Below are positions 1 to 55,822 of a stretch of 55,822 bases of DNA, piece by piece. Position 1 is the first letter of the stretch. Every line of letters starts with the position of its first letter. The notes beneath the pieces were generated by a model that was not told where the DNA came from, did not search any database, and was given only the letters and a program-made list of their open reading frames with translations. The translations under genes and the position numbers were made by a program. This stretch comes from a virus, in IMG/VR virus record IMGVR_UViG_3300047095_000877, positions 1 to 55,822 of that record. The stretch is one strand, 5' to 3'.

Positions 1-42
1 ATGTCTGCAATGGCTCTCTGTTGACGGGGTCTAAGCATGGTC

Positions 43-71
43 TTGACCTAAGTGGTCCGCAAGGGATAAAT
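43..71 (+). promoter_or_regulatory. Sigma-70-like promoter of the rightward early operon
   Basis: A TTGACC -35 box (43-48) and an ATAAAT -10 box (66-71) are separated by exactly 17 bp. They lie in the divergent region between the leftward helicase and the rightward RecE/RecT operon, about 125 bp before the first gene. The same promoter appears at 55723-55751 in the right terminal copy. Confidence 0.5.
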
Positions 72-93
72 CAAAAAACACAGCAATAATAAG

Positions 94-120
94 CACTTAG
101 CCGGGAATTCCCGTGAAGTG
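94..120. promoter_or_regulatory. Palindromic operator candidate
   Basis: CGGGAATTCCCG (102-113) is a perfect 12-bp palindrome. It is flanked by CACTT (94-98) and AAGTG (116-120), which extend the dyad with a one-base offset. It lies just downstream of the early promoter, where a repressor would block the RecE/RecT operon. No obvious repressor gene is adjacent. Confidence 0.4.
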
Positions 121-196
121 TGAAGAAACGCAACAGGGAGTCGTGAAGGTGCGGGAAACAGCGGTAAGCTTCTGTCCACAGACACAGCATCAGCCT

Positions 197-385
197 ATGA
201 ACGACATAGACCGAGACGCAGCGCTGCTGATGGCGGGCATCCTGCTGCTGCTTTGCTTGATTGCCGGTTCCGTCACCTACCTTCAGGCATCAAGCGAAGC
301 AGCAGCCTTCAATCGCCTAACCACCGGCCCCAAGGTCACCACCTGGGACGCCGTCTGGCTGGATCTGCGCGTGGAGGCTCGCTGA
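197..385 (+). CDS. Small single-pass membrane protein
   Basis: A 62-residue protein of unknown function. Residues about 10-28 form one hydrophobic helix, followed by a polar C-terminus. It is the first gene of the early operon and its stop overlaps the ATG of the RecE-like gene (TGATG). No clear Shine-Dalgarno precedes the ATG. Upstream in-frame GTG codons at 113, 143 and 149 are possible alternatives, but they would lie in or beside the palindromic operator. Its first-gene position suggests an early membrane role, but nothing more specific can be said. Confidence 0.55.
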   Translation: MNDIDRDAALLMAGILLLLCLIAGSVTYLQASSEAAAFNRLTTGPKVTTWDAVWLDLRVEAR

Positions 386-1206
386 TGGGCCTGACCAACG
401 CGGAGTACCACGCAAGACCCGAGGTCTCGAAAAGCGGGCTGGATCTGATCCGGCGTTCACCGCTGCACTACTGGAACCGCTACCTGAATCCGAACCGGAT
501 CGTGGAGCCACCGACACCGGCCATGGTGATCGGTTCGGCACTGCATGCGCGGGTGCTGGAGCCGCATCTGTTCGACGACGAGTACGTGGTCGCACCGGAG
601 GGCATCGACCGTCGCACCAAGGAGGGCAAGCTGCGGTGGGCGGACTTCGAGGCTGAAGCCGACGGCAAGACAGTCCTCAAGGCTGAGGACGCAGCTCAGA
701 TCGAAGCGATGGCCAGGGCGGTGCATAAGCACCTTGCGGCGAGCACGATCCTGCGGCTGCCTGGCAAGTGTGAGCAGTCTTACTTCTGGACGGATGAGAC
801 CACTGGTGAGGCATGCAAGTGCCGGCCGGACTGGCATAGTGACGACCGCCGCCTGATTGCCGATGTAAAGACTACCGACGACGCGAGTCCCCGTGGATTC
901 ATGCGTTCAGTGATCAAGTATCGCTACCACGTTCAGGCTGCGTTTTACAGTCAAGGCATTGGCGCAGAACAGTTTTTGTTTATTGCCGTCGAAAAGAAGC
1001 CGCCGTTTGCTGTGGCCGTGTACGCAACGCCGCCGGAGTTACTTGAGAAAGGGCTAATATACGCCGTTCAAGACCTGCGACAACTTGCCACATGCCGGGC
1101 CGAAAATCGATGGCCCGGCTACGGCGACGAAATACAGTCGCTAGTCATTCCAGACTGGCTTCAAGACGATCGTTCCGACTCCATTTCTGAAATCGAAGGT
1201 TTCTGA
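385..1206 (+). CDS. RecE-like exonuclease (PD-(D/E)XK)
   Basis: A 273-residue exonuclease of the exodeoxyribonuclease VIII/RecE type (DUF3799-like), expected to resect duplex DNA 5' to 3' so that the next gene's protein can anneal the single strands. The N-terminal SKSGLDLIRRSPLHYW segment is typical of the family. The PD-(D/E)XK core appears as RPDW followed by IADVKTT, and the RecB-family QxxxY motif as QAAFY near residue 190. It is translationally coupled on both sides: its stop overlaps the recT-like ATG. Start chosen at the ATG overlapping the preceding stop. Confidence 0.88.
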   Translation: MGLTNAEYHARPEVSKSGLDLIRRSPLHYWNRYLNPNRIVEPPTPAMVIGSALHARVLEPHLFDDEYVVAPEGIDRRTKEGKLRWADFEAEADGKTVLKAEDAAQIEAMARAVHKHLAASTILRLPGKCEQSYFWTDETTGEACKCRPDWHSDDRRLIADVKTTDDASPRGFMRSVIKYRYHVQAAFYSQGIGAEQFLFIAVEKKPPFAVAVYATPPELLEKGLIYAVQDLRQLATCRAENRWPGYGDEIQSLVIPDWLQDDRSDSISEIEGF

Positions 1207-1871
1207 TGACTACTGAAAGCACAGCACTTGCCGTTACTTCAACAGTTGACGGTGTGTTCACGGGGATTCAACAATTCGAGAATGCTCAGCGCATCGCCAA
1301 AGCATTGGCTTCGTCCGCTTTGGTACCGAAGGAATACCAAGGTCAGACCGGTCTGGCCAACACGCTGGTGGCAATGGAAATTGCCGGCCGGATGGGCCTG
1401 AGTCCACTGCAGGTGATGCAGAACCTTCACATCATTCACGGGCGTCCTAGTTGGTCGTCGCAGTTCATCATTGCGATGATCAACGGGTGCGGGCGTTTCA
1501 CGCCGCTGGACTATAACGTCAGCGGTGAGGGGGACACTTTAAGCTGCTTTGCCTACGCGACTGAGATCGCAACAGGGAAGGAGCTGCGCGGTCCTGTTGT
1601 GACCATGGCCATGGCCAAGCGTGAAGGGTGGGCAACAAAATCAGGGTCCAAGTGGCAAACAATGCCGGATCTCATGGTCCGGTATAGAGCAGCTGCGTTC
1701 TGGGGGCGTCTTTATGTTCCTGAGTTCCTGGTTGGCATGAAAACACAAGAAGAAGTCGTTGACATACAAGAAGTTGAAGTAACCGAGAAGCCGTCGATCG
1801 TGGATGATCTGAACGGCAAGATCCAGGAACAAAAGGCATCTGAGGAGGCAGGAGATGATGCAGTCTGGTGA
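1206..1871 (+). CDS. RecT-like single-strand annealing protein
   Basis: A 221-residue RecT-family recombinase that anneals complementary single-stranded DNA during phage recombination. Family-like stretches include LANTLVAMEIAGRMGLSPL (about 50-70), the WSSQFIIAMIN segment and MVRYRAAAFWGRLYVPEF near 155-175. The C-terminus is acidic and variable, as is usual. It directly follows its exonuclease partner, as in RecE/RecT and Exo/Beta pairs, and precedes SSB by two small genes. It is shorter than E. coli RecT but within the range of phage versions. Confidence 0.87.
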   Translation: MTTESTALAVTSTVDGVFTGIQQFENAQRIAKALASSALVPKEYQGQTGLANTLVAMEIAGRMGLSPLQVMQNLHIIHGRPSWSSQFIIAMINGCGRFTPLDYNVSGEGDTLSCFAYATEIATGKELRGPVVTMAMAKREGWATKSGSKWQTMPDLMVRYRAAAFWGRLYVPEFLVGMKTQEEVVDIQEVEVTEKPSIVDDLNGKIQEQKASEEAGDDAVW

Positions 1872-2073
1872 GACGTACTTGACCCCACGCGAGCTGGCTG
1901 AGCGCTGGCGTAATGTCGTCAGTCTGAGCACGCTGGACAACTGGCGATCTCAGCAACGTGGTCCGCGCTGGTTTAAGGCCGGCGGTCGAGTGCTCTATCC
2001 AATCCACGAGATCGTTCAATTCGAGCAGCGCAACATGCGCGGCTTCCCTAACAACCCACGACAGGACAAATGA
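1855..2073 (+). CDS. Small helix-turn-helix DNA-binding protein (excisionase/AlpA-like)
   Basis: A 72-residue protein with a winged-HTH look: YLTPRELAERW, STLDNWRSQQ, then a GP-WFKAGGRVLYPIHEIVQFE wing as in MerR/Xis/AlpA proteins. It could be an excisionase that directs one of the two integrases, or a transcription factor of the early operon. A strong Shine-Dalgarno (GAGGAGG, 1842-1848) sits 6 nt before the ATG at 1855, and the gene overlaps the end of recT. It lies about 10 kb from the first integrase, so pairing with it is only inferred. Confidence 0.7.
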   Translation: MMQSGETYLTPRELAERWRNVVSLSTLDNWRSQQRGPRWFKAGGRVLYPIHEIVQFEQRNMRGFPNNPRQDK

Positions 2074-2321
2074 ATCGGATCACCGCCGAAGAAGCTCTCG
2101 CCAAGGCTGGCCGTCAGTCAAAGACGGCACCGCTGCGCAGTGAGATCCTTGATCTTGAGCCGGGCGAAGCGATCGAAGTCGGGTTTGACGAGTACAAGCC
2201 CGGCACCATCACCCAGGTGGTGGGCAATCTGAGCCGCCGCGAGCTGAGCCGCCGTTATTCGGTGCGCAAGCGTCGCGATGGCCTGGGCTGCTTCATCATC
2301 TGCCAACCCAAAGCGAACTGA
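2070..2321 (+). CDS. Unknown early protein
   Basis: An 83-residue soluble protein that I do not recognise. It has a helical N-terminus (RITAEEALAKAGRQSK), an acidic EPGEAIEVGF stretch, and a basic NLSRRELSRRYSVRKRRDG segment that could contact nucleic acid. Its start overlaps the HTH gene's stop (ATGA) and SSB follows 3 nt later, so it belongs to the recombination cluster. A DNA-binding accessory role is plausible but unproven. Confidence 0.65.
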   Translation: MNRITAEEALAKAGRQSKTAPLRSEILDLEPGEAIEVGFDEYKPGTITQVVGNLSRRELSRRYSVRKRRDGLGCFIICQPKAN

Positions 2322-2324
2322 ACC

Positions 2325-2756
2325 ATGTTTAACGGAACACTCACTGGCAATCTCGGCCGCGACCCCGACTTTCAGACCACGCAGTCTGGCCAGATGGTCG
2401 CGAAGTTCTCCCTGGCTGTCCGCCAGCCCAAGAAGCAAGGGCAAGACCAGCCCGCTTTTTGGGTGAAGGTGGAAGTCTGGGGCAAGCAGGCCGAGTATGT
2501 GGCCAACTACCTGAAGAAGGGCGCCAGCGTCTGCGTCACCGGCCAGGTGGCGGAGGAGCAGTGGAACGACAAGAACACCGGCGAGCTGAAGAAGGCCGTG
2601 GTGATTCGCAATGCGTCAGTGGAGAGCTGGCAGGCACGCTCTGAGGATGCCGCACCGGCACCGATGCCAATGCAGCAGCAGGTGGCCTATGCACCGGCAC
2701 CTGTCCCCCAGCAGGCGCCTCCGGCTCCGGTGTACGACGACAGTATTCCCTTCTAG
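2325..2756 (+). CDS. ssb: Single-stranded DNA-binding protein
   Basis: A 143-residue SSB. The OB fold is clear: MFNGTLTGNLGRDPDFQ, then KFSLAVRQPK, FWVKVEVWGKQAEYVANYLKK and VCVTGQVAEEQW. The Pro/Ala/Gln-rich linker ends in the acidic tip DDSIPF, the conserved tail through which SSB recruits partner proteins. It would protect single strands made by the RecE-like exonuclease and the replicative helicase. Its TAG stop shares a base with the GTG start of the next gene. Confidence 0.95.
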   Translation: MFNGTLTGNLGRDPDFQTTQSGQMVAKFSLAVRQPKKQGQDQPAFWVKVEVWGKQAEYVANYLKKGASVCVTGQVAEEQWNDKNTGELKKAVVIRNASVESWQARSEDAAPAPMPMQQQVAYAPAPVPQQAPPAPVYDDSIPF

Positions 2757-3223
2757 TGGACCAGCGGCTGGCATGGATCGCTGATCTGCGCCAGCGGCAC
2801 CGGCCTGAGACTGTCCTGACGCTGTTGCAGCTGCAGGCACTCGGGCCGGGGCTCTACACCAGCAAGGAACTGCTCGAGCTGCTGGGGATGAGCGAAAGCT
2901 CGATCCAGCAGTCGTTCGCCCGGCTGCAATGCACCGGACTGCTGCGCTACGAAGGCTGGCCCAAGAAAGGCCGGCTGATCTGGTGGGTGGCGGACTGGGA
3001 CAACATGCAGCCGGATCCAGCGACGCAGTTTCCGCGGTGGGTGTTGCGCGCCAATGCGGTGCGCCAGGTGGAGGTGCTGCTGGGCAAGGAGCGAGAGGCG
3101 GCCGACAGGCTGCGCGTCAACTGGAAATCACTGAGCAACTTCCTGAGCCGGCGGACCGGCTGTTACCGCCTGCTGGGCGAATGGAGCATCGAACTTGACC
3201 CCGTGCAATTTGTGACCCGATGA
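2756..3223 (+). CDS. Winged-helix-like protein of unknown function
   Basis: A 155-residue protein starting at a GTG that overlaps the SSB stop. Residues about 35-75 (YTSKELLELLGMSESSIQ, then LQCTGLLRYEGWPKKGRLIWWV) read as a helix-turn-helix followed by a beta wing. The C-terminal half has basic helices. It may regulate the early operon or act on DNA with its neighbours. I cannot assign a named family. Its end overlaps the next start (ATGA). Confidence 0.65.
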   Translation: MDQRLAWIADLRQRHRPETVLTLLQLQALGPGLYTSKELLELLGMSESSIQQSFARLQCTGLLRYEGWPKKGRLIWWVADWDNMQPDPATQFPRWVLRANAVRQVEVLLGKEREAADRLRVNWKSLSNFLSRRTGCYRLLGEWSIELDPVQFVTR

Positions 3224-3705
3224 CACTGATTTTTCCGAGCCGTGAGCTCGACCGCCAGATCACGCTGCCTGACTTGTGGAACATGGAGCTGGACGATGTC
3301 CGGCAGTTCCATGTGGAGCTGACGCTGGCTGTCCAGGGCATGGATGACGCGATCCGCGAAGCGCAGCGGATCGAGAACGATGCCGGCATCCCGTTCGATC
3401 GGGACTGGATGCACAAGGCGCGCAAGAAGCGCCGGATCACGATCATGTTCGCCAGTGAGGCAAAGCGCCGGCTGCTGAAGCTGGAGGGGCTGGAGGGCGC
3501 TGATGTGCGCCGCAGACGCTCGGCCTACGAGATGCAGCGCGACAAGTTCTCAGTCTTCCGCAACGACCGCCTCAGGGAGCTGCTGAAGGAAGAGCTCGGG
3601 CCTGGTGTGCTCGAGGAGATCGAGTGCGAAGCGCATGAGGAAGCCGAGGAGCTGTTCAAGGCATGGCTGGAGAAGGAGGGCCACCAACCGGTCTACGTGA
3701 CATGA
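3220..3705 (+). CDS. Unknown helical protein
   Basis: A 161-residue, mostly helical and strongly charged protein. Residues about 55-110 are very basic (KARKKRRIT, AKRRLLKLEG, VRRRRS). The C-terminus is acidic (EEIECEAHEEAEELFKAW). It is the last gene of the recombination cluster, before a hairpin and a new unit with a strong Shine-Dalgarno. No catalytic motif is seen. Function unknown. Confidence 0.65.
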   Translation: MTLIFPSRELDRQITLPDLWNMELDDVRQFHVELTLAVQGMDDAIREAQRIENDAGIPFDRDWMHKARKKRRITIMFASEAKRRLLKLEGLEGADVRRRRSAYEMQRDKFSVFRNDRLRELLKEELGPGVLEEIECEAHEEAEELFKAWLEKEGHQPVYVT

Positions 3706-3718
3706 AGTTTTGCAACAG

Positions 3719-3743
3719 AGCCCGGCCGCTATGGTGCCGGGCT
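3719..3743 (+). terminator. Hairpin, possible terminator or processing site
   Basis: AGCCCGGC (3719-3726) and GCCGGGCT (3736-3743) form a perfect 8-bp stem with a 9-nt loop, directly after the recombination cluster. The following TGCTTTGAT is only weakly T-rich, so termination may be partial. Confidence 0.45.
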
Positions 3744-3778
3744 TGCTTTGATAGGCGCGTCCCACACAGGAGGGCTCA

Positions 3779-4015
3779 ATGACACCCCTTGAAATCGTCG
3801 GTTTTGCAGCGCTCGGCACTGCCGCTGGCCAGCTGATCGCATGGCTGTTCAGCCGACCCACACGCAACGTTGAACACGAGCAGCGGATAGTGCGCAGCGC
3901 TTTCGAGGCCGGCATCCTTGCTGCTGCTGACATGGCAACCATCGAAGGACATGAAGAGCTTGCCGGAAACATGCGAAAGGCTGTCGCCAAGGTGCGGAGC
4001 AGCCATGACGGTTGA
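3779..4015 (+). CDS. Small membrane-anchored protein
   Basis: A 78-residue protein with an N-terminal hydrophobic helix (about residues 5-25) followed by a basic turn and a long amphipathic helix. It has the best Shine-Dalgarno of the early region, AGGAGG ending 5-6 nt before the ATG, which suits the first gene of a new cluster after the hairpin at 3719. It overlaps the next gene by 11 nt. Function unknown. Confidence 0.65.
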   Translation: MTPLEIVGFAALGTAAGQLIAWLFSRPTRNVEHEQRIVRSAFEAGILAAADMATIEGHEELAGNMRKAVAKVRSSHDG

Positions 4016-4142
4016 TCAGCAGCTGGCCACCGTGCGCCAAGTCAAAGAATTGCGGCGTGATTTGCGCCGGCATGAGCTGACTTTGATGGCCATCATCGCG
4101 ATTCAGCTCATCAATCTCATCGTTGGACTCTCGAAACTATGA
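4005..4142 (+). CDS. Tiny membrane protein
   Basis: A 45-residue protein with a charged helical N-terminus (QVKELRRDLRRHE) and a C-terminal hydrophobic helix (LMAIIAIQLINLIVGL). It overlaps the gene before it and its TGA overlaps the next ATG, a pattern repeated through this operon. The layout of basic helix plus tail anchor resembles small phage membrane proteins, but no role can be named. Confidence 0.55.
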   Translation: MTVDQQLATVRQVKELRRDLRRHELTLMAIIAIQLINLIVGLSKL

Positions 4143-4366
4143 AAGGCGAACCGATCACATTCCAGTGGCACGAGCACCCCACCGGCAGCTTCGGGCCTGG
4201 TGTCAGCCGGCCAGCTGAACCGAAGCGCGCCAAGCCGTTTGTGCTTCATGTGAAGCATGGCAAGGCACGAGCGATGAAGGTCACGCTGATGGCTGAGAAC
4301 GACAAGCTGGCGGTCCGCTATGCGGAAGCCCGCTGGCCTGGTGCGCAGGTGGAGGTGGCGGCGTGA
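4139..4366 (+). CDS. Small unknown protein
   Basis: A 75-residue soluble protein that I do not recognise. It begins KGEPITFQWHEHPTGSFGPG and has a basic centre followed by a VRYAEARWPGAQVEV stretch. The last part resembles small host-takeover proteins that end in a beta hairpin, but this is only a visual impression. It is coupled by ATGA and GTGA overlaps to both neighbours. Confidence 0.55.
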   Translation: MKGEPITFQWHEHPTGSFGPGVSRPAEPKRAKPFVLHVKHGKARAMKVTLMAENDKLAVRYAEARWPGAQVEVAA

Positions 4367-4470
4367 CGAGCTTCACAAAAGCAGACGCGCTGTTCCTGCT
4401 TCAAGCCACAGCAGTCATTGTCGGGATCCCGGTCCTCCTAGTTGCCACCATTGCCCTTCTGATCTCATGA
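4363..4470 (+). CDS. 35-residue single-span membrane peptide
   Basis: A GTG start overlaps the preceding TGA. Almost the whole peptide after residue 8 is hydrophobic (ALFLLQATAVIVGIPVLLVA). Its TGA overlaps the next ATG. The exact coupling on both sides is the main reason to call such a short gene real. Function unknown. Confidence 0.5.
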   Translation: MTSFTKADALFLLQATAVIVGIPVLLVATIALLIS

Positions 4471-4646
4471 CCATGACAATCGACGAAGCGAAAGCCGCCA
4501 AGAAGGCCCTGCGCGAACGCATCAATCAAGCCCTGCGTGAGTTCACCGACGACACTGGGCTTTTGGTCGAGTCGTTGCACGTCAACCAGAGCATGACCAT
4601 GGACGGCAGATGCGGCTACTGGCTGGATCTAGAGGTGCGGCTGTGA
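4467..4646 (+). CDS. Small unknown protein
   Basis: A 59-residue protein. The N-terminal half is a charged helix rich in Lys, Ala and Glu (DEAKAAKKALRERINQALRE), and the C-terminal half looks like beta strand (GRCGYWLDLEVRL). A second ATG at 4473 is an alternative start. It sits in the coupled run of early genes. Function unknown. Confidence 0.55.
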   Translation: MTMTIDEAKAAKKALRERINQALREFTDDTGLLVESLHVNQSMTMDGRCGYWLDLEVRL

Positions 4647-5284
4647 TTGACCACCAAGCAACGCCCGAGCAGTGGCACGAACTGGAAAGGTGCAGCCACG
4701 GCAGCCAGCCATGGGCGCCCTGCATTCTTGAACTCCGCGCCAGGGTCGAGGCGCTGGAGGCGGCGGCTCACAAGCACATCGTCGAAACCAGCGCCAACAT
4801 CTTGGCTCTGGCGAGCCGGGTCGAGGCGCTGAAGGCCGCGCAGCAGCAGCTTGAGCCGATCGACGAGGAAGAGAACAACCGCCGGTTTCATGCGTGCATG
4901 GACTTGATTCGCAATGCCACGCCAGAGCAGATCCGTGCGGCCGCCAGGTTGCCCAAGCGCCCAGCATCAAAGGTCTACGAGATCAATGAACCGCTGCAAC
5001 TGACGCCAGAGCAAGCGCAGCACGTCAGGGACCTGCTGGCGCCCAACTCCAAGCCAACTCCTAATTCAAGCCAAATTGGGAGTTCGCTGGTGGAGCGGGT
5101 GAGTACGGCGATTGCGCTGGAGGATGAAAAGCATTACTGGCCGTCCACTGAAAGCGACGCAAGGGGTGTAGTCGAGAGCGACATGGCCCGCGCCGCGATC
5201 CGCGAGGTGGCGGCGTGGTTGCGGGAGCAGCACGACGGCGATCTGGTTGCGGCGACTGCGCTTGAGCAGGAGGCTGAGCAATGA
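4643..5284 (+). CDS. Helical protein with coiled coil
   Basis: A 213-residue protein starting at the GTG that overlaps the previous stop; an upstream in-frame ATG at 4610 would give a longer overlap and is less likely. Residues about 25-70 are heptad-like (LRARVEALEAAA, then LASRVEALKAAQQQL). A middle segment, INEPLQLTPEQAQHVRDLL, and a C-terminal VAAWLREQHDGDLVAATALEQ segment look modular. I recall such early proteins in cyanophages, but the function is unknown. Confidence 0.6.
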   Translation: MIDHQATPEQWHELERCSHGSQPWAPCILELRARVEALEAAAHKHIVETSANILALASRVEALKAAQQQLEPIDEEENNRRFHACMDLIRNATPEQIRAAARLPKRPASKVYEINEPLQLTPEQAQHVRDLLAPNSKPTPNSSQIGSSLVERVSTAIALEDEKHYWPSTESDARGVVESDMARAAIREVAAWLREQHDGDLVAATALEQEAEQ

Positions 5285-5493
5285 CTGACTACAGTTCCAA
5301 GCTTCAGGAGTTTCACGCTACCAGCGCTCAACTGATTCGCGCTGTCATCGAGAACGCCATCAGGGACACGTCGTCATGCCATTGGCGTGTCATTGAAGGT
5401 CCTGAAGATGGCAGTCAGATGGTTCGCGTTCGTGATCTGATGGCATGGGCTGACAAGATCGCTTCTCAACTGGAGCAGGAGACCGAGCAATGA
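5281..5493 (+). CDS. Small unknown protein
   Basis: A 70-residue soluble protein with helices at both ends and a short strand segment (WRVIEGPEDGSQMVRV) between. Its end, ASQLEQETEQ, resembles the end of the preceding gene product, so the two may share C-terminal ancestry. It is coupled by ATGA overlaps on both sides. Function unknown. Confidence 0.55.
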   Translation: MTDYSSKLQEFHATSAQLIRAVIENAIRDTSSCHWRVIEGPEDGSQMVRVRDLMAWADKIASQLEQETEQ

Positions 5494-5861
5494 CCCACCC
5501 CATCACCCCACCGCCGGAGCTGGTGCGTGAGTGGAATCAAGATGCTATAGGCACTCACTTTGAGCATTACGGGTATTCAGAGTTCATCGCCATCCGCGCC
5601 GCCCAATGGGGCGCTGACCAACAACTTGCAGAAGATGCAAAGTGGCTGGATCATAATGCTCTGAATGAACCGTATCTACGGATTACTCCAGTAGGTGAAT
5701 CATTAAAAGAGGCGATGCGTCCCAATCTGCCGAGCTTGAAGGAGCAGGCGTTGGAAGCACTTTCTGAAGCCGTCAAAATGGCCGATGACGTCCCGCCAGA
5801 GGGGATTTGCTCAGGCCAAGCAGACATCATCCGCCGCGCACTGGAGCAACTTGATGACTGA
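5490..5861 (+). CDS. PPPELV-type small cyanophage protein, copy 1
   Basis: A 123-residue member of a small-protein family that recurs in this operon (8552, the short 6090 gene, and the C-terminal half at 8874). Shared signatures are MTHPITPPPELV at the N-terminus, RAAQWGADQ in the middle, and LPSLKEQALEAL followed by IIRRALEQL at the C-terminus. I recall this family from cyanophages. No catalytic residues are evident; it looks like an all-helical adaptor. Bases 5496-5524 are identical to 8558-8586, which indicates duplication. Confidence 0.7.
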   Translation: MTHPITPPPELVREWNQDAIGTHFEHYGYSEFIAIRAAQWGADQQLAEDAKWLDHNALNEPYLRITPVGESLKEAMRPNLPSLKEQALEALSEAVKMADDVPPEGICSGQADIIRRALEQLDD

Positions 5862-6093
5862 ACTTTCACCCGCTGCGCAGGCGGTACTGGGTGCTTGCAG
5901 CGGCTCCCCTCTTATCAATCACCTTATCCACAGGCTCTGTCTCGCCGCCGCCCTGCGAGCTGCTGCGGATCAGGTTGCGCCAGAGCCAAACGACATCGAC
6001 GAGGGATCGCTGTCACTTGCCGCCATCCGTAATCGATGCAAAGTGCGCGACGAACTCCTCGCCATCGCCGCCGAGCTGGAGGGCAGGTCATGA
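5854..6093 (+). CDS. Small helical early protein
   Basis: A 79-residue protein beginning MTELSPAAQAVLGA, with LCLAAALRAAADQVAPEP in the middle and RDELLAIAAELEG at the end. I recall this arrangement from short early proteins of cyanophages. It overlaps the preceding gene by 8 nt and the next by ATGA. No enzymatic motif. Function unknown. Confidence 0.65.
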   Translation: MTELSPAAQAVLGACSGSPLINHLIHRLCLAAALRAAADQVAPEPNDIDEGSLSLAAIRNRCKVRDELLAIAAELEGRS

Positions 6094-6236
6094 CCGAACC
6101 ACCCCTCGAGCTCGTCGAGCACTGGATCGAAGACGCCGTCGACATGGTGCATGAAGGCGTTATCTCTCCTGAGACCATTCCCTTCCACGTCGCTTATCTT
6201 GCGGCTGAGTGGGGGCTCAACCAACCAAAGCAATGA
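6090..6236 (+). CDS. Short PPPELV-family relative
   Basis: A 48-residue protein. It keeps the N-terminal half of the PPPELV family (TEPPLELVEHWIEDA, then AYLAAEWGLNQ) and lacks the C-terminal half. It may be a truncated duplicate that is still translated, since it is coupled on both sides by overlaps. Function unknown. Confidence 0.55.
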   Translation: MTEPPLELVEHWIEDAVDMVHEGVISPETIPFHVAYLAAEWGLNQPKQ

Positions 6237-6439
6237 AGACACCCGAAAAACTTTGCCAACCCTGCGGCCGCAAGCTCGGCGGCTTCTACATCGACGAGCG
6301 CTTCGTCGGCCCGGCGACGCACATTGCTACCTACACGCTGCGCTGCTGTGATGTGTGCGGCAAGAAGACCGCCGTGGGCGATCTGAACGAATTCGGCGGC
6401 CTCAAGAAGGACTGGACCTACTACCTCGGCCGGCGATGA
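6233..6439 (+). CDS. Small zinc-ribbon protein
   Basis: A 68-residue protein with two CxxC knuckles (CQPC near residue 8, CDVC near 44), consistent with one zinc-ribbon site. Basic residues lie near the first knuckle and a Trp/Tyr-rich tail ends the protein. Such proteins often bind DNA or a polymerase. The neighbours are early genes and do not specify a partner. Start coupled to the preceding stop. Confidence 0.6.
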   Translation: MKTPEKLCQPCGRKLGGFYIDERFVGPATHIATYTLRCCDVCGKKTAVGDLNEFGGLKKDWTYYLGRR

Positions 6440-6744
6440 CCCATCCACTCAACCGCCTGCGCGAGATCTACAAGGAGCAGATGTCGCCACCGGTGGCGCC
6501 GGATGCCGTGACGCTGATCCGCTGGTGTGATCGCATCGAAACGCTGGCTCACTTCAACATTGCCCGCCGCAGCTGGACCTACGAACAGGCCGGCACGCTG
6601 GTGGATGAGGTGAACGAGCTGATGCGGCTGTGGCGCGACGAGATGCCAACGTTTGTGGTCGAGATGCCGCAGCCTGATGGCACGGTGCTCAGCCGGCACG
6701 TCCAGGCACCGACCTACGAGCAGGCAATTCAGCTGTTTGAGTGA
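6436..6744 (+). CDS. Unknown early protein
   Basis: A 102-residue protein with a helical N-terminal two-thirds (LNRLREIYKEQM, ETLAHFNIARRSWTYEQAG, DEVNELMRLWRDE) and a C-terminal strand region (FVVEMPQPDGTVLSRHVQAP). It ends the first coupled run: the following gene is on the opposite strand and overlaps its last 16 nt. Function unknown. Confidence 0.6.
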   Translation: MTHPLNRLREIYKEQMSPPVAPDAVTLIRWCDRIETLAHFNIARRSWTYEQAGTLVDEVNELMRLWRDEMPTFVVEMPQPDGTVLSRHVQAPTYEQAIQLFE

Positions 6745-6923
6745 TCCATCAGCAGTAGCTCCAGCCGGGCAATCTCGTTGACGGCCTGCTGGAGCTGGAA
6801 CTGCTGCTGACAGCACAACCTGTACAGCATTGCTGTACGAGGCTCCTCTTTGCGGGCGATCGTTTCGATCGTCCACTTTTCTTCTGTACTCATTTGCGCT
6901 TGAAGCCAGCTACCAAATTGCAT
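6729..6923 (-). CDS. Small minus-strand protein inside the early operon
   Basis: A possible leftward gene of 64 residues (ATG at 6923) or 54 residues (ATG at 6893). The product is helical (ARKEEPRTAMLYRLC, then QQQFQLQQAVNEIARLE). The longer start shares the CATG at 6921-6924 with the rightward ATG of the next gene, so the two would be divergent with overlapping start codons. No Shine-Dalgarno is visible for either start. It interrupts an otherwise one-way operon, so it could be a switch gene or simply an antisense ORF. Confidence 0.4.
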   Translation of the reverse strand: MQFGSWLQAQMSTEEKWTIETIARKEEPRTAMLYRLCCQQQFQLQQAVNEIARLELLLMDHSNS

Positions 6924-7398
6924 GGATTCCAACAGCAGCGATTCTTTAACGGTAGGCACGCCTGTCTGTGAGCACAACAACCGATTCGTTCGTGAAAGCA
7001 GGCCACGTCTTGATGGCCTGGTGCGCCGCCGGTGGCAATGCAACGACTGCGGCGAGCGGTGGACGACGATCGGACCTGATCGCAAGCCACCGCGGAAGCG
7101 CAAGCCGGGCCGCCTAGCGCCGAAAAAGTTGACCCGTGAGCAGGTGAAGCGTGCGCTGACCGACCGGCAGATCTCGGATGTGAAGCTGGCGCGGGAGCTT
7201 GGTGTGAGCCGGCAGGCAATCAGCCAGGTGCGGCGTGGCATCAGTTGGGCGAGGGCATTTCCGAAACTCAAGCGGCGGCCGTGGAAGGACTGCAGCGAGT
7301 GCCGGCACTGGTGCGGCGGCAGCTGCGGACTGGGCTTCCCGGACCCACTGGAGGAGGGCACCAGCTTCGCCGGCGACTGCGACCTTTACGAAGTGTGA
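6922..7398 (+). CDS. Zinc-ribbon/HTH regulator with C-terminal Cys motif
   Basis: A 158-residue, probably DNA-binding protein in three parts. First, an NrdR-like zinc ribbon: a Cys-His pair near residue 16, then RRRWQCNDCGERWTT. Second, a helix-turn-helix near residues 75-100 (DVKLARELGVSRQAISQVRRG). Third, a C-terminal Cys-rich module, CSECRHWCGGSCGLGFPDP followed by FAGDCDLYEV. That last module recurs in the protein at 10498. A regulator role is inferred from the HTH. Its start codon abuts the divergent gene at 6729. Confidence 0.7.
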   Translation: MDSNSSDSLTVGTPVCEHNNRFVRESRPRLDGLVRRRWQCNDCGERWTTIGPDRKPPRKRKPGRLAPKKLTREQVKRALTDRQISDVKLARELGVSRQAISQVRRGISWARAFPKLKRRPWKDCSECRHWCGGSCGLGFPDPLEEGTSFAGDCDLYEV

Positions 7399-7457
7399 CA
7401 ACTCATGCCCACTGCTCGGTGGCGCCCGGCATCATTGACTCGTCCACCCCACCAGAC

Positions 7458-7580
7458 ATGAAACGACTGCTGTTCTTGCTCATCCCCGTGGCCACGATCG
7501 CCCTGATCGTCCACGACCACGCGGTTAGCTGCCGCGTTGCTCACCATTCCGCCGCTGGGGCTTTCCCTGTTTGCGAATGA
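7458..7580 (+). CDS. 40-residue membrane or secreted peptide
   Basis: The sequence begins MKRLLFLLIPVATIALIV, a basic start plus hydrophobic core as in a signal peptide or single membrane span. The remainder is short and has two Cys. Its TGA overlaps the next ATG. An 18-codon ORF (7405-7461) precedes it with an ATGA overlap. It may be real because of the coupling, but it is very short. Confidence 0.45.
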   Translation: MKRLLFLLIPVATIALIVHDHAVSCRVAHHSAAGAFPVCE

Positions 7581-7786
7581 CTGACACTGAAGCAATGAGC
7601 CTTATCGGCGGATCCACCTCCCTGAAGCTCCGCGTTTGCTTGGCTGTTGGCGGACTGCTGGCCCTCTTCTTTCCTGGCTTGGTCGTCGTCGCGTTTTACA
7701 GGGGCTTCAAAGCCGCATTAGAAAAAATGACACCGGCTGAACAAGCCCAGGCCGCGCTCGCGTTTCGTGCTTTCCAAAACCTATGA
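7577..7786 (+). CDS. Small membrane protein
   Basis: A 69-residue protein with a long hydrophobic segment (about residues 20-42, VCLAVGGLLALFFPGLVVVAF), followed by a basic-to-helical tail (KAALEKMTPAEQAQAALAF). Coupled to both neighbours by ATGA overlaps. Together with the preceding peptide and those at 4005, 4363 and 9122 it is one of several tiny membrane proteins in the early operon. Role unknown. Confidence 0.55.
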   Translation: MTDTEAMSLIGGSTSLKLRVCLAVGGLLALFFPGLVVVAFYRGFKAALEKMTPAEQAQAALAFRAFQNL

Positions 7787-7971
7787 CTGAACGCCACTAC
7801 CACTTCACCATCCCCGAATCGAACATCTTCGATTTCGTTGCTGCCACCAATTTCTCCGATGCCAAAAGCAAAGCCTTTGCAGAGTATGGACCCTGGTACG
7901 ACCGCATCCAATGGCTTGACCCGTTCGATGACACTCCAGCAGGCACTGCAGCCGTGGATGACCGTGCGTGA
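7783..7971 (+). CDS. Small unknown protein
   Basis: A 62-residue soluble protein with an aromatic-rich start (TERHYHFTIPESNIFDFVAA) and an acidic end. It overlaps the following gene by up to 44 nt depending on that gene's start. No motif recognised. Confidence 0.5.
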   Translation: MTERHYHFTIPESNIFDFVAATNFSDAKSKAFAEYGPWYDRIQWLDPFDDTPAGTAAVDDRA

Positions 7972-8179
7972 TGACATCGATTGGGATAGCTGCCCCGACA
8001 AGATCTGGGAGCAGCTGCTGGAGCAGGCGCCCAAGGTCGCTGCGATCAGCCGGTTTTGGTATCTGAAGGGCCTGCATCGCGCCATCACCGAAATGGAGCG
8101 CAAGATTGACGGCCGTCCCATGTGGCAGTCGCGCCAAGAACTGATTGACCATCTGAACTCGATCAATGCACCCAACTGA
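7928..8179 (+). CDS. Small unknown helical protein
   Basis: An 83-residue protein if started at 7928, or 73 residues from the ATG at 7958, which would reduce the overlap with the gene before it. The core, CPDKIWEQLLEQAPKVAAIS, then RFWYLKGLHRAITEMERK, is helical. Neither start has a clear Shine-Dalgarno. Its stop overlaps the next start region by 14 nt. Function unknown. Confidence 0.55.
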   Translation: MTLQQALQPWMTVRDDIDWDSCPDKIWEQLLEQAPKVAAISRFWYLKGLHRAITEMERKIDGRPMWQSRQELIDHLNSINAPN

Positions 8180-8555
8180 AGACGATTTTCGGCTGATCCC
8201 GGAAACCATGCGCTACATGCAAACCCGCACGATCAACAGCCTGTTGCGGGGCGGCTACTTCACCGCTGAGCAGATCATGCTGGCCACCACGGCCGACCTG
8301 ATGAAGCTCAAGAACTTCGGTGTGCAGTCGCTTGGTGAGGTCGCTGCATGGCGTGATGCGCTGATGCAGCCCGACCCGCAGCTGTACCGCGAGACTCACC
8401 AGGCAGTAACCAAGGCGCTGGATGAATGCGGCAGCTGCATGGCCGATCAAGAGGCCGTGGTGGCGATGCGCGTGATCTGGGGACGGATTGCACGCGGGCC
8501 GTTCACGGCTACTCGGATCCGGCAGATGTTGATGCCGGCGGAGGTGGAGGCGTGA
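8166..8555 (+). CDS. Protein with RNA polymerase alpha-CTD-like helix-hairpin-helix domain
   Basis: A 129-residue protein. Residues about 20-60 (TRTINSLLRGGYFTAEQIM, then TTADLMKLKNFGVQSLGEV) follow the pattern of the RpoA C-terminal domain: the S/T-R-T-x-N-x-L start, the sequence ending LMKLKNFG, and the SL-EV close. This fold binds DNA minor groove and other proteins in RNA polymerase. The second half is helical with two Cys (CGSC). A phage protein of this kind might compete with alpha-CTD or tether a factor to DNA; that is inference. Generic helix-hairpin-helix domains look similar. Confidence 0.65.
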   Translation: MHPTEDDFRLIPETMRYMQTRTINSLLRGGYFTAEQIMLATTADLMKLKNFGVQSLGEVAAWRDALMQPDPQLYRETHQAVTKALDECGSCMADQEAVVAMRVIWGRIARGPFTATRIRQMLMPAEVEA

Positions 8556-8881
8556 CTCACCCCATCACCCCACCGCCGGAGCTGGTATTGCAGTGGTACT
8601 TAGGCGCCAAGGCATATCCTGTCGATCAGTGGGCAACTGATGTTGCCACCAAGGCCGCCCAATGGGGCGCAGACCAGGAGCTGGAGGCGTGCTGTGAGTG
8701 GGTCAAAAGCAAGCAGACCTATTGGGCGCACGACGAACTCCGCGCCGCACGCCGGCCCAAGCCCCCGAGCCTGAAGGAGCAGGCGCTTGATGAGCTGCAC
8801 ATCAGTTTCGACAGGGGCTACCTCAAGGAAGGAGCTGCCGACACCATCCGCCGCGCCCTAGAGGCCCTTCCCGATGACTGA
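8552..8881 (+). CDS. PPPELV-type small cyanophage protein, copy 2
   Basis: A 109-residue paralogue of the 5490 gene product, starting at a GTG that overlaps the previous stop. It shares THPITPPPELV, KAAQWGADQELE, PPSLKEQALDEL and DTIRRALEALPDD. A 29-base block (8558-8586) is identical to 5496-5524, so the duplication is recent or under conversion. The middle sections differ strongly, which suggests constant ends around variable centres. Function unknown. Confidence 0.7.
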   Translation: MTHPITPPPELVLQWYLGAKAYPVDQWATDVATKAAQWGADQELEACCEWVKSKQTYWAHDELRAARRPKPPSLKEQALDELHISFDRGYLKEGAADTIRRALEALPDD

Positions 8882-9125
8882 CTTCCGAGCACTTTGCGCT
8901 GAGCTGGTGAAACAACTGGAAGGATGGCAGTGCTATGCGAGCCCGGATGGCCCCAACGCTAAGGTGCTGGACCGCGCCCGAGCCGCCCTATCCCAGCCCG
9001 AGCCGCCAAGCTTGAAAAAGCAGGCACTTGATGCCCTAGCGCATATCGCTACTGGCCCTAATCCAACGGCATTTCTTGACTGCCAAGACACCATCCGCCG
9101 CGCACTGGAGCAGCTCGCCGAATGA
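8874..9125 (+). CDS. PPPELV-family relative (C-terminal half)
   Basis: An 83-residue protein whose C-terminal half (PPSLKKQALDALAHIA, then QDTIRRALEQLAE) matches the end of the 5490 and 8552 products. The N-terminus is different (FRALCAELVKQLEGWQ). It overlaps the 8552 gene by 8 nt. This shows that the two halves of the family are reshuffled independently. Function unknown. Confidence 0.65.
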   Translation: MTDFRALCAELVKQLEGWQCYASPDGPNAKVLDRARAALSQPEPPSLKKQALDALAHIATGPNPTAFLDCQDTIRRALEQLAE

Positions 9126-9211
9126 CCCTCTCTACCGCCCTCTACCTCGCAGGCGCCTACTGGCTGATCTGCATCGCCTTCATCTGCCTCTGCAAGAAAA
9201 TCCTGCCATGA
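9122..9211 (+). CDS. 29-residue membrane peptide
   Basis: TLSTALYLAGAYWLICIAF is followed by ICLCKKILP, a single membrane span with a basic end. It is coupled by ATGA at both ends, which is the main evidence that it is translated. It resembles the other tiny membrane peptides of this operon only in layout. Confidence 0.45.
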   Translation: MTLSTALYLAGAYWLICIAFICLCKKILP

Positions 9212-9387
9212 CCGATCCGCTGATCGAGCACCGCTGGTACTGGGTGCGCAACAGCTCTGACAACGAATGGTTCCCGGCGTGCCGCATGAGCCAAATGTGC
9301 GGTGGCTGGTGCAACCAAGACACTTGGGAAGACTGGAACAGAGAGGTCACCGAGTGGCGCCTAATCCCCTTGCCTGACAAATCATGA
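9208..9387 (+). CDS. Small Trp-rich protein
   Basis: A 59-residue protein rich in Trp and with two Cys (HRWYWVRN, MCGGWCNQDTWEDWNREV, TEWRLIPLP). The strand-like pattern resembles short proteins in phage accessory operons that fold as a small beta domain. Coupled on both sides. Function unknown. Confidence 0.55.
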   Translation: MTDPLIEHRWYWVRNSSDNEWFPACRMSQMCGGWCNQDTWEDWNREVTEWRLIPLPDKS

Positions 9388-9542
9388 CCCCCGGCTTCTA
9401 CCGCATCCGCCTGACCCGACCCGATGGTGATAGCTGGGTCTGGCTGGCCTGGGCCGTCACCGCCACCAACGCCCATTGGATGGCCGCCGAGCTGCACCCC
9501 GACTGCCATGTCGAAGTGCTTGGCTTGGAGGATCAATGGTGA
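9384..9542 (+). CDS. Small unknown protein
   Basis: A 52-residue protein (TPGFYRIRLTRPDGDSWVWL, then an Ala/His-rich helix and HPDCHVEVLGLEDQW). It could form a small alpha-beta domain. Its ATG overlaps the previous stop, and the next gene starts within its last codons. Function unknown. Confidence 0.5.
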   Translation: MTPGFYRIRLTRPDGDSWVWLAWAVTATNAHWMAAELHPDCHVEVLGLEDQW

Positions 9543-9733
9543 TTCAATCCGAGCAGGGCGTCTGGAAAGGCCAGAACCATCCCTGCTATGGCGTCCATCC
9601 TGTCGACCGCGGACTGGGGCTAGCGTTCCAACCGTGGTGCTTCGATGGCGCCACTGTTACCTGGGGCCCGTCCTTCGACACACACTCGAAGGCAATGGCC
9701 CATGCACGTTTGCTTGCTGGACACGATGTTTGA
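9536..9733 (+). CDS. Small unknown protein
   Basis: A 65-residue, aromatic-rich protein (EQGVWKGQNHPCYGVHPVD, then FQPWCFDGATVTWGPSF). The ending THSKAMAHARLLAGHDV is helical. It overlaps both neighbours by 7-8 nt. No motif recognised. Confidence 0.5.
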   Translation: MVIQSEQGVWKGQNHPCYGVHPVDRGLGLAFQPWCFDGATVTWGPSFDTHSKAMAHARLLAGHDV

Positions 9734-9938
9734 CTGCCACCCCAAGATCGAGCAGATGAAGGCTGAGTTCCTCGATCACCTCTATGAACAATCTGGCCGA
9801 GACAGGCTGCCCAGCGGCCACCCACTGAACTCCACTTACACCGGCCTGTGGCAGGAATTCTGCCAGCGCGGTGCCGAGGAGGCGCGGCAAGCTTGGTGGG
9901 ATGTACAGAGCATCGACCCGGAGGCGTTCGATCGATGA
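9726..9938 (+). CDS. Small unknown protein
   Basis: A 70-residue protein, mostly helical, beginning at the ATG overlapping the previous stop; an in-frame ATG at 9702 is an alternative. Segments include KIEQMKAEFLDHLYEQSG and LWQEFCQRGAEEARQAWWD. It precedes the dNMP kinase with an ATGA overlap. Function unknown. Confidence 0.5.
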   Translation: MFDCHPKIEQMKAEFLDHLYEQSGRDRLPSGHPLNSTYTGLWQEFCQRGAEEARQAWWDVQSIDPEAFDR

Positions 9939-10501
9939 ACAACGACTACGACCGCGACCGGCCGCAGCAGGTGATCGGCATCTACAGCCCGGCGCCACAG
10001 TCGGGCAAAACTTTCACTGCAACGGTGCTCGTCCATAGTGGCTTCCAGCCGATCAGCTTTGCTGAGCCGCTCAAGCGCATGGCGGTGACCTTCTTAGAGG
10101 GTTTCGGCTACCGCGAGGACGAAGCGCTCAAGCTGGTCTGGGTCGATAAGCACAAGCACATCCCGGAGATCGGCTGCACGGCCCGCTGGCTACTACAAAC
10201 GATCGGCACCGAGTGGGGCCGCCAGCAGATCGCTGACGATCTGTGGATTCGCTGCTGGGAAGCACGGGTTCGACGTCATGACACCGTCGTGACAGACGAC
10301 GTGCGGTTTGCCAACGAGGCCGAAGCGGTCAAGGCGATCGGCGGGCAGATGTGGAAGATTATCCGCCCATCAGCGCAGCGCAACACCGACCACCCCTCAG
10401 AAGGTGCTCTCGACGACTGGGACGGATTTGATGTTGTCATTCAAAATGATGGCAGCCTTGAACAATTCCGTCGCAAGATCGACGCGGCCTTATGGGGATG
10501 A
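9935..10501 (+). CDS. Deoxynucleoside monophosphate kinase
   Basis: A 188-residue P-loop kinase of the phage dNMP kinase family, expected to phosphorylate dNMPs from ATP to feed phage DNA synthesis. It has the Walker A-like SPAPQSGKTFTA (residues about 18-30), ISFAEPLKRMA, the substrate-side RWLLQTIGTEWGR (about 90-102), and VVTDDVRFANEAE (about 120-133). It complements the ThyX and dCTP deaminase genes in the late-strand block. The start overlaps the preceding stop and its TGA overlaps the next ATG. Confidence 0.87.
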   Translation: MNNDYDRDRPQQVIGIYSPAPQSGKTFTATVLVHSGFQPISFAEPLKRMAVTFLEGFGYREDEALKLVWVDKHKHIPEIGCTARWLLQTIGTEWGRQQIADDLWIRCWEARVRRHDTVVTDDVRFANEAEAVKAIGGQMWKIIRPSAQRNTDHPSEGALDDWDGFDVVIQNDGSLEQFRRKIDAALWG

Positions 10502-10830
10502 TGCGATTTCATGCCGGGCGGATGGTCCTGCATCAGCAGGGCACCGTCTGGCATGTTCGCATCAAGCTTGGTGCCAGCCCTGAGCACCAAACAAAAGCCA
10601 GTCTTGAGACCAGCAATGCCGAGGAGGCAATCTTCAGGGCTGAGCGGATCTACGCCGATCTGAAACGCAAGCTGAGCAAGCGCGTTGACGATCGACCGAT
10701 GTGCTGGCAGTGCATCCACTGGGAGGGCATTAACGCACAATGCGGATTCGGCTGGCCGGAAGCCCGCCAGACTGGTGGGAGATTCGCCGCGCAGTGCTCG
10801 GTTTTCAAGGCATGTCCGACCCGGAAGTGA
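10498..10830 (+). CDS. Protein with C-terminal Cys module shared with 6922 gene
   Basis: A 110-residue protein. The N-terminal half resembles a small beta-rich DNA-arm domain (GTVWHVRIKLGASPEHQTKA, then EAIFRAERIYADLKRK). The C-terminal Cys module, CWQCIHWEGINAQCGFGWPE followed by FAAQCSVF, matches the end of the regulator at 6922 in spacing (CxxC-HW, C-GF/W-P, FA--C). It probably binds zinc. Coupled to the dNMP kinase by an overlap. Function unknown. Confidence 0.6.
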   Translation: MMRFHAGRMVLHQQGTVWHVRIKLGASPEHQTKASLETSNAEEAIFRAERIYADLKRKLSKRVDDRPMCWQCIHWEGINAQCGFGWPEARQTGGRFAAQCSVFKACPTRK

Positions 10831-10982
10831 TCAGCCGCACCGAACGCGACGGCGGCTACATCGAGACGCTGGATCGCCCGGGTTTCGAGATCTACTACCG
10901 CAGCTGCGCCCATGGCTACTGTCGCTACTCGAGCGACATGTGGCAAGCGGAGCTGTATCTAGACCATTTGCTGGCGCGATAA
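10740..10982 (+). CDS. Small unknown protein ending the early operon
   Basis: An 80-residue protein from the ATG at 10740, which overlaps the upstream gene by 91 nt. The ATG at 10812 gives 56 residues and less overlap and may be the true start. The shared part (ISRTERDGGYIETLDRPGFE, then CAHGYCRYSSDMWQAELYL) has two Cys and several aromatics. It is the last rightward gene before a non-coding stretch. Function unknown. Confidence 0.5.
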   Translation: MRIRLAGSPPDWWEIRRAVLGFQGMSDPEVISRTERDGGYIETLDRPGFEIYYRSCAHGYCRYSSDMWQAELYLDHLLAR

Positions 10983-11018
10983 GCTGATCGGGTTCCCGCT
11001 CTGCTTCGGCATCGGGCC

Positions 11019-11088
11019 GGAAGCGTAGCCCAAGCAGAGGCAGCGGAGACAATCCGAACTCAGTGCTGGTTCAAGTCCAGCCGCTTCC
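11019..11088 (+). other. tRNA-like fragment (acceptor stem and T-arm)
   Basis: GGAAGCG (11019-11025) pairs perfectly with CGCTTCC (11082-11088). Just inside, GCTGG/CCAGC encloses the canonical T-loop TTCAAGT. The total of 70 nt matches a tRNA. A normal anticodon arm cannot be formed, no GG is present in the D-loop, and CCA is absent. An overlapping hairpin (CTCTGCTT with AAGCAGAG) spans 10999-11039. It could be a decayed tRNA or a chance structure. Confidence 0.25.
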
Positions 11089-11164
11089 CTTTGGCATGAA
11101 TGTGATGGCCGGTGCCCAGGGCTCACGCGCCACAGGGCTCACCGCAGCCGGCCGCTACGGTACC

Positions 11165-11191
11165 GCCTAGATCCTCAGAAAAGGTCTAGGC
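11165..11191. terminator. Hairpin between converging transcripts
   Basis: GCCTAGA (11165-11171) and TCTAGGC (11185-11191) form a 7-bp stem between the end of the rightward early operon and the stop of the leftward HNH gene. There is no T-run, so termination efficiency is uncertain. Confidence 0.3.
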
Positions 11192-11539
11192 CGACAAATT
11201 AGCACCACCAGCAAGCCACTGCGCGATCGCCCACTCGTTGGCGGCGGACCAGAAGGGTTGCTTGCGATACCAGTCAATCCAAGGGGACTGGCCCTTCGAG
11301 ATATTGCAGTGCCAGCATGAGCTGACCAGGTTTTCCCTGACAGTTAGGCCACCGTGCGCCTTGGGGATGACGTGATCGAGCGTCGGACTGCGGCCAAGCT
11401 GGTCCGAGCAGTATGCGCATCGGTGGTCCCAGGCCAGGTGGATCTGATCACGAAACCGCAGCCTCGCCTCCTTCCTCGTGATCAGCTCCGTCTCCGAGAT
11501 CTGATGATCCACCTGGCTCCTGGGGTAGGGGAAAGGCAT
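11186..11539 (-). CDS. HNH endonuclease
   Basis: A 117-residue HNH nuclease. CAYCSDQLGRSPTLDHVIPK supplies the first Cys pair and the catalytic His; AHGG and ENLVSSCWHCNISKG supply the Asn and the second Cys pair. Such enzymes cut DNA as homing endonucleases, in restriction, or in packaging. It overlaps the small upstream gene by about 90 nt; the start used is the ATG at 11539. It sits beside the tRNA-Lys and integrase rather than the terminase, so a packaging role is less likely. Confidence 0.85.
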   Translation of the reverse strand: MPFPYPRSQVDHQISETELITRKEARLRFRDQIHLAWDHRCAYCSDQLGRSPTLDHVIPKAHGGLTVRENLVSSCWHCNISKGQSPWIDWYRKQPFWSAANEWAIAQWLAGGANLSA

Positions 11540-11681
11540 CCAGCTCGATATCGACGATGTGCTCGTCGCTGGGGACGAACTCGACAATGCGCGCATAGGT
11601 GTTCTCGATGAACTCCTCGATGGAGTCCTCGTCGCTATGCACAACAACCTTGGCGGCCACCTCGAGCAGGTAGGTCGGCAC
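11448..11681 (-). CDS. Small acidic protein upstream of HNH gene
   Basis: A 77-residue protein from the GTG at 11681. The longer in-frame ATG at 11771 lies inside the tRNA gene and is rejected. The first half (PTYLLEVAAKVVVHSDEDS, then TYARIVEFVPSDEHIVDIEL) has an alternating strand-helix pattern that looks coding. The acidic tail overlaps the HNH start region in another frame. No family recognised. It probably forms an operon with the HNH gene. Confidence 0.5.
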   Translation of the reverse strand: MPTYLLEVAAKVVVHSDEDSIEEFIENTYARIVEFVPSDEHIVDIELDAFPLPQEPGGSSDLGDGADHEEGGEAAVS

Positions 11682-11759
11682 AGTGGCGCCGCGGCTTGCA
11701 CCACGGTAGCGACCGTGACGGGATGCAACGATTTCTTTGGGATCACTGCGGGTTTTGGT

Positions 11760-11833
11760 TGGTAGGCCCACTCGGAGTTGAACCGAGATTTGCGAATTAA
11801 AAGTTCGCCACTCTACCGTTGAGTTATGGGCCC
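11760..11833 (-). tRNA. tRNA-Lys (anticodon UUU), CCA encoded
   Basis: A full cloverleaf: a 7-bp acceptor stem (GGGCCCA with TGGGCCT, one G-U pair), D-stem ACTC/GAGT, anticodon stem GCGAA/TTCGC with loop CTTTTAA, T-stem CTCGG/CCGAG with loop TTCAACT, discriminator A and encoded CCA. It could help the phage decode AAA codons. Its position 230 bp from the integrase suggests it is also, or originally was, the attachment site. Confidence 0.93.
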
Positions 11834-12066
11834 GAAAGCTTGCGCGAATACTGCGCGAACGTGATTTCTGCTACTGCCTAACCCCTTGTTTTCACTCACA
11901 AAAATCAGCCTGATCAACTGATTAAAAGTCTCTTTCGGAAGTCTCACGCAACTTCACGCAAACTCATTAAACATCTGATTCATCAACAAGATCCGCTATT
12001 GCGTTTTTCGGCTGATTCGCGCAATTTACCGCAAATTCGCGCAAATCTGCGCGAATAGTGCGCGAA
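11834..12066. other. attP-like field of integrase arm-site repeats
   Basis: A non-coding gap between tRNA-Lys and the integrase. The 19-mer TGCGCGAATACTGCGCGAA (11841-11859) recurs at 12048-12066 with one change (C to G). Each holds two copies of the octamer TGCGCGAA. The inverse, TTCGCGCA, appears at 12016-12023 and 12036-12043. Looser CACGCAA repeats lie near 11944-11962. Repeated short sites on one side of a tRNA next to int are typical of arm-type integrase binding sites. The last copy overlaps the int leader, so it may also control int. Confidence 0.6.
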
Positions 12067-12077
12067 TGGAGGGACGC

Positions 12078-13178
12078 ATGAAACGTGAGTGGAAGCCCGA
12101 TTCAAAGGTCACCGGACTGGGCCTGCTGGTGCTGCCGAGCGGGGTCGAAACCTGGTACCTGCGCTACCGCGAACCGAGCGGCAAGCAGCAGCATCACAAG
12201 ATCGGTCGGGCTGACATCCTCAACCGCACACTGGCCCGCGAAGAGGCGCACAAGATCCTTGCCGCCGTGGCGCGTGGGCATGCACCCACCAGCGCCCGCC
12301 AGGAGCTGCGCCGCGGCCCTGACATGACCGATCTGTACCAGCGCCTGCTGGCCGAGCACTATCCCAAACTGCGGCCGGGCACGGCGAAGAACTACCAGAG
12401 CATCTGGGACGTTCACATCATCCCGAAACTGGGCCGCCAGAAGGTGCAGATGATCACCAGCGCCGACGTGATGCGGCTGCTCTCGCGCATCCGGCCCATC
12501 CAGGCCAACCGGACGCTGGCGGTGCTGCGCAAGGCGTTCAACCTGTCGATCCTGTGGGGCCTGCGAGCGGACAATCCTTGCGCCAAGGTGCCGGCCAACA
12601 CCGAGCGCAAGCGGCGGCGTTATCTGTCAGGCGAAGAGCGGCAGCGGCTGGTGGCCGCACTGGGCGCGATAGCCACCTCGCCACTGCGCTGGCGGTTCGC
12701 TCAACTGGTGCGACTGCTGATGCTGACGGGGTGCCGCGTGAGCGAAATCTGCCGTGCCAGATGGGAGTGGTTCGACGAGAAGGCAGGCTTGCTGGCGATT
12801 CCCGCCGAGCATCACAAAACTGGTGAGCACACTGGCCAAAAACGTGTAGTGCATATTCCTCCTGCAGGAATTCTCATCTTGAGAGAACTGAGACTCAGAT
12901 CGAATACACAATGGATTATCGCAGGGCAGGACGATGGCTATCTGGTGGGGTATCAGAACCTATGGGAAGAGCTGATGGTGCTTGCCGAAATCAAGGATCT
13001 CAAATGCCACGATTTGAGGCACCACTGGGCCTCGGTGGCGATCACCAAGGTCGGCCTGACGCTGCCGCAGGTCGGCAATCTGCTTGGTCACGCCAGCCCG
13101 CTGACCACCAGCCGCTATGCGCACCTGCTCGAGGATGGGGCGCAGGCTATGGCGAGGGCCGTGGCTGATCAGATCTAG
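12078..13178 (+). CDS. int: Tyrosine-type integrase 1
   Basis: A 366-residue phage integrase that would recombine attP with the host attB. The N-terminal arm-binding part has the GLGLLVLPSGVETWYLRYR fold seen in DUF4102-type integrases, followed by a core-binding helical domain (about 95-175). Catalytic residues of the family are visible: R in LMLTGCRVSEICRARW, H-x-x-R in CHDLRHHWAS, and GHASPLTTSRYAHL with the nucleophilic Tyr. The ATG at 12078 has GGAGGG 4 nt upstream; the ATG at 12066 would put the Shine-Dalgarno inside the gene, so 12078 is preferred. Confidence 0.92.
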   Translation: MKREWKPDSKVTGLGLLVLPSGVETWYLRYREPSGKQQHHKIGRADILNRTLAREEAHKILAAVARGHAPTSARQELRRGPDMTDLYQRLLAEHYPKLRPGTAKNYQSIWDVHIIPKLGRQKVQMITSADVMRLLSRIRPIQANRTLAVLRKAFNLSILWGLRADNPCAKVPANTERKRRRYLSGEERQRLVAALGAIATSPLRWRFAQLVRLLMLTGCRVSEICRARWEWFDEKAGLLAIPAEHHKTGEHTGQKRVVHIPPAGILILRELRLRSNTQWIIAGQDDGYLVGYQNLWEELMVLAEIKDLKCHDLRHHWASVAITKVGLTLPQVGNLLGHASPLTTSRYAHLLEDGAQAMARAVADQI

Positions 13179-13477
13179 TATTCGTCGTCCTCGGCTGCCG
13201 GCCCGACCATGTAGGCCGGCTTGCCGTCTTCGCTGAGCAGTGGCTGCGCGAGCTCGTCGCAGATCATCTGGTACAGCTTTACGTACGCCATCATTTCTTT
13301 GAAATGCGCAGCGAGAGCGTCGTATTCGCTCTCGCCGACGATGCCGATCGCGTCGGGGTCTGCATAGACGAGGAACATCATGGCCGCATCCAAGATGCGA
13401 CCATCACGAAACAGCTCGTAGGCAGTCTCGAGCCCTTCCTCAAACGTGACTGTGCCGTCGCGAGAGGCGAATCTCAT
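13175..13477 (-). CDS. Unknown protein at the end of the late operon
   Basis: A 100-residue, acidic, helical protein (FEEGLETAYELFRDGRILDA, then YVKLYQMICDELAQPL). It is downstream of thyX with an ATGA overlap and converges with integrase 1, whose last 4 nt it overlaps. Its coupling suggests expression with ThyX. No motif recognised. Confidence 0.6.
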   Translation of the reverse strand: MRFASRDGTVTFEEGLETAYELFRDGRILDAAMMFLVYADPDAIGIVGESEYDALAAHFKEMMAYVKLYQMICDELAQPLLSEDGKPAYMVGPAAEDDEY

Positions 13478-14205
13478 GGGGCCAGGCGGGCTTTGTGCAG
13501 CCTAGTGCGCTCGTACCAGGCGGCGATTTCCGGTGTCCACCGGTGGATTACTGGCCACATCAGATCGCACATGGCCTGGATCTCAGGCTGTGCATCAGCC
13601 TTGGAGCGCAGATCCATGAAGTGGAGCGCCGAGCGCAGGTTGAAGGTGACGACGAAGTTTTGGCGGAAGTCGAAGGGGATCATGCCGCGAGCGTGTTCTT
13701 CGGCCCAGCCGACCCTCAGGCGGTTCCAGTAAACCTGTGCGGCGCCGAAACACATTTCAAGGTCGGCTTCTCGTTGAGACTCCGTGTAGATGTACTTTTT
13801 ACCCTGCCTATCACGGTACTCGCCCAGCGGGCGCAAATAGAACACGTCCTCAACATCAGCTTTGCCTTCTGCCACCTTGCAAATCCGCTTGCCGGTGTAG
13901 CGCATCGACTGCACGTCAAAGCTGATACCCACGCGATGCGTGCGTGCCTGCTGCATCACCGAATGCGGAAAGCCTGCGACGCCCAGTGTGATGCTCGGGT
14001 GCTCGAGCGGGCCGTAGTGGCCGCGCTCACCGGCTAGCAGGTGCTTCACCACCAGCCGGCCAGCCTCCTGGTCTTCCGGAGCAACGCAATCAAGCACCGA
14101 GCCCTCGTAGTAGTCCTGGTGCATAGCCTGCCAGACGAGCTGCTCGGGCGCCATCGTCCAGTTGAGGGCATCGACGCGGAAACGGGAGTCAATCAGGCTT
14201 CCCAT
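13474..14205 (-). CDS. thyX: Flavin-dependent thymidylate synthase
   Basis: A 243-residue ThyX, which makes dTMP from dUMP with methylene-tetrahydrofolate and FADH2. The signature motif reads RTHRVGISFDVQSMRY, a T replacing the usual H in RHRxxS; I recall this variant from cyanobacterial ThyX proteins. EHPSITL and FDFRQNFVVTFNLRSALHFM are also ThyX-like. The start at 14205 gives a 13-nt overlap with the dCTP deaminase gene. With that gene it makes the dUMP-to-dTMP route. Confidence 0.93.
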   Translation of the reverse strand: MGSLIDSRFRVDALNWTMAPEQLVWQAMHQDYYEGSVLDCVAPEDQEAGRLVVKHLLAGERGHYGPLEHPSITLGVAGFPHSVMQQARTHRVGISFDVQSMRYTGKRICKVAEGKADVEDVFYLRPLGEYRDRQGKKYIYTESQREADLEMCFGAAQVYWNRLRVGWAEEHARGMIPFDFRQNFVVTFNLRSALHFMDLRSKADAQPEIQAMCDLMWPVIHRWTPEIAAWYERTRLHKARLAP

Positions 14206-14711
14206 GACGGCATCACGCGGGGCTGCAGGTTGTAGTGTCCTTTTTCGGCGTAGGAGATGTCCGGGATCCCTGCCGTCAGCATGAAGACCATCTGACCGAT
14301 CTTCTTGCCGGGCCACAGCTTGAGCGGCCGCAACTGCCGGGCGTTGGTGAGCTCCAGCGTCAGCTTGGAGCCGTTCCATTGCGGGTCGGCGAAGCCGGCG
14401 TGGCTGTGCTCCAGACCTTCGCGAGCGCGACTCGACTTGAGAAAGAAGAACCCTGCCACATCGTTGGGCATGTTGAACGTCTCCCAGGTCTCCGCAAGGA
14501 TCCACTGGCCGGGCTTCAGCAGGCAGGGGTTGTCCTCATCGCAGTCGCTGATGTCGACGCGGATCAGCTCATCGCTGGTGGCGCTCTCGATCATGATCTC
14601 GTTGCCCAGCAGCAGGTCGTAACTGGCCGGGTTGAGCTGGTCGAGGTCGAACGGGACGATCATCCGCTCTTCTTCGCAGAAGCGCTTGATTTCGAGGTCG
14701 TGAAGGATCAT
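14193..14711 (-). CDS. dcd: dCTP deaminase / dUTPase family enzyme
   Basis: A 172-residue trimeric dUTPase-fold enzyme, probably a dCTP deaminase producing dUTP (or dUMP if bifunctional). PASYDLLLGNEI is the N-terminal signature. KSSRAREGLEHSHAGFADP and LTLELTNARQLRPLKL hold the expected conserved Arg and catalytic Glu (LEL). PGKKIGQMVF follows. It feeds ThyX, encoded immediately downstream with a short overlap. Deaminase versus dUTPase activity cannot be settled by eye. Confidence 0.85.
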   Translation of the reverse strand: MILHDLEIKRFCEEERMIVPFDLDQLNPASYDLLLGNEIMIESATSDELIRVDISDCDEDNPCLLKPGQWILAETWETFNMPNDVAGFFFLKSSRAREGLEHSHAGFADPQWNGSKLTLELTNARQLRPLKLWPGKKIGQMVFMLTAGIPDISYAEKGHYNLQPRVMPSWEA

Positions 14712-14777
14712 GCGGGTCGCGGGTGATGCCCCAAGATACCGGCCGCCGGGCCCGAGTCTCGATTCAGTCGCAAAACG

Positions 14778-15953
14778 TCACTTTGAGACCAGTACGGCCC
14801 AGCCAGTGCCGGGGCCTTCGATTTCCCACCGGCGCAGCCAGTTCTTGCGGCTGTAACCGATGCCGGCGCCGTTGGCGTTGAGGTAGCCGCCGTTCAGCAG
14901 ATCGCATTCGCCGTAGGGGTCGTTGTGAACGATCTGCGTCGGGTTGAAACCGATCGCCACGGTCCAGTGGCCGCCACCGGTAGGCGCTGCGGCTGTGCCA
15001 TGGTGCAGCCAGCCAACAGCGATGGGCCGGCCGGCTTGGATCTCAGCCTCGAGCTGGGCGATCGAGCACTTCTGAGTGAAACGCGCATTGAGCCCCAGCG
15101 ACTGCAGTGTCTTCACCTGCGCAATGGGCTCGGTGGTGTCGCCGTATTTCGCACGAGCAGCGTTGTACTCGTCGTCGGTTTTGACCTTGCCATAAAAGGC
15201 GGCGATCATTGCGCAGCTCGACGAGAAGCACTCGCGGTAACCCTGGCCGGACTTGTTGTCGCGCTGGCTGAAGTAGGGCACGCCGAGACGCACCGGCTCC
15301 TCCGGCATCTCGTCCATGTCCTGAAGCCAGAGATCGCCTTCGGCCTTGCGGCGGCGCTTCAGGCCGGCTTCAACGCTGGTGCCGGGATTGCGGTAGAGCA
15401 ACATCGCTGCGGGCACATCCTTCCAGCGCTTGTCGCGCAATGCACCGCTGATGGTTTTGAAGCCCTCGGTGCCGTAGAAGCCTGAGCCAAGGTTGTAGGC
15501 AAAGGAGATCAGCGCGGACTTCTGACAGTCGCCCATCTCCTTCCAGAAGGGGACGGTGGTGCCCAGCTTGGCGGCAATGCGATCGACCTCCTGGCGCAGG
15601 AGCATGTCGGCCTCGATCGCGTTGATCTTGTCGCCCTTCTGCACCTTGCGCCCGTCGTTGTAGCGGGTGGTGCCGTAGCCGATCGTGGCCACGTTCCAGC
15701 CGTGCAGCGGATCTGGGTACGCCTCGAGGTGACAGCCCTCGAATGACTTGATGATGGCAAGCGCCGGAGCCAGGTCAGCCTGCTTGCCGTCTTGGCTCCA
15801 CGTAGCAAACCACGGCCTATCGCGACGCATCGCGGCGGCGTAGCCGTTTTCGCGCAAGTCGTTCTGCAGCTCTACGACGGCCGCCGCCTGATGGGGCAGG
15901 GCTTTGTAGTAGCGGAACAGCTGCTCGAGACTGATCGGGGCGGCGTTGCTCAC
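14778..15953 (-). CDS. Bifunctional endolysin: GH24 lysozyme plus C39-like peptidase
   Basis: A 391-residue lysis enzyme with two domains. Residues about 60-205 are a GH24 muramidase with E72, D81 and T90 in the E-D-T triad pattern (FEGCHLEAYPDP, then TIGYGTT). Residues about 220-391 resemble a papain-like C39-type peptidase: catalytic Cys in ECFSSSCAM, His in GGHWTVAIGF, and Asp/Asn in HNDPYGE. It would cut both glycan and peptide parts of the wall. It starts at GTG 15953 just after a tiny membrane gene. No signal peptide is evident, so a holin would be needed. Confidence 0.88.
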   Translation of the reverse strand: MSNAAPISLEQLFRYYKALPHQAAAVVELQNDLRENGYAAAMRRDRPWFATWSQDGKQADLAPALAIIKSFEGCHLEAYPDPLHGWNVATIGYGTTRYNDGRKVQKGDKINAIEADMLLRQEVDRIAAKLGTTVPFWKEMGDCQKSALISFAYNLGSGFYGTEGFKTISGALRDKRWKDVPAAMLLYRNPGTSVEAGLKRRRKAEGDLWLQDMDEMPEEPVRLGVPYFSQRDNKSGQGYRECFSSSCAMIAAFYGKVKTDDEYNAARAKYGDTTEPIAQVKTLQSLGLNARFTQKCSIAQLEAEIQAGRPIAVGWLHHGTAAAPTGGGHWTVAIGFNPTQIVHNDPYGECDLLNGGYLNANGAGIGYSRKNWLRRWEIEGPGTGWAVLVSK

Positions 15954-15959
15954 GGGCGC

Positions 15960-16112
15960 TCAGCGCTTTTTTGGGAATGCAAGGCGCAGGAACTGCAGAA
16001 CGAGCTGAACAACGCTGTTGGCGCGCAGGGGGCTCAGAGCAATGGCTTCAGAGGCTGCCGCGACGACGATCGCAATGATCGCGACGGTGTTGGGATCCAT
16101 GTTGCCGGGCAT
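15960..16112 (-). CDS. Small membrane protein, holin candidate
   Basis: A 50-residue protein with a good Shine-Dalgarno (AGGAGA) 7 nt before the ATG. Residues 10-28 are strongly hydrophobic (VAIIAIVVAAASEAIALSPL), a second weaker hydrophobic segment (VVQLVLQFLRLAF) follows, and the end is basic (PKKR). I recall close relatives in cyanophages. It sits directly before the endolysin, so a holin or lysis-timing role is plausible. Confidence 0.65.
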   Translation of the reverse strand: MPGNMDPNTVAIIAIVVAAASEAIALSPLRANSVVQLVLQFLRLAFPKKR

Positions 16113-16135
16113 GGCAGGTCTCCTTCAGGCTAGCC

Positions 16136-16399
16136 CTATCTGTTGATGACGGCAGTCGTCGGTTTGAGGTTGAGCTGCAGGTGCTGGCCCATGAATGATG
16201 CCAAGGGCGGCAGCACCAAGCTTGCAATGACAGCTACAAGCACCACCTGCGCCATGCGTGTCTCGAGCTTTCCAATGCGCTCAAAGATGTTCTTTTTCTC
16301 GTCGTCGTCTCGTGTTTGGCTCAGCAGGATGGCGTCCATCTTGCCTTGGAGCACACCGAGCTCCCTGTAGATCTCAGCGTGGGATACTTCTCGCTCCAT
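16136..16399 (-). CDS. Coiled-coil membrane protein, lysis accessory candidate
   Basis: An 87-residue protein. Residues about 5-50 form a heptad-like helix (YRELGVLQGKMDAILL, then FERIGKLETRMAQ), followed by a hydrophobic span (VVLVAVIASLVLPPLASFMG). The layout resembles spanin or holin-accessory proteins (DUF1515-like), and it precedes the holin candidate and endolysin. An in-frame TTG at 16417 is an alternative start. The role is inferred from position. Confidence 0.6.
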   Translation of the reverse strand: MEREVSHAEIYRELGVLQGKMDAILLSQTRDDDEKKNIFERIGKLETRMAQVVLVAVIASLVLPPLASFMGQHLQLNLKPTTAVINR

Positions 16400-16423
16400 G
16401 CGCCGCCTTGCAACCAAAGGATC

Positions 16424-16576
16424 CTAACCACCGGGAAGTGTTGGCCCATCGCCGAGAGGATCGGGCCTCCCGGCGAGGATGGCAACAGCGCGCTTGTAGT
16501 ACCAGTTGTCAGTTTTTCCTGCCGCTTCTAGCGCGTCCCTGATCTTGCGCCAGTTTTCGCGGACGGCCGGGTCCAT
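16424..16576 (-). CDS. Small unknown protein
   Basis: A 50-residue protein (DPAVRENWRKIRDALEAAGK, then TDNWYYKRAVAILAGRPDPL). Its ATG overlaps the stop of the upstream basic gene (TAATG). It is helical and soluble, with no recognised motif. The coupling and clean reading frame support translation. Confidence 0.55.
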   Translation of the reverse strand: MDPAVRENWRKIRDALEAAGKTDNWYYKRAVAILAGRPDPLGDGPTLPGG

Positions 16577-16713
16577 TACCGGCCTTGCCCCCTGAGGGGC
16601 TTCTTTCCACGGCGCCGGGGCCGGCTTTGTTGGCCGAACCCCTGGCGGGTGGTCTTGTGTGGGCCGGGCTGGTGCTCGATGCGAGCGGTGCCGGTCTTAC
16701 TCTTGACCGCCAT
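16576..16713 (-). CDS. Short basic protein with RGQGR tail
   Basis: A 45-residue, highly basic protein: MAVKSKTGTARIEHQPG, then KTTRQGFGQQSRPRRRGKK, ending PLRGQGR. I recall small marine-phage proteins with the same RQG-G...RGQG(R/K) ending, and the sequence resembles a ribosomal-protein tail. It may bind RNA or the ribosome. It overlaps the genes on both sides. Function unknown. Confidence 0.6.
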   Translation of the reverse strand: MAVKSKTGTARIEHQPGPHKTTRQGFGQQSRPRRRGKKPLRGQGR

Positions 16714-16867
16714 CGCCTTCTTCGTCAGCGGCCTGCTGCTTGGCGGTCACCTCGATGGCCTCTAAGAAGGCCGACAGTTGCTGGGCAGCGAACTGCTGAA
16801 GGGTGCCGTTGCCGCTGGCGCGTGCAGCAGCGTAAGCGTCGATGAGTTGAACGAGCTGTTCTTTCAT
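16697..16867 (-). CDS. Small helical cyanophage-type protein
   Basis: A 56-residue protein (KEQLVQLIDAYAAARASGNG, then TLQQFAAQQLSAFLEAIEV) with an acidic tail. I recall near relatives in cyanophages. It overlaps the start of the basic RGQGR gene by 17 nt. No enzymatic motif. Function unknown. Confidence 0.6.
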   Translation of the reverse strand: MKEQLVQLIDAYAAARASGNGTLQQFAAQQLSAFLEAIEVTAKQQAADEEGDGGQE

Positions 16868-16892
16868 GTGCGGTCCTTTGGACGGTTGGAGT

Positions 16893-17225
16893 TTAAGCCC
16901 AGGGCAGGCCGCTTGCTTTTTTGGGAGCCTGCTGTTCAGCGATCTGTGACGCGAGGGCGGCCTCGGTGGCTGCGACCTGCTCGGCACCGAGCTTCTCCTT
17001 GACCCAGCCGACCACCTGCTCCTTGCTGAGCTGGTCGAACGGGATGAGGTCGCCTTCGGGACGCTCAAGGCCGACAGAGCCGTAGGCACCGGCAGAGAAC
17101 TCACCAAGGGTGGAGCTGACGGTCCAGTGGGCGGTGTAGACGTAGCCGTCGCTCACCTCACGCTCGAGGTTGGCGATGTCCCAGGTGACGACGGGCTGGG
17201 GTGCGGGGGTGGATTTGGTGGCCAT
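16893..17225 (-). CDS. DUF7936-like small protein, copy A
   Basis: A 110-residue protein, paralogous to the 18253 gene product. Shared blocks are a strand region (TWDIANLEREVSDGYVYTAH), SAGAYGSVGLERPEG, IPFDQLSKEQVVGWVKEKL and an Ala/Gln-rich helical tail. This family is common in cyanophages (DUF7936, as I recall) and has no established function. The gene has a good GAGGAG Shine-Dalgarno. It lies directly downstream of integrase 2, with the second copy on the other side. Confidence 0.7.
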   Translation of the reverse strand: MATKSTPAPQPVVTWDIANLEREVSDGYVYTAHWTVSSTLGEFSAGAYGSVGLERPEGDLIPFDQLSKEQVVGWVKEKLGAEQVAATEAALASQIAEQQAPKKASGLPWA

Positions 17226-17260
17226 GGAATTGCTCCTCTGGGTCACTTTAGTCCCCGAAC

Positions 17261-18154
17261 TCAAAGCTCAGGGATTTCGTATTCCTGCGTGGTGTTGCAG
17301 TAATGCTTAAAGATAACTTCACTTGTGTTTCCTGCCCACGCTGCCACCTGTGGCACCGGAATTCCTGCCTCGATCCAGCGGCTGATCGCCGTGTGGCGAC
17401 AGTCGTACGGCCGATAAAGGTGGGAAATCAGTCCTGCCATGTGTAGCGGAGCAAGCTTCTTGCGAAAGTAGCTCTGAAATGCGAGGCGGTTCCACGGGAA
17501 GACGAACCTGTCCTCACGGGGCAGGTTTTGCAAGATCGCTTTGCACTTGGAGTTCAACGGAACCCACCGCTTCTTGTTGGTTTTCGTGCTTTCCTTCAGG
17601 CCGTGCGTCAGCGTGTAGTTGCGATGCACCAGCACTCGGCCGTCTTGGATGTCGTCCCAGCACATGGCCCGGACCTCGCCAGTGCGCATGGCGGTCTGCA
17701 GCATGAACTCTGCAAATAGCGACCAATCCACTTCGCGGTAGGTGAGCTTTGCAGTCAGTGCTGTGAGCACCAGCGCGATCTCGTGCCGAGGGATCACGGT
17801 GATCTCGCAGCTTTTCTGCGGCGCCTTGGGCATCCTGAAGTTGGCGACCGGGTTGCCGCTGATCAGGCCAACGTCTTCAGCGCACGCCCAGCGGTACATG
17901 CTGCGCACATACATGCACACGCGCCTAGCGGTGAGGATCGGCTTCTGCTGCAGCACCCAGATCAACACCTGCCGCCCTTGGGCAAGGTCTTGGATTGGGC
18001 AGCGCCCCATCCACTTCGTCACCTGCCGGTAGTCGCTAGTGAGGCTGGTGGGGCAGAGCGAGATGCTGCGCTCTTGCAAGAACATCGCCCACACTTCGGA
18101 AACTGTGTGAGCGCAAACGGGCGCAGCGGTCTGCGAGCGATAGGCTTCGGCCAT
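17261..18154 (-). CDS. Tyrosine-type integrase 2
   Basis: A 297-residue tyrosine recombinase, shorter than and unlike integrase 1. An N-terminal SAM-like domain (about 15-100) is followed by the catalytic domain: TAMRTGEVRAMCWDD with the first Arg, KRWVPLN, YDCRHTAISRW with R-H, AGNTSEVIFKHYCN with the nucleophilic Tyr. The usual first His of the HxxR box is Tyr here and the late His/Trp is Asn, yet the pattern fits active integrases known to me from cyanophages. Start at ATG 18154; an in-frame TTG lies at 18163. Confidence 0.87.
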   Translation of the reverse strand: MAEAYRSQTAAPVCAHTVSEVWAMFLQERSISLCPTSLTSDYRQVTKWMGRCPIQDLAQGRQVLIWVLQQKPILTARRVCMYVRSMYRWACAEDVGLISGNPVANFRMPKAPQKSCEITVIPRHEIALVLTALTAKLTYREVDWSLFAEFMLQTAMRTGEVRAMCWDDIQDGRVLVHRNYTLTHGLKESTKTNKKRWVPLNSKCKAILQNLPREDRFVFPWNRLAFQSYFRKKLAPLHMAGLISHLYRPYDCRHTAISRWIEAGIPVPQVAAWAGNTSEVIFKHYCNTTQEYEIPEL

Positions 18155-18252
18155 CGGGTCCAATACAGCTGGATCTGATCACGGGTCAGGCGGGTGCAAC
18201 CGCGCTGGCCCACTCCATGCCTAGCACAACGCTCGCAGCGTAGATACCGCGA

Positions 18253-18576
18253 CTAAGCGGCCTGAGCAGCATTCCAAGGAACACCAGCTGCCTTGCTGGG
18301 TGCGTGTTGCTCATCGAGCTGAGCCTGCAGCGCAGCCTCGATTTCTGCCACCTTCTCGGCGGTCAGCTTCTCTTTGACCCAGCCGACCACCAGCTCTTCG
18401 GTCAGGTCAGCGAAGGGGATCATTTCACCTTCAGGGCGCTCTAGACCAAGCGACCCGTAGGCCCCAGAGTTGTAGGTGCCGTCGTTGGCGTCCACCACAT
18501 AGTGGGCGGTGAACACATAGCCGTCCAGGGTCTCCCTTTCAAGCTGAGAAATCTTCCAGGTGAAGGTGGTGGCCAT
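18253..18576 (-). CDS. DUF7936-like small protein, copy B
   Basis: A 107-residue paralogue of the 16893 gene product: FTWKISQLERETLDGYVFTA, GAYGSLGLERPEGEMIPFAD, LVVGWVKEKLTAEKVAEIEA. The two copies are clearly alike across their length but diverged. It lies upstream of integrase 2, so the integrase is bracketed by the pair. No Shine-Dalgarno is seen before the ATG. A pair of direct repeats (18662-18721) precedes it. Confidence 0.7.
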   Translation of the reverse strand: MATTFTWKISQLERETLDGYVFTAHYVVDANDGTYNSGAYGSLGLERPEGEMIPFADLTEELVVGWVKEKLTAEKVAEIEAALQAQLDEQHAPSKAAGVPWNAAQAA

Positions 18577-18661
18577 GAGTGAAGTGGCGATGGTTCAGGT
18601 TATTGGTTGTGCAACCAGTTGAATAGGCCGGTTGCCCGCCTGGTGACATACGGCTAAGGGT

Positions 18662-18721
18662 GCTGAGCCTTTAATAAGACCGACCCTTATTCACATGCAC
18701 CGCTGAGCCTTTAATAAGACC
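18662..18721. repeat. Two exact 20-bp direct repeats
   Basis: GCTGAGCCTTTAATAAGACC occurs at 18662-18681 and again at 18702-18721, start to start 40 bp, close to four helical turns. They lie in a 160-bp non-coding gap upstream of the DUF7936 copy B and integrase 2 (leftward genes). They could be operator half-sites or recombination sites for integrase 2. Confidence 0.7.
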
Positions 18722-18739
18722 CAGCAGTGACGTGGACTG

Positions 18740-18889
18740 CTAGCTGTCAGCAAGACGCTGCAAGCCTTCGCTGTTGTTGGCGTGCAAGGAATCCAGGGCT
18801 GCAATAGCTCCAGCTTCGCCAACATCATCCTGATTGCTCAGGTCAAGGCTGGCTTCGCAGTAGTCCTCGTAGGCAGTGGTGTCAGACAT
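18740..18889 (-). CDS. Small acidic protein
   Basis: A 49-residue, acidic, helical protein (SDTTAYEDYCEASLDLSNQD, then DVGEAGAIAALDSLHANNSE). It lies between the HNH gene and the direct repeats. The clean frame and its place between leftward genes support it, but it has no recognisable motif. Confidence 0.5.
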   Translation of the reverse strand: MSDTTAYEDYCEASLDLSNQDDVGEAGAIAALDSLHANNSEGLQRLADS

Positions 18890-18907
18890 AGAAGTGAAGG
18901 GGACTCG

Positions 18908-19411
18908 TCACCGTGGCTGGTGACTCTCCATGTAGCGAAGAATTGCCTGCATTTCTTCCAGTGTGGCGTCGTTCTTAAGGAAGTTCGCCCTAGCCGAAAT
19001 GACCATGACGTTGCCTTTGGTGTAGCCACCATTGGAATCAATGCGATCCAACGTCGGTGCGTTCCAGTTGTCTTTCATCGAAACCCTGCCTTGACCGACT
19101 GTTGCTTGAAGCGGGATGCCAAGCACAGGGCACAGTTCAGGAATCACGATGTCGTCAACGGTCAAGTCGCAGTCAAGCCCTCGATCCTTGGCTCTGTTGT
19201 TTGCGTTGTACAACAGCTTTTTGCGTGGGTCAATCTTGATGTATTCCTTGTTGCGGCATTCCTTGCAACGTGCGCTGCGACGATTGCCGTCTGGACCCAC
19301 GCGGTATGCGCCTGCATGCTTATCTGGCCAGAAGCTGTCAAACGGTAAAAACTGCTGACAGCCACAGCACCAGAGTTCGCTTGGATCAGGCGATTTAACT
19401 GGCGCAGGCAT
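18908..19411 (-). CDS. HNH endonuclease (cyanophage/T7-type)
   Basis: A 167-residue nuclease. Cys pairs near the start (CCGCQQFLPFD, ARCKECRN) may bind zinc. CPVLGIPLQ is followed by TLDRIDSNGGYTKGNVMVIS, ARANFLKNDATLEEM, the usual ending of this HNH family, with the D-R-I-D and the Asn of the ββα-metal fold. Probably a homing endonuclease inserted between the tail-fibre genes and the integrase 2 block. Its start overlaps the fibre gene stop (TGATG). Confidence 0.82.
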   Translation of the reverse strand: MPAPVKSPDPSELWCCGCQQFLPFDSFWPDKHAGAYRVGPDGNRRSARCKECRNKEYIKIDPRKKLLYNANNRAKDRGLDCDLTVDDIVIPELCPVLGIPLQATVGQGRVSMKDNWNAPTLDRIDSNGGYTKGNVMVISARANFLKNDATLEEMQAILRYMESHQPR

Positions 19412-20532
19412 CAGGTGTAGACGATCATCAAGGTGCCATCCGACTTGCGATAAACGTCACCGTCTACCAATCCACCGGCTTTGGCTGCTGTGTTGTCAGC
19501 ATAAGTGGGCGTGTTGGCAAAATTAAGGATGCGGGAGTTCTTGATCCGCATCGCTTCGGTAGGTGATGACGCCCCATCAGCAGTAACGGAGAACACTAGG
19601 CGGCCTGGGTAGCTAGATCCAGCAGTCCAAGTCCCTCCATCCCTTTGTGCCTGTATCCACGCAGCATTTACATGCGTGGCATCGCCAAACATGATATAGC
19701 CGAGGTCTTCTGTTGAAGTTGGTCCATTTGTAGTTGTGCAGCAACGCAACACACCAGGACCAGTGGTACCGCTGTATCCTTGGAGAAGGAGTGTTGTATT
19801 GCTAGACGTGGAAGACGTACCAACTAAGAGGCGTCCGCTGGAGTCGATGCGGGCGCGTTCTGTGACGCCCGTAATGAACTGAAGATTTCCTTGATAACTA
19901 CTAATTTCAGCGGAATAATTATTGCTTTCTGCCCTAAACTGGAGTCCGGTAGTTGCAGAAGTACTCGTTCCGCCGTCAATCTTGATATAGCCAGTGGCAT
20001 TGCCTGTTGCAACGTGAAGTTTGACATCAGGGCTCGTAGTGCCCACCCCTACGCGGCCACTCGCATCAACAAACAACCGCCCAGCGCCATTAGTCGAGAT
20101 GGCTACTTGATCTGCGCCGGGGGAGTAGACGCCAGTATTCGTGTCGCCAGAGAAATACAGCCCCGGCGATCCAGCTGTGCCCGCGATGACGCCAAGCGCG
20201 CCGGTCATCACGTCGCCGCTGGCGTTCACGAACTCGCCGTCCTCGCTGCGCCACGCTGAGCCGTCCCAGATCTTGAAGACGTAGCGGCTGCTGCTCGTGT
20301 CTAGCCACTGCTCACCCACGCTGTTGCCGGCTGTGCCGCCGCTGGCCGGGCTGGCGTTCGGCGCTGTCGTGCCAACATGCACCGGTCCGACCTTCACCAA
20401 GTTGGCGTTGCTGTCCTTAAAGAACAGGCCAGGGCTGCCGCTGGCGGTGTTCATCGCCAGCTGCCCTTCCGACATGTTGCCGGGCACCGGCCGCTTATTT
20501 GCGGTGCTTGAACGCAGGTGTTGCAGTGCCAT
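19411..20532 (-). CDS. Tail fibre / adhesin-like structural protein
   Basis: A 373-residue, Gly/Ser/Thr/Ala-rich beta protein. It has the N-terminal LRSSTANKRPVPGNMSEGQL (a start often seen in fibre proteins that list time steps or features), the GEQWLDTSSSRYVFKIWDGS motif, and GVIAGTAGSPGLYFSGDTNT, DASGRVGVGTTSPDVKLHVA and ARIDSSGRLLVGTSS repeats found in fibre stalks. It probably contacts the host. The C-terminus shows no clear intramolecular chaperone. Confidence 0.8.
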   Translation of the reverse strand: MALQHLRSSTANKRPVPGNMSEGQLAMNTASGSPGLFFKDSNANLVKVGPVHVGTTAPNASPASGGTAGNSVGEQWLDTSSSRYVFKIWDGSAWRSEDGEFVNASGDVMTGALGVIAGTAGSPGLYFSGDTNTGVYSPGADQVAISTNGAGRLFVDASGRVGVGTTSPDVKLHVATGNATGYIKIDGGTSTSATTGLQFRAESNNYSAEISSYQGNLQFITGVTERARIDSSGRLLVGTSSTSSNTTLLLQGYSGTTGPGVLRCCTTTNGPTSTEDLGYIMFGDATHVNAAWIQAQRDGGTWTAGSSYPGRLVFSVTADGASSPTEAMRIKNSRILNFANTPTYADNTAAKAGGLVDGDVYRKSDGTLMIVYT

Positions 20533-20577
20533 TCCTTAACGCCTCCTTGAAGGCCGGAAGTTACCTGTTCAGGCTAC

Positions 20578-23500
20578 TCAGAACGTCCCATCATCCAGAT
20601 CAGCAGTCACCGCCACCGTGCCATCACGGTTGGGCAGCGTGATCGTGCGGTCAGCAGTCGGATCAGCGCAGGTAAGCGTGGTCTCGAATGTGTCGCCGGT
20701 GGCGCCCTCGAACACGATGTTCACGCCAGCGCCCAGCTCGAGCGTGCCGGTCATCGTGCCGCCGGCCTTAGGCAGCGCTGCAGCCGCAAGATCGTAAGCC
20801 GACTTCACCGCGGTGGAGGTGGCGGCCAGTGCTGAGCTGCTGGTGCTGGTGCTGTCACTCAGCTGCACGATGCCATCCACTGATGTGGTGGCCGATCGGA
20901 TCGTCAGCGCCGGCGTGGTGGTGGCTGTCGCAACGGTCAGCGCCGCGGTGGAGCTGCTCACCGTGGTGACGGTGCCCACGAAGTCGTTGCCCCACTCCAA
21001 GCCGGTAGCTGTTGCGCTGTTGGCGCGCAGTACCTGACCGTTGCTGCCCACGCCGAGCTTGCTCAGCGCTGTGCCGCTCGAGGCCGCCAGCAGGTCACCC
21101 TTGGTGTAGCTGCCGGTGCCTGTGCCGCCCCGTGTAGCCAGCAGCGTGCCGCTGGTGATGTTGTCGGCGTTGCGGCACTCATTGGACACCTCCTCGAGCG
21201 CAGCCTGCACGTTGGTGCTGCCGAGGTTGGCGGCAGGCGTGAACCCAACGTTGGCAGCGGTCTGCGCCACGTAGGTGGAGCTTACGTCGATCTCGACCCA
21301 TGCGCTGCCGTTGGACAGGATCAGGTCAGGCGGTGCCAGTGCAACAGCAGGCGCCGGGCTGCTGCCGGTGCCACCGGTTGAGACAACAACGTAGTAGCTC
21401 TCGTTGACGTTCGATGCGGCCGGCAGCGGGTTGCCAACACTGAGGCCGATCGCGGTGCCTTCCGTGGTGACGGTGGCGACCTGGTTGGTGCTGGCGTTGT
21501 ACGTACCGGCGAAGATCACCGAACCGGCCGAGATACCGATCGGCTGCCAGACGTTGCCGTCCCACATGAAGAAGGCTTTATCGAGCGGATTCAGGAAGAT
21601 CTGCCCGATGTAGTCCGCAGTCGGCAGCACCTCGCCCACCTTGGCGGTGGAGTAGTTGGCGAGCTTCAGGCCGGTAACGGCGTCATCTGCAAGGAAGGCC
21701 GTGCCGAAGGTGCCGCTGGTGATCTTGCTGGCATCCAGCGACGGCACATCACTGGCGCTGAGCAGCGCGCCAGCGGTGACGTGCCCTTGCGCGTCCACCG
21801 TCAGCTTGGTGTAGGTGCCGGCGGTGGTGCTGTTGCTGTGATTCAGCGTGCCGCTGGTGACGGACAGGCCGCTGCCGGGTTGGACGATGCCCTTCGTGCT
21901 CGCGGTGGCATCCGGCAGGTCAGCGGGCACCAGCGCACGAAACGTTGGCGTTGCATCCACGCCGGTGGTTGGTCCCATCCATGCGCGGTTGGCCGCCTGC
22001 GTGTCGAGCCCCACCGTGATGGTGGCGGTGTAGGGGTCGGGGTAGGCAACTGCGAAATTGAGTGGGGTGGTCTCGGCAAAAGTGAGCAGCGCACCAAGAC
22101 TGGCCTGCCGCACCCAAGTGCTGCCGTCCCAGGTGTATTCGATCGCGGTGTTGGTGTTGATCCACTGCTGACCGATGAACGCACCATTACCAGCCGGGAC
22201 TGTGGCGGCCACCACTGCGGCGGAGTTGTTGGCCAGCTTGATGCCGGTGACGCTGCCCTCAAAGATCTTGCCGGTGGTGACGGCATTGGTCGCGATTTTC
22301 GCTTCTGTGATCGCGCTGTTGGCGATCGTCGCCGCGAAGGAACCGGTGCCGGAGCCCGTTACATCACCGGTCAGGGTGATCGTCTGGTCGCCGGTGTTGG
22401 TGCCTGAGCTGGTGCCGCTGAAGCTGGATCCATTGACCCAGGTGCCAGTGACTGTTGCCAGGTCACCCAAGCCGAGCAGGCTTCGCTGAGCTGAAGCACT
22501 GGCAGCTGCCAGCATGTCGCGACCAGCAGAGGTGGCTGGTATTTCCTGAATGACACCGCCACCGGCAGAGCTGCGACCAAGCAGCACGTCGTTGGTGGAG
22601 GTGTTCTGGATCTTGTCGTAAGTGACCGCCGCGCCAGCCAATTCGCTGGTGCCGATTGCGCCGGCAGCGATTTCGGCGGCCGTGATCGTGTCTGCGGCGA
22701 TCTTGCCAGCAGTGACCGCGCCAGCAGCCAGCTTGGCGGTGGTGACAGAGCCGTCGACCAGCTCGCTGGTGCCTACTGCCGCAGCGCCGATCTGCGTCGT
22801 GGTGATTGAATCTGCGGCGATCTTTGCGCCAGGGACGGATCCGTCCGCCAAATTCAGCTTGCTGTAGCTGATGGTGGCGGCGGCGATCTTTGCGTCGGTT
22901 ACAGCAAGGTCAGCCAGCTTGGCTGTGGCAACAGCGCCGTCGCCGATCTTTGCCGAGGTGACCGCAGAATTGACGATTGCAGCCGTGTCGACCGCGTCAT
23001 TAGCCAGCTCAGATGCACCAACGGCATCAGGGGCGATCTGCGCAGAAGTGATTGCATCGGCCGCGATCTTGGCGGCGGTTACGGCACCGGCGGCAATCTT
23101 TGCGGTGGTGACGCTTCCGTCTGCCAGCTCGCTTGTGGTGACGGCTGCGGCGGCAATTTGCGCGCTTGTTACCGAATCTGCTGCGAGCTTGGCGCCGGGC
23201 ACCGAACCATCGGCGAGGTTCAGCTTGCCGTAGCTGATGGTGCCGCTTGCGATCTTGCCATCAGTGACCGCAAGGTCGCCCAGTTTCGCCGTGGTGACAG
23301 CACCATCAGCCAGCTTGGCTCCGGTGACAGCGAGGTTGACAATGGCTGCGGTGTCAACGGCGTTATCGGCCAGCTCCGATGCGCCGATCGCGCTCGGCGC
23401 CAACTGCGCAGCGGTGATGCTGTCCGCTGCGATCTTGGCGGCAGTGATTGCGCTATCGGCAATCTTCGCCGTCGTGACAGAGCTGTCGGCATAAGCCGCA

Positions 23501-23967
23501 GTGCCCAGCGCGGTTACCTTGGCCGTCGTGACTGCACCATCAGCCAGCTTGCCGGTGGTGACTTGCAGATCGCCGATGCCGGCAGTCGGCACTACCAGCT
23601 GCTGGTAGGCGCTGCCGTTGAAGACCTGGAGATTGCCGGTGCTGCTGTTGAAATAGCCGCGGCCTTCAAAGTTGTCAGTTGTCGGCGAGGTGGTCTGAAC
23701 CGCAATCGAGCTGTCGGCGGCCAGCTTCGCTGCAGTGATTGCGCCGGTCGCCAGCGCCGTGGCTCCCAGCTTGGTGGCGCTTGCTTGATCGAGCTTGGCA
23801 AGGTCGATCTCGCCGTTGTCGACAAGGTCGATGCCGGCGGCGATCAGATCCTTGGCAGTGACCTTTTTGGTCTCGCTGGCCGAGATGTCCGAAATCGGCA
23901 GGACGTCGTTTGCCGCGACGCCAGCCTTAGACAGGGCTGTCAGCTGTGTAATGCGTTGGTCAGCCAA
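20578..23967 (-). CDS. Large repetitive tail fibre protein
   Basis: A 1129-residue, low-complexity structural protein. From about residue 90 to 480 it is built of 8-10-residue units such as AVTTAKIADGAVTAAKIAAD. These form a longer repeat of about 122 residues: ISYGKLNLADGSVPGAK recurs after 366 bp. The C-terminal third has typical fibre segments (TGDQTITLTGDVTGSG, DAQGHVTAG, EGATGDTFETTL, DRTITLPNRDGTV). A trimeric beta-helix stalk is likely. It is encoded next to the tail tip genes. Confidence 0.82.
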   Translation of the reverse strand: MADQRITQLTALSKAGVAANDVLPISDISASETKKVTAKDLIAAGIDLVDNGEIDLAKLDQASATKLGATALATGAITAAKLAADSSIAVQTTSPTTDNFEGRGYFNSSTGNLQVFNGSAYQQLVVPTAGIGDLQVTTGKLADGAVTTAKVTALGTAAYADSSVTTAKIADSAITAAKIAADSITAAQLAPSAIGASELADNAVDTAAIVNLAVTGAKLADGAVTTAKLGDLAVTDGKIASGTISYGKLNLADGSVPGAKLAADSVTSAQIAAAAVTTSELADGSVTTAKIAAGAVTAAKIAADAITSAQIAPDAVGASELANDAVDTAAIVNSAVTSAKIGDGAVATAKLADLAVTDAKIAAATISYSKLNLADGSVPGAKIAADSITTTQIGAAAVGTSELVDGSVTTAKLAAGAVTAGKIAADTITAAEIAAGAIGTSELAGAAVTYDKIQNTSTNDVLLGRSSAGGGVIQEIPATSAGRDMLAAASASAQRSLLGLGDLATVTGTWVNGSSFSGTSSGTNTGDQTITLTGDVTGSGTGSFAATIANSAITEAKIATNAVTTGKIFEGSVTGIKLANNSAAVVAATVPAGNGAFIGQQWINTNTAIEYTWDGSTWVRQASLGALLTFAETTPLNFAVAYPDPYTATITVGLDTQAANRAWMGPTTGVDATPTFRALVPADLPDATASTKGIVQPGSGLSVTSGTLNHSNSTTAGTYTKLTVDAQGHVTAGALLSASDVPSLDASKITSGTFGTAFLADDAVTGLKLANYSTAKVGEVLPTADYIGQIFLNPLDKAFFMWDGNVWQPIGISAGSVIFAGTYNASTNQVATVTTEGTAIGLSVGNPLPAASNVNESYYVVVSTGGTGSSPAPAVALAPPDLILSNGSAWVEIDVSSTYVAQTAANVGFTPAANLGSTNVQAALEEVSNECRNADNITSGTLLATRGGTGTGSYTKGDLLAASSGTALSKLGVGSNGQVLRANSATATGLEWGNDFVGTVTTVSSSTAALTVATATTTPALTIRSATTSVDGIVQLSDSTSTSSSALAATSTAVKSAYDLAAAALPKAGGTMTGTLELGAGVNIVFEGATGDTFETTLTCADPTADRTITLPNRDGTVAVTADLDDGTF

Positions 23968-24001
23968 TGCTCAGCTCCGTCACGCCAGTGCTGGTGACAT
24001 G

Positions 24002-24877
24002 CTAATCCTCGACCTCCTGCAGCAGGAAGTCGAGTGACTGATCAAGAGTGATCCGGTCTTCGTCTTCTTTCAGGATGTAGTCAGACGGCTTGCCGTAGAC
24101 CAATCGAACTTCTCCAGTGGTCACGAAGTCGATTGAGCAATCGATGATGTCGCCGGCCCGTACCGTGACGCCTGCTCGGCTGACGACGGCGGTGAGGTCG
24201 TAGAAAATCGTGTCGACGGTTTCGTCAACGCTTTTGTCAGTCAGGTACAGCGCCAGATCAAACTCGCTGCCGATTTCTACCCGCTGAATCAGCTGCAGCA
24301 TCAGCAGCGGCGATTCGGTCGCTCCGGTTGTGGCGTAATCAAAAGCGCATTCAATGCGTCCGGCACCACTGATCAGCCCTGCTGAGATTTGCTGCTTGAA
24401 GCGGTCGTCTAGCGCCGTGGTATCAATCGTTGCGCGATCTGTGTTGAACTCATATCCGACCACATTGCCCAGCAGGTTGAAGTTCACGTCGCGCACGCCA
24501 ACCGTGATCTGCAGTGGATCGCCAGCAAATGCCGCTAACGGAATCTCGTTGGCACGGGTGTTGTTGACCGCGTCTTGGAAGTTGCGGAAGAATCGCAACC
24601 CGCCCATCGCGTTGACGTTGACGTACGCGCTGATTGCGCTGTTGACCGTCGCGTCGCTCCATGTGCTGGCGGGGAAGCACGCTAGGCCACGAGCGTCGGT
24701 TGTGCTGATGTCGACACGATCACCAGTGAGGATGTTGTCGAGTGCGCCGTCGAAACTGAGACGGTTGAGCAGTGTGTTTACATCATCCGGGATGATTCGG
24801 TCTTCCAGCGAACCGAGCTGTAGCTTGGTGCCTCGACGCAGCCTGACATTCCCCTTTGTGCCAAGGAAAAACGTCAT
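24002..24877 (-). CDS. Tail protein (tip/fibre-linked, unknown)
   Basis: A 291-residue beta-rich protein (FFLGTKGNVRLRRGTKL, then LTGDRVDISTTDARGLACF; NVNAMGGLRFFRNFQDAVNN; GDIIDCSIDFVTTGEVRLVY). The final part resembles a tail-tube-like beta domain, and the gene downstream of the J-like protein supports a tail location. It overlaps the 24877 gene by a base. I cannot assign a precise function. Confidence 0.65.
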   Translation of the reverse strand: MTFFLGTKGNVRLRRGTKLQLGSLEDRIIPDDVNTLLNRLSFDGALDNILTGDRVDISTTDARGLACFPASTWSDATVNSAISAYVNVNAMGGLRFFRNFQDAVNNTRANEIPLAAFAGDPLQITVGVRDVNFNLLGNVVGYEFNTDRATIDTTALDDRFKQQISAGLISGAGRIECAFDYATTGATESPLLMLQLIQRVEIGSEFDLALYLTDKSVDETVDTIFYDLTAVVSRAGVTVRAGDIIDCSIDFVTTGEVRLVYGKPSDYILKEDEDRITLDQSLDFLLQEVED

Positions 24878-25308
24878 CAGGTCACAACCTCGGTGAAGTC
24901 CCCATCCATGGTGAACTGGATCGGCACTACGCTGAGCTCGCCGGTGCTGGTGGAGATCTGCGCCGAGGTGATGTAGGCGTTTAGCCTGATGTCATCAGCG
25001 CTGTCGCCGCCGACATTGAGCTCAAGCAAGACCCGGTCGCTTTCGGTCACCGTTCCGGTTTTCATGATCTTGCTAAGCAGCGCAGTGAACTGCGTTTTGG
25101 TTTCAGACTCGCCTGCCTCAAGCCGGTAGTACATCAGCGTTGCGCTGCCAGTGGCGGACTTCACGCCGGGCGTGAAGGTATTGACGGCGCTGTCGATGGT
25201 ATTGGTGGATAGGAGCTCGACACTGGTCTCCAGTGACCAGTCGCGGATCTTGGCCACGGGCTTGCCGCTGAAGACCAGTGACCCACTTCGTCCGGTGTAG
25301 AAGCCCAT
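24877..25308 (-). CDS. Tail-tube-like structural protein
   Basis: A 143-residue protein (GFYTGRSGSLVFSGKPVAKI, then RDWSLETSVELLSTNTIDS; FTMDGDFTEVV at the end). The pattern resembles tail-tube or minor tail proteins with one beta sandwich: start GRSGSLVFSGK, then the RDWSL strand. A distinct major tail tube gene is at 34684, so this may be a decoration or tip protein. It is upstream of the 24002 gene with an overlapping base. Confidence 0.65.
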   Translation of the reverse strand: MGFYTGRSGSLVFSGKPVAKIRDWSLETSVELLSTNTIDSAVNTFTPGVKSATGSATLMYYRLEAGESETKTQFTALLSKIMKTGTVTESDRVLLELNVGGDSADDIRLNAYITSAQISTSTGELSVVPIQFTMDGDFTEVVT

Positions 25309-25334
25309 GTGCGGTGGTCCTAGATGAGTTCAGG

Positions 25335-28300
25335 TTAGCGAACCGTGAACAGACTATCGCTGAAGTGAGCAATCAGGCTCAAGGTCTCAGAACCTGACTC
25401 GATACACGGGTGCTCTACAGCTTTCACCGTGACCTCGCCTTCCTCATCCATTTGCACTTCAGTCACCCGGAATACCCGCTTGCTGGTGACGGCAGTGCCA
25501 AGCACGAAAAGGTAACCGGCGTACGGCGCCAAGGCCGAAGCAGTGCCGTTACTGACCGCTACGTTGTCGACCGTGACCACAGGCGCCCCGGGTCGGTAAA
25601 CCAGCGCCTTCAAGCCGTTGCCATTGGGAGCCTGTCCAATCGGGGTGTTCAGCACCCCATTGCTTTCGACGACGCCGGTGGTGACGTTGTTCCACTGATT
25701 GCGGCCAATGGCGACGTAGATGTAGCTGCCCGGCTCAAGCACACTGTCCGTCGGGAAGGTTGAAAACTCGATGGCGCGACGAACATGGCGCCGCTGGTTG
25801 CACAGCAGCTTGCCGAAGAGGATCGCCTGGCTGCGGTTGGTGACGTACTGCGAGAGATCGAAGGTTTGCCGGACCGCATTGGATTCCGTTACATCCGACC
25901 TGCTTACCTCAACACTGCGGTTGCGGGGAAAGACGCCGTCGACCTCGGTTTCGCGGTAAACCACTGAGGCGATCAGGTCCTGCACACTGCTGCCGAAGTC
26001 AAGAAACTCCTCGCGGTAGCTGTCCTCCAAGATATTGCCTTGGTTAAAAAGTGCAGTGATGGGGACTGAACGAGTGATGACGCCCGCTTCGTCGCAGGGA
26101 ACGGCCGGCACGAGTGTTTCGCGACCACCGACTCGGCCAAGCTCAAGCAGCGAGAACGGCGCAACCTCTGCCCAGAACTGCCGCCACGGCACCTGCTCGG
26201 CGATCACGCAATCCATGAAGAGCTGATTTTCACGGCAGAAGCGCTTCGCCAGTGCTAATGCCTGCAGGTCGACGCCGGCGATCTTGGCAAAACGTCCAAT
26301 GCCGTTCTCGCTGTCAAGGATGGTGTCGAGGAAGATGTCGGGCGCGTAGCTGCTGGAGCCGTCCGGCTCTGCGGGGTAGGTGCCGTCATCACGCAGGCGG
26401 CGCAGCTTTTTGCCCTCCAGCGCGAACACCGACAGCGAGCGCAGATCCTGGATGCCTTGGCCGCTGTAGGCGTTGAAGCCGAGCAGGGTCAGTCCGCGGT
26501 AGAGGTTGGGGTAGGTGCTGAACGACTCGATGCGCTGCTCCGTGACAGCGCTGATCGAGAACTCGGGACCACCTTCAAAGCTGAAACTGGTCTGCGTGTC
26601 GGAGCGCATGGAGAATAGCCCCCACTCGTCCACTTCATAGGGGTTGACGTTGATCGGCGGCTTGAGGCCCTGCCGATCACGGATGCTGCCAAGGAAAGTG
26701 AACTGGCCGCCGGCTGATCCGGAAATTTTCTGTACGTCGCCGCTGTTCTCGATATAGGCGAATTTGGCGAAGCCGTGGAACTCCATCTCGGCAGCCGGCT
26801 CGGCAATCGGATCGAAGCGAAACTGCCATTTGCCGATGTTGTCGCCCGCGATGAATTTCAGCGACATGAAGTTGTCCACGTCGGCGCCACGGCGAACGCC
26901 GAAGATGTAGGGCAGCCGGGTCCATTCCTGCCCGGTGCGGCGGTACTGCAGCCAAAAGAAAGCCGCACGCACCTTGGTGCCGTTGTCGCTGTCGCGGAAC
27001 TTCTTGACCTTTTCTTCGCCGTATTTCGGTGCGCGACCCTGGATGCGCTTGAACACCTTGGCCTTCAGCGCGAAGTCCACCACGCGGCACTCGGTGATGG
27101 TCTCGTAGCCGGCCTCCTCCATCTTCACCAGGCATTTGGTGTTGAAGTGGTCGTTCCAGCTATTGGGGTTCTCGAGGTAGCGCTCCAGCGTGTCGATGCG
27201 CTGCTGCTTGGTCGTGATCTGACTGCGCAGGCCGTTGTCGCGCTCGGTCATCGCCGTGAGGTTGAGGTTGTTGGCGTCAGCGGTCAGCTCGGCGATTTCT
27301 TTGTTGAGCTGCTCCTCTCGGGAGTTGAGCGCCTTCTTCTCTTGCTTGAGGGTTTTGCCGCGGCCGGGGATCGCCCTGTCAGCGAGGCCATATTGCTGAA
27401 CGGCCTGACCCAGCTTTGCCTGCGCACGTTTTAGCTTCTGGTTGACATCTTGTTTTTGTTTGCGCCACTCTTCAATTTTGCTTTTGCGTCGGTCAGCTTT
27501 TGGCTTGTCAAGCTCATCCTCGATCAGGCTTTCAAGTGCTTTCCTTTGCTCGCGCAACCCGTCTACTTGGTTAGCGTAATTAACAACAACGGGATCAAAT
27601 AATTCGGCATTGTTGGCAATATCGTCTAACTCAGCCGAAGTCCATTTCCTGTCTTCAAAATCGTTGATTAGGTCTTTTAGCTGGCGAATCTCGGCTAGCT
27701 TGTTTGTGACCTTCGTGCCAATGCCTTCCTTGAGGATTGGTTCGTTGCGCAGCAGCTGGTTGTTCAGCGCCGTGACTTCAAGCTGCAGCTGGATGATCTC
27801 GCGCTGTGCTTCGCGGCCGTTCTTCTTGAAGTCTGTGGTGCCGTAGTCCTCTCGCGGGCAGATCCCGGCTTCGATGCACTCCATCGAAACACGCATTGAG
27901 CCGTCTTCCAGCTCCACGTTCTTGATCGGTGCCGCAACGCGGAACTTCGCGCTGCCGAGCTTATAGGTGCTGGCTGCATCGATGTAGCTGGACAGTGTGC
28001 GGCGCAATTCCCTGGCTGCGCGTGCAGTGTCGTTGCTGGTAGAGGTAATGCGCTTGAAGATTAAGGTCATCTTCTTGCCAACCGGCACCACCGGCCGCGC
28101 ATCGTTCAGCACGCTCAAAGGCCAGTAGTTTTCTAGCCCTTCAATCTCGATGCCAAGTGGTGCGTCCTTCTCCTCGCCGTCCTCATCGCGGTCGACGTAA
28201 TCCACGTTGATCGGGATCGGCGCGTAGACGCCGAACTTGGTCATGGTGCTGGGCGAGAAAGCTTGACTGAAGCCATCTGAGTGCTGGTCACCGATCAGCG

Positions 28301-28937
28301 TCGGCCGGTAGGCGATGCTGCTAGCAGCCTCGCCGATGCGCGTCGGATCGCTCTCATCGCCGCGGATCAAATCAGAGAACCGCAGATTGCGGTTGGCGCC
28401 CAGATACGCCCAGGTCTTGCCGGCTGCCAGCTGACGGATGGGAGTCTGGCCGAACGCAATCCGTTCCGTTGCAATGCGAGCAATTTCAGACGCGCCGATC
28501 GCCACCAGCGTCTGCATGAACTGGCTCGAGCCTTCACTGTGAACAGCGGACCAGATCAGCGAGGTGGCAACACGCACGCCGCCGGTCGGATTGTCGACGG
28601 TATTGCAGTAGACGAGGTTAACTGGATCGCCGTATCTGGCCAGCTCTTGCTGTGAGTTGAAGCCGAACCGAGGCGCAAAGACTTGATCGCGGCGCTGGCG
28701 AGCATTTTTCTGCTCCGGCAGCTCCGGCTTGGGTGCCAGCAGAATGCTCGCGACCTGAAACAGGATGCCGACCACCGCCAGCACGATGCTGACCGGCTCG
28801 CCGCGCAACTCCTGCAGCTTCTCCTCAGGCGAGCGCGTGAAATCGTGCTGCGCCGACAGGAAGTCGAGGTACTCCTCCTTGGAGATCTTGAGCGCTTGGA
28901 TCAGCTCATGTTCGTAGGGGAGGAGCTTCCGCGTCAT
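25335..28937 (-). CDS. Tail tip / central fibre protein (lambda gpJ-like)
   Basis: A 1200-residue J-like protein that closes the tail tip and contacts the receptor. Its N-terminus carries a hydrophobic segment (VSIVLAVVGILFQVASILLA) and KNARQRRDQVFAPRFGFNSQ, RYGDPVNLVYC, as in fused gpI/gpJ forms. The middle, about residues 370-650, is a long charged coiled coil (QREIIQLQLEVTALNNQLL, KKALNSREEQLNKEIAELTA), unusual for the family. FCRENQLFMDCVIAEQVPWR and AILFGKLLCNQRRHVRR are J-like motifs. Start at ATG 28937, which overlaps the gpK-like stop; a longer in-frame ORF runs to 29087. Confidence 0.82.
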   Translation of the reverse strand: MTRKLLPYEHELIQALKISKEEYLDFLSAQHDFTRSPEEKLQELRGEPVSIVLAVVGILFQVASILLAPKPELPEQKNARQRRDQVFAPRFGFNSQQELARYGDPVNLVYCNTVDNPTGGVRVATSLIWSAVHSEGSSQFMQTLVAIGASEIARIATERIAFGQTPIRQLAAGKTWAYLGANRNLRFSDLIRGDESDPTRIGEAASSIAYRPTLIGDQHSDGFSQAFSPSTMTKFGVYAPIPINVDYVDRDEDGEEKDAPLGIEIEGLENYWPLSVLNDARPVVPVGKKMTLIFKRITSTSNDTARAARELRRTLSSYIDAASTYKLGSAKFRVAAPIKNVELEDGSMRVSMECIEAGICPREDYGTTDFKKNGREAQREIIQLQLEVTALNNQLLRNEPILKEGIGTKVTNKLAEIRQLKDLINDFEDRKWTSAELDDIANNAELFDPVVVNYANQVDGLREQRKALESLIEDELDKPKADRRKSKIEEWRKQKQDVNQKLKRAQAKLGQAVQQYGLADRAIPGRGKTLKQEKKALNSREEQLNKEIAELTADANNLNLTAMTERDNGLRSQITTKQQRIDTLERYLENPNSWNDHFNTKCLVKMEEAGYETITECRVVDFALKAKVFKRIQGRAPKYGEEKVKKFRDSDNGTKVRAAFFWLQYRRTGQEWTRLPYIFGVRRGADVDNFMSLKFIAGDNIGKWQFRFDPIAEPAAEMEFHGFAKFAYIENSGDVQKISGSAGGQFTFLGSIRDRQGLKPPINVNPYEVDEWGLFSMRSDTQTSFSFEGGPEFSISAVTEQRIESFSTYPNLYRGLTLLGFNAYSGQGIQDLRSLSVFALEGKKLRRLRDDGTYPAEPDGSSSYAPDIFLDTILDSENGIGRFAKIAGVDLQALALAKRFCRENQLFMDCVIAEQVPWRQFWAEVAPFSLLELGRVGGRETLVPAVPCDEAGVITRSVPITALFNQGNILEDSYREEFLDFGSSVQDLIASVVYRETEVDGVFPRNRSVEVSRSDVTESNAVRQTFDLSQYVTNRSQAILFGKLLCNQRRHVRRAIEFSTFPTDSVLEPGSYIYVAIGRNQWNNVTTGVVESNGVLNTPIGQAPNGNGLKALVYRPGAPVVTVDNVAVSNGTASALAPYAGYLFVLGTAVTSKRVFRVTEVQMDEEGEVTVKAVEHPCIESGSETLSLIAHFSDSLFTVR

Positions 28938-29311
28938 CGAACCATCCAGAAGAAACGCCCTACGCCCTGCGGCAATGAAGCTTGAATGACATTCTGCCCC
29001 GGACCGATGAAGATCGCTCGGTTCTCGACACAGATTCCCAGCGCACCACCGGCAGCAGCAGGCAGAAGCGCCACAGCGCCATGCCATGGCGCCTGCAGAC
29101 GGCGGCCATGCTGCAGCAGCCAGCGCGCCAGCATGCGGCGCGGGAAGGTCTCCTCGTTGTAGCGCTCGTACACCCAGGCGAAATGCTCGCGATAGTCGCT
29201 CAGGCCGAGCCGGTCGCGCACCTCGCAGACCAACTGGAAGCAGTCGGTGTAGCCGCTGCCATCACCGGGCCGGTGACCCCATTTGTACGCCAGGCCCACA
29301 AGGTCGTTCAT
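28934..29311 (-). CDS. NlpC/P60-like tail assembly peptidase (lambda gpK-like)
   Basis: A 125-residue protein with an NlpC/P60 look: GHRPGDGSGYTDCFQLVCEV holds the catalytic Cys in DCFQL, and PWHGAVALLP the His region. It sits between L-like and J-like genes, the place of lambda gpK. The expected role is to help tip assembly or cut peptidoglycan during entry. Its stop overlaps the J-like start (ATGA). Confidence 0.75.
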   Translation of the reverse strand: MNDLVGLAYKWGHRPGDGSGYTDCFQLVCEVRDRLGLSDYREHFAWVYERYNEETFPRRMLARWLLQHGRRLQAPWHGAVALLPAAAGGALGICVENRAIFIGPGQNVIQASLPQGVGRFFWMVR

Positions 29312-29802
29312 CGCAGGAATAGCTCCGCATTGAGCGGCAGAGGCCCTACCAGCTCGCGGGTAAAGGTACGGCTAGGGAAGTTGGAGCCGACACTGTCGAT
29401 TGCCGAGCGGAAGCGCAATTCGATCGTGGTCTCGTTGAATGTGGCACCGATGCCGATGTAGTGATCGGTGGTGCTGTTGGTGATGGCGCCGGCTGCGTTT
29501 AGCCAAGCGGTCGTGAGCTGGAGCTCGCTCAGTCTGTTGCCATTGCCGGCCTCAACCAGCACCAGCGCAAAATCGATATGCGGAAACAGTACCTGAAGCT
29601 GCTGATTGTCGCCATTCAACGTGGCAAGCGCACCTTCGGCTCTAAATGGCGCAAACGCATAGCTTTGGCTTAGGAACGATGCGCTCTGACCAATGAAATA
29701 GTTCTGGTATCGATAAGTCTGGCCAAGTCGTATCACGCCATAGCTGTCAATCCACTGAGGCGTGAATAGACGAAAGAACTGGCAAATCCGCAGTTCGCTC
29801 AT
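29308..29802 (-). CDS. Minor tail protein (lambda gpL-like position)
   Basis: A 164-residue beta-rich protein (YRYQNYFIGQSASFLSQSY, FAPFRAEGALATLNGDNQQ, IGIGATFNETTIELRFRSAI). Between the M-like and K-like genes, this matches the place of lambda gpL, which carries a metal centre at the tail tip. Only its N-terminal half resembles that family by pattern, and no Cys cluster is seen. It overlaps its neighbours by a few nt. Confidence 0.6.
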   Translation of the reverse strand: MSELRICQFFRLFTPQWIDSYGVIRLGQTYRYQNYFIGQSASFLSQSYAFAPFRAEGALATLNGDNQQLQVLFPHIDFALVLVEAGNGNRLSELQLTTAWLNAAGAITNSTTDHYIGIGATFNETTIELRFRSAIDSVGSNFPSRTFTRELVGPLPLNAELFLR

Positions 29803-30191
29803 CAGTAGCTAAGCTCCCCGACCAGTGAGATCGACACCCGACTGCGGCCAACGTAGACCGACTGCACGTCAGGTGGCGCGGCATACTCCCACTTGATGCT
29901 GGTCGGAGCCTGGATGTAGCCGCGCATCGTGCTGGTCATGCCCGCGAATAACGTGTCGGGCAGGGTGAAGCGCGTAAAGCCGCCACTGGTGTTGTTGTAG
30001 TGAGCCAGCAATAGCTCGGTCGAAGCGTCGGGGATGTTGTCGTACTCGAGCTTTAGCTGAAAGCCTGTTGGGCGGTTGCCGAACGCACGCTTGACTGTTG
30101 CGCCGGACAGTGCCCGGTACGCCTTCACCGGAAAGCTGCCGAGCTTGAAGCTGCGGCCGCTTGGCTTGATCTGTGGGAAAGGTACAGACAT
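29802..30191 (-). CDS. Minor tail protein (lambda gpM-like position)
   Basis: A 129-residue beta protein: KPSGRSFKLGSFPVKAYR, NRPTGFQLKLEYDNIPDAS, FTRFTLPDTLFAGM, and a C-terminal YVGRSRVSISLVGELSY. Its position just downstream of the tape measure gene matches lambda gpM, which helps start the tail. The two overlap by 1 nt. Assignment by order more than by motif. Confidence 0.65.
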   Translation of the reverse strand: MSVPFPQIKPSGRSFKLGSFPVKAYRALSGATVKRAFGNRPTGFQLKLEYDNIPDASTELLLAHYNNTSGGFTRFTLPDTLFAGMTSTMRGYIQAPTSIKWEYAAPPDVQSVYVGRSRVSISLVGELSY

Positions 30192-33100
30192 CAGCGCAGC
30201 CCCACACGAGTACGGGTGGATGGGCTCTGTTGCAGCCTATCAAGGGTCATGGTCATGCCACGCTTGGCGCCGTCACGGGATGCAGCGCGGCGGGTCTCAG
30301 CCATGGCGGACTCCAACTGGTCGCGGCTGACGTATTCAACACCGCCGATGTTGGTGGTCTGGAAGTTCATGTTCAGTACCGGCGACGGCGCCTGAGCCGG
30401 TGAGCGGCCCATCATGTCGCGCATGCGGCTGCCGCCATTGGCTGGCGCCTGCATAGCCACTGGGATGCGGCGGCCATCGGGCAGGGGCACATAAGCTTCG
30501 GGCTGGCTGCCTTCGCCAAAGACTGCCATCTGCGGTGAGTTGGCAATGCCGCCGCGGGCGTATTTCTTGAGCGGCACCGGGCCGCTGGAGGTCATCACGC
30601 CGCCCTTGGCAAAGGCTGGCATGCTGGCGCCAAAACCAGCCATGCCGGGACCTTCAAAATTCCAGCCGCCAGCTTGTGAAACCGGACCAGCACCACTGAA
30701 TCCCTGGAACCCGCCACCTAACGCCTTCAAGATCGTCTGCATGGTGATCATCACCAGCTGCTTCGCGATAATGTCGGTCGCCATCTTCACAAACGCTTGG
30801 CCAATGTTGGCGAACATCTGACTCAGCACTTGCTTGACCGATCCAGAGCCGGTGACGACCGCACCGACTGCACCCGCCATTGCGCTCGAGATCTCGGTCT
30901 CTACCAGTTGGCCGACCCGAACGAGGGTCTTCTCGACATTGGTCAGCTCAGCCAGCTGTTGCTTGAGCTGGCCGATGTAGCTGGCGAGCGCGACGCCGGG
31001 AGCGGTCTGAGCTTGGGCCAGTGCGTTGATGGCCGCAATCTGGCGCTCGTAGGCGATATTGGTCAGCTCGATCTCGGATCGAACGGCCGCAATCGCTGTT
31101 GGATCCTGCTGCTCGTTGGCGATGCGCAGGTTTTCATTCAGCTGAACCAGTCGATCAGAGCGCTGCAGGTCGATCTCGGCAATTCGCATCTGCGCATCAA
31201 GCAGCTCAGGCCGCATGCCCTGAGCTTCCAGTTGAACCCGCTTAGCCAGCAGCGCATTGTTGTCCTCCAGCGCTTTGGCCTGATCGCGCAGACCTTGGGT
31301 CTGTTGCTGGGCGTATTGCTGCGGAATCAGCGTCTCAAGCCCTCTGACTTGGGCTTGGTCCAAGCCAGCCAGCGCCCGGGCCTGGTCAAGCCCAGCTCCA
31401 GCCACGCCTAACTGCCCTTCAGCGCGCACGTCGCGGCGCGCTTGGGCGCCAGTACCAGCAGCGCCGCCAGCCGTGCGCATTGCGCTACCGGCCATCAAGT
31501 GCAGGGCACGCATGGTGCCCTCCGGGGTCATCACTTCGATGGCGTGACCACCAGCGCCGGTGTTGCCAAGGTCGCGACCGAAAGTGGCGCCGCCCTTGAG
31601 CGTGAGCGCCGAGCCGGCCGGCGCGCCGAAATCAATGCCGCCGTGGAAGCTGCGGCCGAACAGGTTGCGAGGACCGTAGGGGCTGGTAACACCAAACGAA
31701 CTCGGCGCCTTGCCGTTGACCAGGAAATACTTGTCAGCATCAGCCTTGGTGATCGGCCGCCCGTCACCCCAGCGCAGGTCGAGATGAGCGCCAGTGCTCT
31801 GGCCGGTGTTGCCGGTGCGAGCAACGATGCCGGTGGTTGGTGTGCCGCCGCTGCCGCCAGACGTGACGGCCTCCATGCGCGTAGCCGAGCTCAGCTCCTG
31901 CTGCGCCTGCCGGACGCCAAGATCAGACTCGAACAGCCGCTTGCGCAGATCGCCAAGACGGTTTTGCAGCTCAACGAACGACCGCGCCGATTCGCTGCGG
32001 ATGCCTTCAAAGGTGCCGGCCCAGACATCACGCTGCTGCTGGATTCGCTCCTGCTCGTAGTCGTAGCGGCGGCGCACCAGATCCATCTGGTTGCGGAACA
32101 CTGCGTTCTGCAGGTCGATCTCAGCCCTGGCCGTTGCCTCGTTCAGCCGCTGCTGTTCAGCAGCGAGGCGCTCGGCTTCTTTCTTGGCCTTGTCGGCCTT
32201 GTCCTTGCCGCCGCTGGCATCGCTCGGATCGGCAAACTTGCTCAGCTGCTTCTGAAGATCCTCGAGCTCCTTCTTGGCAACCTCGGCCTGCGTCGGAAAC
32301 TTGAGAGGATCAAGGGCATTGAGGGTCTTTTGCGCCTTGGCGATCTGCGTCTCAATGATCTGCTTGTCGGTGACGTTGCCAAGGAACAGGCGCGCACCAG
32401 GCACCCAGAATCGCGCCCATTCCTTGCTGTTGTAGTCAGCTAGGTCCTTTTGCGCCTTGCTGAGCGATTTCTTTGCGTCGTTGACCGCGCCTTCTACTTC
32501 CTCGCGGGTTTTGCCCGCATAGTCGGCCGCTGGGTCGTAGTCGCGCAGCTCCTTGATCTGCTGCCGCAGCTCGGCAATCTTCGCGATGCCGCGCACCAGC
32601 ACGTCGATGACGACCGTGACCACGCCAAGCTTCAGCAGGCTGCCGATCGCAGCCCTCAGTGCCACCACCTTCGGTGTCGCCAGCGCAGCGGCCGCCGCAG
32701 CCTGAGCGCCACCGGTTTGCAGAGCGGCAAACGCGGCCACAATGCCTGGCCGCAGCGCAACGAATGCCTTGACCGCCAGCGTCAGCGCACCGAACTGCAG
32801 CGCCAGCCGGGCGATGTTGCCGATGATCTCAGCGTTGTCGACGATCGCCTTGAACGCCAGCGCGATCTGCTTGGCAGTCGAGATCAGCGTCGGACCGACA
32901 TCACGCAGCAGGTTGCCAAACGCATCCTGGATCTGTGCACCGACCGGCAGAAGAGCAGCGCCAAATTGCTGCTGGAAGTTCTTCAGGTCACGAGCAAATC
33001 GTGCGCCGGCATCTGCATCCGACTTGGAAATCTTCTCGGCCGTCGTTGTGTAGCGCTCGCCAAGCGCCACCACAAACTTCATCACGTCGTTGAGACCGAC

Positions 33101-34027
33101 GACGCCCTGCTCGAGATCCTTCTGTAGTTGCGGCAGGCTGCGGCCGGTTGCCTCGGCGAACAGCGTCACCGCGCCCGGCAGTCGCTCACCGAGCTGACCC
33201 TGCAGTTCTTCCGCCGAGACCTTGCCCTTCGAGAAGATCTGGCTCATCGCCAGCAGCGAGCCCTGCACCTCTTCGGCGCCGCCACCGGTGGCCTTGATGG
33301 CTGCAGTGACGTTCCTGAACACCACCTCGGCGTCCGTCACCTTGCCGCCAGCGCCGATCACGGAGGCGCTGAGCTTGGTCATGCCCTGCGTGCTTTCCAG
33401 CAGCGGCACATTCAAGCGGTTGGTGACATCAGCCGCAGCGGCCAGAGCACGCTCGTAGCTTTGCTGGTCGCCCACCACGCCCTTGGTGGCGATGCGCAGC
33501 TTCTCGATCTGCGCTGCGTAATCAGCCGTGCCGGCAATCGACTGCCGGAACATGCCGACCTGCGCACCGACAGCGCCGCCGGCGAGCGCACCAGCCGCGC
33601 CACCAAACGCAGCGCCAATACCGGCGCCAACCAGGCCCTCAGGGCCGCCAAACACGCCTGATGCAGCCACTGCACCAGCGGTCTGCGCAAACTGCAGCGC
33701 ACGGCCACCGCGCTGCTGTGCGCCAGTCGCCCGATCAAGCTGCGCCTGGTACTTGTTGATCGTGCCGGTGAGCTTGGCGTACTCCCTGTCGGTCAGCGAC
33801 AGCTGAGCACGCACGTCCTTCAGCGCGTTGATTGATCGCCGCAGGTCATTCTCAGTGCGATCGGCTGCGCCGCCAAGCTGCAGTGCAGCATTTTTGAGTT
33901 TCTGGAGATCGGCCGCGGCCGGTGATGCAGTGGTCTGGAGCTGACGAACGGCATTCTTCAGGCTCTCGACCTGATCCATCCCCCGGAGGAGGACCTCGAT
34001 CCTGGCTCTGATCGTCTCATTTGCCAT
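30191..34027 (-). CDS. Tape measure protein with M23-like peptidase domain
   Basis: A 1278-residue tail tape measure protein that sets tail length and assists DNA entry. The N-terminus is a long coiled coil. A TP901-type block follows: LRIATKGVVGDQQSYERALA, MTKLSASVIGAGGKVTDAE, FRNVTAAIKATGG, AEELQGQLGERLPGAVTLFA. Residues about 752-845 are M23/LytM-like: SPYGPRNLFGRSFHGGIDFG holds the H and D ligands and ALHLMAGS the other His. That domain may open the cell wall. The C-terminus is Gly/Pro-rich. It starts 8 nt inside the end of the GT gene. Confidence 0.9.
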   Translation of the reverse strand: MANETIRARIEVLLRGMDQVESLKNAVRQLQTTASPAAADLQKLKNAALQLGGAADRTENDLRRSINALKDVRAQLSLTDREYAKLTGTINKYQAQLDRATGAQQRGGRALQFAQTAGAVAASGVFGGPEGLVGAGIGAAFGGAAGALAGGAVGAQVGMFRQSIAGTADYAAQIEKLRIATKGVVGDQQSYERALAAAADVTNRLNVPLLESTQGMTKLSASVIGAGGKVTDAEVVFRNVTAAIKATGGGAEEVQGSLLAMSQIFSKGKVSAEELQGQLGERLPGAVTLFAEATGRSLPQLQKDLEQGVVGLNDVMKFVVALGERYTTTAEKISKSDADAGARFARDLKNFQQQFGAALLPVGAQIQDAFGNLLRDVGPTLISTAKQIALAFKAIVDNAEIIGNIARLALQFGALTLAVKAFVALRPGIVAAFAALQTGGAQAAAAAALATPKVVALRAAIGSLLKLGVVTVVIDVLVRGIAKIAELRQQIKELRDYDPAADYAGKTREEVEGAVNDAKKSLSKAQKDLADYNSKEWARFWVPGARLFLGNVTDKQIIETQIAKAQKTLNALDPLKFPTQAEVAKKELEDLQKQLSKFADPSDASGGKDKADKAKKEAERLAAEQQRLNEATARAEIDLQNAVFRNQMDLVRRRYDYEQERIQQQRDVWAGTFEGIRSESARSFVELQNRLGDLRKRLFESDLGVRQAQQELSSATRMEAVTSGGSGGTPTTGIVARTGNTGQSTGAHLDLRWGDGRPITKADADKYFLVNGKAPSSFGVTSPYGPRNLFGRSFHGGIDFGAPAGSALTLKGGATFGRDLGNTGAGGHAIEVMTPEGTMRALHLMAGSAMRTAGGAAGTGAQARRDVRAEGQLGVAGAGLDQARALAGLDQAQVRGLETLIPQQYAQQQTQGLRDQAKALEDNNALLAKRVQLEAQGMRPELLDAQMRIAEIDLQRSDRLVQLNENLRIANEQQDPTAIAAVRSEIELTNIAYERQIAAINALAQAQTAPGVALASYIGQLKQQLAELTNVEKTLVRVGQLVETEISSAMAGAVGAVVTGSGSVKQVLSQMFANIGQAFVKMATDIIAKQLVMITMQTILKALGGGFQGFSGAGPVSQAGGWNFEGPGMAGFGASMPAFAKGGVMTSSGPVPLKKYARGGIANSPQMAVFGEGSQPEAYVPLPDGRRIPVAMQAPANGGSRMRDMMGRSPAQAPSPVLNMNFQTTNIGGVEYVSRDQLESAMAETRRAASRDGAKRGMTMTLDRLQQSPSTRTRVGLR

Positions 34028-34666
34028 GGTCGTTCAGCACCTGAAGAGCGGCCGATTCCATGACCTGGATGCCCTCCAGCATGGCCTTTGGATCCTCAAC
34101 CGAGTATAGGCCGCACAGCCACTGCAGCACCTCGTACTTCAGGCCGGTGTAGCCACCCATGACGACATTCCATTGCGTCTGCAGACGCAGGAACATCATC
34201 ACGATCTCCCAGTTCTCGTCCCAGACCTCAAAATCCTTTTCTGGCTCAGGGCCAGGCAGGACGACACCCATCAAGCGGGCGTCGTCCGCCGAGTCATCCT
34301 TCACCGAACCACCTGCGGCCCAGTAGCGGGCCGCGTCCTCTAGTTTTTTGCTTTGCTGCCTTCCAGGCTTGCCAGGTAGGCAGCGATGATCCCACGGGTG
34401 AAGTAGGGATCATCCAACTGCTCCTTCAGCGTGCTCTTGGTGAAAGGCAGCTCCTTGCCGGCTTCGTCCGTGATGCCCTCCCAGCCCTGGAGAACGGTCT
34501 CGATGAGATCGAGATCGCCTTTATCGATCAGCTTCTGAAATTCAGAACGACCGATGCGCTTGAAGATTGCGTCAAAGGTCTCGCTTTCAAAGCGGCCGCC
34601 ATCGACGGGTGATTCGACGGTGACTGGCCACTTGAAAGTCGAAGACTTCTTGCGGACGAATGCCAT
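34017..34666 (-). CDS. Tail assembly chaperone GT fusion by -1 frameshift
   Basis: The extended product of the G-like gene. Ribosomes slip at AAAAAAC (34343-34349) and continue in the -1 frame (codons from 34343 leftward, LEDAARYWAAGGSV) into the T part, ending at 34017. No stop codon separates the frames. The T part (residues about 120-215; EVWDENWEIVMMFLRLQTQW, then VMGGYTGLKYEVLQ) is DUF1799-like, as in GT proteins of lambdoid phages. The GT form binds the tail tube protein and tape measure. The GTG at 34304 also permits separate initiation, but the frame geometry favours a fusion. Confidence 0.82.
34340..34666 (-). CDS. Tail assembly chaperone (lambda gpG-like)
   Basis: A 108-residue chaperone that coats the tape measure protein before tube formation. 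The pattern STFKWPVTVESPVDGGRFE, then FKRIGRSEFQKLIDKGD, is G-like. The gene lies between the tail tube and tape measure, the standard place. The last sense codons, GCA AAA AAC before TAG, form the slippery site for the GT product. Confidence 0.85.
   Translation of the reverse strand: MAFVRKKSSTFKWPVTVESPVDGGRFESETFDAIFKRIGRSEFQKLIDKGDLDLIETVLQGWEGITDEAGKELPFTKSTLKEQLDDPYFTRGIIAAYLASLEGSKAKN
34343..34349 (-). other. -1 ribosomal frameshift slippery heptamer
   Basis: On the coding strand the heptamer is A AAA AAC, in the correct phase: codons AAA and AAC followed at once by TAG. A -1 slip re-reads AAA AAA then CTA GAG GAC, with no stop before the T-frame. This is one of the classic X XXY YYZ sites used in lambdoid tail chaperones. 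Confidence 0.85.
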
Positions 34667-34683
34667 GCAGGTGAGCTCCGTGA

Positions 34684-35616
34684 TCAGGTGAAGACTAGGC
34701 TGACTTCGTCGTTTCCGGCAGAAGTCGGGATCGCCACATAGGGCAGGTTCAGCATCTGGATGCCGTCGCTGTCGCTATAGGAGGGGTTGGTCAGGTCAAC
34801 CTTTTGGGCGGTGAAGGCAACGATGTTGCCTGCGGTGGTGCCGTGGGTGAAGGTCAGGCTGCCCGTGGTGTTGTTGTTGGCGATCGTGAAGTAGTCCTTC
34901 TGCGCAATGGTCGGCGCCTCGATCACGACCTCGCCAGCAGGGGCGCGGTTGGTGATCAGCACCTGGCGGGTGCAGCCGATCAGCTCGCGGTGGACGACCT
35001 CGTTGGCCACGTCGAAGCTGACGTTCATCAGGCAGCCGGCGTAGGACAGCAGGCTGAAGTTAGAGGTGTTGCCCTCCTTGAAGATCACCGGAGTCGCCTG
35101 AGCGGTATAGGTGGCCGCAGGGGCGACGGTATCGGTCGGCGCGTTGTAGATGCCGGTCATCGTGAACGAGATCACCGGGATCTCATTCAGGTTGCAGGTC
35201 ATCGTGAAAGTGCCGCGGCAGCCGGTGGCCTTGTGCAGCACGCCATCGTTGTTGAAGTAGATGGTGGCGCTGGAGAAGCTGGAGCTCACCGGGGCGTAGG
35301 TCACGCTGGTGGTGGCCACGACGGTCTCGGAGAAACCGCAAGCCTTCAGCAGGGAGCCAAAGCGCGGTGCAGTACCGGCGGTGCCGGAACCAGCCAGCTC
35401 CACCTCAAAAGTGATGCCGACGCGGGTGTTGGCGAGCAGCTGCTCGGAGTTGCCCAGATAAGGGCGGATCAGCTCGCGGCTGACAACATCAGCCTCGAGC
35501 GGGGTGATTTCAAGACCGCGGACGAGAACGGCATCGGCGCCGGCGGGGGTGCTATCGGTGCCGTAAGTGGCTTCAGCTTTCGCCAGAATCAGGCGCTTGC
35601 GAGTCAGGAGCGGCAT
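34684..35616 (-). CDS. Major tail tube protein
   Basis: A 310-residue protein: RKRLILAKAEATYGTDSTPA, GLEITPLEADVVSRELIRPY and KACGFSETVVAT are hallmarks of the siphovirus tail tube family, with strands typical of the tube fold. A C-terminal Ig-like domain is possible (KVDLTNPSYSDSDGIQML). It would stack in rings around the tape measure. It follows the small 35573 gene and precedes G/GT. Confidence 0.88.
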   Translation of the reverse strand: MPLLTRKRLILAKAEATYGTDSTPAGADAVLVRGLEITPLEADVVSRELIRPYLGNSEQLLANTRVGITFEVELAGSGTAGTAPRFGSLLKACGFSETVVATTSVTYAPVSSSFSSATIYFNNDGVLHKATGCRGTFTMTCNLNEIPVISFTMTGIYNAPTDTVAPAATYTAQATPVIFKEGNTSNFSLLSYAGCLMNVSFDVANEVVHRELIGCTRQVLITNRAPAGEVVIEAPTIAQKDYFTIANNNTTGSLTFTHGTTAGNIVAFTAQKVDLTNPSYSDSDGIQMLNLPYVAIPTSAGNDEVSLVFT

Positions 35617-35755
35617 TGCTCGTTACCTCAGGAGTTGCGTGAGCAGGGGTGACAGCCGGCTCAGTCCGCTCGATGAGCTTCCGCTTGCCGGACTTGGGGT
35701 CCAGGAGGTAAGTGCCTCCTTGCCCATGGTATTGATCGATTGTGATAGCCATCAT
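35573..35755 (-). CDS. Small tail-module protein
   Basis: A 60-residue protein (MAITIDQYHGQGGTYLLDPK, then SGKRKLIERTEPAV) with a disordered Pro/Ala/Ser-rich tail. Start at ATG 35755 (or 35752), overlapping the upstream stop (TGATG), and it overlaps the tail tube start by 44 nt. Small proteins in this place are common in such tail modules, but their function is unknown. Confidence 0.6.
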   Translation of the reverse strand: MMAITIDQYHGQGGTYLLDPKSGKRKLIERTEPAVTPAHATPEVTSNAAPDSQAPDSGES

Positions 35756-36177
35756 CAAGCCGCCAAGTTGGTGACAGAGGACCTGTACCGCACAAGGTAA
35801 TCGCACATGACGACGCCTGCCGGTTGATCAGCCTCGACTGTTTGGAACTCTACTCGTTGTGGCTGAATATCCATGGCGAGACCGCCAAGGGTCAGGTCAG
35901 CCATCAATTTGCTGTGCAGTGATTCCACAATCGGATCTGCAGCCTGGTCCGGGATGTTGGCACGCACCACCACTGCAATCCGCACAGTCAGCGACCAGTC
36001 CAGTGTTGGCAAGCTGGTGTTCTGCTGGGCAACGTCCTCGATCGGCTCGACAACAATCGCCGGGCTCTCTTGTCTCGCCATCGGCTCGACCCTGCTGCGA
36101 TAGATGCGCGCCGCTACGCCGGTCGTTCCGGTCAGCGCCGTGCGGATTGCAGCAAGGATCTGTTCGCGCTTGGTCAT
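35755..36177 (-). CDS. Tail terminator-like protein (lambda gpU-type)
   Basis: A 140-residue protein with a tail-terminator or minor tail look: REQILAAIRTALTGTTGVAA, ARIYRSRVEPMARQESPAIV, then LDWSLTVRIAVVVRANIPDQ and VVMCDYLVRYRS. Placed between head-joining and tail tube genes. The family caps the tail tube and sets its length. Confidence 0.78.
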   Translation of the reverse strand: MTKREQILAAIRTALTGTTGVAARIYRSRVEPMARQESPAIVVEPIEDVAQQNTSLPTLDWSLTVRIAVVVRANIPDQAADPIVESLHSKLMADLTLGGLAMDIQPQRVEFQTVEADQPAGVVMCDYLVRYRSSVTNLAA

Positions 36178-36186
36178 GGCATCAGA

Positions 36187-36261
36187 TTAGCGGTGGTCGC
36201 CACAGCAGGCGCGAAGGATGGAGTGAGAAATCAGGACTTCTGCAGCAGCCGGATAAAACAT
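36187..36261 (-). CDS. Possible 24-residue peptide
   Basis: A short ORF, MFYPAAAEVLISHSILRACC followed by GDHR. Its ATG is 2 nt after the FII-like stop and it fills most of the gap before the tail terminator gene. Low confidence because of length. It could instead be a spacer between head and tail genes. Confidence 0.25.
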   Translation of the reverse strand: MFYPAAAEVLISHSILRACCGDHR

Positions 36262-36263
36262 GG

Positions 36264-36701
36264 TCAGTAGCTGCCCTCATCAATCGTGGAAGCATCAACC
36301 CAGGCCGTGCCGTTGTTCACCAGCAAATCACCAGACTGAGCACTGGTCAGCTCAACATCAGCCAAGTCACCTAGGCCAAATTCTTGCTTCGCATTGGGCT
36401 GGCCGCCTGGCGCAAGCTGGCCAGTAGCAAGCTTGCTTAGGCTCACCTCACACATCTGACCGTCATCAATCAGCCGGGTCTCTCTCACCTGATACGCAAC
36501 GCCCGCAACGGTGATGCCATCGCCGTAAATCAGCGTGCCAAAGTCCACCGCACGACAAGTCAGCGTGTAATCGGTGGTCAGCACCATGCCGTCGGCCACC
36601 ACCTGGCTTGGCATGTCCAGAATGCCCTTGGCCGTCACCGCGCCAGCAGTGCAGGTGACGCCAAAGTCTTCAAGGAACAGGTTTAGGTCTTCGGTGATCA
36701 C
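36264..36701 (-). CDS. Head-tail joining protein (lambda FII-like) with fibre-like tail
   Basis: A 145-residue protein. Residues 1-100 resemble the gpFII family: LEDFGVTCTAGAVTAKGILD, TLTCRAVDFGTLIYGDGITV, YQVRETRLIDDGQMCEVSLS. The C-terminal 35 residues (GDLADVELTSAQSGDLLVNN, ending GTAWVDASTIDEGSY) use the NG-x-AW motif of this phage's fibre proteins. So it is an FII-like protein with an appended surface-type segment. Its ATG overlaps the GH130-like stop (ATGA). Confidence 0.72.
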   Translation of the reverse strand: MITEDLNLFLEDFGVTCTAGAVTAKGILDMPSQVVADGMVLTTDYTLTCRAVDFGTLIYGDGITVAGVAYQVRETRLIDDGQMCEVSLSKLATGQLAPGGQPNAKQEFGLGDLADVELTSAQSGDLLVNNGTAWVDASTIDEGSY

Positions 36702-37714
36702 AGCGGCACCGCCTTCTGTCGTGCAATCAGGCTAGCCGCATCGCTCGCCAGCACCGCAACCTCAGTCCCAGCCCAGGCTGGCTGACCCTTGATCATCACG
36801 TCACCAGTCAGCCGGATCCGCACCTCGCCGCGGTGACTTACCGTCGGGGAAATCTGGCGCAGATTCTCCACCCTGATCGCGTCAACCGCGCAGTGAAGGT
36901 CGTTGCGGCCATACGCAATCAGCGCCTTGTGCCCGCTTACCTCAAGCCCGCCGGGAAACACGCACAGCGGCTGCCAACGCGTCTCGCAGTCGGGAACACC
37001 CCACTCCTCCTTAGCTGTCAGCACCGGCGCGCTCGACACCATCATCGGTGCATGCGGCGCCGTCGCGGCAAACGTCAGCCACGCTGCGTGGTACAGCCGG
37101 CTGCGGCGCGGGTGTTTCTCCCAGCTATGGAACATCGTCAGCTTCTGGCCTTGCCAGTCGACCGCCGGCGTGCCGCCGCTCATCCGTCCCCAGCGCCAGC
37201 GCACGGGAGCGCTGCGCCATTCCTGCACCACCTCGTCGCCCTCGAGCTCGAGCACCGTCCAGCCGGCAGCGCCCATGTCATAGACGCACCGCAGCGCGCC
37301 CTCAGCCTCGAAGAACGTCCAGTTCTTCTCCTTGCTGCTCCAGTCGTTGGCGCCGTATTTCGGCACCCAAACCTTCGCCAGGCTCCACGTCTTGCCCTTC
37401 TTGGCCAGCTTTCCGTACGCCTGCACGCACTTCCAGCCCTCCTTCAGGCCGTAGCGGGCGATGGAAAACGCGATGTACGTACATTCGCCGTACACAAAAA
37501 GTCGTGGATCCTCGAGTGAGCACCCCTTTTCGACACCCGGCACCTTCAGCCGTTGATTGCGCAGCACGTTGCGCGCACCATCCATCTCGGCCAGCACGAT
37601 CTCGCTGACCTTGAAGTCTTCCGGCTCAGACCGGTATGCCAAGAGAAAGCCCTCCCCAGAGCGAACCAGGGAGGGGTTGTAGTTTCGCTTGGCCTGAATC
37701 AGCCCAGCGATCAT
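36698..37714 (-). CDS. GH130-like beta-propeller protein fused to small C-terminal domain
   Basis: A 338-residue protein. Residues 1-285 resemble the five-bladed propeller of glycoside hydrolase family 130 and related glycosidases: KRNYNPSLVRSGEGFLLAYR, CSLEDPRLFVYGECTYIAFS, NWTFFEAEGALRCVYDMGAA, MSGGTPAV, LVYDP-like positions and VPDCETRWQPLCVFPGGLEV. Residues 285-338 resemble a small head-module domain (DUF7210-like). It sits between the capsid and head-tail joining genes, so it may be a virion glycan-acting or glycan-binding protein. Catalytic competence is unclear. Start at ATG 37714, 2 nt after the capsid gene stop. Confidence 0.65.
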   Translation of the reverse strand: MIAGLIQAKRNYNPSLVRSGEGFLLAYRSEPEDFKVSEIVLAEMDGARNVLRNQRLKVPGVEKGCSLEDPRLFVYGECTYIAFSIARYGLKEGWKCVQAYGKLAKKGKTWSLAKVWVPKYGANDWSSKEKNWTFFEAEGALRCVYDMGAAGWTVLELEGDEVVQEWRSAPVRWRWGRMSGGTPAVDWQGQKLTMFHSWEKHPRRSRLYHAAWLTFAATAPHAPMMVSSAPVLTAKEEWGVPDCETRWQPLCVFPGGLEVSGHKALIAYGRNDLHCAVDAIRVENLRQISPTVSHRGEVRIRLTGDVMIKGQPAWAGTEVAVLASDAASLIARQKAVPL

Positions 37715-37716
37715 GC

Positions 37717-39717
37717 TCAGGACAGAGCGCCGGTGCCGTAGCAGAAGGCGCCAGCTTGCTTCACAGCGAAGTCCACATCCTGCAGAGCAATGATGCGAAC
37801 GGTGCCGCTGGTGGCGCCGGCGTAAGGATCCAGGGTCAGATCCAGACCGGACCACAGGCCCATGATCATCTGGTCGAAGGCACCGAAGATGATGTCGTCG
37901 AAGGCCAGCTGGTTGGAGATCACGGCGGGGTAGCCGTTCACTTCGTTGTTCTCGTACACGAAGCCAGCAGCCACAGCAGAGGCAGACTTGGCGGTCGACT
38001 TCAGAGCGCCGCGGGCAGCAGCGTTCATCAGGTAGAACAGCGAGCCGGCGTCGGCGTTGTCCTTGGCCACCTCGGTCTCCATGTCGATCAGCTCGGCGAA
38101 GGTGCCGTAGCCGGTCAGAGCCTTGGTGTTGATGCCAACGGTGTTCACCAGACCGAGGGGCTGGTTGCTGGAGCCGGAGCCGTAGATGCCAGCGCGGTCG
38201 ATCTCAAGAGCGATCACGCGAGCCAGGTCGTTGCGCACCATCTGCTCCACGTCGATGGAGCTCTGGAGCAGCAGGCGGCGGCTGTAATCCACGAAGGCGC
38301 CCACGGTCTTGGGCGACATGGTCACCTGGCCGAGGGTTTCCTGGCTCTCGGTAGGAGCAGAGCCTTCACCGACCCAGTAGGCAGTGGCAGCGCCGGTCTG
38401 CTTGGGGATGGCGATGTTGCCCTGCAGGCCGTTGAGCACGGTGGCGCCCACGTTGGCCAGAGCCAGCTTGTTGCGGAGCAGCTCGATAAACGAACCGGCC
38501 AGCAGGTCGGTGGCAACCAGGTTGCCGCCGGCGGTTGCGGTGCCGACGTTCAGGTCACGACGGAGCACCTCGTTGGGCACCATCAGACCGTTGGCGGGCT
38601 TGCCGTAAGCCTTGGCAGCAGCGTCAGAAACCTCACGCTCGAAAGCGGCGGCTTCGGCGGCCTGCTTGTCGCCAGGGTTGGCGAGATAGTTCAGGGCGCG
38701 CAGGAAGGAGTAGCTGCGGGTCTCCTTCTCGTTCAGGCCGACCTCGGAGGTCGATTCGATGCGGTGCTCCACTTTGGTGCTGCGGGTGTCGATTTTTTCG
38801 AGGAAGGCAGCACGGGCCTCGTCGAGGCTGCGGCCACCGTCAATCAGTTCGCGTGCAAGCTCGGTCATGCCGTGCTTGTCGCCGAGGGCGGTGATGGATG
38901 CGATACGGCTACGCTCGGCCTCGACGGCCTTGGACCGGATCACCTCCACGTCAGGGGTGGTGTTCTCCATGTGAACCTCAGGTTCTTGAGGGGTTGGTGA
39001 TGCGGCGGTGGCCGCAGAGTCGATCGCAAGCGACCGGCCGATTCCGATAGTCGGATCTGCAGGCACACTAACAACCGAAACTTCGTACGGACTCCAACGA
39101 GTGGCTACGAAGTTGTCGCCACGCTCCTCCATCTTGTCGATGGCATAACCAAAGCTGACGCCCCGAAGAACGCCATCCTTGACATCAGCCATCACCTCCT
39201 TGGCGAAGCTGTTGCGGGAGAAGCGGACCTTGACGTAGCCGCGCTTCTTTTCGCCGTCGATCCATGCTCGCTCAACGACGCCCACTACCCGATCAGGGTT
39301 GTGGTTGAAGAGGAGCGGAGCACCGTCATTAAGACGGGCCAGATCAGCGGCGTCACCCTCGTGACTCAGCACTTCGTTTCCGAAGTACCGGGCCACGGGG
39401 TATTCGGAACTGAAGGGAAACTCGAATGAGCGGTCTTCAACTTCGGCAAAAGCAGTGACTTCGGTGCGCTGGTATTTGCCCTCAAGCTTGCGCTCCTCCA
39501 CCTCGGGCATGGCTTCTTCAGCCATTTCTTCTGCCTCAGTTTCTTCCTCGGGGTCTTCGCCCTGCAGGATTTCCATGGTGTCTTCCACCACTTCCATCAT
39601 GTGCTCAGCTACAACCTGAGCCACGGCGTCACCGACGACAGCTACTTGTTCTTCGGTCAGATCAGCTAGTGCGCGATCTTCCACGGGTGTCTGGTTTTGT
39701 TCTTTGAGTTCGTCCAT
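37717..39717 (-). CDS. Prohead protease - major capsid protein fusion (HK97 type)
   Basis: A 666-residue polyprotein. Residues 1-75 are acidic and scaffold-like. Residues about 75-245 are the HK97 prohead protease: LLFNHNPDRVVGVVERAW with the catalytic His and GVLRGVSFGYAI with the Ser. Residues about 290-666 form the HK97-fold capsid protein: NYLANPGDKQAAEAAAFERE as delta domain, then GGNLVATDLLAGSFIELLRN, GQVTMSPKTVGAFVDYSRRL, IYGSGSSNQPLGLVN. The fused order implies self-processing during capsid maturation. It overlaps the portal stop by one base. Confidence 0.92.
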   Translation of the reverse strand: MDELKEQNQTPVEDRALADLTEEQVAVVGDAVAQVVAEHMMEVVEDTMEILQGEDPEEETEAEEMAEEAMPEVEERKLEGKYQRTEVTAFAEVEDRSFEFPFSSEYPVARYFGNEVLSHEGDAADLARLNDGAPLLFNHNPDRVVGVVERAWIDGEKKRGYVKVRFSRNSFAKEVMADVKDGVLRGVSFGYAIDKMEERGDNFVATRWSPYEVSVVSVPADPTIGIGRSLAIDSAATAASPTPQEPEVHMENTTPDVEVIRSKAVEAERSRIASITALGDKHGMTELARELIDGGRSLDEARAAFLEKIDTRSTKVEHRIESTSEVGLNEKETRSYSFLRALNYLANPGDKQAAEAAAFEREVSDAAAKAYGKPANGLMVPNEVLRRDLNVGTATAGGNLVATDLLAGSFIELLRNKLALANVGATVLNGLQGNIAIPKQTGAATAYWVGEGSAPTESQETLGQVTMSPKTVGAFVDYSRRLLLQSSIDVEQMVRNDLARVIALEIDRAGIYGSGSSNQPLGLVNTVGINTKALTGYGTFAELIDMETEVAKDNADAGSLFYLMNAAARGALKSTAKSASAVAAGFVYENNEVNGYPAVISNQLAFDDIIFGAFDQMIMGLWSGLDLTLDPYAGATSGTVRIIALQDVDFAVKQAGAFCYGTGALS

Positions 39718-41333
39718 CAGTTAAGCGGTCCCTCTGGACGCTCAGATTGAACTCCATCTACCTTAGACGCTTTCTTGCGACGCGATCTGGCGGGAGGGCG
39801 GCGGGGAGGCTCTTGCGTGGGGCTCTCCTCCCCGCCTACCGGCTGCTCCTGGGGGGCGAGAGCGGCCGGGTTCATGTCGGCGTCCAGCTGGACACCAAGA
39901 TCAACGGCAGTCTTGCGCTCGCGTGCAATCTGCTGAAGGTTCTCATCCAGATCACCGCCCAACTGAGCGCAGATCTGTGCCTTGGTCATATAGCCCGCCG
40001 CTTCCATCTCGCGGTAAGCCTTGACCTCCTTGAGCGGGTCAACCCAGCTCCAGCCACGCGCCAGCCATTTCGGGCTGTCATAACGATCAGGCCGCAGCTC
40101 GTAGTCGGGCAGCGCCAGCTCGCCGCTCAGCACCGCCACATCCATCCACTCGCGGAAGATCCGCATGTGGAAATTCTCGATCAGGTACTGCTGCACCACC
40201 TTCCAGTGGTCGCGGTCCTCGAGCAGTGACAGCCGGCTGCTGCTGTAGTTGGTCTCGCTGAAATCACGGCTCAGCGTTTCATACGAGCAGCCGAAGCCAG
40301 ATGCGAACCGGCGCGTCTTGGCGCGCACGAAGTCCTCATACTGCGCATCCGGCGACTTCAGATCCGGCACGATCACCGACTGGCCCGGATCGAGATACTT
40401 GAACACGCCAGGCTCAAACTCGCTGATGCGCTGGCCGTTCTCAACATCGTCAGCCTCGAGCTCGCCCTCTGGTGAGGTGACGAAGCCCATCAGCGATGCC
40501 GCGCTGCGAGCACGCACCACTGCAGCCTCTTCGTAGCCGGCCAGCTGGTGCGCATCGGTGATGATCGGCGCGAACCAGGGCACACCGCGGTGCTGCGAGG
40601 GGCGCTCCGGCACGAACAAATGAATCACGTCCTTGGCCGGCAGGAAGACATGCTTCACCGTCGCCTTTTCCGTCGACCCCTGGAACCAGTAGTCGCCCGG
40701 GTGACGTGTCAGAAACGCATACTGCACCGGGCGGCCGTAGCGGTCGATCTCGACCCCCATTCGCCATTCATTGCCCTTGGCGCTCACCGCACCGTTGTAC
40801 TCATCGTCGAGCAGGTCGCTCTCGATGATCTCCAGCGCGATCGGCACCTTGCTGCCACCGAACGGCTTGCGGTGGATCCTGAACAGCACCTCGCCGCTCT
40901 CGGGCAGCGCGCCGGCCGCCAGCCACTCGAACATGTGGAAGCTGCTCTTGCCCGCCACGTCGCAGTGGTCCTTGCGGCACCAGCGCTCCCACTTCGCTTC
41001 AATCAGGCCGTTGATCCGATCGTCGCGCTTGTTGCCGCGCAGGCTCATCACCTGCGACTGCAACTTGACGCCCTGGCCAACCACGTTGATCTGCGTGGTG
41101 CGCTTCGCCTGCCGGGCATACGGGTTGTCCCGCACCATCTGGCGGCTGCGGTCACGCAGCTTGCGCAGGCTGGTCTTGATCTCAGCGTCAGCGCTGGTGC
41201 CATTGCTGATCCAGTCGCTGGTCAGCCGGTTGATGATCGCCCCGGCATAGGTGCGACGCCGGCGTCGCGGCTGCTCTGGCTGCGGCTTGGGCCCAAATCC
41301 AAGGGCCGTCATTACTCGAGTACGGAGTCCCAT
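39717..41333 (-). CDS. Portal protein (lambda gpB family)
   Basis: A 538-residue portal that forms the dodecameric DNA gate at the head vertex. Lambda-type motifs: WISNGTSADAEIKTSLRKLR, VRDNPYARQAKRTTQINVVG, KDVIHLFVPERPSQHRGVPW, FGCSYETLSRDFSETNYSSS. The basic, Pro-rich C-terminus is variable. Its stop overlaps the protease-capsid start, and its start overlaps the end of the gpW-like gene. Confidence 0.93.
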   Translation of the reverse strand: MGLRTRVMTALGFGPKPQPEQPRRRRRTYAGAIINRLTSDWISNGTSADAEIKTSLRKLRDRSRQMVRDNPYARQAKRTTQINVVGQGVKLQSQVMSLRGNKRDDRINGLIEAKWERWCRKDHCDVAGKSSFHMFEWLAAGALPESGEVLFRIHRKPFGGSKVPIALEIIESDLLDDEYNGAVSAKGNEWRMGVEIDRYGRPVQYAFLTRHPGDYWFQGSTEKATVKHVFLPAKDVIHLFVPERPSQHRGVPWFAPIITDAHQLAGYEEAAVVRARSAASLMGFVTSPEGELEADDVENGQRISEFEPGVFKYLDPGQSVIVPDLKSPDAQYEDFVRAKTRRFASGFGCSYETLSRDFSETNYSSSRLSLLEDRDHWKVVQQYLIENFHMRIFREWMDVAVLSGELALPDYELRPDRYDSPKWLARGWSWVDPLKEVKAYREMEAAGYMTKAQICAQLGGDLDENLQQIARERKTAVDLGVQLDADMNPAALAPQEQPVGGEESPTQEPPRRPPARSRRKKASKVDGVQSERPEGPLN

Positions 41334-41953
41334 CAGCGGCCACCAAAGCGGACAAACATGTTGTGGGGGTTGCCCAGCCCATTGGCGATCATCGCCGCCT
41401 TGTTCTCACGGGCAACCACGGCCTTGAGCCGTGACTCAAGCGCCAGCAGCTCAGCCAGGTCGTAGCGCTTCAGGTTGCGCGTCCCGATCCGGTACTCCTG
41501 CACCGCACCGCCGCTCATCAACGAGCGGATCGCCGCCTGCACCGCGTCGAGATCCTTCTGCGCCTGCGACCGGCCATCAAATGCGCTCGGCTGACCGGCG
41601 TAAGCCAGGTTCGCCTCAACCGTCAGCGACCCGCTGCCCAGCGTCGTCTTGGCGCCGCCCGCATTGGCGGTCGCCACCGCCTGGAAATACCAGTCATCCG
41701 CAACGAAGCCCGCAGTTGTTGCTGCCGGGATCGTGAACGTCCAGCCGCTGCCAGCCGGCGTGCCCACCACCGTCACGCCAGCCACTGTGGCGCCCTGGTG
41801 GTTGTGATTCGTGCGCAGGTAATAGGTCAGGCTGTGGTTGCTCCCGTCGATCGGTGCGCCAAACACATCGACCGTGGCCTCATCGCGCCACACGACCGTG
41901 TCACCTGCCCGGATTTTGGAAGGAATCTTCACGGCCTCACCACTGGCGGACAA
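41333..41953 (-). CDS. gpW-like head-joining protein with Ig-like domain
   Basis: A 206-residue protein. Residues 1-125 look like a beta sandwich (KIPSKIRAGDTVVWRDEATV, then TVVGTPAGSGWTFTIPAAT). Residues 140-206 are a gpW-like helical hairpin (LDAVQAAIRSLMSGGAVQEY, RIGTRNLKRYDLAELLALES). In lambda, gpW lies between terminase and portal, as here. The added beta domain is unlike lambda gpW. Confidence 0.72.
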   Translation of the reverse strand: MSASGEAVKIPSKIRAGDTVVWRDEATVDVFGAPIDGSNHSLTYYLRTNHNHQGATVAGVTVVGTPAGSGWTFTIPAATTAGFVADDWYFQAVATANAGGAKTTLGSGSLTVEANLAYAGQPSAFDGRSQAQKDLDAVQAAIRSLMSGGAVQEYRIGTRNLKRYDLAELLALESRLKAVVARENKAAMIANGLGNPHNMFVRFGGR

Positions 41954-43790
41954 AACTCCGTTTCGGAGCCTTGTTCGATCTTAGCGGCGCCTTTCGCTCC
42001 CTTTCTACGGGCTTTTCGAGCCGTTTCTCCAGCTGATCCCAGATTGTTCTGCGGTCGTACCGCTGGTACAGCCGATTTAATCCTGCATACGCATAAACAA
42101 GCTCGTCCAACGCTTCATTGCGCTGGCTTGATTTCTTTACCCATACCCTTTCGGGGTAACCGCGAACGAACCTTGTGATCTGCTTTTCTGCAGTCAGTTC
42201 CTCGAAATACTCCTTCCCAGCCTCTGCATAGAAGTGCAAGTAGCCCGGCCCGGGCTCGTTGTGCTTCAGCCGGCCAAACAGCAGGCTCTTCACCGTGTCG
42301 GATCCGACCGGATACACCTCAGCGCCTTTCTTCAACGCACGACCCTTGTGGTTCAAGTCCACCTTCGATGGCTTGCCGATCGGTGGCTTGCCCTTCTGGC
42401 TCTGACCCTTGATCGCGATCACGCCCATGTTCTGGCGCTCCCTCGCGTATTGGTAGACCTCCATTGTGTGGTGGCCGCCGGAGTCGATGCAGACCACATC
42501 CGGCCTGATCTCGGCGCCGAGCGCATGCTTGAACGGCTTCAGCAGGATCTCATCCAGCTGCTTCCATGGCTCCGGCCGGCTCGGGTCGCCGTGGATCACC
42601 TGGCGATCAATCAGCCAGCCTTCTTCCTCGCGGCCCCACGCCCAGATCGACAAGCTCAACCTGTTGTCCTGCACGTCGCAGCCGATTGTCACCGCCGACG
42701 CTTCGGCCGGGATCATCTGGCTTTCGTAGAACTCCGCACGCTCCAGCAGGCTGTCAGCACCCACCTTCGCCGCGTAATCGTCCTCCCAGCTTTCGCCCAG
42801 CACGGTGTTGACGAACGTCTTCAGCGCCTCAGGGTCAGATTTCGCCTCGAGAAACTCATCACGCAGGTTGTCCCAGCTCGCGTTTGGTGAGTAGCTGTAG
42901 GCCGCCCAGATGTGGAAGCTGGCGTGCTTGCCGTTGCCCGGTGCCGTCGCTCGCCACTGGCCACGCTCCACCATCCAGCGCTTCTTTGCGTGCGGGATCA
43001 GCACGCCGCAGCTCTCGCAGACGTAATGCACCGGCGACAGCTGGTCGTCCCAGCGCATGTTTGCCCACTTCAGATATTGCATGTGCCCGCAATCGGGGCA
43101 GGGCACGAAATAGCGCCGCTGGTCGCCCTGGCTGAACAGCCGCTCGATCCGGCTGGCATCCTTCAGGGTCGGTGTCGACCCGGCCACGATCTTGCGGTTC
43201 CAGTAATACTCCGTCCGCCTGATGCCGAGCTTGATCTGGTCGCCCTCGGGGCCGGCACTCGGTGGGTAGCCGTCGGTCTCGTCGAACATCACGATCCGCC
43301 TGCTCACACGGCGGAAGCCCCGCGGCGAGTTGGCGCCCACCAGGCCAAGCGTTCCGCCCGGGTACTGCTTCTGCAGGATCGTGTTGGCGCCGTCCTTCGC
43401 CTTGCTGTCGCTGACCAGCCCTTTCAGCACCGGCACATCGCGCAGCATCGGCGCGATCTCTTCTTTCGAGTAGCCCTGCGCGTCCTCGATCGTCGGCTGC
43501 ACCAGCATCATCGGGCACGGATCCTGGTGGATGTGAAACGCGATGCAGGCGTTGAGACACTTGGTGTATCCCACCCGGGCGCTTTTCATCACCGAGATCT
43601 GCTCGATCGTCGGATCGGTGATCGCGTTCATGATGCCCTTTTGGTAGGGCAGCGTGTGCCAGCGGCCGGCTTCAGCGCTGCTTTCGGCCGACAGGTAGAA
43701 ATACCGATCCGCCCACTCGCTCAGCGTCAGCTTCTCCGGTGGCTTCCACGCCTGCAGCGCTGCCTTCGCGATGTCGTTGATGTCAGCCAT
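41937..43790 (-). CDS. terL: Terminase large subunit (lambda gpA family)
   Basis: A 617-residue packaging ATPase and nuclease. QISVMKSARVGYTKCL is the lambda-type Walker A, RRIVMFDETDGYP holds Walker B, and PDVVCIDSGGHHTMEVYQYA the RNase-H-like nuclease region. A zinc-ribbon-like CPDCGHMQ, then CESCGVL, lies near residues 235-265. The N-terminal LTLSEWADRYFYLSAESSAE is a GpA hallmark. It overlaps the small subunit gene by 8 nt. Confidence 0.96.
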   Translation of the reverse strand: MADINDIAKAALQAWKPPEKLTLSEWADRYFYLSAESSAEAGRWHTLPYQKGIMNAITDPTIEQISVMKSARVGYTKCLNACIAFHIHQDPCPMMLVQPTIEDAQGYSKEEIAPMLRDVPVLKGLVSDSKAKDGANTILQKQYPGGTLGLVGANSPRGFRRVSRRIVMFDETDGYPPSAGPEGDQIKLGIRRTEYYWNRKIVAGSTPTLKDASRIERLFSQGDQRRYFVPCPDCGHMQYLKWANMRWDDQLSPVHYVCESCGVLIPHAKKRWMVERGQWRATAPGNGKHASFHIWAAYSYSPNASWDNLRDEFLEAKSDPEALKTFVNTVLGESWEDDYAAKVGADSLLERAEFYESQMIPAEASAVTIGCDVQDNRLSLSIWAWGREEEGWLIDRQVIHGDPSRPEPWKQLDEILLKPFKHALGAEIRPDVVCIDSGGHHTMEVYQYARERQNMGVIAIKGQSQKGKPPIGKPSKVDLNHKGRALKKGAEVYPVGSDTVKSLLFGRLKHNEPGPGYLHFYAEAGKEYFEELTAEKQITRFVRGYPERVWVKKSSQRNEALDELVYAYAGLNRLYQRYDRRTIWDQLEKRLEKPVERERKAPLRSNKAPKRSFVRQW

Positions 43791-44319
43791 CGCTCGCCAG
43801 CTCCTCGAGCGCCTCGCGCACGATGTCTTCCAAGATCGCGATCTGGTCCTGGGTCAGGTCTGGGATCCGCTGCTTTGCCTTGCTGGCGATGCCCAGCACC
43901 TTGGTGCGGCTGATCGTGATCACCTCAACCCACTTGGCTTCCACCTCGGACGCCCGCACCAGCAGTCCTTCCTTCTCCTTGCGCTCCAGCTCGAGCAGCT
44001 CGGCCTTCAGGTACTCGGTGCGTGCCCGGCTTTCGTTGTATTCGGGGACAATGTCCCCAGGTTCGGGTTCGGTGAGTGATCGGTCTCGTTTGGGTCGCTC
44101 TGGAGGAAAGGCAGTCTCGCCCATCGGTGGCTTGGGGCCGACGCCGATTTTGGCCATGGTGTTGGCGAACCAGTCCTCGCGCAGCGTCTCGGACTTGATC
44201 AGCTCCTTGCCATCAGAGGTCCGCACGACCGGTAGCCGGCCCTGCTTGATCGCCTTGTAGACCGCCGTGCGGGACACGCCCAGCGCGTCGGCCGCCTCTG
44301 ACTTGCTGATGAGCGGCAC
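43783..44319 (-). CDS. terS: Terminase small subunit (Nu1-like)
   Basis: A 178-residue protein that recognises the packaging site. LISKSEAADALGVSRTAVYK is the N-terminal winged HTH, and a charged coiled coil follows (EYLKAELLELERKEKEGLLV). The C-terminus interacts with TerL in this family. The start used is the GTG at 44319; no good Shine-Dalgarno is seen. The non-coding DNA directly upstream is where a cos-type site would be expected. Confidence 0.87.
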   Translation of the reverse strand: MPLISKSEAADALGVSRTAVYKAIKQGRLPVVRTSDGKELIKSETLREDWFANTMAKIGVGPKPPMGETAFPPERPKRDRSLTEPEPGDIVPEYNESRARTEYLKAELLELERKEKEGLLVRASEVEAKWVEVITISRTKVLGIASKAKQRIPDLTQDQIAILEDIVREALEELASDG

Positions 44320-44517
44320 GGGATGCCGTTGATGTGAACCGATGTTACAGGTTTACAGTCTTGGTTGACACTATCCCCAAAACGCTGTCCTGGAGGGTAG
44401 TCTGGTCGGTTGCCTCGTTGACGGGGAAAGGGGGGTCTTTGCGTGAGACAGGCTGGACTCAAACCAAGTTGCGGAGCTGATGCCTAGATCAATATCGAGA
44501 TTCGAATTCACCCCCGC
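44320..44517. other. Non-coding gap upstream of terS, possible cos region
   Basis: About 200 bp with no supported gene between terS and the palindrome array. It contains TTGACAC near 44363, with no good -10 partner on the plus strand. In lambda, cos lies just before nu1, so this is the likely place for a packaging site. I see no repeat that would mark one. Confidence 0.3.
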
Positions 44518-44711
44518 TGAGAATCATTCTCAAGGACCCATTGAGAATCAATAACACTTGCAATTGAGAATCAATAAGCCAGGGCGGTGAGAATGAGAAT
44601 CATTCTCAATACCCACGGCCCTGAGAATGAGAATCATTCTCACCATTCGGCGGGCTTACAAGAATGAGAATCATTCTCACCCTGTTGCCGCTGGAATGAG
44701 AATCATTCTCA
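44518..44711. repeat. Left array of Fur/Zur-box-like palindromes
   Basis: Five perfect 7-1-7 palindromes TGAGAATCATTCTCA start at 44518, 44594, 44628, 44665 and 44697. Half-sites TGAGAATCAAT start at 44542 and 44565. The last four carry an extra GAAT or GAGAAT on the left, giving GAGAATGAGAATCATTCTC in two of them. That is the hexamer-hexamer-x-inverse hexamer plan of the E. coli Fur box (GATAATGATAATCATTATC) with three changes. Spacing is mostly 23-37 bp. A mirror array occurs at 48161-48396. Confidence 0.9.
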
Positions 44712-44776
44712 CCGTAGGAGTAGTACAAAACTACTCATTAAGAATTGTTACAATCTCGCCCGATCGCGCCAGTATT

Positions 44777-44785
44777 TGCTATACT
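44777..44785 (+). promoter_or_regulatory. Extended -10 promoter
   Basis: TGCTATACT at 44777-44785 is an extended -10 element (TGn-TATACT) 45 bp before the ATG of the 49-residue gene. The palindrome ATTGTTACAAT (44744-44754) lies upstream in the -35 zone, and the Fur-like array ends at 44711. A regulated promoter is likely. Confidence 0.5.
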
Positions 44786-44830
44786 AATGGTGTGGGCAGT
44801 TCTGCTCACTTTCTCATCGCACCTTGAAAC

Positions 44831-44980
44831 ATGCAATCTATTGCAGACCTGTTCGCCGCTCGATTGGAAGAACTGCGCCGCATCGATGAAGAATCGAACC
44901 GCCGGACGCAAGATCTACTCAAACGGACGCGAGCATTAATTAAGGAGATCGAGGCAATTGATCTCGAGACTGAATACTGA
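44831..44980 (+). CDS. Small coiled-coil protein downstream of the left palindrome array
   Basis: A 49-residue, charged, helical protein (QSIADLFAARLEELRRIDEE, then SNRRTQDLLKRTRALIKEIE) that reads as one coiled coil. It has its own promoter (44777-44785) and a strong terminator (44984-45009), so it is a self-contained unit. No HTH is present. It may be the partner of the palindrome arrays, as an oligomerising adaptor, but that is inference only. Confidence 0.6.
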   Translation: MQSIADLFAARLEELRRIDEESNRRTQDLLKRTRALIKEIEAIDLETEY

Positions 44981-44983
44981 AAC

Positions 44984-45009
44984 GGGGGCCAATCGGCCCC
45001 CTTTTTTTT
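44984..45009 (+). terminator. Rho-independent terminator (rightward)
   Basis: GGGGGCC (44984-44990), loop AATC, GGCCCCC (44995-45001), then eight T. It begins 4 nt after the stop of the 49-residue gene. Confidence 0.92.
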
Positions 45010-45023
45010 GTACAAACTAGAAA

Positions 45024-45042
45024 GCCCGCCGAACTGGCGGGC
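45024..45042 (-). terminator. Rho-independent terminator (leftward)
   Basis: On the minus strand GCCCGCC, a 5-nt loop, GGCGGGC, then TTTCTAGTTTGT. It closes the island operon that ends with the Gp88-like gene at 45067. Back to back with the rightward terminator at 44984. Confidence 0.8.
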
Positions 45043-45066
45043 CGGTCGATCGATCGTGCGGGCGGA

Positions 45067-46134
45067 TCACGCGGGCATCAGCTGAACGATCCCGTCGGCT
45101 AGGCGAACGATCGGCGCGTTCGGCAGGATGAATCCGGCGAGCTCGGGATCTGCGCCGCGGGATCGCTTAGCCCTCAGGATCACAGCCACGCCCGCGGGAT
45201 CCTGCCACCGGTGATCCGTAGCGTCGCCGTCGACGGTCTGCAGCGCCAGGGTCTGGCCGCCGTGGCTGATCAGCACACGGGCCGGGATCGGCGCCCCCTT
45301 AGGTAGGTCGATCGGAACGGCTAGGCGGAACCCGGCGAGGGCGGCGGCGATGGCGTCGGCGGCGGCCGTCGGGCGATCGCCGGCCAGGCTGGCGGTCACG
45401 TCCCATCCGGCGTCGCGCTGAGCGATCAGACCGAGCGGGCCGCCGGTAGGCGCTTTGCTGTATTCGTACAACTCGATCGATCCGTCGGCCGTGGCCGGTG
45501 ACAGGAGCTCGGCCAGAGTCCGGCGCTCGCCGTTCGCGATCAGCAGACCGAACCGGCGCCGGATCGCGATCGCTTCAGGCAGGCTCACAGTCAACCGCCG
45601 GACGTGCCACGGTTGATCGTCGGTGCCGCGCAGCCTGACGGCGAGGGGCAGACCGTCGGCCTGGGCGCGGGCCCATTGGCGGGCGATCGCCCAGAGCATG
45701 GCCCGGCCGTACAGGGCGGGGTCGGCGATCATTGCCAGAGTCCGGCGGCCACGGGCGGCGGCCACGGCCGGTGACAGGCCGCCGTGGCCGGCCCACGCTA
45801 GGCAGGCCGACGCACAGCCTTCTGTGGCCCACGGGCAGGCATTGAACACCGACGCGGCGGCCGTCATTCCCTCGCGATCGGCGAGGGCGGCCAGGGCGGC
45901 TAGGTGCCCGCGTGGGGCCACCGTCGACCGGTTCGCGGGATCGATCGCGGCGGCCAAGGCGCGGCCTGGCAGGCCGTGATGGATCACGGCGCGGGCGATC
46001 TCAGAGCCCTTGCCTAGTTTCGGGTTGGAATCGGTGAGCACGTCGGCCAGGGTCAGGCCGAACCGGGAGAGATGGGCGGCCACGTCGGCGGGCAGGGCGA
46101 CGCGGGCGTTCGAACGGATCAGAGCAGCAGGCAT
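45067..46134 (-). CDS. Gp88-family protein
   Basis: A 355-residue member of the mycobacteriophage Gp88-like family. It has the family pattern: a TDSNPKLGKGSEIARAVIHH start, the Cys cluster FNACPWATEGCASACLAWAG at about residues 97-116, then VRLRGTDDQPWHVRR, ELYEYSKAP, and DGDATDHRWQDPAGVAVILR. No biochemical function is established for the family as far as I know. The Cys cluster suggests metal or an iron-sulphur centre. It is the last gene of the GC-rich island and carries the shared leader just before its ATG. Confidence 0.8.
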   Translation of the reverse strand: MPAALIRSNARVALPADVAAHLSRFGLTLADVLTDSNPKLGKGSEIARAVIHHGLPGRALAAAIDPANRSTVAPRGHLAALAALADREGMTAAASVFNACPWATEGCASACLAWAGHGGLSPAVAAARGRRTLAMIADPALYGRAMLWAIARQWARAQADGLPLAVRLRGTDDQPWHVRRLTVSLPEAIAIRRRFGLLIANGERRTLAELLSPATADGSIELYEYSKAPTGGPLGLIAQRDAGWDVTASLAGDRPTAAADAIAAALAGFRLAVPIDLPKGAPIPARVLISHGGQTLALQTVDGDATDHRWQDPAGVAVILRAKRSRGADPELAGFILPNAPIVRLADGIVQLMPA

Positions 46135-46153
46135 GGTGTTAGGTGCGGGGTGA

Positions 46154-46717
46154 TCAGATCAGGCGGAGAATCGCCAGCCAGGAATCGGGCGCGTCCGGCT
46201 CAACAGTTCGGCCGTCGGGCGTTTCACAGCAGGAATCCAGAGTCCAGAGATCGAGCTCGCCGTCGGTAGGCGCCGGCCAGAATTTGCCGCGCCACCAGAT
46301 CCGGCGAACGCCGCCGGCCTGATCGATCGGCAGACCGGCGCGGGCGGCGAGCTCGCAAGCGGTCTCGGTGGAATCATCGGCGGCGGGCGCCGGGGCGCGC
46401 CATGGCGCGTTGATCGACGCCACTAGGTCGGCCCATTGGCGAGCAAACGGCCAGGCGCGGGCGTCGGCCGGATCGATCAGCGCGAACCGGTGATCCCATT
46501 GGCGGGCGATCTCAGCGGCGCGCCGCTTGCTACAGAGAAGGGTCCCGGCGCTAAGGCCGGACTCCCTATGGGTGATCACCCATTGCCCCCGGCAGACCGG
46601 GAAGCGGCGGGCCGAATCGCAGGGCGGCGTGAGGGCGACCCATTGGCCCATCCAATGGGCGGGCGCCATAGCGTCGCCGGCCTTGGTGGCAACGCGGCAA
46701 AGGTGAGGGGTTGGCAT
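46154..46717 (-). CDS. Island protein, unknown
   Basis: A 187-residue protein rich in Ala, Arg, Trp and Cys. The N-terminal third has PPCDSARRFPVCRGQWVITH and LLCSKRRAAEIARQWDHRFA; the C-terminal part has RRIWWRGKFWPAPTDGE and SWLAILRLI. Cys are scattered (about nine), possibly metal-binding. I do not recognise a family. The 19-nt leader abuts its ATG, and it lies 19 nt upstream of the Gp88-like gene. Confidence 0.62.
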   Translation of the reverse strand: MPTPHLCRVATKAGDAMAPAHWMGQWVALTPPCDSARRFPVCRGQWVITHRESGLSAGTLLCSKRRAAEIARQWDHRFALIDPADARAWPFARQWADLVASINAPWRAPAPAADDSTETACELAARAGLPIDQAGGVRRIWWRGKFWPAPTDGELDLWTLDSCCETPDGRTVEPDAPDSWLAILRLI

Positions 46718-46747
46718 GGTGCTAGGTGCGATGGGAAGGGCGGCTGA

Positions 46748-46924
46748 TCAGTCGCGATCGCTGATCAGCCAATGGTCAGGCGATGGGGCGACATCGTGCC
46801 CAGCGGCCACGCGGGCCGCGTACGCGGCGAGAATCGCGGCGAGCTGATCGGCCGTGGCCGGATCGGACGCGGCAACCCAGCCGCCGGCGACGCGGCGCAA
46901 GGGCGGGCGATCGGGGCGGGTCAT
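46748..46924 (-). CDS. Island protein, small unknown
   Basis: A 58-residue protein (TRPDRPPLRRVAGGWVAASD, PATADQLAAILAAYAARVAA, GHDVAPSPDHWLISDRD). Its ATG overlaps the preceding stop (ATGA), so it is translated by coupling; it is the only island gene without the leader motif. Its helical centre and Trp residues give no clue to function. Confidence 0.58.
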   Translation of the reverse strand: MTRPDRPPLRRVAGGWVAASDPATADQLAAILAAYAARVAAGHDVAPSPDHWLISDRD

Positions 46925-47199
46925 TCAGCGGCCACGGGGTACGCGTACCGGGCGCCCGCATCAAGCGAGAGGGCGGGGCCGGCCACGGCCCACGTGACGC
47001 CCATTGCGCGGTTTGCCTTGGCCACTACGGCGGCGGCGGCCTGATCGGGGCCGTCCGCGTACGGAACGGCGGCGCGGAATCGATGGCCGGGGCCGCCGCG
47101 GTCGATCGTGGCCGCCCATTGGCTGCCGCGGCGATCAGTGGCCGGGCGGTAGCTCACCACGGCGGCGGGCACGTATCGGGCGGGATGATCCTGAGGCAT
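46921..47199 (-). CDS. Island protein, unknown
   Basis: A 92-residue protein (YVPAAVVSYRPATDRRGSQW, AATIDRGGPGHRFRAAVPYA, DQAAAAVVAKANRAMGV). The strand-helix alternation suggests a small alpha/beta domain. The leader motif (47200-47218) touches its ATG, and it is coupled to the downstream 58-residue gene. Not recognised. Confidence 0.6.
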   Translation of the reverse strand: MPQDHPARYVPAAVVSYRPATDRRGSQWAATIDRGGPGHRFRAAVPYADGPDQAAAAVVAKANRAMGVTWAVAGPALSLDAGARYAYPVAAE

Positions 47200-47231
47200 G
47201 GTGCTAGGTGCGATGGGATAGGACGCGGCGA

Positions 47232-47405
47232 TCAACGCCGGTAGCAGTGCTCAGTGGTGATACGGGCGAGGCGCGCCTCGTCTCGGCATGCCTGCAGGGC
47301 GAGGGCATCATTGATGCCTACGGTCGTAACGACAGCGAGGGCACAGGATCCGAACGCCAGACCGGCGGCGAGGGCGGCGGCGGCGGCGCGGTTCAGAAGA
47401 GACAT
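47232..47405 (-). CDS. Island protein, small membrane or exported
   Basis: A 57-residue protein. Residues 5-33 are hydrophobic (AAAAALAAGLAFGSCALAVV), preceded by a short basic start. The tail has two Cys (ACRDEARLARITTEHCYRR). It could be a single-span protein or a cleaved lipoprotein-like peptide, although a canonical lipobox is not clear. The leader motif abuts its ATG. Confidence 0.55.
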   Translation of the reverse strand: MSLLNRAAAAALAAGLAFGSCALAVVTTVGINDALALQACRDEARLARITTEHCYRR

Positions 47406-47500
47406 GGTGATAGGTGCGATGGGACGACCTTTCGGCCGTTGACGGAATTCTGCCGACGCGCCCGACCCCATCAGGGGGCGGGCGGCCGGTTCGCCGATTG

Positions 47501-47842
47501 TCACGCGGCGAGGGCGGCGATCAGATCGGCCCGGCGGCCGTACGTATACAGGCGACGCGGCAGACCGGCGGCGCGGGCGGCGGCGCGCAGTTCGGCCACG
47601 GTCTGACGGGCGGCGGGCGCGGCGGGCGCGGGCCGGTCGATTCGATCGGCGAGGGCGCGCAGGGCGGCGGCGGCGATCGGGGCCAGGTGAACGGCGAGGG
47701 CGTGGGTCACCGCGGCCACGGTCAGGGCGAGGGCGAGGGCGCGGGCGGCGGCCGCTTGCCAGTCGATCGCGCTAAGGGCGGCGATCGCATCATCAATGGG
47801 AGGGAAGGCGGGCGCCTGGGCGCGGGCAATTGCAAGGGTCAT
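47501..47842 (-). CDS. Island protein: membrane helix plus SAP-like domain
   Basis: A 113-residue protein, the first gene of the island operon. Residues about 30-65 are hydrophobic and Ala-rich (AARALALALTVAAVTHALAV). Residues about 78-113 fit the SAP/Rho-N helical fold: TVAELRAAARAAGLPRRLYT, then YGRRADLIAALAA, which often binds nucleic acids. So a membrane-tethered nucleic-acid-binding protein is possible. The start was chosen at 47842 because the leader motif abuts it; the frame stays open to 48061 but the extension looks non-coding. Confidence 0.62.
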   Translation of the reverse strand: MTLAIARAQAPAFPPIDDAIAALSAIDWQAAAARALALALTVAAVTHALAVHLAPIAAAALRALADRIDRPAPAAPAARQTVAELRAAARAAGLPRRLYTYGRRADLIAALAA

Positions 47843-48082
47843 GAGACTAGGTGCGATGGGAAACGCGGTTCGCGTTCGATATCCATGATGCCGACGGGTC
47901 GGCCCGGATCCCATAGCGTGGGGCCGGTTCGCGGATTGGCCTAGTTGCCATCGGCGCGGCGCCCCTTGCGACCGTGCCAGAGCACCTAGGTAACGGGCCG
48001 GCCTGGCCGCCCCATATATAAGGTCAGCGCCGATCGAACCGCGGCGCACCGGACGCGGCACCCGTCAGCTGATCACACAACG

Positions 48083-48159
48083 ACATCGTTATAGTGTTTT
48101 GCCGTTATAGCGGCTGATCTTATAACGGCATCGTTATACTGTTTTGCTGTTGGCTGATC
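48083..48159. repeat. CGTTATA repeat field
   Basis: Two imperfect repeats of about 35-40 bp (48083-48119 and 48126-48159, offset 45) share CATCGTTATA, TGTTTTGC and GGCTGATC. They contain CGTTATA at 48087, 48103 and 48132 and its inverse at 48121. TATAACGgcatCGTTATA (48121-48138) is an exact dyad. On the minus strand these supply TATAAC boxes, so they may hold promoters or operators for the island operon. Confidence 0.65.
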
Positions 48160-48160
48160 G

Positions 48161-48396
48161 TGAGAATCATTATCGTTCTCGGTCAACCGTGAGAATGATT
48201 CTCATTCCTGGTCGGCCGTGAGAATGATTCTCATTCCGCTGCAATTGAGAATCAGTCGCAACTAGGCCCGTGAGAACGATTCTCATTCCCACTAGGTAGG
48301 TGATATTGAGAATCATTCTCAAGTCAGGATCTGCTGACATCGCCCTATTGAGAATGATTCTCATTATCGGCAGGCGGTATTGAGAATGAGTCGCAA
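48161..48396. repeat. Right array of Fur/Zur-box-like palindromes (mirror of the left array)
   Basis: Eight units start at 48161, 48190, 48219, 48246, 48271, 48307, 48349 and 48381. Units 48190, 48219 and 48349 are exact TGAGAATGATTCTCA, 48307 is TGAGAATCATTCTCA, 48271 has one change, and the others are degenerate. The extra hexamer is now on the right (GATTCTCATTC), the reverse complement of the left array, so the arrays face each other. Unit spacing is 25-42 bp. Confidence 0.9.
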
Positions 48397-48428
48397 TTGC
48401 AGTCAAAACACGAAAACAGGAGGGTCAA

Positions 48429-48545
48429 AAAACACCCCTTATAAACCGTCGATGCCCGAGTCCCTAATTTTTTTGAACGGCCAGGAGCTTTAGAAAACAC
48501 CCCTATTAAGCCTCGAATGCGCAGGTCCCTAAATTTTTCGATGGC
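48429..48545. repeat. Imperfect 65-bp tandem repeat with A/T tracts
   Basis: AAAACACCCCT occurs at 48429 and 48494. Each copy is followed by a TTATAAA- or ATTAAG-type block, then GTCCCTAA plus a run of 5-7 T. The T-runs could end transcripts or unwind DNA. The GTCCCTA element recurs at 50866 beside the primase gene. There is no supported gene from 47862 to 48616. Confidence 0.65.
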
Positions 48546-48616
48546 CTGCGGTAGGATTTTTGTGCCCCGGCGAGCCGCAAACTCCCGAGGCGTGATCAAC
48601 CCGCAAACCCAGGCTG

Positions 48617-49123
48617 ATGGCAAAGAGTTTACCGCCCCTCGCGGAGCTGAGGGAGTGGCTGCGTTACGAAGTGGAAACTGGCGAGTTCTTCTGGTTGAAG
48701 TGTTCAGGCAAGAAAATGCAACCAGGCAAAAAAGCCGGCTGGGTTACGCGCTTTGGATATGTGAACATCACCTTGAATAACCAAAGAATGCAAGCCCACC
48801 GCTTGGCTTGGTTGTTTGTGTATGGAGAGGATCCCGGCGAAAAGATGATCGACCACATCAACGGCGATCCCGCCGACAACAGGATCTGCAACCTAAGACT
48901 TGCTAAGTCTGTCGACAACGCTCGCAACAGGCGCAAATTAGAGGGGGCCACCTCCTCCTACAAGGGCGTGAGCTGGTACAAGCGCAAGCGTAAATGGGTT
49001 GCCCAGATCGGTATCGACGGCAGATCTACCCATCTGGGCTACTTCCACGACGAGCTGGCCGCTCACATGGCCTACTGCGAGGCGGCGCAGAAGTATTTTG
49101 GTGAATTTGCGAACTTCGGATAG
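48617..49123 (+). CDS. HNH homing endonuclease with AP2-type DNA-binding domain
   Basis: A 168-residue nuclease. The HNH part is visible in MQAHRLAWLFVYGE, DHINGDPADNRICNLRLAKS and NARNRRK. The C-terminal half (SSYKGVSWYKRKRKWVAQIG, IDGRSTHLGYFHDELAAHMA) is an AP2-like fold that reads DNA. Such genes are usually selfish and insert in intergenic DNA. It is the only rightward gene between the island and the replication operon, and it is expressed alone. Confidence 0.9.
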   Translation: MAKSLPPLAELREWLRYEVETGEFFWLKCSGKKMQPGKKAGWVTRFGYVNITLNNQRMQAHRLAWLFVYGEDPGEKMIDHINGDPADNRICNLRLAKSVDNARNRRKLEGATSSYKGVSWYKRKRKWVAQIGIDGRSTHLGYFHDELAAHMAYCEAAQKYFGEFANFG

Positions 49124-49144
49124 GTCGAGGGGACTCAAAGCCAC

Positions 49145-49172
49145 AAAAAACGGCCTGTCGGAAGGCAGGCCG
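49145..49172 (-). terminator. Rho-independent terminator of the replication operon
   Basis: On the minus strand CGGCCTG, an 8-nt loop, CAGGCCG, then TTTTTTGTGG. It follows the 49201 gene by about 30 nt and closes the leftward operon that starts at 55718. It also faces the end of the HNH-AP2 gene. Confidence 0.85.
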
Positions 49173-49200
49173 CCCGTCGTCCGTCTGATCCGCACGCAGC

Positions 49201-49443
49201 TTAGCGGGCTGGTGTCAGGTAGCAATCCAGCGCAATGCGGATCGCGTCCATCAGCTCCACCTCCGGGTGGCGGGTGCGCAGGACCATTGCAGCTGCATCG
49301 CGCATAGCCAGCCGCTCCTCAAAGCTGAAGTCGTTGCTCAGTGCCAGCTCGACCGCGATGTCTTGGCACAGCTCACGGGCTCCGCCTTCTCCGGTCATGG
49401 CGCCCAACACCAGCGCCATCACATAGCTCTCAACCGCCGTCAT
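49201..49443 (-). CDS. Small unknown protein
   Basis: An 80-residue helical protein (VESYVMALVLGAMTGEGGAR, ELCQDIAVELALSNDFSFEE, MVLRTRHPEVELMDAIRIAL). Last gene of the replication operon, coupled to the gene upstream (ATGA). The pattern resembles small phage regulatory or replication accessory proteins but no family is evident. Confidence 0.6.
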   Translation of the reverse strand: MTAVESYVMALVLGAMTGEGGARELCQDIAVELALSNDFSFEERLAMRDAAAMVLRTRHPEVELMDAIRIALDCYLTPAR

Positions 49444-49628
49444 TGCGCTGCCCTCGCTTCGATCAGCACTGACTGCAGCCACTCGGGCTCGCTGAATGCT
49501 TCGATCAGCTCGAGGTCGGTGTCGGCATCGAAGAACTGATCGCGGATCTGCTCCAACGTGCGGCCGCGATCGAGCTGGTTGCTGACAAGGCCATGCAGGG
49601 CAACAGCGACCTTGGGGTCGGTGGTCAT
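49440..49628 (-). CDS. Small unknown protein
   Basis: A 62-residue helical protein (TTDPKVAVALHGLVSNQLDR, GRTLEQIRDQFFDADTDLEL, IEAFSEPEWLQSVLIEARAA). It lies between the gpZ-like gene and the last gene, with an ATGA overlap downstream. Not recognised. Confidence 0.58.
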   Translation of the reverse strand: MTTDPKVAVALHGLVSNQLDRGRTLEQIRDQFFDADTDLELIEAFSEPEWLQSVLIEARAAQ

Positions 49629-49700
49629 GGGTAATGCGTCGAATGCCCCACCACCGTACCCCACGCATGCCCGCCTGATGCCCACCGCCGTCACAAACCG

Positions 49701-50456
49701 TTACACGTTCGGCCTGCCCATCACCTCGCGGAACACCTCGTCGAACACCTGCGGTAGCTTCCGCTGAGCGCTCTTCTGCGCGATGCCGTAGAAATCCCAC
49801 TTCTTCTGCACCCGTGGCGTCCGCCGCAACTGCTTGAACAGCATGACCAGATCCGACCCCTGCACCCGGTAGATGCCCGGCGCCAGCGGTCTGTTGCTGT
49901 TGCGCCCGAACACCGTCTGCCCCGGCCGGATGTAGGTGTAAGTGCCGAGTGTTTTGTAGTCGAACTTGCCATACCGCCCCGAGCCACGAATATCTTCCAT
50001 CGCCCGAATTCCATACAGCGCTGCGGTGTACTGACCCGCAATGATCCGACCGCTCGGCCCCAGCTGCGCAGCTTCACTGCCGTGCAGCGGAAGCATATAA
50101 CCAGACCCCAGCCCGACCTGACGTTCAAGCCGCCGCTGAAATCGTGTTCGATATACCGGACCACCGAAGATTTGCGGCCGTAGGTAATCAGCAGCTGCGT
50201 TGCCTTTCGAGCCGAATTCCTTGATGCCAACGTCGGCGTAAAGCCTCTGCTTGGTGCTGACGCGGATGAACAGCGAGTTCTGCGTGTACGGCGTCAGGTA
50301 GGTGAACGTCCCACGCATCGAGCCGCGCAGTGAGTCCCGGACGTGGGTGGCGGTGCGGTTGATCGCCAGCGACGACATGAACGGCAGCTGCACCTTGCCG
50401 AACACGTCCAGCGACCGCACGAGCTTGTTGCCGTCGAACTGGATCTCACCGGCCAT
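49701..50456 (-). CDS. gpZ-like minor tail protein away from the tail module
   Basis: A 251-residue protein like phage tail completion proteins of the gpZ type: FMSSLAINRTATHVRDSLRG, FTYLTPYTQNSLFIRVSTKQ, ADYLRPQIFGGPVYRTRFQR, with a C-terminal QVFDEVFREVMGRP. Lambda gpZ joins the head and tail. Here the gene is in the early/replication operon, about 14 kb from the tail module, so it may have been moved, or the family may have another role. It is encoded downstream of the 50544 gene. Confidence 0.6.
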   Translation of the reverse strand: MAGEIQFDGNKLVRSLDVFGKVQLPFMSSLAINRTATHVRDSLRGSMRGTFTYLTPYTQNSLFIRVSTKQRLYADVGIKEFGSKGNAAADYLRPQIFGGPVYRTRFQRRLERQVGLGSGYMLPLHGSEAAQLGPSGRIIAGQYTAALYGIRAMEDIRGSGRYGKFDYKTLGTYTYIRPGQTVFGRNSNRPLAPGIYRVQGSDLVMLFKQLRRTPRVQKKWDFYGIAQKSAQRKLPQVFDEVFREVMGRPNV

Positions 50457-50543
50457 GACGCCCTCGCAAAGAAAAAGCCCTCGGAGCCAGCACCATGCTG
50501 GCAGGTCCAAGGGCTCCCATCGCGCCGCAACACTAGCAGGCCG

Positions 50544-50756
50544 TCAAGAGCCGAAGCGGACATTGCGTGAATCGCTGCAGAACACCATCCGCTGCTCCCT
50601 GCCCAGCCAGATGGCCCCACGATCGCCCTTGAGGCCCTCCCAGGTGCCTGAGGCCCACTGAGAGCCCATGAAGACCTTGCAGGCCGTTCCGCGGGGCTTG
50701 GCGGGCCAGTTGGTAGGTGACGCAGCAAGACGATCAGGGTCGGATTGGCGGCTCAT
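50544..50756 (-). CDS. Small basic protein
   Basis: A 70-residue protein beginning MSRQSDPDRLAASPTNWPAK, then PRGTACKVFMGSQWASGTWE; GAIWLGREQRMVFCSDSRNV near the end. Possibly a small beta-barrel domain, otherwise not recognised. It is the first gene downstream of the inverted-repeat region at 50788-51018. Confidence 0.5.
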   Translation of the reverse strand: MSRQSDPDRLAASPTNWPAKPRGTACKVFMGSQWASGTWEGLKGDRGAIWLGREQRMVFCSDSRNVRFGS

Positions 50757-50787
50757 TTGGCTCTGGAAAGCAAAAACCTAGTCATAC

Positions 50788-51018
50788 CAAGGGGTTTGAG
50801 GCAACGGCGGACCCAAAAGGAGCCCAAACCCCTTGCAAACACTGGAATGAGCCAAAAATGGCGAAGTCCCTATACCAGCCCCTATATAGACCCCCCTTTT
50901 ACCCCCCTTATTCCTGACTTCTCTTGGATATGAGGTAATTAGGGTCCAAGTAGTAATAGCAAGGGGTTTGGGCTCCAAGAGGTTCCGGTTTGGGTCCGGA
51001 TTTGGGTCCGGAAATGGC
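50788..51018. other. Inverted-repeat/iteron region, candidate replication origin
   Basis: About 285 bp without a gene between the primase 3' end and the 50756 start. GGAGCCCAAACCCCTTGC (50819-50836) is exactly inverted at 50959-50976, and CAAGGGGTTTG recurs at 50788. Near 50988-51012 TTTGGGTCCGGA is tandem. The centre, 50866-50935, has GTCCCTATA, CCCCTATATAG and other A/T-rich runs. It sits beside the primase-helicase and may be the origin or a promoter-operator cluster. Confidence 0.55.
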
Positions 51019-51043
51019 TTGACTCCGCACTGCAGCAGGGTTC

Positions 51044-53479
51044 TCACCACTTCAGGCTGGGGGGCAAATCCAAGCCCATGAGCATTGCCCCACGGGTCTC
51101 GGTCTTCCGTTCGACCTTCAGTTCGGGGAAGACCGCCTGCAGTCGATGCGCCAGCAGCCGGATCGCCTTGACCGGTGGATCGCCGCTCGGGTCCACCAGC
51201 CACCGACCATTGCCGTCCTTGAAGCCCTCGGTCTCGTACCAGGAGCACAGCCGGGTCCATACCGTCAGCAGCGGCACCTGCGAGTCCTCCTTCCACGACA
51301 GACCCACGTCGTCGCAGAAGTCCCAAAGGTGACTGCCTTTGCGACGGACAGCACGCATGGCTTCCTTGCCGGTCTCGTAGTCGATGCCGTGCTCAACGGC
51401 CAGCTTGAGGCCCTCGAGCAGCCAGTTCAGGAACGGCGGGCAGATGTGCCGAGCGATGAACTGCGGGTCATCCTTGAGGCGCGGATCGGCCTGGACGTGA
51501 TGCGGCTTGGAGGGGTTGTTGACGAAGGTTTTCTTGAACTGAAAGACGTGAAAGCGCGTCTCGATAGCAGCCTGCTCACCAGTGAGGCTCGGCTCCTTAT
51601 TCAGGTTGAAGACGAAGAGACAAGAAGGCACGAAGTTCGATTCCTGCACGCCCTTAACTTCCCACGCCAGTTCTTCACCAGAGATGGCACCTTTAAGCGC
51701 CTGAAGACTATCGATGTGGACGAATTGACTGTTCTCCGATGACCAGTTGATCGAGGCATCACGAAGCGGCGCGAGCGGGAATTTGCGGCCTTGGTCGTAC
51801 TGCCTGAAATCGGCGAGTGTGCAGGAGGCGAAGTTGCGAGCACCAAGCGTGTCGCGCAGTGCGGTGCGGATGGTGTCTTTGCCGTTGGATCCGGAACCGA
51901 TCATGAGCATGGCGCGTGGGCGACCGCGGACAGCGCGGTAGCGGCGCAGGTCGAGCGATGAGCCGAGGATGCGCTGCATGGTGTCGAGATCGGTGCCCTC
52001 GACGGCGGCCAGGAGCTTGAACATGTGCTCCGGGTTGGCCTTGGTGTCGTAGTCGTAGTCGGTGACGTAGGTGAAGGGGAAGGAGGGGTCGTGCGGTGAG
52101 AAGTCGACGCGCAGCTGGTCGTCATCGTTCCAGTCCCAGGTGACGACACCATTGCGGCAGTTGATGGAGTTCTGCGGGTTAGCGGGTGTGTTGCCGAGGC
52201 GATGGCGGAACCAGGAGAGGACCTCGTTGACGAATTTGGGCTTGGCCCAGTGGTGAATGACCTCGGTTTTGTCGTGGTAGTAGAGGCGCGAAAGGTAGTC
52301 CGCGATCTGCGGGGTAAGTTCGTCGTCGGGTACGGCCTCGTAGTGGGTGTCGCGCCACTGGTGGAGGACACCGTCGACGCAGATCCAGCGGGTGTCGGTG
52401 AGCTGGAAAACCTCGTTGAGTGCGCCGGTGAGGTAGTCGGAATTCTTGGAGTCGAGGGGGATGCCACCTTCGGGTTCAGCGGCCCTGGTGGGCATGGCCT
52501 TGGTGACCGGCACCACGGCATCGACCTCTTCGCGCTCGATCCGTTGAGCTGGTGCAACGGGGACGGCAGTGGCATCGATGGTGCGCGCCCAACCGTGCTC
52601 CTTGGCCCAGTACCAGAAGCTGGCGGCCGTGACGTTTGCGCCACCGGAGCCAGCCACTTGCCGGATGCCGGTCCACTGCGGGGAGTGGGCCTCCATCATG
52701 GCGATGGCCATATCGGACGAACCGTTGGCCTCCTCGACAGCTGCGATCAGCCCCCAGAGGATGTTGCGGTACATCGGGTAGGTGCCACCACCGGGCACGC
52801 GGGGAGGGATCAGGCCGAGTGCTTGGCGGATCTCATCGACGGTGTGGGTTTTGTCGTAGCGGAACTGCCGTGCGCGTTGGAGGCGCTCGTAGACGTATTC
52901 GCTGGGCAGGCACTGCTCGATGTCGGCAGCGGCGTAGTAGTTCTCGCTGACGTGAACGACGGACGCCATGGCACCGGGTGTGCCGTCTGGGCCGATGTGG
53001 AATGTGCCCGGCAGCCGCATGACGCGGGAGGGGTTTTTCAGGGAGCGATCGGCGTCGGCGTGCTCGAGCAGGCGCTTCTGGATGACGGCCCAGTGCGCTG
53101 GGGTGATCGGGGCGGAGAGTACCCAGTAGTTGTGGATGGACTTGCCGCCGGTATCGACCTGGATGGTGGGCTCCGGCAGGCCGAGCTCCTTCCATGCGGT
53201 GATCTGCCAGCCCTTGGGACGATCGTCCCATTCGCAGAAGAATGCGCGGCAATGGGTGATCTCCTTGTCGGTGTCACCACCGTCGTTGATGACGGCATAG
53301 ATGCCGCGGCCTTCCTGCTGCCAGCGGATGATGTCTTCCTTGCTGGGTGGACCCTTGCGACCTTTGTCGTCGCCTTTCAGTGGGTGGCCGGATGGCAGAA
53401 AAGCCCGCAGGCGCAAGGTGCCGGGCGGTTTGTTGAGGGCGTTGAGGAACTGCCGGGTGGATTCAAAGTCGAAGTTCAT
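51044..53479 (-). CDS. Replicative primase-helicase (RepB-like AEP primase plus SF3 helicase)
   Basis: An 811-residue protein of two catalytic parts. Residues about 45-170 resemble the archaeo-eukaryotic-type primase of phage and plasmid replication proteins: FFCEWDDRPKGWQ (acidic motif), DTGGKSIHNYW, PSRVMRLPGTFHI. A linker with an HTH-like section follows. Residues about 420-700 are D5-type: MLMIGSGSNGKDT (Walker A, near 520-535), INWSSENS and SCLFVFNLNKEPSL. It would prime and unwind DNA at an origin. It starts in an overlap with the RHH gene. Confidence 0.9.
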   Translation of the reverse strand: MNFDFESTRQFLNALNKPPGTLRLRAFLPSGHPLKGDDKGRKGPPSKEDIIRWQQEGRGIYAVINDGGDTDKEITHCRAFFCEWDDRPKGWQITAWKELGLPEPTIQVDTGGKSIHNYWVLSAPITPAHWAVIQKRLLEHADADRSLKNPSRVMRLPGTFHIGPDGTPGAMASVVHVSENYYAAADIEQCLPSEYVYERLQRARQFRYDKTHTVDEIRQALGLIPPRVPGGGTYPMYRNILWGLIAAVEEANGSSDMAIAMMEAHSPQWTGIRQVAGSGGANVTAASFWYWAKEHGWARTIDATAVPVAPAQRIEREEVDAVVPVTKAMPTRAAEPEGGIPLDSKNSDYLTGALNEVFQLTDTRWICVDGVLHQWRDTHYEAVPDDELTPQIADYLSRLYYHDKTEVIHHWAKPKFVNEVLSWFRHRLGNTPANPQNSINCRNGVVTWDWNDDDQLRVDFSPHDPSFPFTYVTDYDYDTKANPEHMFKLLAAVEGTDLDTMQRILGSSLDLRRYRAVRGRPRAMLMIGSGSNGKDTIRTALRDTLGARNFASCTLADFRQYDQGRKFPLAPLRDASINWSSENSQFVHIDSLQALKGAISGEELAWEVKGVQESNFVPSCLFVFNLNKEPSLTGEQAAIETRFHVFQFKKTFVNNPSKPHHVQADPRLKDDPQFIARHICPPFLNWLLEGLKLAVEHGIDYETGKEAMRAVRRKGSHLWDFCDDVGLSWKEDSQVPLLTVWTRLCSWYETEGFKDGNGRWLVDPSGDPPVKAIRLLAHRLQAVFPELKVERKTETRGAMLMGLDLPPSLKW

Positions 53480-53634
53480 TTGGTGTCGTCGGCAGTGTCG
53501 CGGGCAATGGCCTCATCAAGGACATCGCGAAGCACGTCTGCGAGGGAGCGCAGCGGAGTAACGCGGGAGTTGAGCCACTCCTTTTGGTCAGGTCGCACAA
53601 GGGCGACGAGACGTTGATTGCGGGGCTTGGTCAC
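53476..53634 (-). CDS. Small ribbon-helix-helix-like protein
   Basis: A 52-residue protein starting at GTG 53634. PRNQRLVALVRPDQKEWLNS is the beta-strand plus first helix and PLRSLADVLRDVLDEAIARD the second helix of an RHH/CopG fold. Such proteins repress their own operon and that of a replication gene. The stop overlaps the primase ATG, and a dyad upstream (53676-53693) is a likely target. Confidence 0.62.
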   Translation of the reverse strand: MTKPRNQRLVALVRPDQKEWLNSRVTPLRSLADVLRDVLDEAIARDTADDTK

Positions 53635-53671
53635 GGGGCCTCAATGATGACTTTGTCGAGAAAGGGTTGCA

Positions 53672-53693
53672 TTGTCACAGTCTTGTCACTGTG
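53672..53693. promoter_or_regulatory. Dyad operator upstream of the RHH gene
   Basis: CACAGT (53676-53681) and ACTGTG (53688-53693) form a dyad with a 6-bp spacer. TTGTCAC also repeats directly at 53672 and 53683, 11 bp apart or one helical turn. Located 42 bp upstream of the RHH start, it suits autoregulation. TTGACA at 53721-53726 (minus strand) could be a -35 box but lacks a good -10. Confidence 0.5.
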
Positions 53694-53730
53694 TGTGTCC
53701 GGCTGAAGCATAGCGGCGACTGTCAACCCC

Positions 53731-54087
53731 TCAGTCGTTGAGCATCCGCTGCGCCTCCGCCGCCGACCTGACGATCGCGGCGATACCACCAGCCCGGCGG
53801 ATGTGATCGATGAAATGCCGCTGCGCTGGTGTCGCCCGGCCTGTCGCTGTCTTGACTTCGATGGCGGTAAAGACAGCAACGGTGCTGCCGACCATGTCGG
53901 GCGTGATGGTGACGGACCGGTAGCCGATGAGATCGGATCCACCGGGTGAGGCGACACCGAACTGGACCCAGCGGCCGGTGCGTGGGTCTGGGAGCTTGCC
54001 GGAGTTGTTGCGCCAGAGGCGGATGTGGGGCAGCTGGCCGATGGACAGCCTGATCCGCTGTTGCAGATCGGTTTCAGCATTGCTCAC
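53731..54087 (-). CDS. VRR-NUC domain nuclease
   Basis: A 118-residue, single-domain VRR-NUC protein, a PD-(D/E)XK nuclease fold often found in phages to resolve branched DNA. Key parts: AETDLQQRIR (Glu of motif I), PGGSDLIGYRSVTI (the Asp), FTAIEVKTATGRATPAQRHF (E-x-K) and HIRRAGGIAAIVRS. The start GTG 54087 or TTG 54099 is used, as no ATG exists. It sits between the Cys-rich gene and the RHH gene. Confidence 0.87.
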   Translation of the reverse strand: MSNAETDLQQRIRLSIGQLPHIRLWRNNSGKLPDPRTGRWVQFGVASPGGSDLIGYRSVTITPDMVGSTVAVFTAIEVKTATGRATPAQRHFIDHIRRAGGIAAIVRSAAEAQRMLND

Positions 54088-54111
54088 GGCGCCTTGCAAT
54101 CGCTCGCACCA

Positions 54112-54351
54112 TCATGTCCGGCGCATGAAGTATTTGCAGGCCATCGCACTGGCCGGGATCGGCTTGAGCCACTTGCCGGACATGGCCTTGGCCTTGGAGC
54201 AGCAGAACCGCTTGATCTGAACGTAGGGGCGAGGGACGAAGTAGAGGCAGTCGCCGCAGTTGGCGCCGATGGATGGATCGGCGAAGTGCGCCTGCCCGGG
54301 CACCGTCAGGCTTTGCTCCCAGTTGTCGGTGAGCGATGGATCTCCGATCAT
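54112..54351 (-). CDS. Small Cys-rich protein
   Basis: A 79-residue protein whose Cys (about positions 31, 34, 49, 50 and 72) could bind zinc or an iron-sulphur cluster: NCGDCLYFVPRPYVQIKRFC, then CSKAKAMSGKWLKP and MACKYF. It is coupled to the SF2 helicase gene by an ATGA overlap. A DNA-replication accessory role is plausible. Function unknown. Confidence 0.65.
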   Translation of the reverse strand: MIGDPSLTDNWEQSLTVPGQAHFADPSIGANCGDCLYFVPRPYVQIKRFCCSKAKAMSGKWLKPIPASAMACKYFMRRT

Positions 54352-55718
54352 GCAGCCCTCTTCCGTTGCCGGGCCGCAAGGACGTGCTTCGCCCACCCGT
54401 GGGGTGATCGCATTCCGCGCTTGCGGCCGATTTCAATCAGTTGCTCGAGTGTTTGCGCTGCAGCCTGCTCGCGATTGCGCTCACGGCGTATAGCTGCTTC
54501 ATCCACCTCAACGAGCTCGCCAGCCAGTTGTTGAGGGCCTTGCGGCACTGTCTCCCGAACATAAACGTGGCCACAGCAGGGGCAAACAGGAGCTGGAGCA
54601 TGGCAGGCAAAACACTGCGGGCATTCTCGAACTGCAGGTGCATCAGCTGAGCCCTTACGTTTTGGTTTCGCATCAAGCGTCCACTCGCGCTCCTCCTGTG
54701 GCATGCCATGCGTGAAGACGCAGCCGGCATGGTCGAGCACCACCAGATCGGGCCAGTCGTCGCAAATCCGCAGGCCGCGGCCGACTGCTTGCAGGTAATA
54801 GGTGAGGGACTTGGTGGGGCGCAGGAGGATGATGCAGCCGATGTTCGGGCAATCGACACCTGCTACCCACAACTGAGCATTGCAGACCACGTCGATGTCG
54901 CCGGAGCGCAAGCCGTTCAGCGCTTGGTCGCGCTCTTCCTTGGTGGACCCGCCTGAGATTGCGACGGCGCGATACCCAGCGCTTGTGAAGGCGTTAGCTG
55001 TGTGCTCAGCATGAGCGACGTTGACGCAGAAGGCGACTGCTGGGCGACGGTCGGCGTGTTTTCGGTAGTGAGCAACTGCGTCTCCGATGATGGAAGGCTT
55101 GTCGACCGCAGCGGCCAACTCATCTTGAGCGTAGTCACCAGCGCGGGTGTGAACACCGGTAAGGTCGGGCCGTGTTGGTGCGTAGTAGCGAATGGGCGCG
55201 AGCAGACCCTCGGCGATGAGGTCACCGGTGGAGCAGGTGGGCACCAGCACGTCGAACATCTCCGCGAGGCCACGCCCGTCCAATCGAATCGGTGAACCCG
55301 AAAGTCCTAGGAGCGGCGGGTTGCCGGCAGCCTCGACGACCTTCTTGTAGGTCTCGGCGACGGCCAGGTGGCATTCATCGATGATGATCAAGCCAGGCTT
55401 GTGCTCCAGCTGGCGCCGCACGGCCGTCTGCACTGAAACCACCTGCACCGGCTTCCAGGGTTGCTCCTTGCAACCGGCCATGATGAGGCCGTGTGGAATG
55501 CCAGCTAGGCGCAGGCGCTTGGACGTGTCGTCGAGGATCTCGCGCAGGTGAGCAAGAAACCAGACATCCCGCCCGCGATCGATGGCTGACTGAATAATGG
55601 CGGCTGCTGTGAAAGTCTTGCCTGCGCCGGTGGGAGCGCACAACAAGACACGCCTGTACCCTGCTGCGTAGGCCGCTCTGATGTCTGCAATGGCTTTCTG
55701 TTGACGGGGTCTAAGCAT
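54348..55718 (-). CDS. SF2 DEAD/DEAH-box helicase
   Basis: A 456-residue, type III restriction-like (ResIII) helicase. APTGAGKT at residues 28-35 is Walker A, DECH at 114-117 motif II, GLSGSPIRLDG motif III, and LQAVGRGLRICDDW motif VI. A C-terminal Cys knuckle (CPQCFACHAPAPVCPCCGHV, about residues 360-382) could bind zinc. The first gene of the replication operon, divergent from the RecE/RecT operon. The left end of the window holds its first codons again, with Arg instead of Lys at residue 8. Confidence 0.92.
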   Translation of the reverse strand: MLRPRQQKAIADIRAAYAAGYRRVLLCAPTGAGKTFTAAAIIQSAIDRGRDVWFLAHLREILDDTSKRLRLAGIPHGLIMAGCKEQPWKPVQVVSVQTAVRRQLEHKPGLIIIDECHLAVAETYKKVVEAAGNPPLLGLSGSPIRLDGRGLAEMFDVLVPTCSTGDLIAEGLLAPIRYYAPTRPDLTGVHTRAGDYAQDELAAAVDKPSIIGDAVAHYRKHADRRPAVAFCVNVAHAEHTANAFTSAGYRAVAISGGSTKEERDQALNGLRSGDIDVVCNAQLWVAGVDCPNIGCIILLRPTKSLTYYLQAVGRGLRICDDWPDLVVLDHAGCVFTHGMPQEEREWTLDAKPKRKGSADAPAVRECPQCFACHAPAPVCPCCGHVYVRETVPQGPQQLAGELVEVDEAAIRRERNREQAAAQTLEQLIEIGRKRGMRSPHGWAKHVLAARQRKRAA

Positions 55719-55822
55719 GGTCTTGACCTAAGTGGTCCGCAAGGGATAAATCAAAAAACACAGCAATAATAAGCACTTAGCCGGGAATTCCCGTGAAGTG
55801 TGAAGAAACGCAACAGGGAGTC
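55681..55822. repeat. Terminal direct repeat, right copy
   Basis: Matches 1-142 except T at 55696 where the left copy has C. It contains the start of the SF2 helicase gene (ATG at 55718, minus) and the divergent promoter region with its operator. With this overlap removed, the circular molecule would be about 55.7 kb. Confidence 0.9.

What the first reader, a model, noticed from the sequence alone, without database searches (positions are those of the whole stretch)
36698..37714. GH130-like propeller gene inside the head module, fused to a small head-module domain
The sequence motifs fit a five-bladed glycosidase/phosphorylase propeller, which is not a normal component between capsid and head-tail joining genes. 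The C-terminal 50 residues look like a small head-module domain usually encoded alone. It may decorate heads with a glycan-binding or glycan-modifying domain, or be an auxiliary metabolic gene.
Basis: partly seen in the sequence, partly recalled or inferred. Interest (0 to 1): 0.68.

Follow-up and report, generated by a model that had tools for sequence, protein, structure and literature searches.

The report
Sugar-enzyme propeller replaces phage cement protein
In one clade of uncultured phages, the gene slot next to the capsid gene that normally makes a small protein and a capsid 'cement' protein instead makes one fusion protein carrying a sugar-processing propeller domain, which suggests that these phages may coat their heads with a glycan-binding or glycan-cutting module.

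Summary
The gene is on the minus strand (37714 to 36698, 338 aa). Its predicted fold is a five-bladed GH130 propeller (residues 1 to about 290; the 21 best solved structures are GH130, Z 22-26). Residues of the known GH130 active site are kept in the clade: Asn13, Arg28, Glu68-Asp69, Lys130, His196, Asp272. One position where phosphorylases have Arg is Asp146. The last ~47 residues are homologous to a 67-82 aa protein that relatives encode alone just after the same capsid gene. Those relatives then carry a second gene, a jellyroll like the cement protein of phage BPP-1. The two arrangements exclude each other: 21 of 21 propeller records lack the cement gene, and 12 of 12 checked relatives without the propeller have it. 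On the capsid-protein tree the propeller phages form one clade nested among cement carriers. So one lineage replaced a two-gene cement cassette by one propeller fusion and kept it under purifying selection. Best reading: a head-associated protein carrying a glycan-active propeller, anchored by the small domain. Fold, fusion and replacement are shown by computation. Presence in the virion, glycan target and catalysis are inferred. No similar gene was found in 50,697 phage records. 'Metabolic gene' and 'assembly factor' readings remain open.

The parts
36698..37714 (-). whole fusion gene, 338 aa: GH130-like propeller + small head-module domain
36845..37714 (-). five-bladed GH130-like propeller, residues 1 to about 290
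   Evidence: AF2 model, GH130 structures at ranks 1-21, Z 22-26, PF04041 8.1e-6
36701..36841 (-). C-terminal domain (last 47 aa), homologue of the stand-alone ORF after the capsid gene in relatives without the propeller
   Evidence: weak likeness to the C-terminus of lambda gpFI
37717..39717 (-). prohead protease + scaffold + major capsid protein polyprotein; directly upstream, 2 nt gap
   Evidence: Pfam, PHROG 617
36264..36701 (-). gpFII/Hc1-like head-tail attachment protein, 145 aa, downstream; GTGA overlap with the propeller stop
   Evidence: PF05354 6.6e-10; PHROG
35755..36177 (-). tail terminator (gpU-like), marks the end of the head module
   Evidence: phrog_4204 4.2e-38

Best explanation
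It is a head-module protein made by fusing a GH130-type glycan-active propeller in front of a small capsid-module domain. In one phage lineage this fusion replaced a two-gene cassette (small free-standing domain + jellyroll cement protein) between the capsid gene and the head-tail attachment gene. Most likely it is attached to the head, the C-terminal domain being the anchor, and the propeller faces outward as a module that binds, and perhaps cleaves, a mannoside-like glycan on the host surface or in the environment. Shown here: place, fold (predicted), fusion, replacement, single origin, purifying selection, conservation of GH130 active-site residues. Inferred: virion presence, anchoring, the glycan and any catalysis.
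For: Fold. Fusion with a domain that relatives encode alone at the same place. The gene next to that domain in relatives is a cement-type jellyroll: PF21190 Bbp16 3.1e-5 for one member, BPP-1 cement protein 3j4u_H Z 9.9 and 22% identity, Carin1 capsid 8cjz Z 8.4, Agrobacterium phage 7-7-1 capsid Z 10.6. Mutual exclusion: cement gene in 0 of 21 propeller records and 12 of 12 others; propeller in 21 of 21 and 0 of 12. Single clade of 16 distinct capsid proteins, 100/100, nested among cement carriers, the node joining it to two of them at 94/87. The two-gene layout also in isolates S-LBS1 and S-CBS3. Active-site residues kept. dN/dS 0.11-0.26. The protein encoded between capsid gene and FII in lambda, gpFI, is described as bound to the prohead gpE lattice (PMC4856287, passages). 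Glycan-binding domains on a phage capsid have precedent in phage Douge (PMC13033339, passages).
Against: No proteomics or capsid structure. A propeller and a jellyroll need not do the same job; the capsid may have been stabilised in another way, and the replaced cement role is itself inferred from fold. The top structural hits of the cement gene are non-cement prophage proteins (YomS Z 11.9, XepA Z 11.6). The link of the small domain to gpFI is weak (24 columns, 50% probability; single-sequence comparison not significant and no better than lambda gpD). The nearest remote phage relatives sit in glycosyltransferase clusters, not head modules. The basic phosphate-site residues are only partly lost, so hydrolase, phosphorylase or mere binding cannot be told apart. 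No obvious ribosome site of its own was seen by eye before the start, so copy number is unknown.
Confidence: 0.5

Rival explanations
1. Non-virion enzyme: the propeller acts in the infected cell or lysate on a host glycan or on sugar metabolism (auxiliary metabolic or surface-remodelling gene), and the fusion to the small domain only reflects where the gene landed.
For: GH130 phosphorylases are cytoplasmic according to PMC4599007 (passage); active-site residues are kept; remote phage relatives sit among glycosyltransferases and an aminotransferase.
Against: The small domain is kept in every complete close member (13 of 13 complete rows of A1) and the gene is fixed in the head operon; the cement gene is missing exactly in this clade, which an unrelated enzyme would not explain.
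Confidence: 0.2
2. Head-assembly factor: the fusion works like lambda gpFI or another packaging/assembly chaperone, the propeller being a scaffold surface without glycan function, and it need not stay in the virion.
For: Same gene slot as lambda FI and weak but above-shuffle likeness of the small domain to the FI C-terminus (score 25.5, 0 of 200 column shuffles as high).
Against: Conservation of sugar-binding and catalytic-type residues (N13, R28, E68, D69, K130, H196, D272 in all close rows with a letter there) is not expected if the pocket is unused; FI-like likeness covers only 24 columns.
Confidence: 0.2
3. Ordinary misreading: a common head protein that only looks like GH130.
For: It is the standard gene of this place within its own clade; Pfam score lies just under the cut-off.
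Against: Confident model with GH130 as the whole top of the structure list, profile-profile E 1.9e-11 to bacterial GH130, no PHROG at all, no match in phage records.
Confidence: 0.03

Closest known systems
CAZy GH130 (beta-mannoside phosphorylases and inverting beta-1,2-mannosidases; BT3780, UhgbMP, Teth514_1788)
   Same: Five-bladed propeller, about 265 residues superposed at about 2.8-3.5 A; Asn, Arg, Glu-Asp and Asp equivalent to BT3780 N74, R89, E141-D142 and D363 (residue roles from PMC4599007).
   Different: Only 11-18% identity to eight plasmid-borne GH130 proteins in an alignment; Pfam score under cut-off; Asp146 where the phosphorylases compared have Arg; fused to a phage head domain; encoded in a head operon.
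GT108 mannosyltransferases/phosphorylases of Leishmania (MPT-1, -2, -4; the GT108 label is recalled)
   Same: Same propeller fold, Z 21-22.
   Different: Ranked below all GH130 rows; GDP-mannose use not testable here.
Jellyroll cement protein of Bordetella phage BPP-1 (Bbp16) and its kin
   Same: Its kind occupies the same gene slot in sister phages.
   Different: Different fold; the propeller protein is the replacement, not a homologue.
Lambda gpFI
   Same: Gene lies between capsid gene and FII; weak likeness to the C-terminal segment of FI.
   Different: FI has an N-terminal segment of another kind in place of the propeller; homology not firmly shown.
Glycan-binding capsid domains such as the MCP Ig-like domains of mycobacteriophage Douge
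   Same: A capsid coated with glycan-binding modules (PMC13033339, passages).
   Different: Ig-like fold inside the MCP, no enzyme-type active site.

Membership tests
GH130 | five-bladed beta-propeller fold | tested here: met
   model pLDDT 86; ranks 1-21 are GH130 structures, Z 22.4-26.2
GH130 | score over the Pfam PF04041 curated cut-off | tested here: not met
   25.4 bits against 26; 15.7 bits in the genome search; but profile-profile E 1.9e-11 to bacterial GH130
GH130 | invariant Asp, candidate catalytic acid, in an E-D-P-R context | tested here: met
   D69 in 14 of 14 close rows with a letter there and in both remote rows; equals D142 of BT3780 (PMC4599007)
GH130 | mannose-binding Asn and Asp (BT3780 N74, D363) | tested here: met
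   N13 and D272 invariant in all 13 rows of A5
GH130 phosphorylase branch | all basic phosphate-site residues | tested here: not met
   K130, R177, H196 basic, but D146 replaces the Arg present in 7 of 8 bacterial rows; names of the phosphate residues recalled, matched by numbering
GH130 hydrolase branch | two Glu replacing the basic residues (BT3780 E227, E268) | tested here: inconclusive
   Asp146 lies within one residue of E227; nothing acidic at E268 (R177/S179)
GH130 | activity on beta-mannosides | not testable with these tools
   needs enzyme assay
BPP-1-type cement protein | jellyroll fold | tested here: not met
   propeller; the jellyroll is the gene it replaces
phage head decoration protein | present on the assembled head | not testable with these tools
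   no virion data
phage head decoration protein | encoded next to the capsid gene in the slot of a cement gene | tested here: met
lambda gpFI (C-terminal domain) | significant sequence homology | tested here: inconclusive
   hhalign 50% probability over 24 columns, 0 of 200 column shuffles as high; E 0.08 against single lambda FI, gpD control 0.09

The most novel reading that the evidence does not exclude
These phages carry a capsid coat made of an active glycan-cleaving enzyme: a GH130-type propeller in many copies per head replaced the structural cement protein, so the head itself binds and trims host-surface or environmental mannoside glycans, turning the whole particle, not only the tail tip, into a glycan-processing surface.
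Probability: 0.2. Interest if true: 0.82.

Novelty: new variant of a known kind. Interest (0 to 1): 0.6.

Why it matters
It is a natural swap experiment: related capsids built either with a jellyroll cement protein or with a catalytic-type propeller fusion in its slot. If the propeller is on the head, it would show that a capsid-stabilising part can be exchanged for a glycan-active enzyme domain, and would add an enzyme-derived module to the known glycan-binding capsid decorations. It also gives a direct test of what the small proteins encoded between the capsid gene and FII do.

Tried and rejected
No GH130-like match in 50,697 phage records with the window protein or with L025. Two scans of bacterial and archaeal genome contigs found no relative; these rest on short peptide patterns, so distant bacterial kin are not excluded, and the origin of the propeller stays unknown. 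No NCBIfam or PHROG match. PDB sequence search with the single protein gave only a chance hit; with the alignment it gave GH130. PDB searches with the small domain gave only chance hits. Pfam for the small domain: only sub-threshold DUF7210/DUF7302. Hypothesis that the small domain is the C-terminal domain of lambda gpFI: suggestive, not accepted. Rejected: cement gene merely moved elsewhere in propeller phages (0 of 21, though most records are fragments; 11 of the 21 are longer than 40 kb). Rejected: several independent swaps (needs one change). Rejected: my first alignment of BT3780 Lys199; the multiple alignment A5 places another Lys of its relative L121 there, and one search shows the true one in a CKSGS stretch, so the match of K130 to Lys199 is motif-based only. 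A second head-module case, L025 (a GH130 protein right after a Mu-type portal), is a single 5.4-kb contig and was not counted as support. Host not identified. Searches of open papers for GH130 in phages, and for a propeller or enzyme as decoration protein (listings only), showed no report of this arrangement by title or abstract; absence from print is not claimed beyond these searches.

Full report
1. What is there. The ORF at 36698-37714 is on the minus strand and codes for 338 residues. It starts two bases after the stop of a protease-scaffold-capsid polyprotein (37717-39717; Peptidase_S78 2.7e-10, Phage_capsid 1.6e-48) and its stop overlaps the start of a gpFII-like attachment protein (36264-36701; PF05354 6.6e-10). 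Further on follow a tail terminator and a tail tube protein. The record is a 55,822-base uncultured virus contig with one copy of the gene.

2. Fold. Pfam gives only GH130 (PF04041, E 8.1e-6, 25.4 bits, cut-off 26); PHROGs and NCBIfam give nothing. A model from 17 aligned rows has pLDDT 86 and pTM 0.78. Foldseek puts GH130 enzymes first (9fj8, E 4.8e-10). In the re-alignment of 993 chains the first 21 entries are GH130 structures (best 4udg, Z 26.2, rmsd 2.8 A, 267 residues, 15% identity; entries titled only 'putative glycoside hydrolase' or 'predicted glycosidase' are counted as GH130 from their similarity to BT3780 or UhgbMP), then Leishmania mannosyltransferases/phosphorylases (Z 20.5-22.3), then a GalNAc deacetylase and GH43 enzymes. 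A profile of the family finds GH130 chains in the PDB (7fip 4.7e-8) and matches an alignment of eight plasmid-borne bacterial GH130 proteins (E 1.9e-11 over 257 columns).

3. Active site. Against these eight proteins and BT3780 (through its relative L121), N13, R28, E68-D69, F253 and D272 stand where BT3780 has N74, R89, E141-D142, F344 and D363, whose roles are given in PMC4599007 (passages and section 20). K130 probably stands where that enzyme has the linkage-determining K199, but that match is by motif. In the close family each of these residues is kept in every row that has a letter (14 of 14 or 15 of 15). At the position where 7 of 8 bacterial rows have Arg the close phage rows have Asp146 (15 of 15; the two remote rows have Asn and Lys). 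R177 and H196 stay basic. So the pocket is kept, but it is neither a clean phosphorylase nor a clean hydrolase signature. Propeller dN/dS against the window copy is 0.11-0.26 in 12 pairs.

4. The C-terminal domain. I fetched 61 viral loci with relatives of the capsid gene and examined the 49 whose capsid gene end is present (12 were cut short and left out; a few loci come from the same or nearly identical contigs). In 19 the propeller gene follows directly. In the other 30, blastp finds a short ORF similar to the window's last 53 residues in 21 at E<=0.01; an ORF of that size and place exists in 29 of 30, the exception having 34 bases left. The profile of 17 such stand-alone proteins matches the profile of 14 fused C-termini with 96% probability, E 3.2e-9. 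The stand-alone forms carry a Pro/Glu/Lys-rich tail that the fusion lacks.

5. What the fusion replaced. In 28 of the 30 the short ORF is followed by a 125-137 aa gene (the other two contigs end too early). One member matches Pfam Bbp16, the BPP-1 cement protein, at 3.1e-5 (under its cut-off, the others weaker or none). The family's model (pLDDT 82.5) matches BPP-1 cement protein 3j4u_H (Z 9.9, 22% identity), Carin1 capsid 8cjz (8.4), Agrobacterium phage 7-7-1 capsid (10.6) and an Agrobacterium phage Milano entry (10.7); prophage proteins YomS (11.9) and XepA (11.6) rank above. The BPP-1 cement protein is a jellyroll that decorates and stabilises the shell (PMC3863775, passages). Isolated cyanophages S-LBS1 and S-CBS3 have the same small ORF and jellyroll gene. 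Searching whole records, the jellyroll gene is in 0 of 21 propeller records and in 12 of 12 others chosen from the 30; the propeller is in 21 of 21 and in 0 of those 12, where only the small domain answers, in 5. Many records are fragments.

6. History. A tree of 41 distinct capsid proteins puts the 16 propeller carriers on one side of a 100/100 branch, within the capsid family of the cement carriers; the node joining them to L036 and L064 has 94/87. One replacement explains the data; its direction rests on this nesting (midpoint root) and on the cyanophage layout.

7. Mechanism. Inferred: the C-terminal domain binds the head, and the propeller works outside on a mannoside-like glycan. In lambda the gene in this place, gpFI, is described as bound to the prohead capsid lattice (PMC4856287, passages). 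The small domain resembles the gpFI C-terminus more than column shuffles do (25.5 against at most 17.3 in 200; 24 columns, 50% probability), but comparisons with the single lambda protein are not significant (controls 105, 106). I treat this as a lead. Capsid-borne glycan binding is known from phage Douge (PMC13033339, passages), with another fold.

8. Relatives elsewhere. Close relatives: 20 viral contigs of 66-100% identity. Remote ones (about 26-28%) are 448-684 aa proteins in large phage contigs among glycosyltransferases, one fused to a glycosyltransferase domain. One 5.4-kb contig (L025) has a GH130 protein (5.4e-11) directly after a Mu-type portal gene. BFVD likewise gives an uncultured phage protein and giant-virus proteins as best matches.

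9. Verdict. New here are the swap with a cement cassette, its single origin and the retained active site. Virion presence and function need experiments.

Noticed in passing
36264-36400 (minus), C-terminus of the FII-like protein: A roughly 50-residue extension with a fibre-like LADVELTSAQSGDLLVNNGTAWV stretch (weak tail-fibre PHROG match). It is present or absent in both propeller and cement relatives (FII about 90-98 or 143-159 aa).
   Followed up: partly
L029, L030, L032, L034: N-terminal part of the capsid polyprotein: An insert of about 85-90 aa (KTGDFVSWNSSGGRARGRIEHI...) before the protease, absent from the window and from the two cement relatives compared.
   Followed up: partly
L025:628-3890: Another phage head module with a GH130 protein (PF04041 5.4e-11) right after a Mu-type portal whose C-terminus matches a C39-like peptidase family (DUF3335). 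Single short contig.
   Followed up: partly
L022:2025-9469, L092:3789-5843, L095: Large phage contigs with glycosyltransferase and aminotransferase genes; GH130-like domains stand in them as parts of longer proteins, in L092 fused to a glycosyltransferase.
   Followed up: partly
11760-11833, 12066-13178 and 17261-18163: tRNA-Lys next to one tyrosine integrase, and a second integrase-family protein on the other strand: probably a temperate phage with two recombinase genes.
   Followed up: partly
14778-15953 (minus): Protein joining a phage lysozyme domain to a C39-like peptidase domain (PF00959 + PF13529).
   Followed up: no

Follow-up and report, generated by a model that had tools for sequence, protein, structure and literature searches.

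Five genes of one operon in a putative cyanophage genome share a 19-nt leader that directly abuts their start codons. Across related phages, the position of this leader is fixed and its sequence is nearly private to each phage lineage. The explanation we favour, with a probability of about 0.6, is that the block is a translation leader independent of the Shine-Dalgarno (SD) sequence, uniform within a phage and doubling as a fixed joint for the exchange of ORFs. The window, i.e. the whole stretch of DNA that was analysed, spans 55,822 bases and corresponds to one IMG/VR virus record.

The window encodes a lambda-type portal, a terminase, a head protein and tail proteins, together with two integrases, an exonuclease VIII-like protein, a RecT-like protein, a helicase and a primase. 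At the portal protein, identity is 52% with Synechococcus phage S-LBS1 and 50-51% with S-CBS1 and S-CBS3. S-LBS1 also ranked first amongst the terminase matches by coverage and identity, with Roseobacter phages about equal in score. Since these structural proteins are closest to those of Synechococcus phages, the window most likely represents a temperate siphovirus of Synechococcus-type cyanobacteria. The two integrase-family genes (12066-13178, plus strand; 17261-18163, minus strand) lie approximately 4 kb apart, near a tRNA gene (11763-11833); one tRNA was the sole match in an RNA-family search of the window. The leaders belong to a six-gene operon on the minus strand, the short ORFs of which are predictions from sequence and the last gene of which belongs to the GP88 family (PF17338).

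A 19-mer scan of both strands, allowing up to 3 mismatches, found exactly four copies of TCCCATCGCACCTAGCACC in the window, all on the minus strand and each abutting an ATG (Table 1). The chance expectation was 0.03 copies and none of 100 shuffled sequences reached four. An earlier, sequence-only reading of this DNA had described five genes with a shared 19-nt leader touching the ATG, which is borne out by these four copies and a weaker fifth. The latter, the most divergent of the operon leaders in the window, makes up the entire 19-nt gap between the stop codon of gene E and the ATG of the GP88 gene. That reading was also right that one copy sits inside a 32-nt gap, which separates the genes starting at 47405 and 47199, and that a leader is absent from the gene starting at 46924, whose start overlaps the stop codon before it (ATGA). 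Its statement that the five leader-bearing genes lack an SD likewise agrees with our calculation, in which anti-SD pairing was absent in all five (mean duplex energy +1.6 kcal/mol). It had missed the SDs of other genes in the window and a further copy of the core on the plus strand. This copy (CATCGCACCT, 44815-44824) lies six bases 5′ of the ATG at 44831, and orthologues of the 49-aa gene that starts there, in relatives L006 and L008, have the related sequences CATTGCACTT and CGTTGCACTT ahead of their starts.

Table 1. Leaders, operon genes and other features of the window, with positions counted along the whole record.
Feature	Position	Strand	Description
Leader of gene A	47843-47861	-	TCCCATCGCACCTAGTCTC; 3 mismatches, all within the final 4 bases; core CATCGCACCTAG intact
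Leader of gene B	47406-47424	-	TCCCATCGCACCTATCACC; 1 mismatch
Leader of gene C	47200-47218	-	Exact, 0 mismatches
Leader of gene E	46718-46736	-	Exact, 0 mismatches
Leader of gene F	46135-46153	-	TCACCCCGCACCTAACACC; weaker; repeat family, 83% identity
Sixth, weaker leader-like copy	44812-44830	+	TCTCATCGCACCTTGAAAC; inverted-repeat matches; precedes the 49-aa gene at 44831-44980
Gene A	47501-47842	-	113 aa; orthologues 81-90% identical in L006 and L008
Gene B	47232-47405	-	57 aa; unrelated ORFs in the same slot of L006 and L008
Gene C	46921-47199	-	92 aa; an unrelated 76-aa gene instead in L006 and L008
Gene D	46748-46924	-	58 aa; no leader; ATGA overlap with the gene C stop codon
Gene E	46154-46717	-	187 aa
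Gene F	45067-46134	-	355 aa; GP88 family PF17338 (42.4 bits, cut-off 24.4); phrog_1617
Terminator-like hairpin 3′ of gene F	45023-45043	-	8-pair stem, T-rich tail; weak (2 found, 1.7 expected)
Exonuclease VIII-like and RecT-like single-strand annealing genes	253-1871	+	Same phage
Fur-box-like palindrome array	48161-48397		Eight copies, TGAGAATCATTCTCA type; upstream of the operon
Second palindrome array	44518-44711		Five perfect copies of TGAGAATCATTCTCA; beyond the operon end

The block has two sharp edges. For a hand-picked set of genes, agreement amongst copies from the same phage was 0.51-0.91 per position from -19 to -1, falling to background at -20 and past the start codon; the lock to the start codon also holds at a GTG start in one relative. 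A loose core common to the family, YATYGCWY, peaked at -16/-15 with 23 hits, compared to approximately 1 at any other position; a further search of the retrieved loci for patterns yielded nothing. The leaders are composed of 44% C, 28% T, 19% A and 9% G (72% pyrimidine), and their predicted unpaired probability is 0.52-0.78, compared to 0.31-0.53 for the sequence upstream. No anti-SD pairing was found in any of 43 operon leaders from ten phages (mean +1.5 kcal/mol), whereas an SD precedes 14 of the 24 other genes of the window; in S-LBS1 the figure is 19 of 45 genes. Where starts were defined by homology, 2/22 operon starts had an SD, compared to 19/50 others (P = 0.013).

In several places a stable predicted hairpin abuts the open leader on its 5′ side (L006 8650-8716, L009 9570-9643, L042 8770-8832; also L057 2690-2741 and 3622-3682, and 46740-46780 in the window). 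Ahead of gene B a short-loop stem, ACGGCC-GAAC-GGTCGT, occurs in L006, and ACGGCC-GAAA-GGTCGT can be written in the window. The hairpin was considered as part of a general element and set aside, being present ahead of gene B in some relatives and of a few other genes, not of all. At small genes of the more distant relatives L011 (7402-7470) and L046 (5270-5300 and 5550-5580), a short GC-rich stretch (GGGCCGCGAGGCCC, GCGCGAGCC) is followed by a C/T tract and then the ATG. These GC-rich leader starts could form a hairpin and are perhaps another repeated start-associated design.

The edges and composition bear on whether each copy could instead be the promoter of a leaderless mRNA starting at the ATG. 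A conserved block ahead of each gene does resemble the intergenic repeats of halovirus HF2 (PMC8707807), which are likewise viral, lie ahead of genes and keep their position amongst relatives, and leaderless mRNAs are thought likely in Prochlorococcus (PMC5607370). However, the HF2 repeats are 29 or 58 bp long, AT-rich, of proven promoter activity and from a virus of an archaeal host, whilst the block here is C-rich. Moreover, its conservation stops at -19, which leaves no possibility of a shared -35 region, and no sigma-70-like site was found within 45000-48600, -10 and -35 hexamers placed for a start at the ATG being likewise absent. Nor did the window include a recognisable phage RNA polymerase or sigma factor, though coverage of its proteins is incomplete, and the block varies in sequence between phages of apparently similar hosts. 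Judged from these sequence features, a promoter at each ATG is unlikely, and it is the reading to which we give the least weight.

A GP88 profile search recovered 47 loci; all relatives are metagenomic. When 2.9 million viral contigs were scanned for exact matches to CATCGCACCTANCACCATG, one further contig (L005/L008) was recovered, with the same operon and the same leaders. In relatives down to approximately 50% GP88 identity, this position is occupied by another leader, which recurs within their own operon: CCCATCGCATCCATTCC in L009, CCCTTTATCCTTTCCTGCC in L030, TTACCTGTTGCCTGCC in L007 with a near match in L032, a CTTACCACTTGCCTGCC-like sequence in L031, CCCCTATTTCAAA in L042 and CCTTTCCTTTCCTGAAACC in L057. 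Exact scans of the same 2.9 million contigs confined the L030 and L057 leaders to their own contigs, where they occur three and two times, respectively. L007 is a weaker case, with a close match in just two of five leaders. A scan of genome contigs found a single relative, L029, on a contig binned as Gammaproteobacteria. Named phages gave no DNA match to the region, their GP88 proteins being distant ones from mycobacteriophages and a pelagiphage, and no relatives were found on plasmids. The sequence-only reading had held that an absence of conservation beyond this locus would count against it. The exact sequence is indeed nearly private to the phage group, but the same type of block recurs with another sequence in divergent relatives.

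Two tests addressed this pattern statistically. In one, with no genes chosen by hand, every ATG ORF of 40 aa or more that lies upstream of GP88 was taken from 34 loci, and pairs of upstream 16-mers with at least 13 agreeing positions were counted; 22 matching pairs were found at the ATG, compared to 0-1 in seven controls shifted by 20 to 100 bases. The other used 43 operon genes from ten phages, a set picked partly by eye, and gave a leader similarity within phages of 12.96/18, against 9.91/18 when leaders were dealt randomly among the phages (0/5000 deals reached the observed value). No such effect existed at -64 to -41. In 92 of 112 comparisons, the leader of a gene was closer to those of neighbouring genes in its phage than to the leader of its orthologue in another phage. 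Within a phage the leaders of unrelated genes agree, whilst between phages the leaders of orthologues differ.

A closer inspection of near relatives revealed that genes have been replaced behind the leader. The slot past gene A is filled by three unrelated ORFs in the window, L008 and L006, the GP88 proteins of which are 91-94% identical. When the window is aligned with L008, the match is close through the last part of gene A, the intergenic DNA and the leader as far as the ATG, and nothing convincing aligns beyond it. At the next slot, the leader of gene C and about a dozen bases 5′ of it form an island of similarity with unrelated genes on both sides. Orthologues of gene B in L007 and L032 have the leaders of those phages and not that of the window. 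The leader is therefore retained with its upstream DNA whilst the ORF behind it changes, and it seems, from these alignments, to be a fixed 5′ joint for ORF exchange. RecE/RecT-type recombinases drive gene shuffling in temperate phages via short homologies (PMC3945230); since such enzymes act over short homologies, the RecE/RecT-type genes of this phage are, by analogy, a plausible agent of the exchange. In an integron gene cassette, a palindromic attC site follows each ORF and an integron integrase is present; here, the block lies 5′ of the ORF, the repeat analysis did not list it as itself an inverted repeat, and the integrases match general phage integrase families.

Combining these observations, the leader would be a piece of mRNA, rich in C/T, poor in G and largely unpaired, that adjoins the start codon on its 5′ side; in place of SD pairing, the host ribosome may start there by an S1-type or low-structure route. 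The operon would probably be read from upstream as one mRNA, with every gene not coupled by overlap having its own copy. The copies would stay alike inside each phage and drift between phages, and the leader would remain while ORFs are exchanged behind it, serving the gene slots as a fixed 5′ joint, perhaps through recombination of the RecE/RecT type. The uniformity of the copies within a phage may have been produced by recombination at the leaders as ORFs were exchanged, or it may be kept up because selection favours a common signal. Position, edges, SD absence, predicted openness, uniformity within phages, divergence between phages and swaps behind a retained leader were all computed here.

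There is precedent for such initiation. According to the account given in PMC5607370, rbcS of Synechococcus is translated by SD-independent, S1-dependent initiation (Mutsuda and Sugiura 2006), and pyrimidine-rich tracts are abundant 5′ of starts in Prochlorococcus (PMC5607370). Low structure permits initiation without an SD and is a general requirement (PMC3121790). Leaders of this kind in cyanobacteria share with the block the lack of an SD, the pyrimidine richness and an open stretch before the start; however, they are single genes or a genome-wide tendency with no conserved sequence (PMC5607370, PMC3121790), whereas here each phage has a defined 19-nt repeat. As the passages of PMC3121790 on SD-less starts as a class report no conserved motif, the repeated sequence is the unusual part. 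Known SD-less initiation requires no specific sequence, which counts against our explanation in so far as translation alone is then insufficient to account for identity within phages and difference between them. Also against it, ordinary gene conversion would usually need a repeat longer than 19 bp, the L007 match is partial and the gene F leader is the weakest in the window.

The same abundance of pyrimidine-rich sequence in Prochlorococcus speaks for another account, in which the leader has no function of its own, its C/T richness is that of a normal SD-less host leader and its repetition is a by-product of recent duplication or insertion at short repeats. SD-less leaders richer in pyrimidines do occur elsewhere in the related phages, and the way the slots are built implies that recombination occurs at the leader. 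However, most of the genes that follow the copies are unrelated to one another and so are not duplicates, the block has the same two edges in independent phages, and its presence in phages at 50-70% GP88 identity indicates that it is maintained and not recent. We consider this account improbable.

Another reading takes the leader as the address of a phage-specific trans factor, a protein or a small RNA, that switches translation of the operon and co-evolves with it, hence the privacy. Privacy and uniformity within phages are what a co-evolving recognition site would be expected to show, and the core at -16/-15 is shared more distantly. Nevertheless, the window proteins that were searched, many of them without a known family, yielded no candidate for an RNA-binding regulator. 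Antisense matches to the leader were restricted, leader copies aside, to isolated stretches of 9-10 nt in the window, giving no obvious phage sRNA; the antisense reading was rejected, no complementary match exceeding 10 nt. A trans factor is thus doubtful. The sequence-only reading had offered a translational element, as a protein or sRNA target, or a gene-cassette joint. Its translational and joint aspects fit, in that the block keeps a fixed place at the start codon, has no SD, should be largely unpaired according to prediction, and is kept when the gene is replaced; its protein or sRNA target found no candidate. A more speculative extension, which we put forward tentatively, is that the leader is a private translation address: the 19 nt would mark genes of the accessory operon, a phage-specific factor or mechanism would read it, and any incoming ORF placed behind it would gain the same control at once.

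For the SD-independent leader that we favour, the nearest known precedent is found in cluster K mycobacteriophages, in their Start-Associated Sequences, or SAS (Pope et al. 2011, PMC3203893; see also PMC12699233). Both are short, non-palindromic repeats just 5′ of the starts, mostly ATG, of a subset of unrelated, non-structural genes, and for both a role in translation is proposed. However, SAS have the sequence GGGATAGGAGCCC, contain an SD (AGGAG) and lie 3-7 bp from the start, whereas the cyanophage block has no SD and abuts the start codon. SAS are spread over half the genome and have one consensus across the cluster, whilst the block is confined to one operon plus one weaker adjacent copy and varies from phage to phage. 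With up to 2 mismatches, GGGATAGGAGCCC had four matches in the window against 1.3 expected, none of them at operon starts. Placement before the starts of unrelated genes is thus found in both, whilst the SAS consensus, the SD content and spacing, and a consensus shared between phages are not found here. Because the placement is the same but these three defining features fail, the block is, judged by its sequence, a variant of start-associated sequences and not a member of SAS. Our literature search found no paper joining start-associated sequences with cyanophages. At the module joints of lambdoid phages, short conserved boundary sequences lie at gene borders and are usable as recombination joints. 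They are not known to us to be private to individual phages, or to recur ahead of each gene in a single operon.

Other repeats flank the operon. The TGAGAATCATTCTCA palindrome occurs at 13 sites in the window (29 strand matches, 1.2 expected), and Fur-like boxes lie near the operon in relatives (L006 11458-11506, L008 11422-11617, L011 8914, L012 581). The arrays are possibly operators for a host regulator, or a decoy. One or more copies of AGTACATTTGTACT, which we take to resemble cyanobacterial LexA boxes, are found upstream of the GP88 operon in many relatives (L006 7914-8007, L008 7924-8041, L030 7570, L009 8662, L011 8941 and L060 4458-4541). The window lacks AGTACATTTGTACT and instead has more Fur-like boxes and a TATAACGNNNNCGTTATA palindrome. 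Two 60-nt repeats of the AGGGACTCGGGCATCGACGGTTTATAAGGGGTGTTTT type lie upstream of the operon in the window (48417-48541, minus strand), with similar ones in the same place in L006, L008 and L009. The GP88 protein (45067-46134) contains the invariant motif NxCPWAxxGCxxxCL, which reads NACPWATEGCASACL in the window. Its predicted model, built from 24 sequences, has a mean pLDDT of 85.9 and matched no fold amongst solved structures (best E 0.15), nor was there a match by sequence profile. As the model is confident and has no significant match to a solved structure, the protein may have a new fold.

It has been known since 2011 that phages carry start-associated repeats, the function of which is unexplained. 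Here, the sequence varies by phage whilst position and uniformity within a phage are constant, and so the effect of sequence can be separated from that of position. This bears on how cyanobacterial ribosomes choose a start without SD pairing, and on how temperate phages bring newly acquired genes under existing control. If the private address were true, it would amount to plug-in gene acquisition without a site-specific recombinase.
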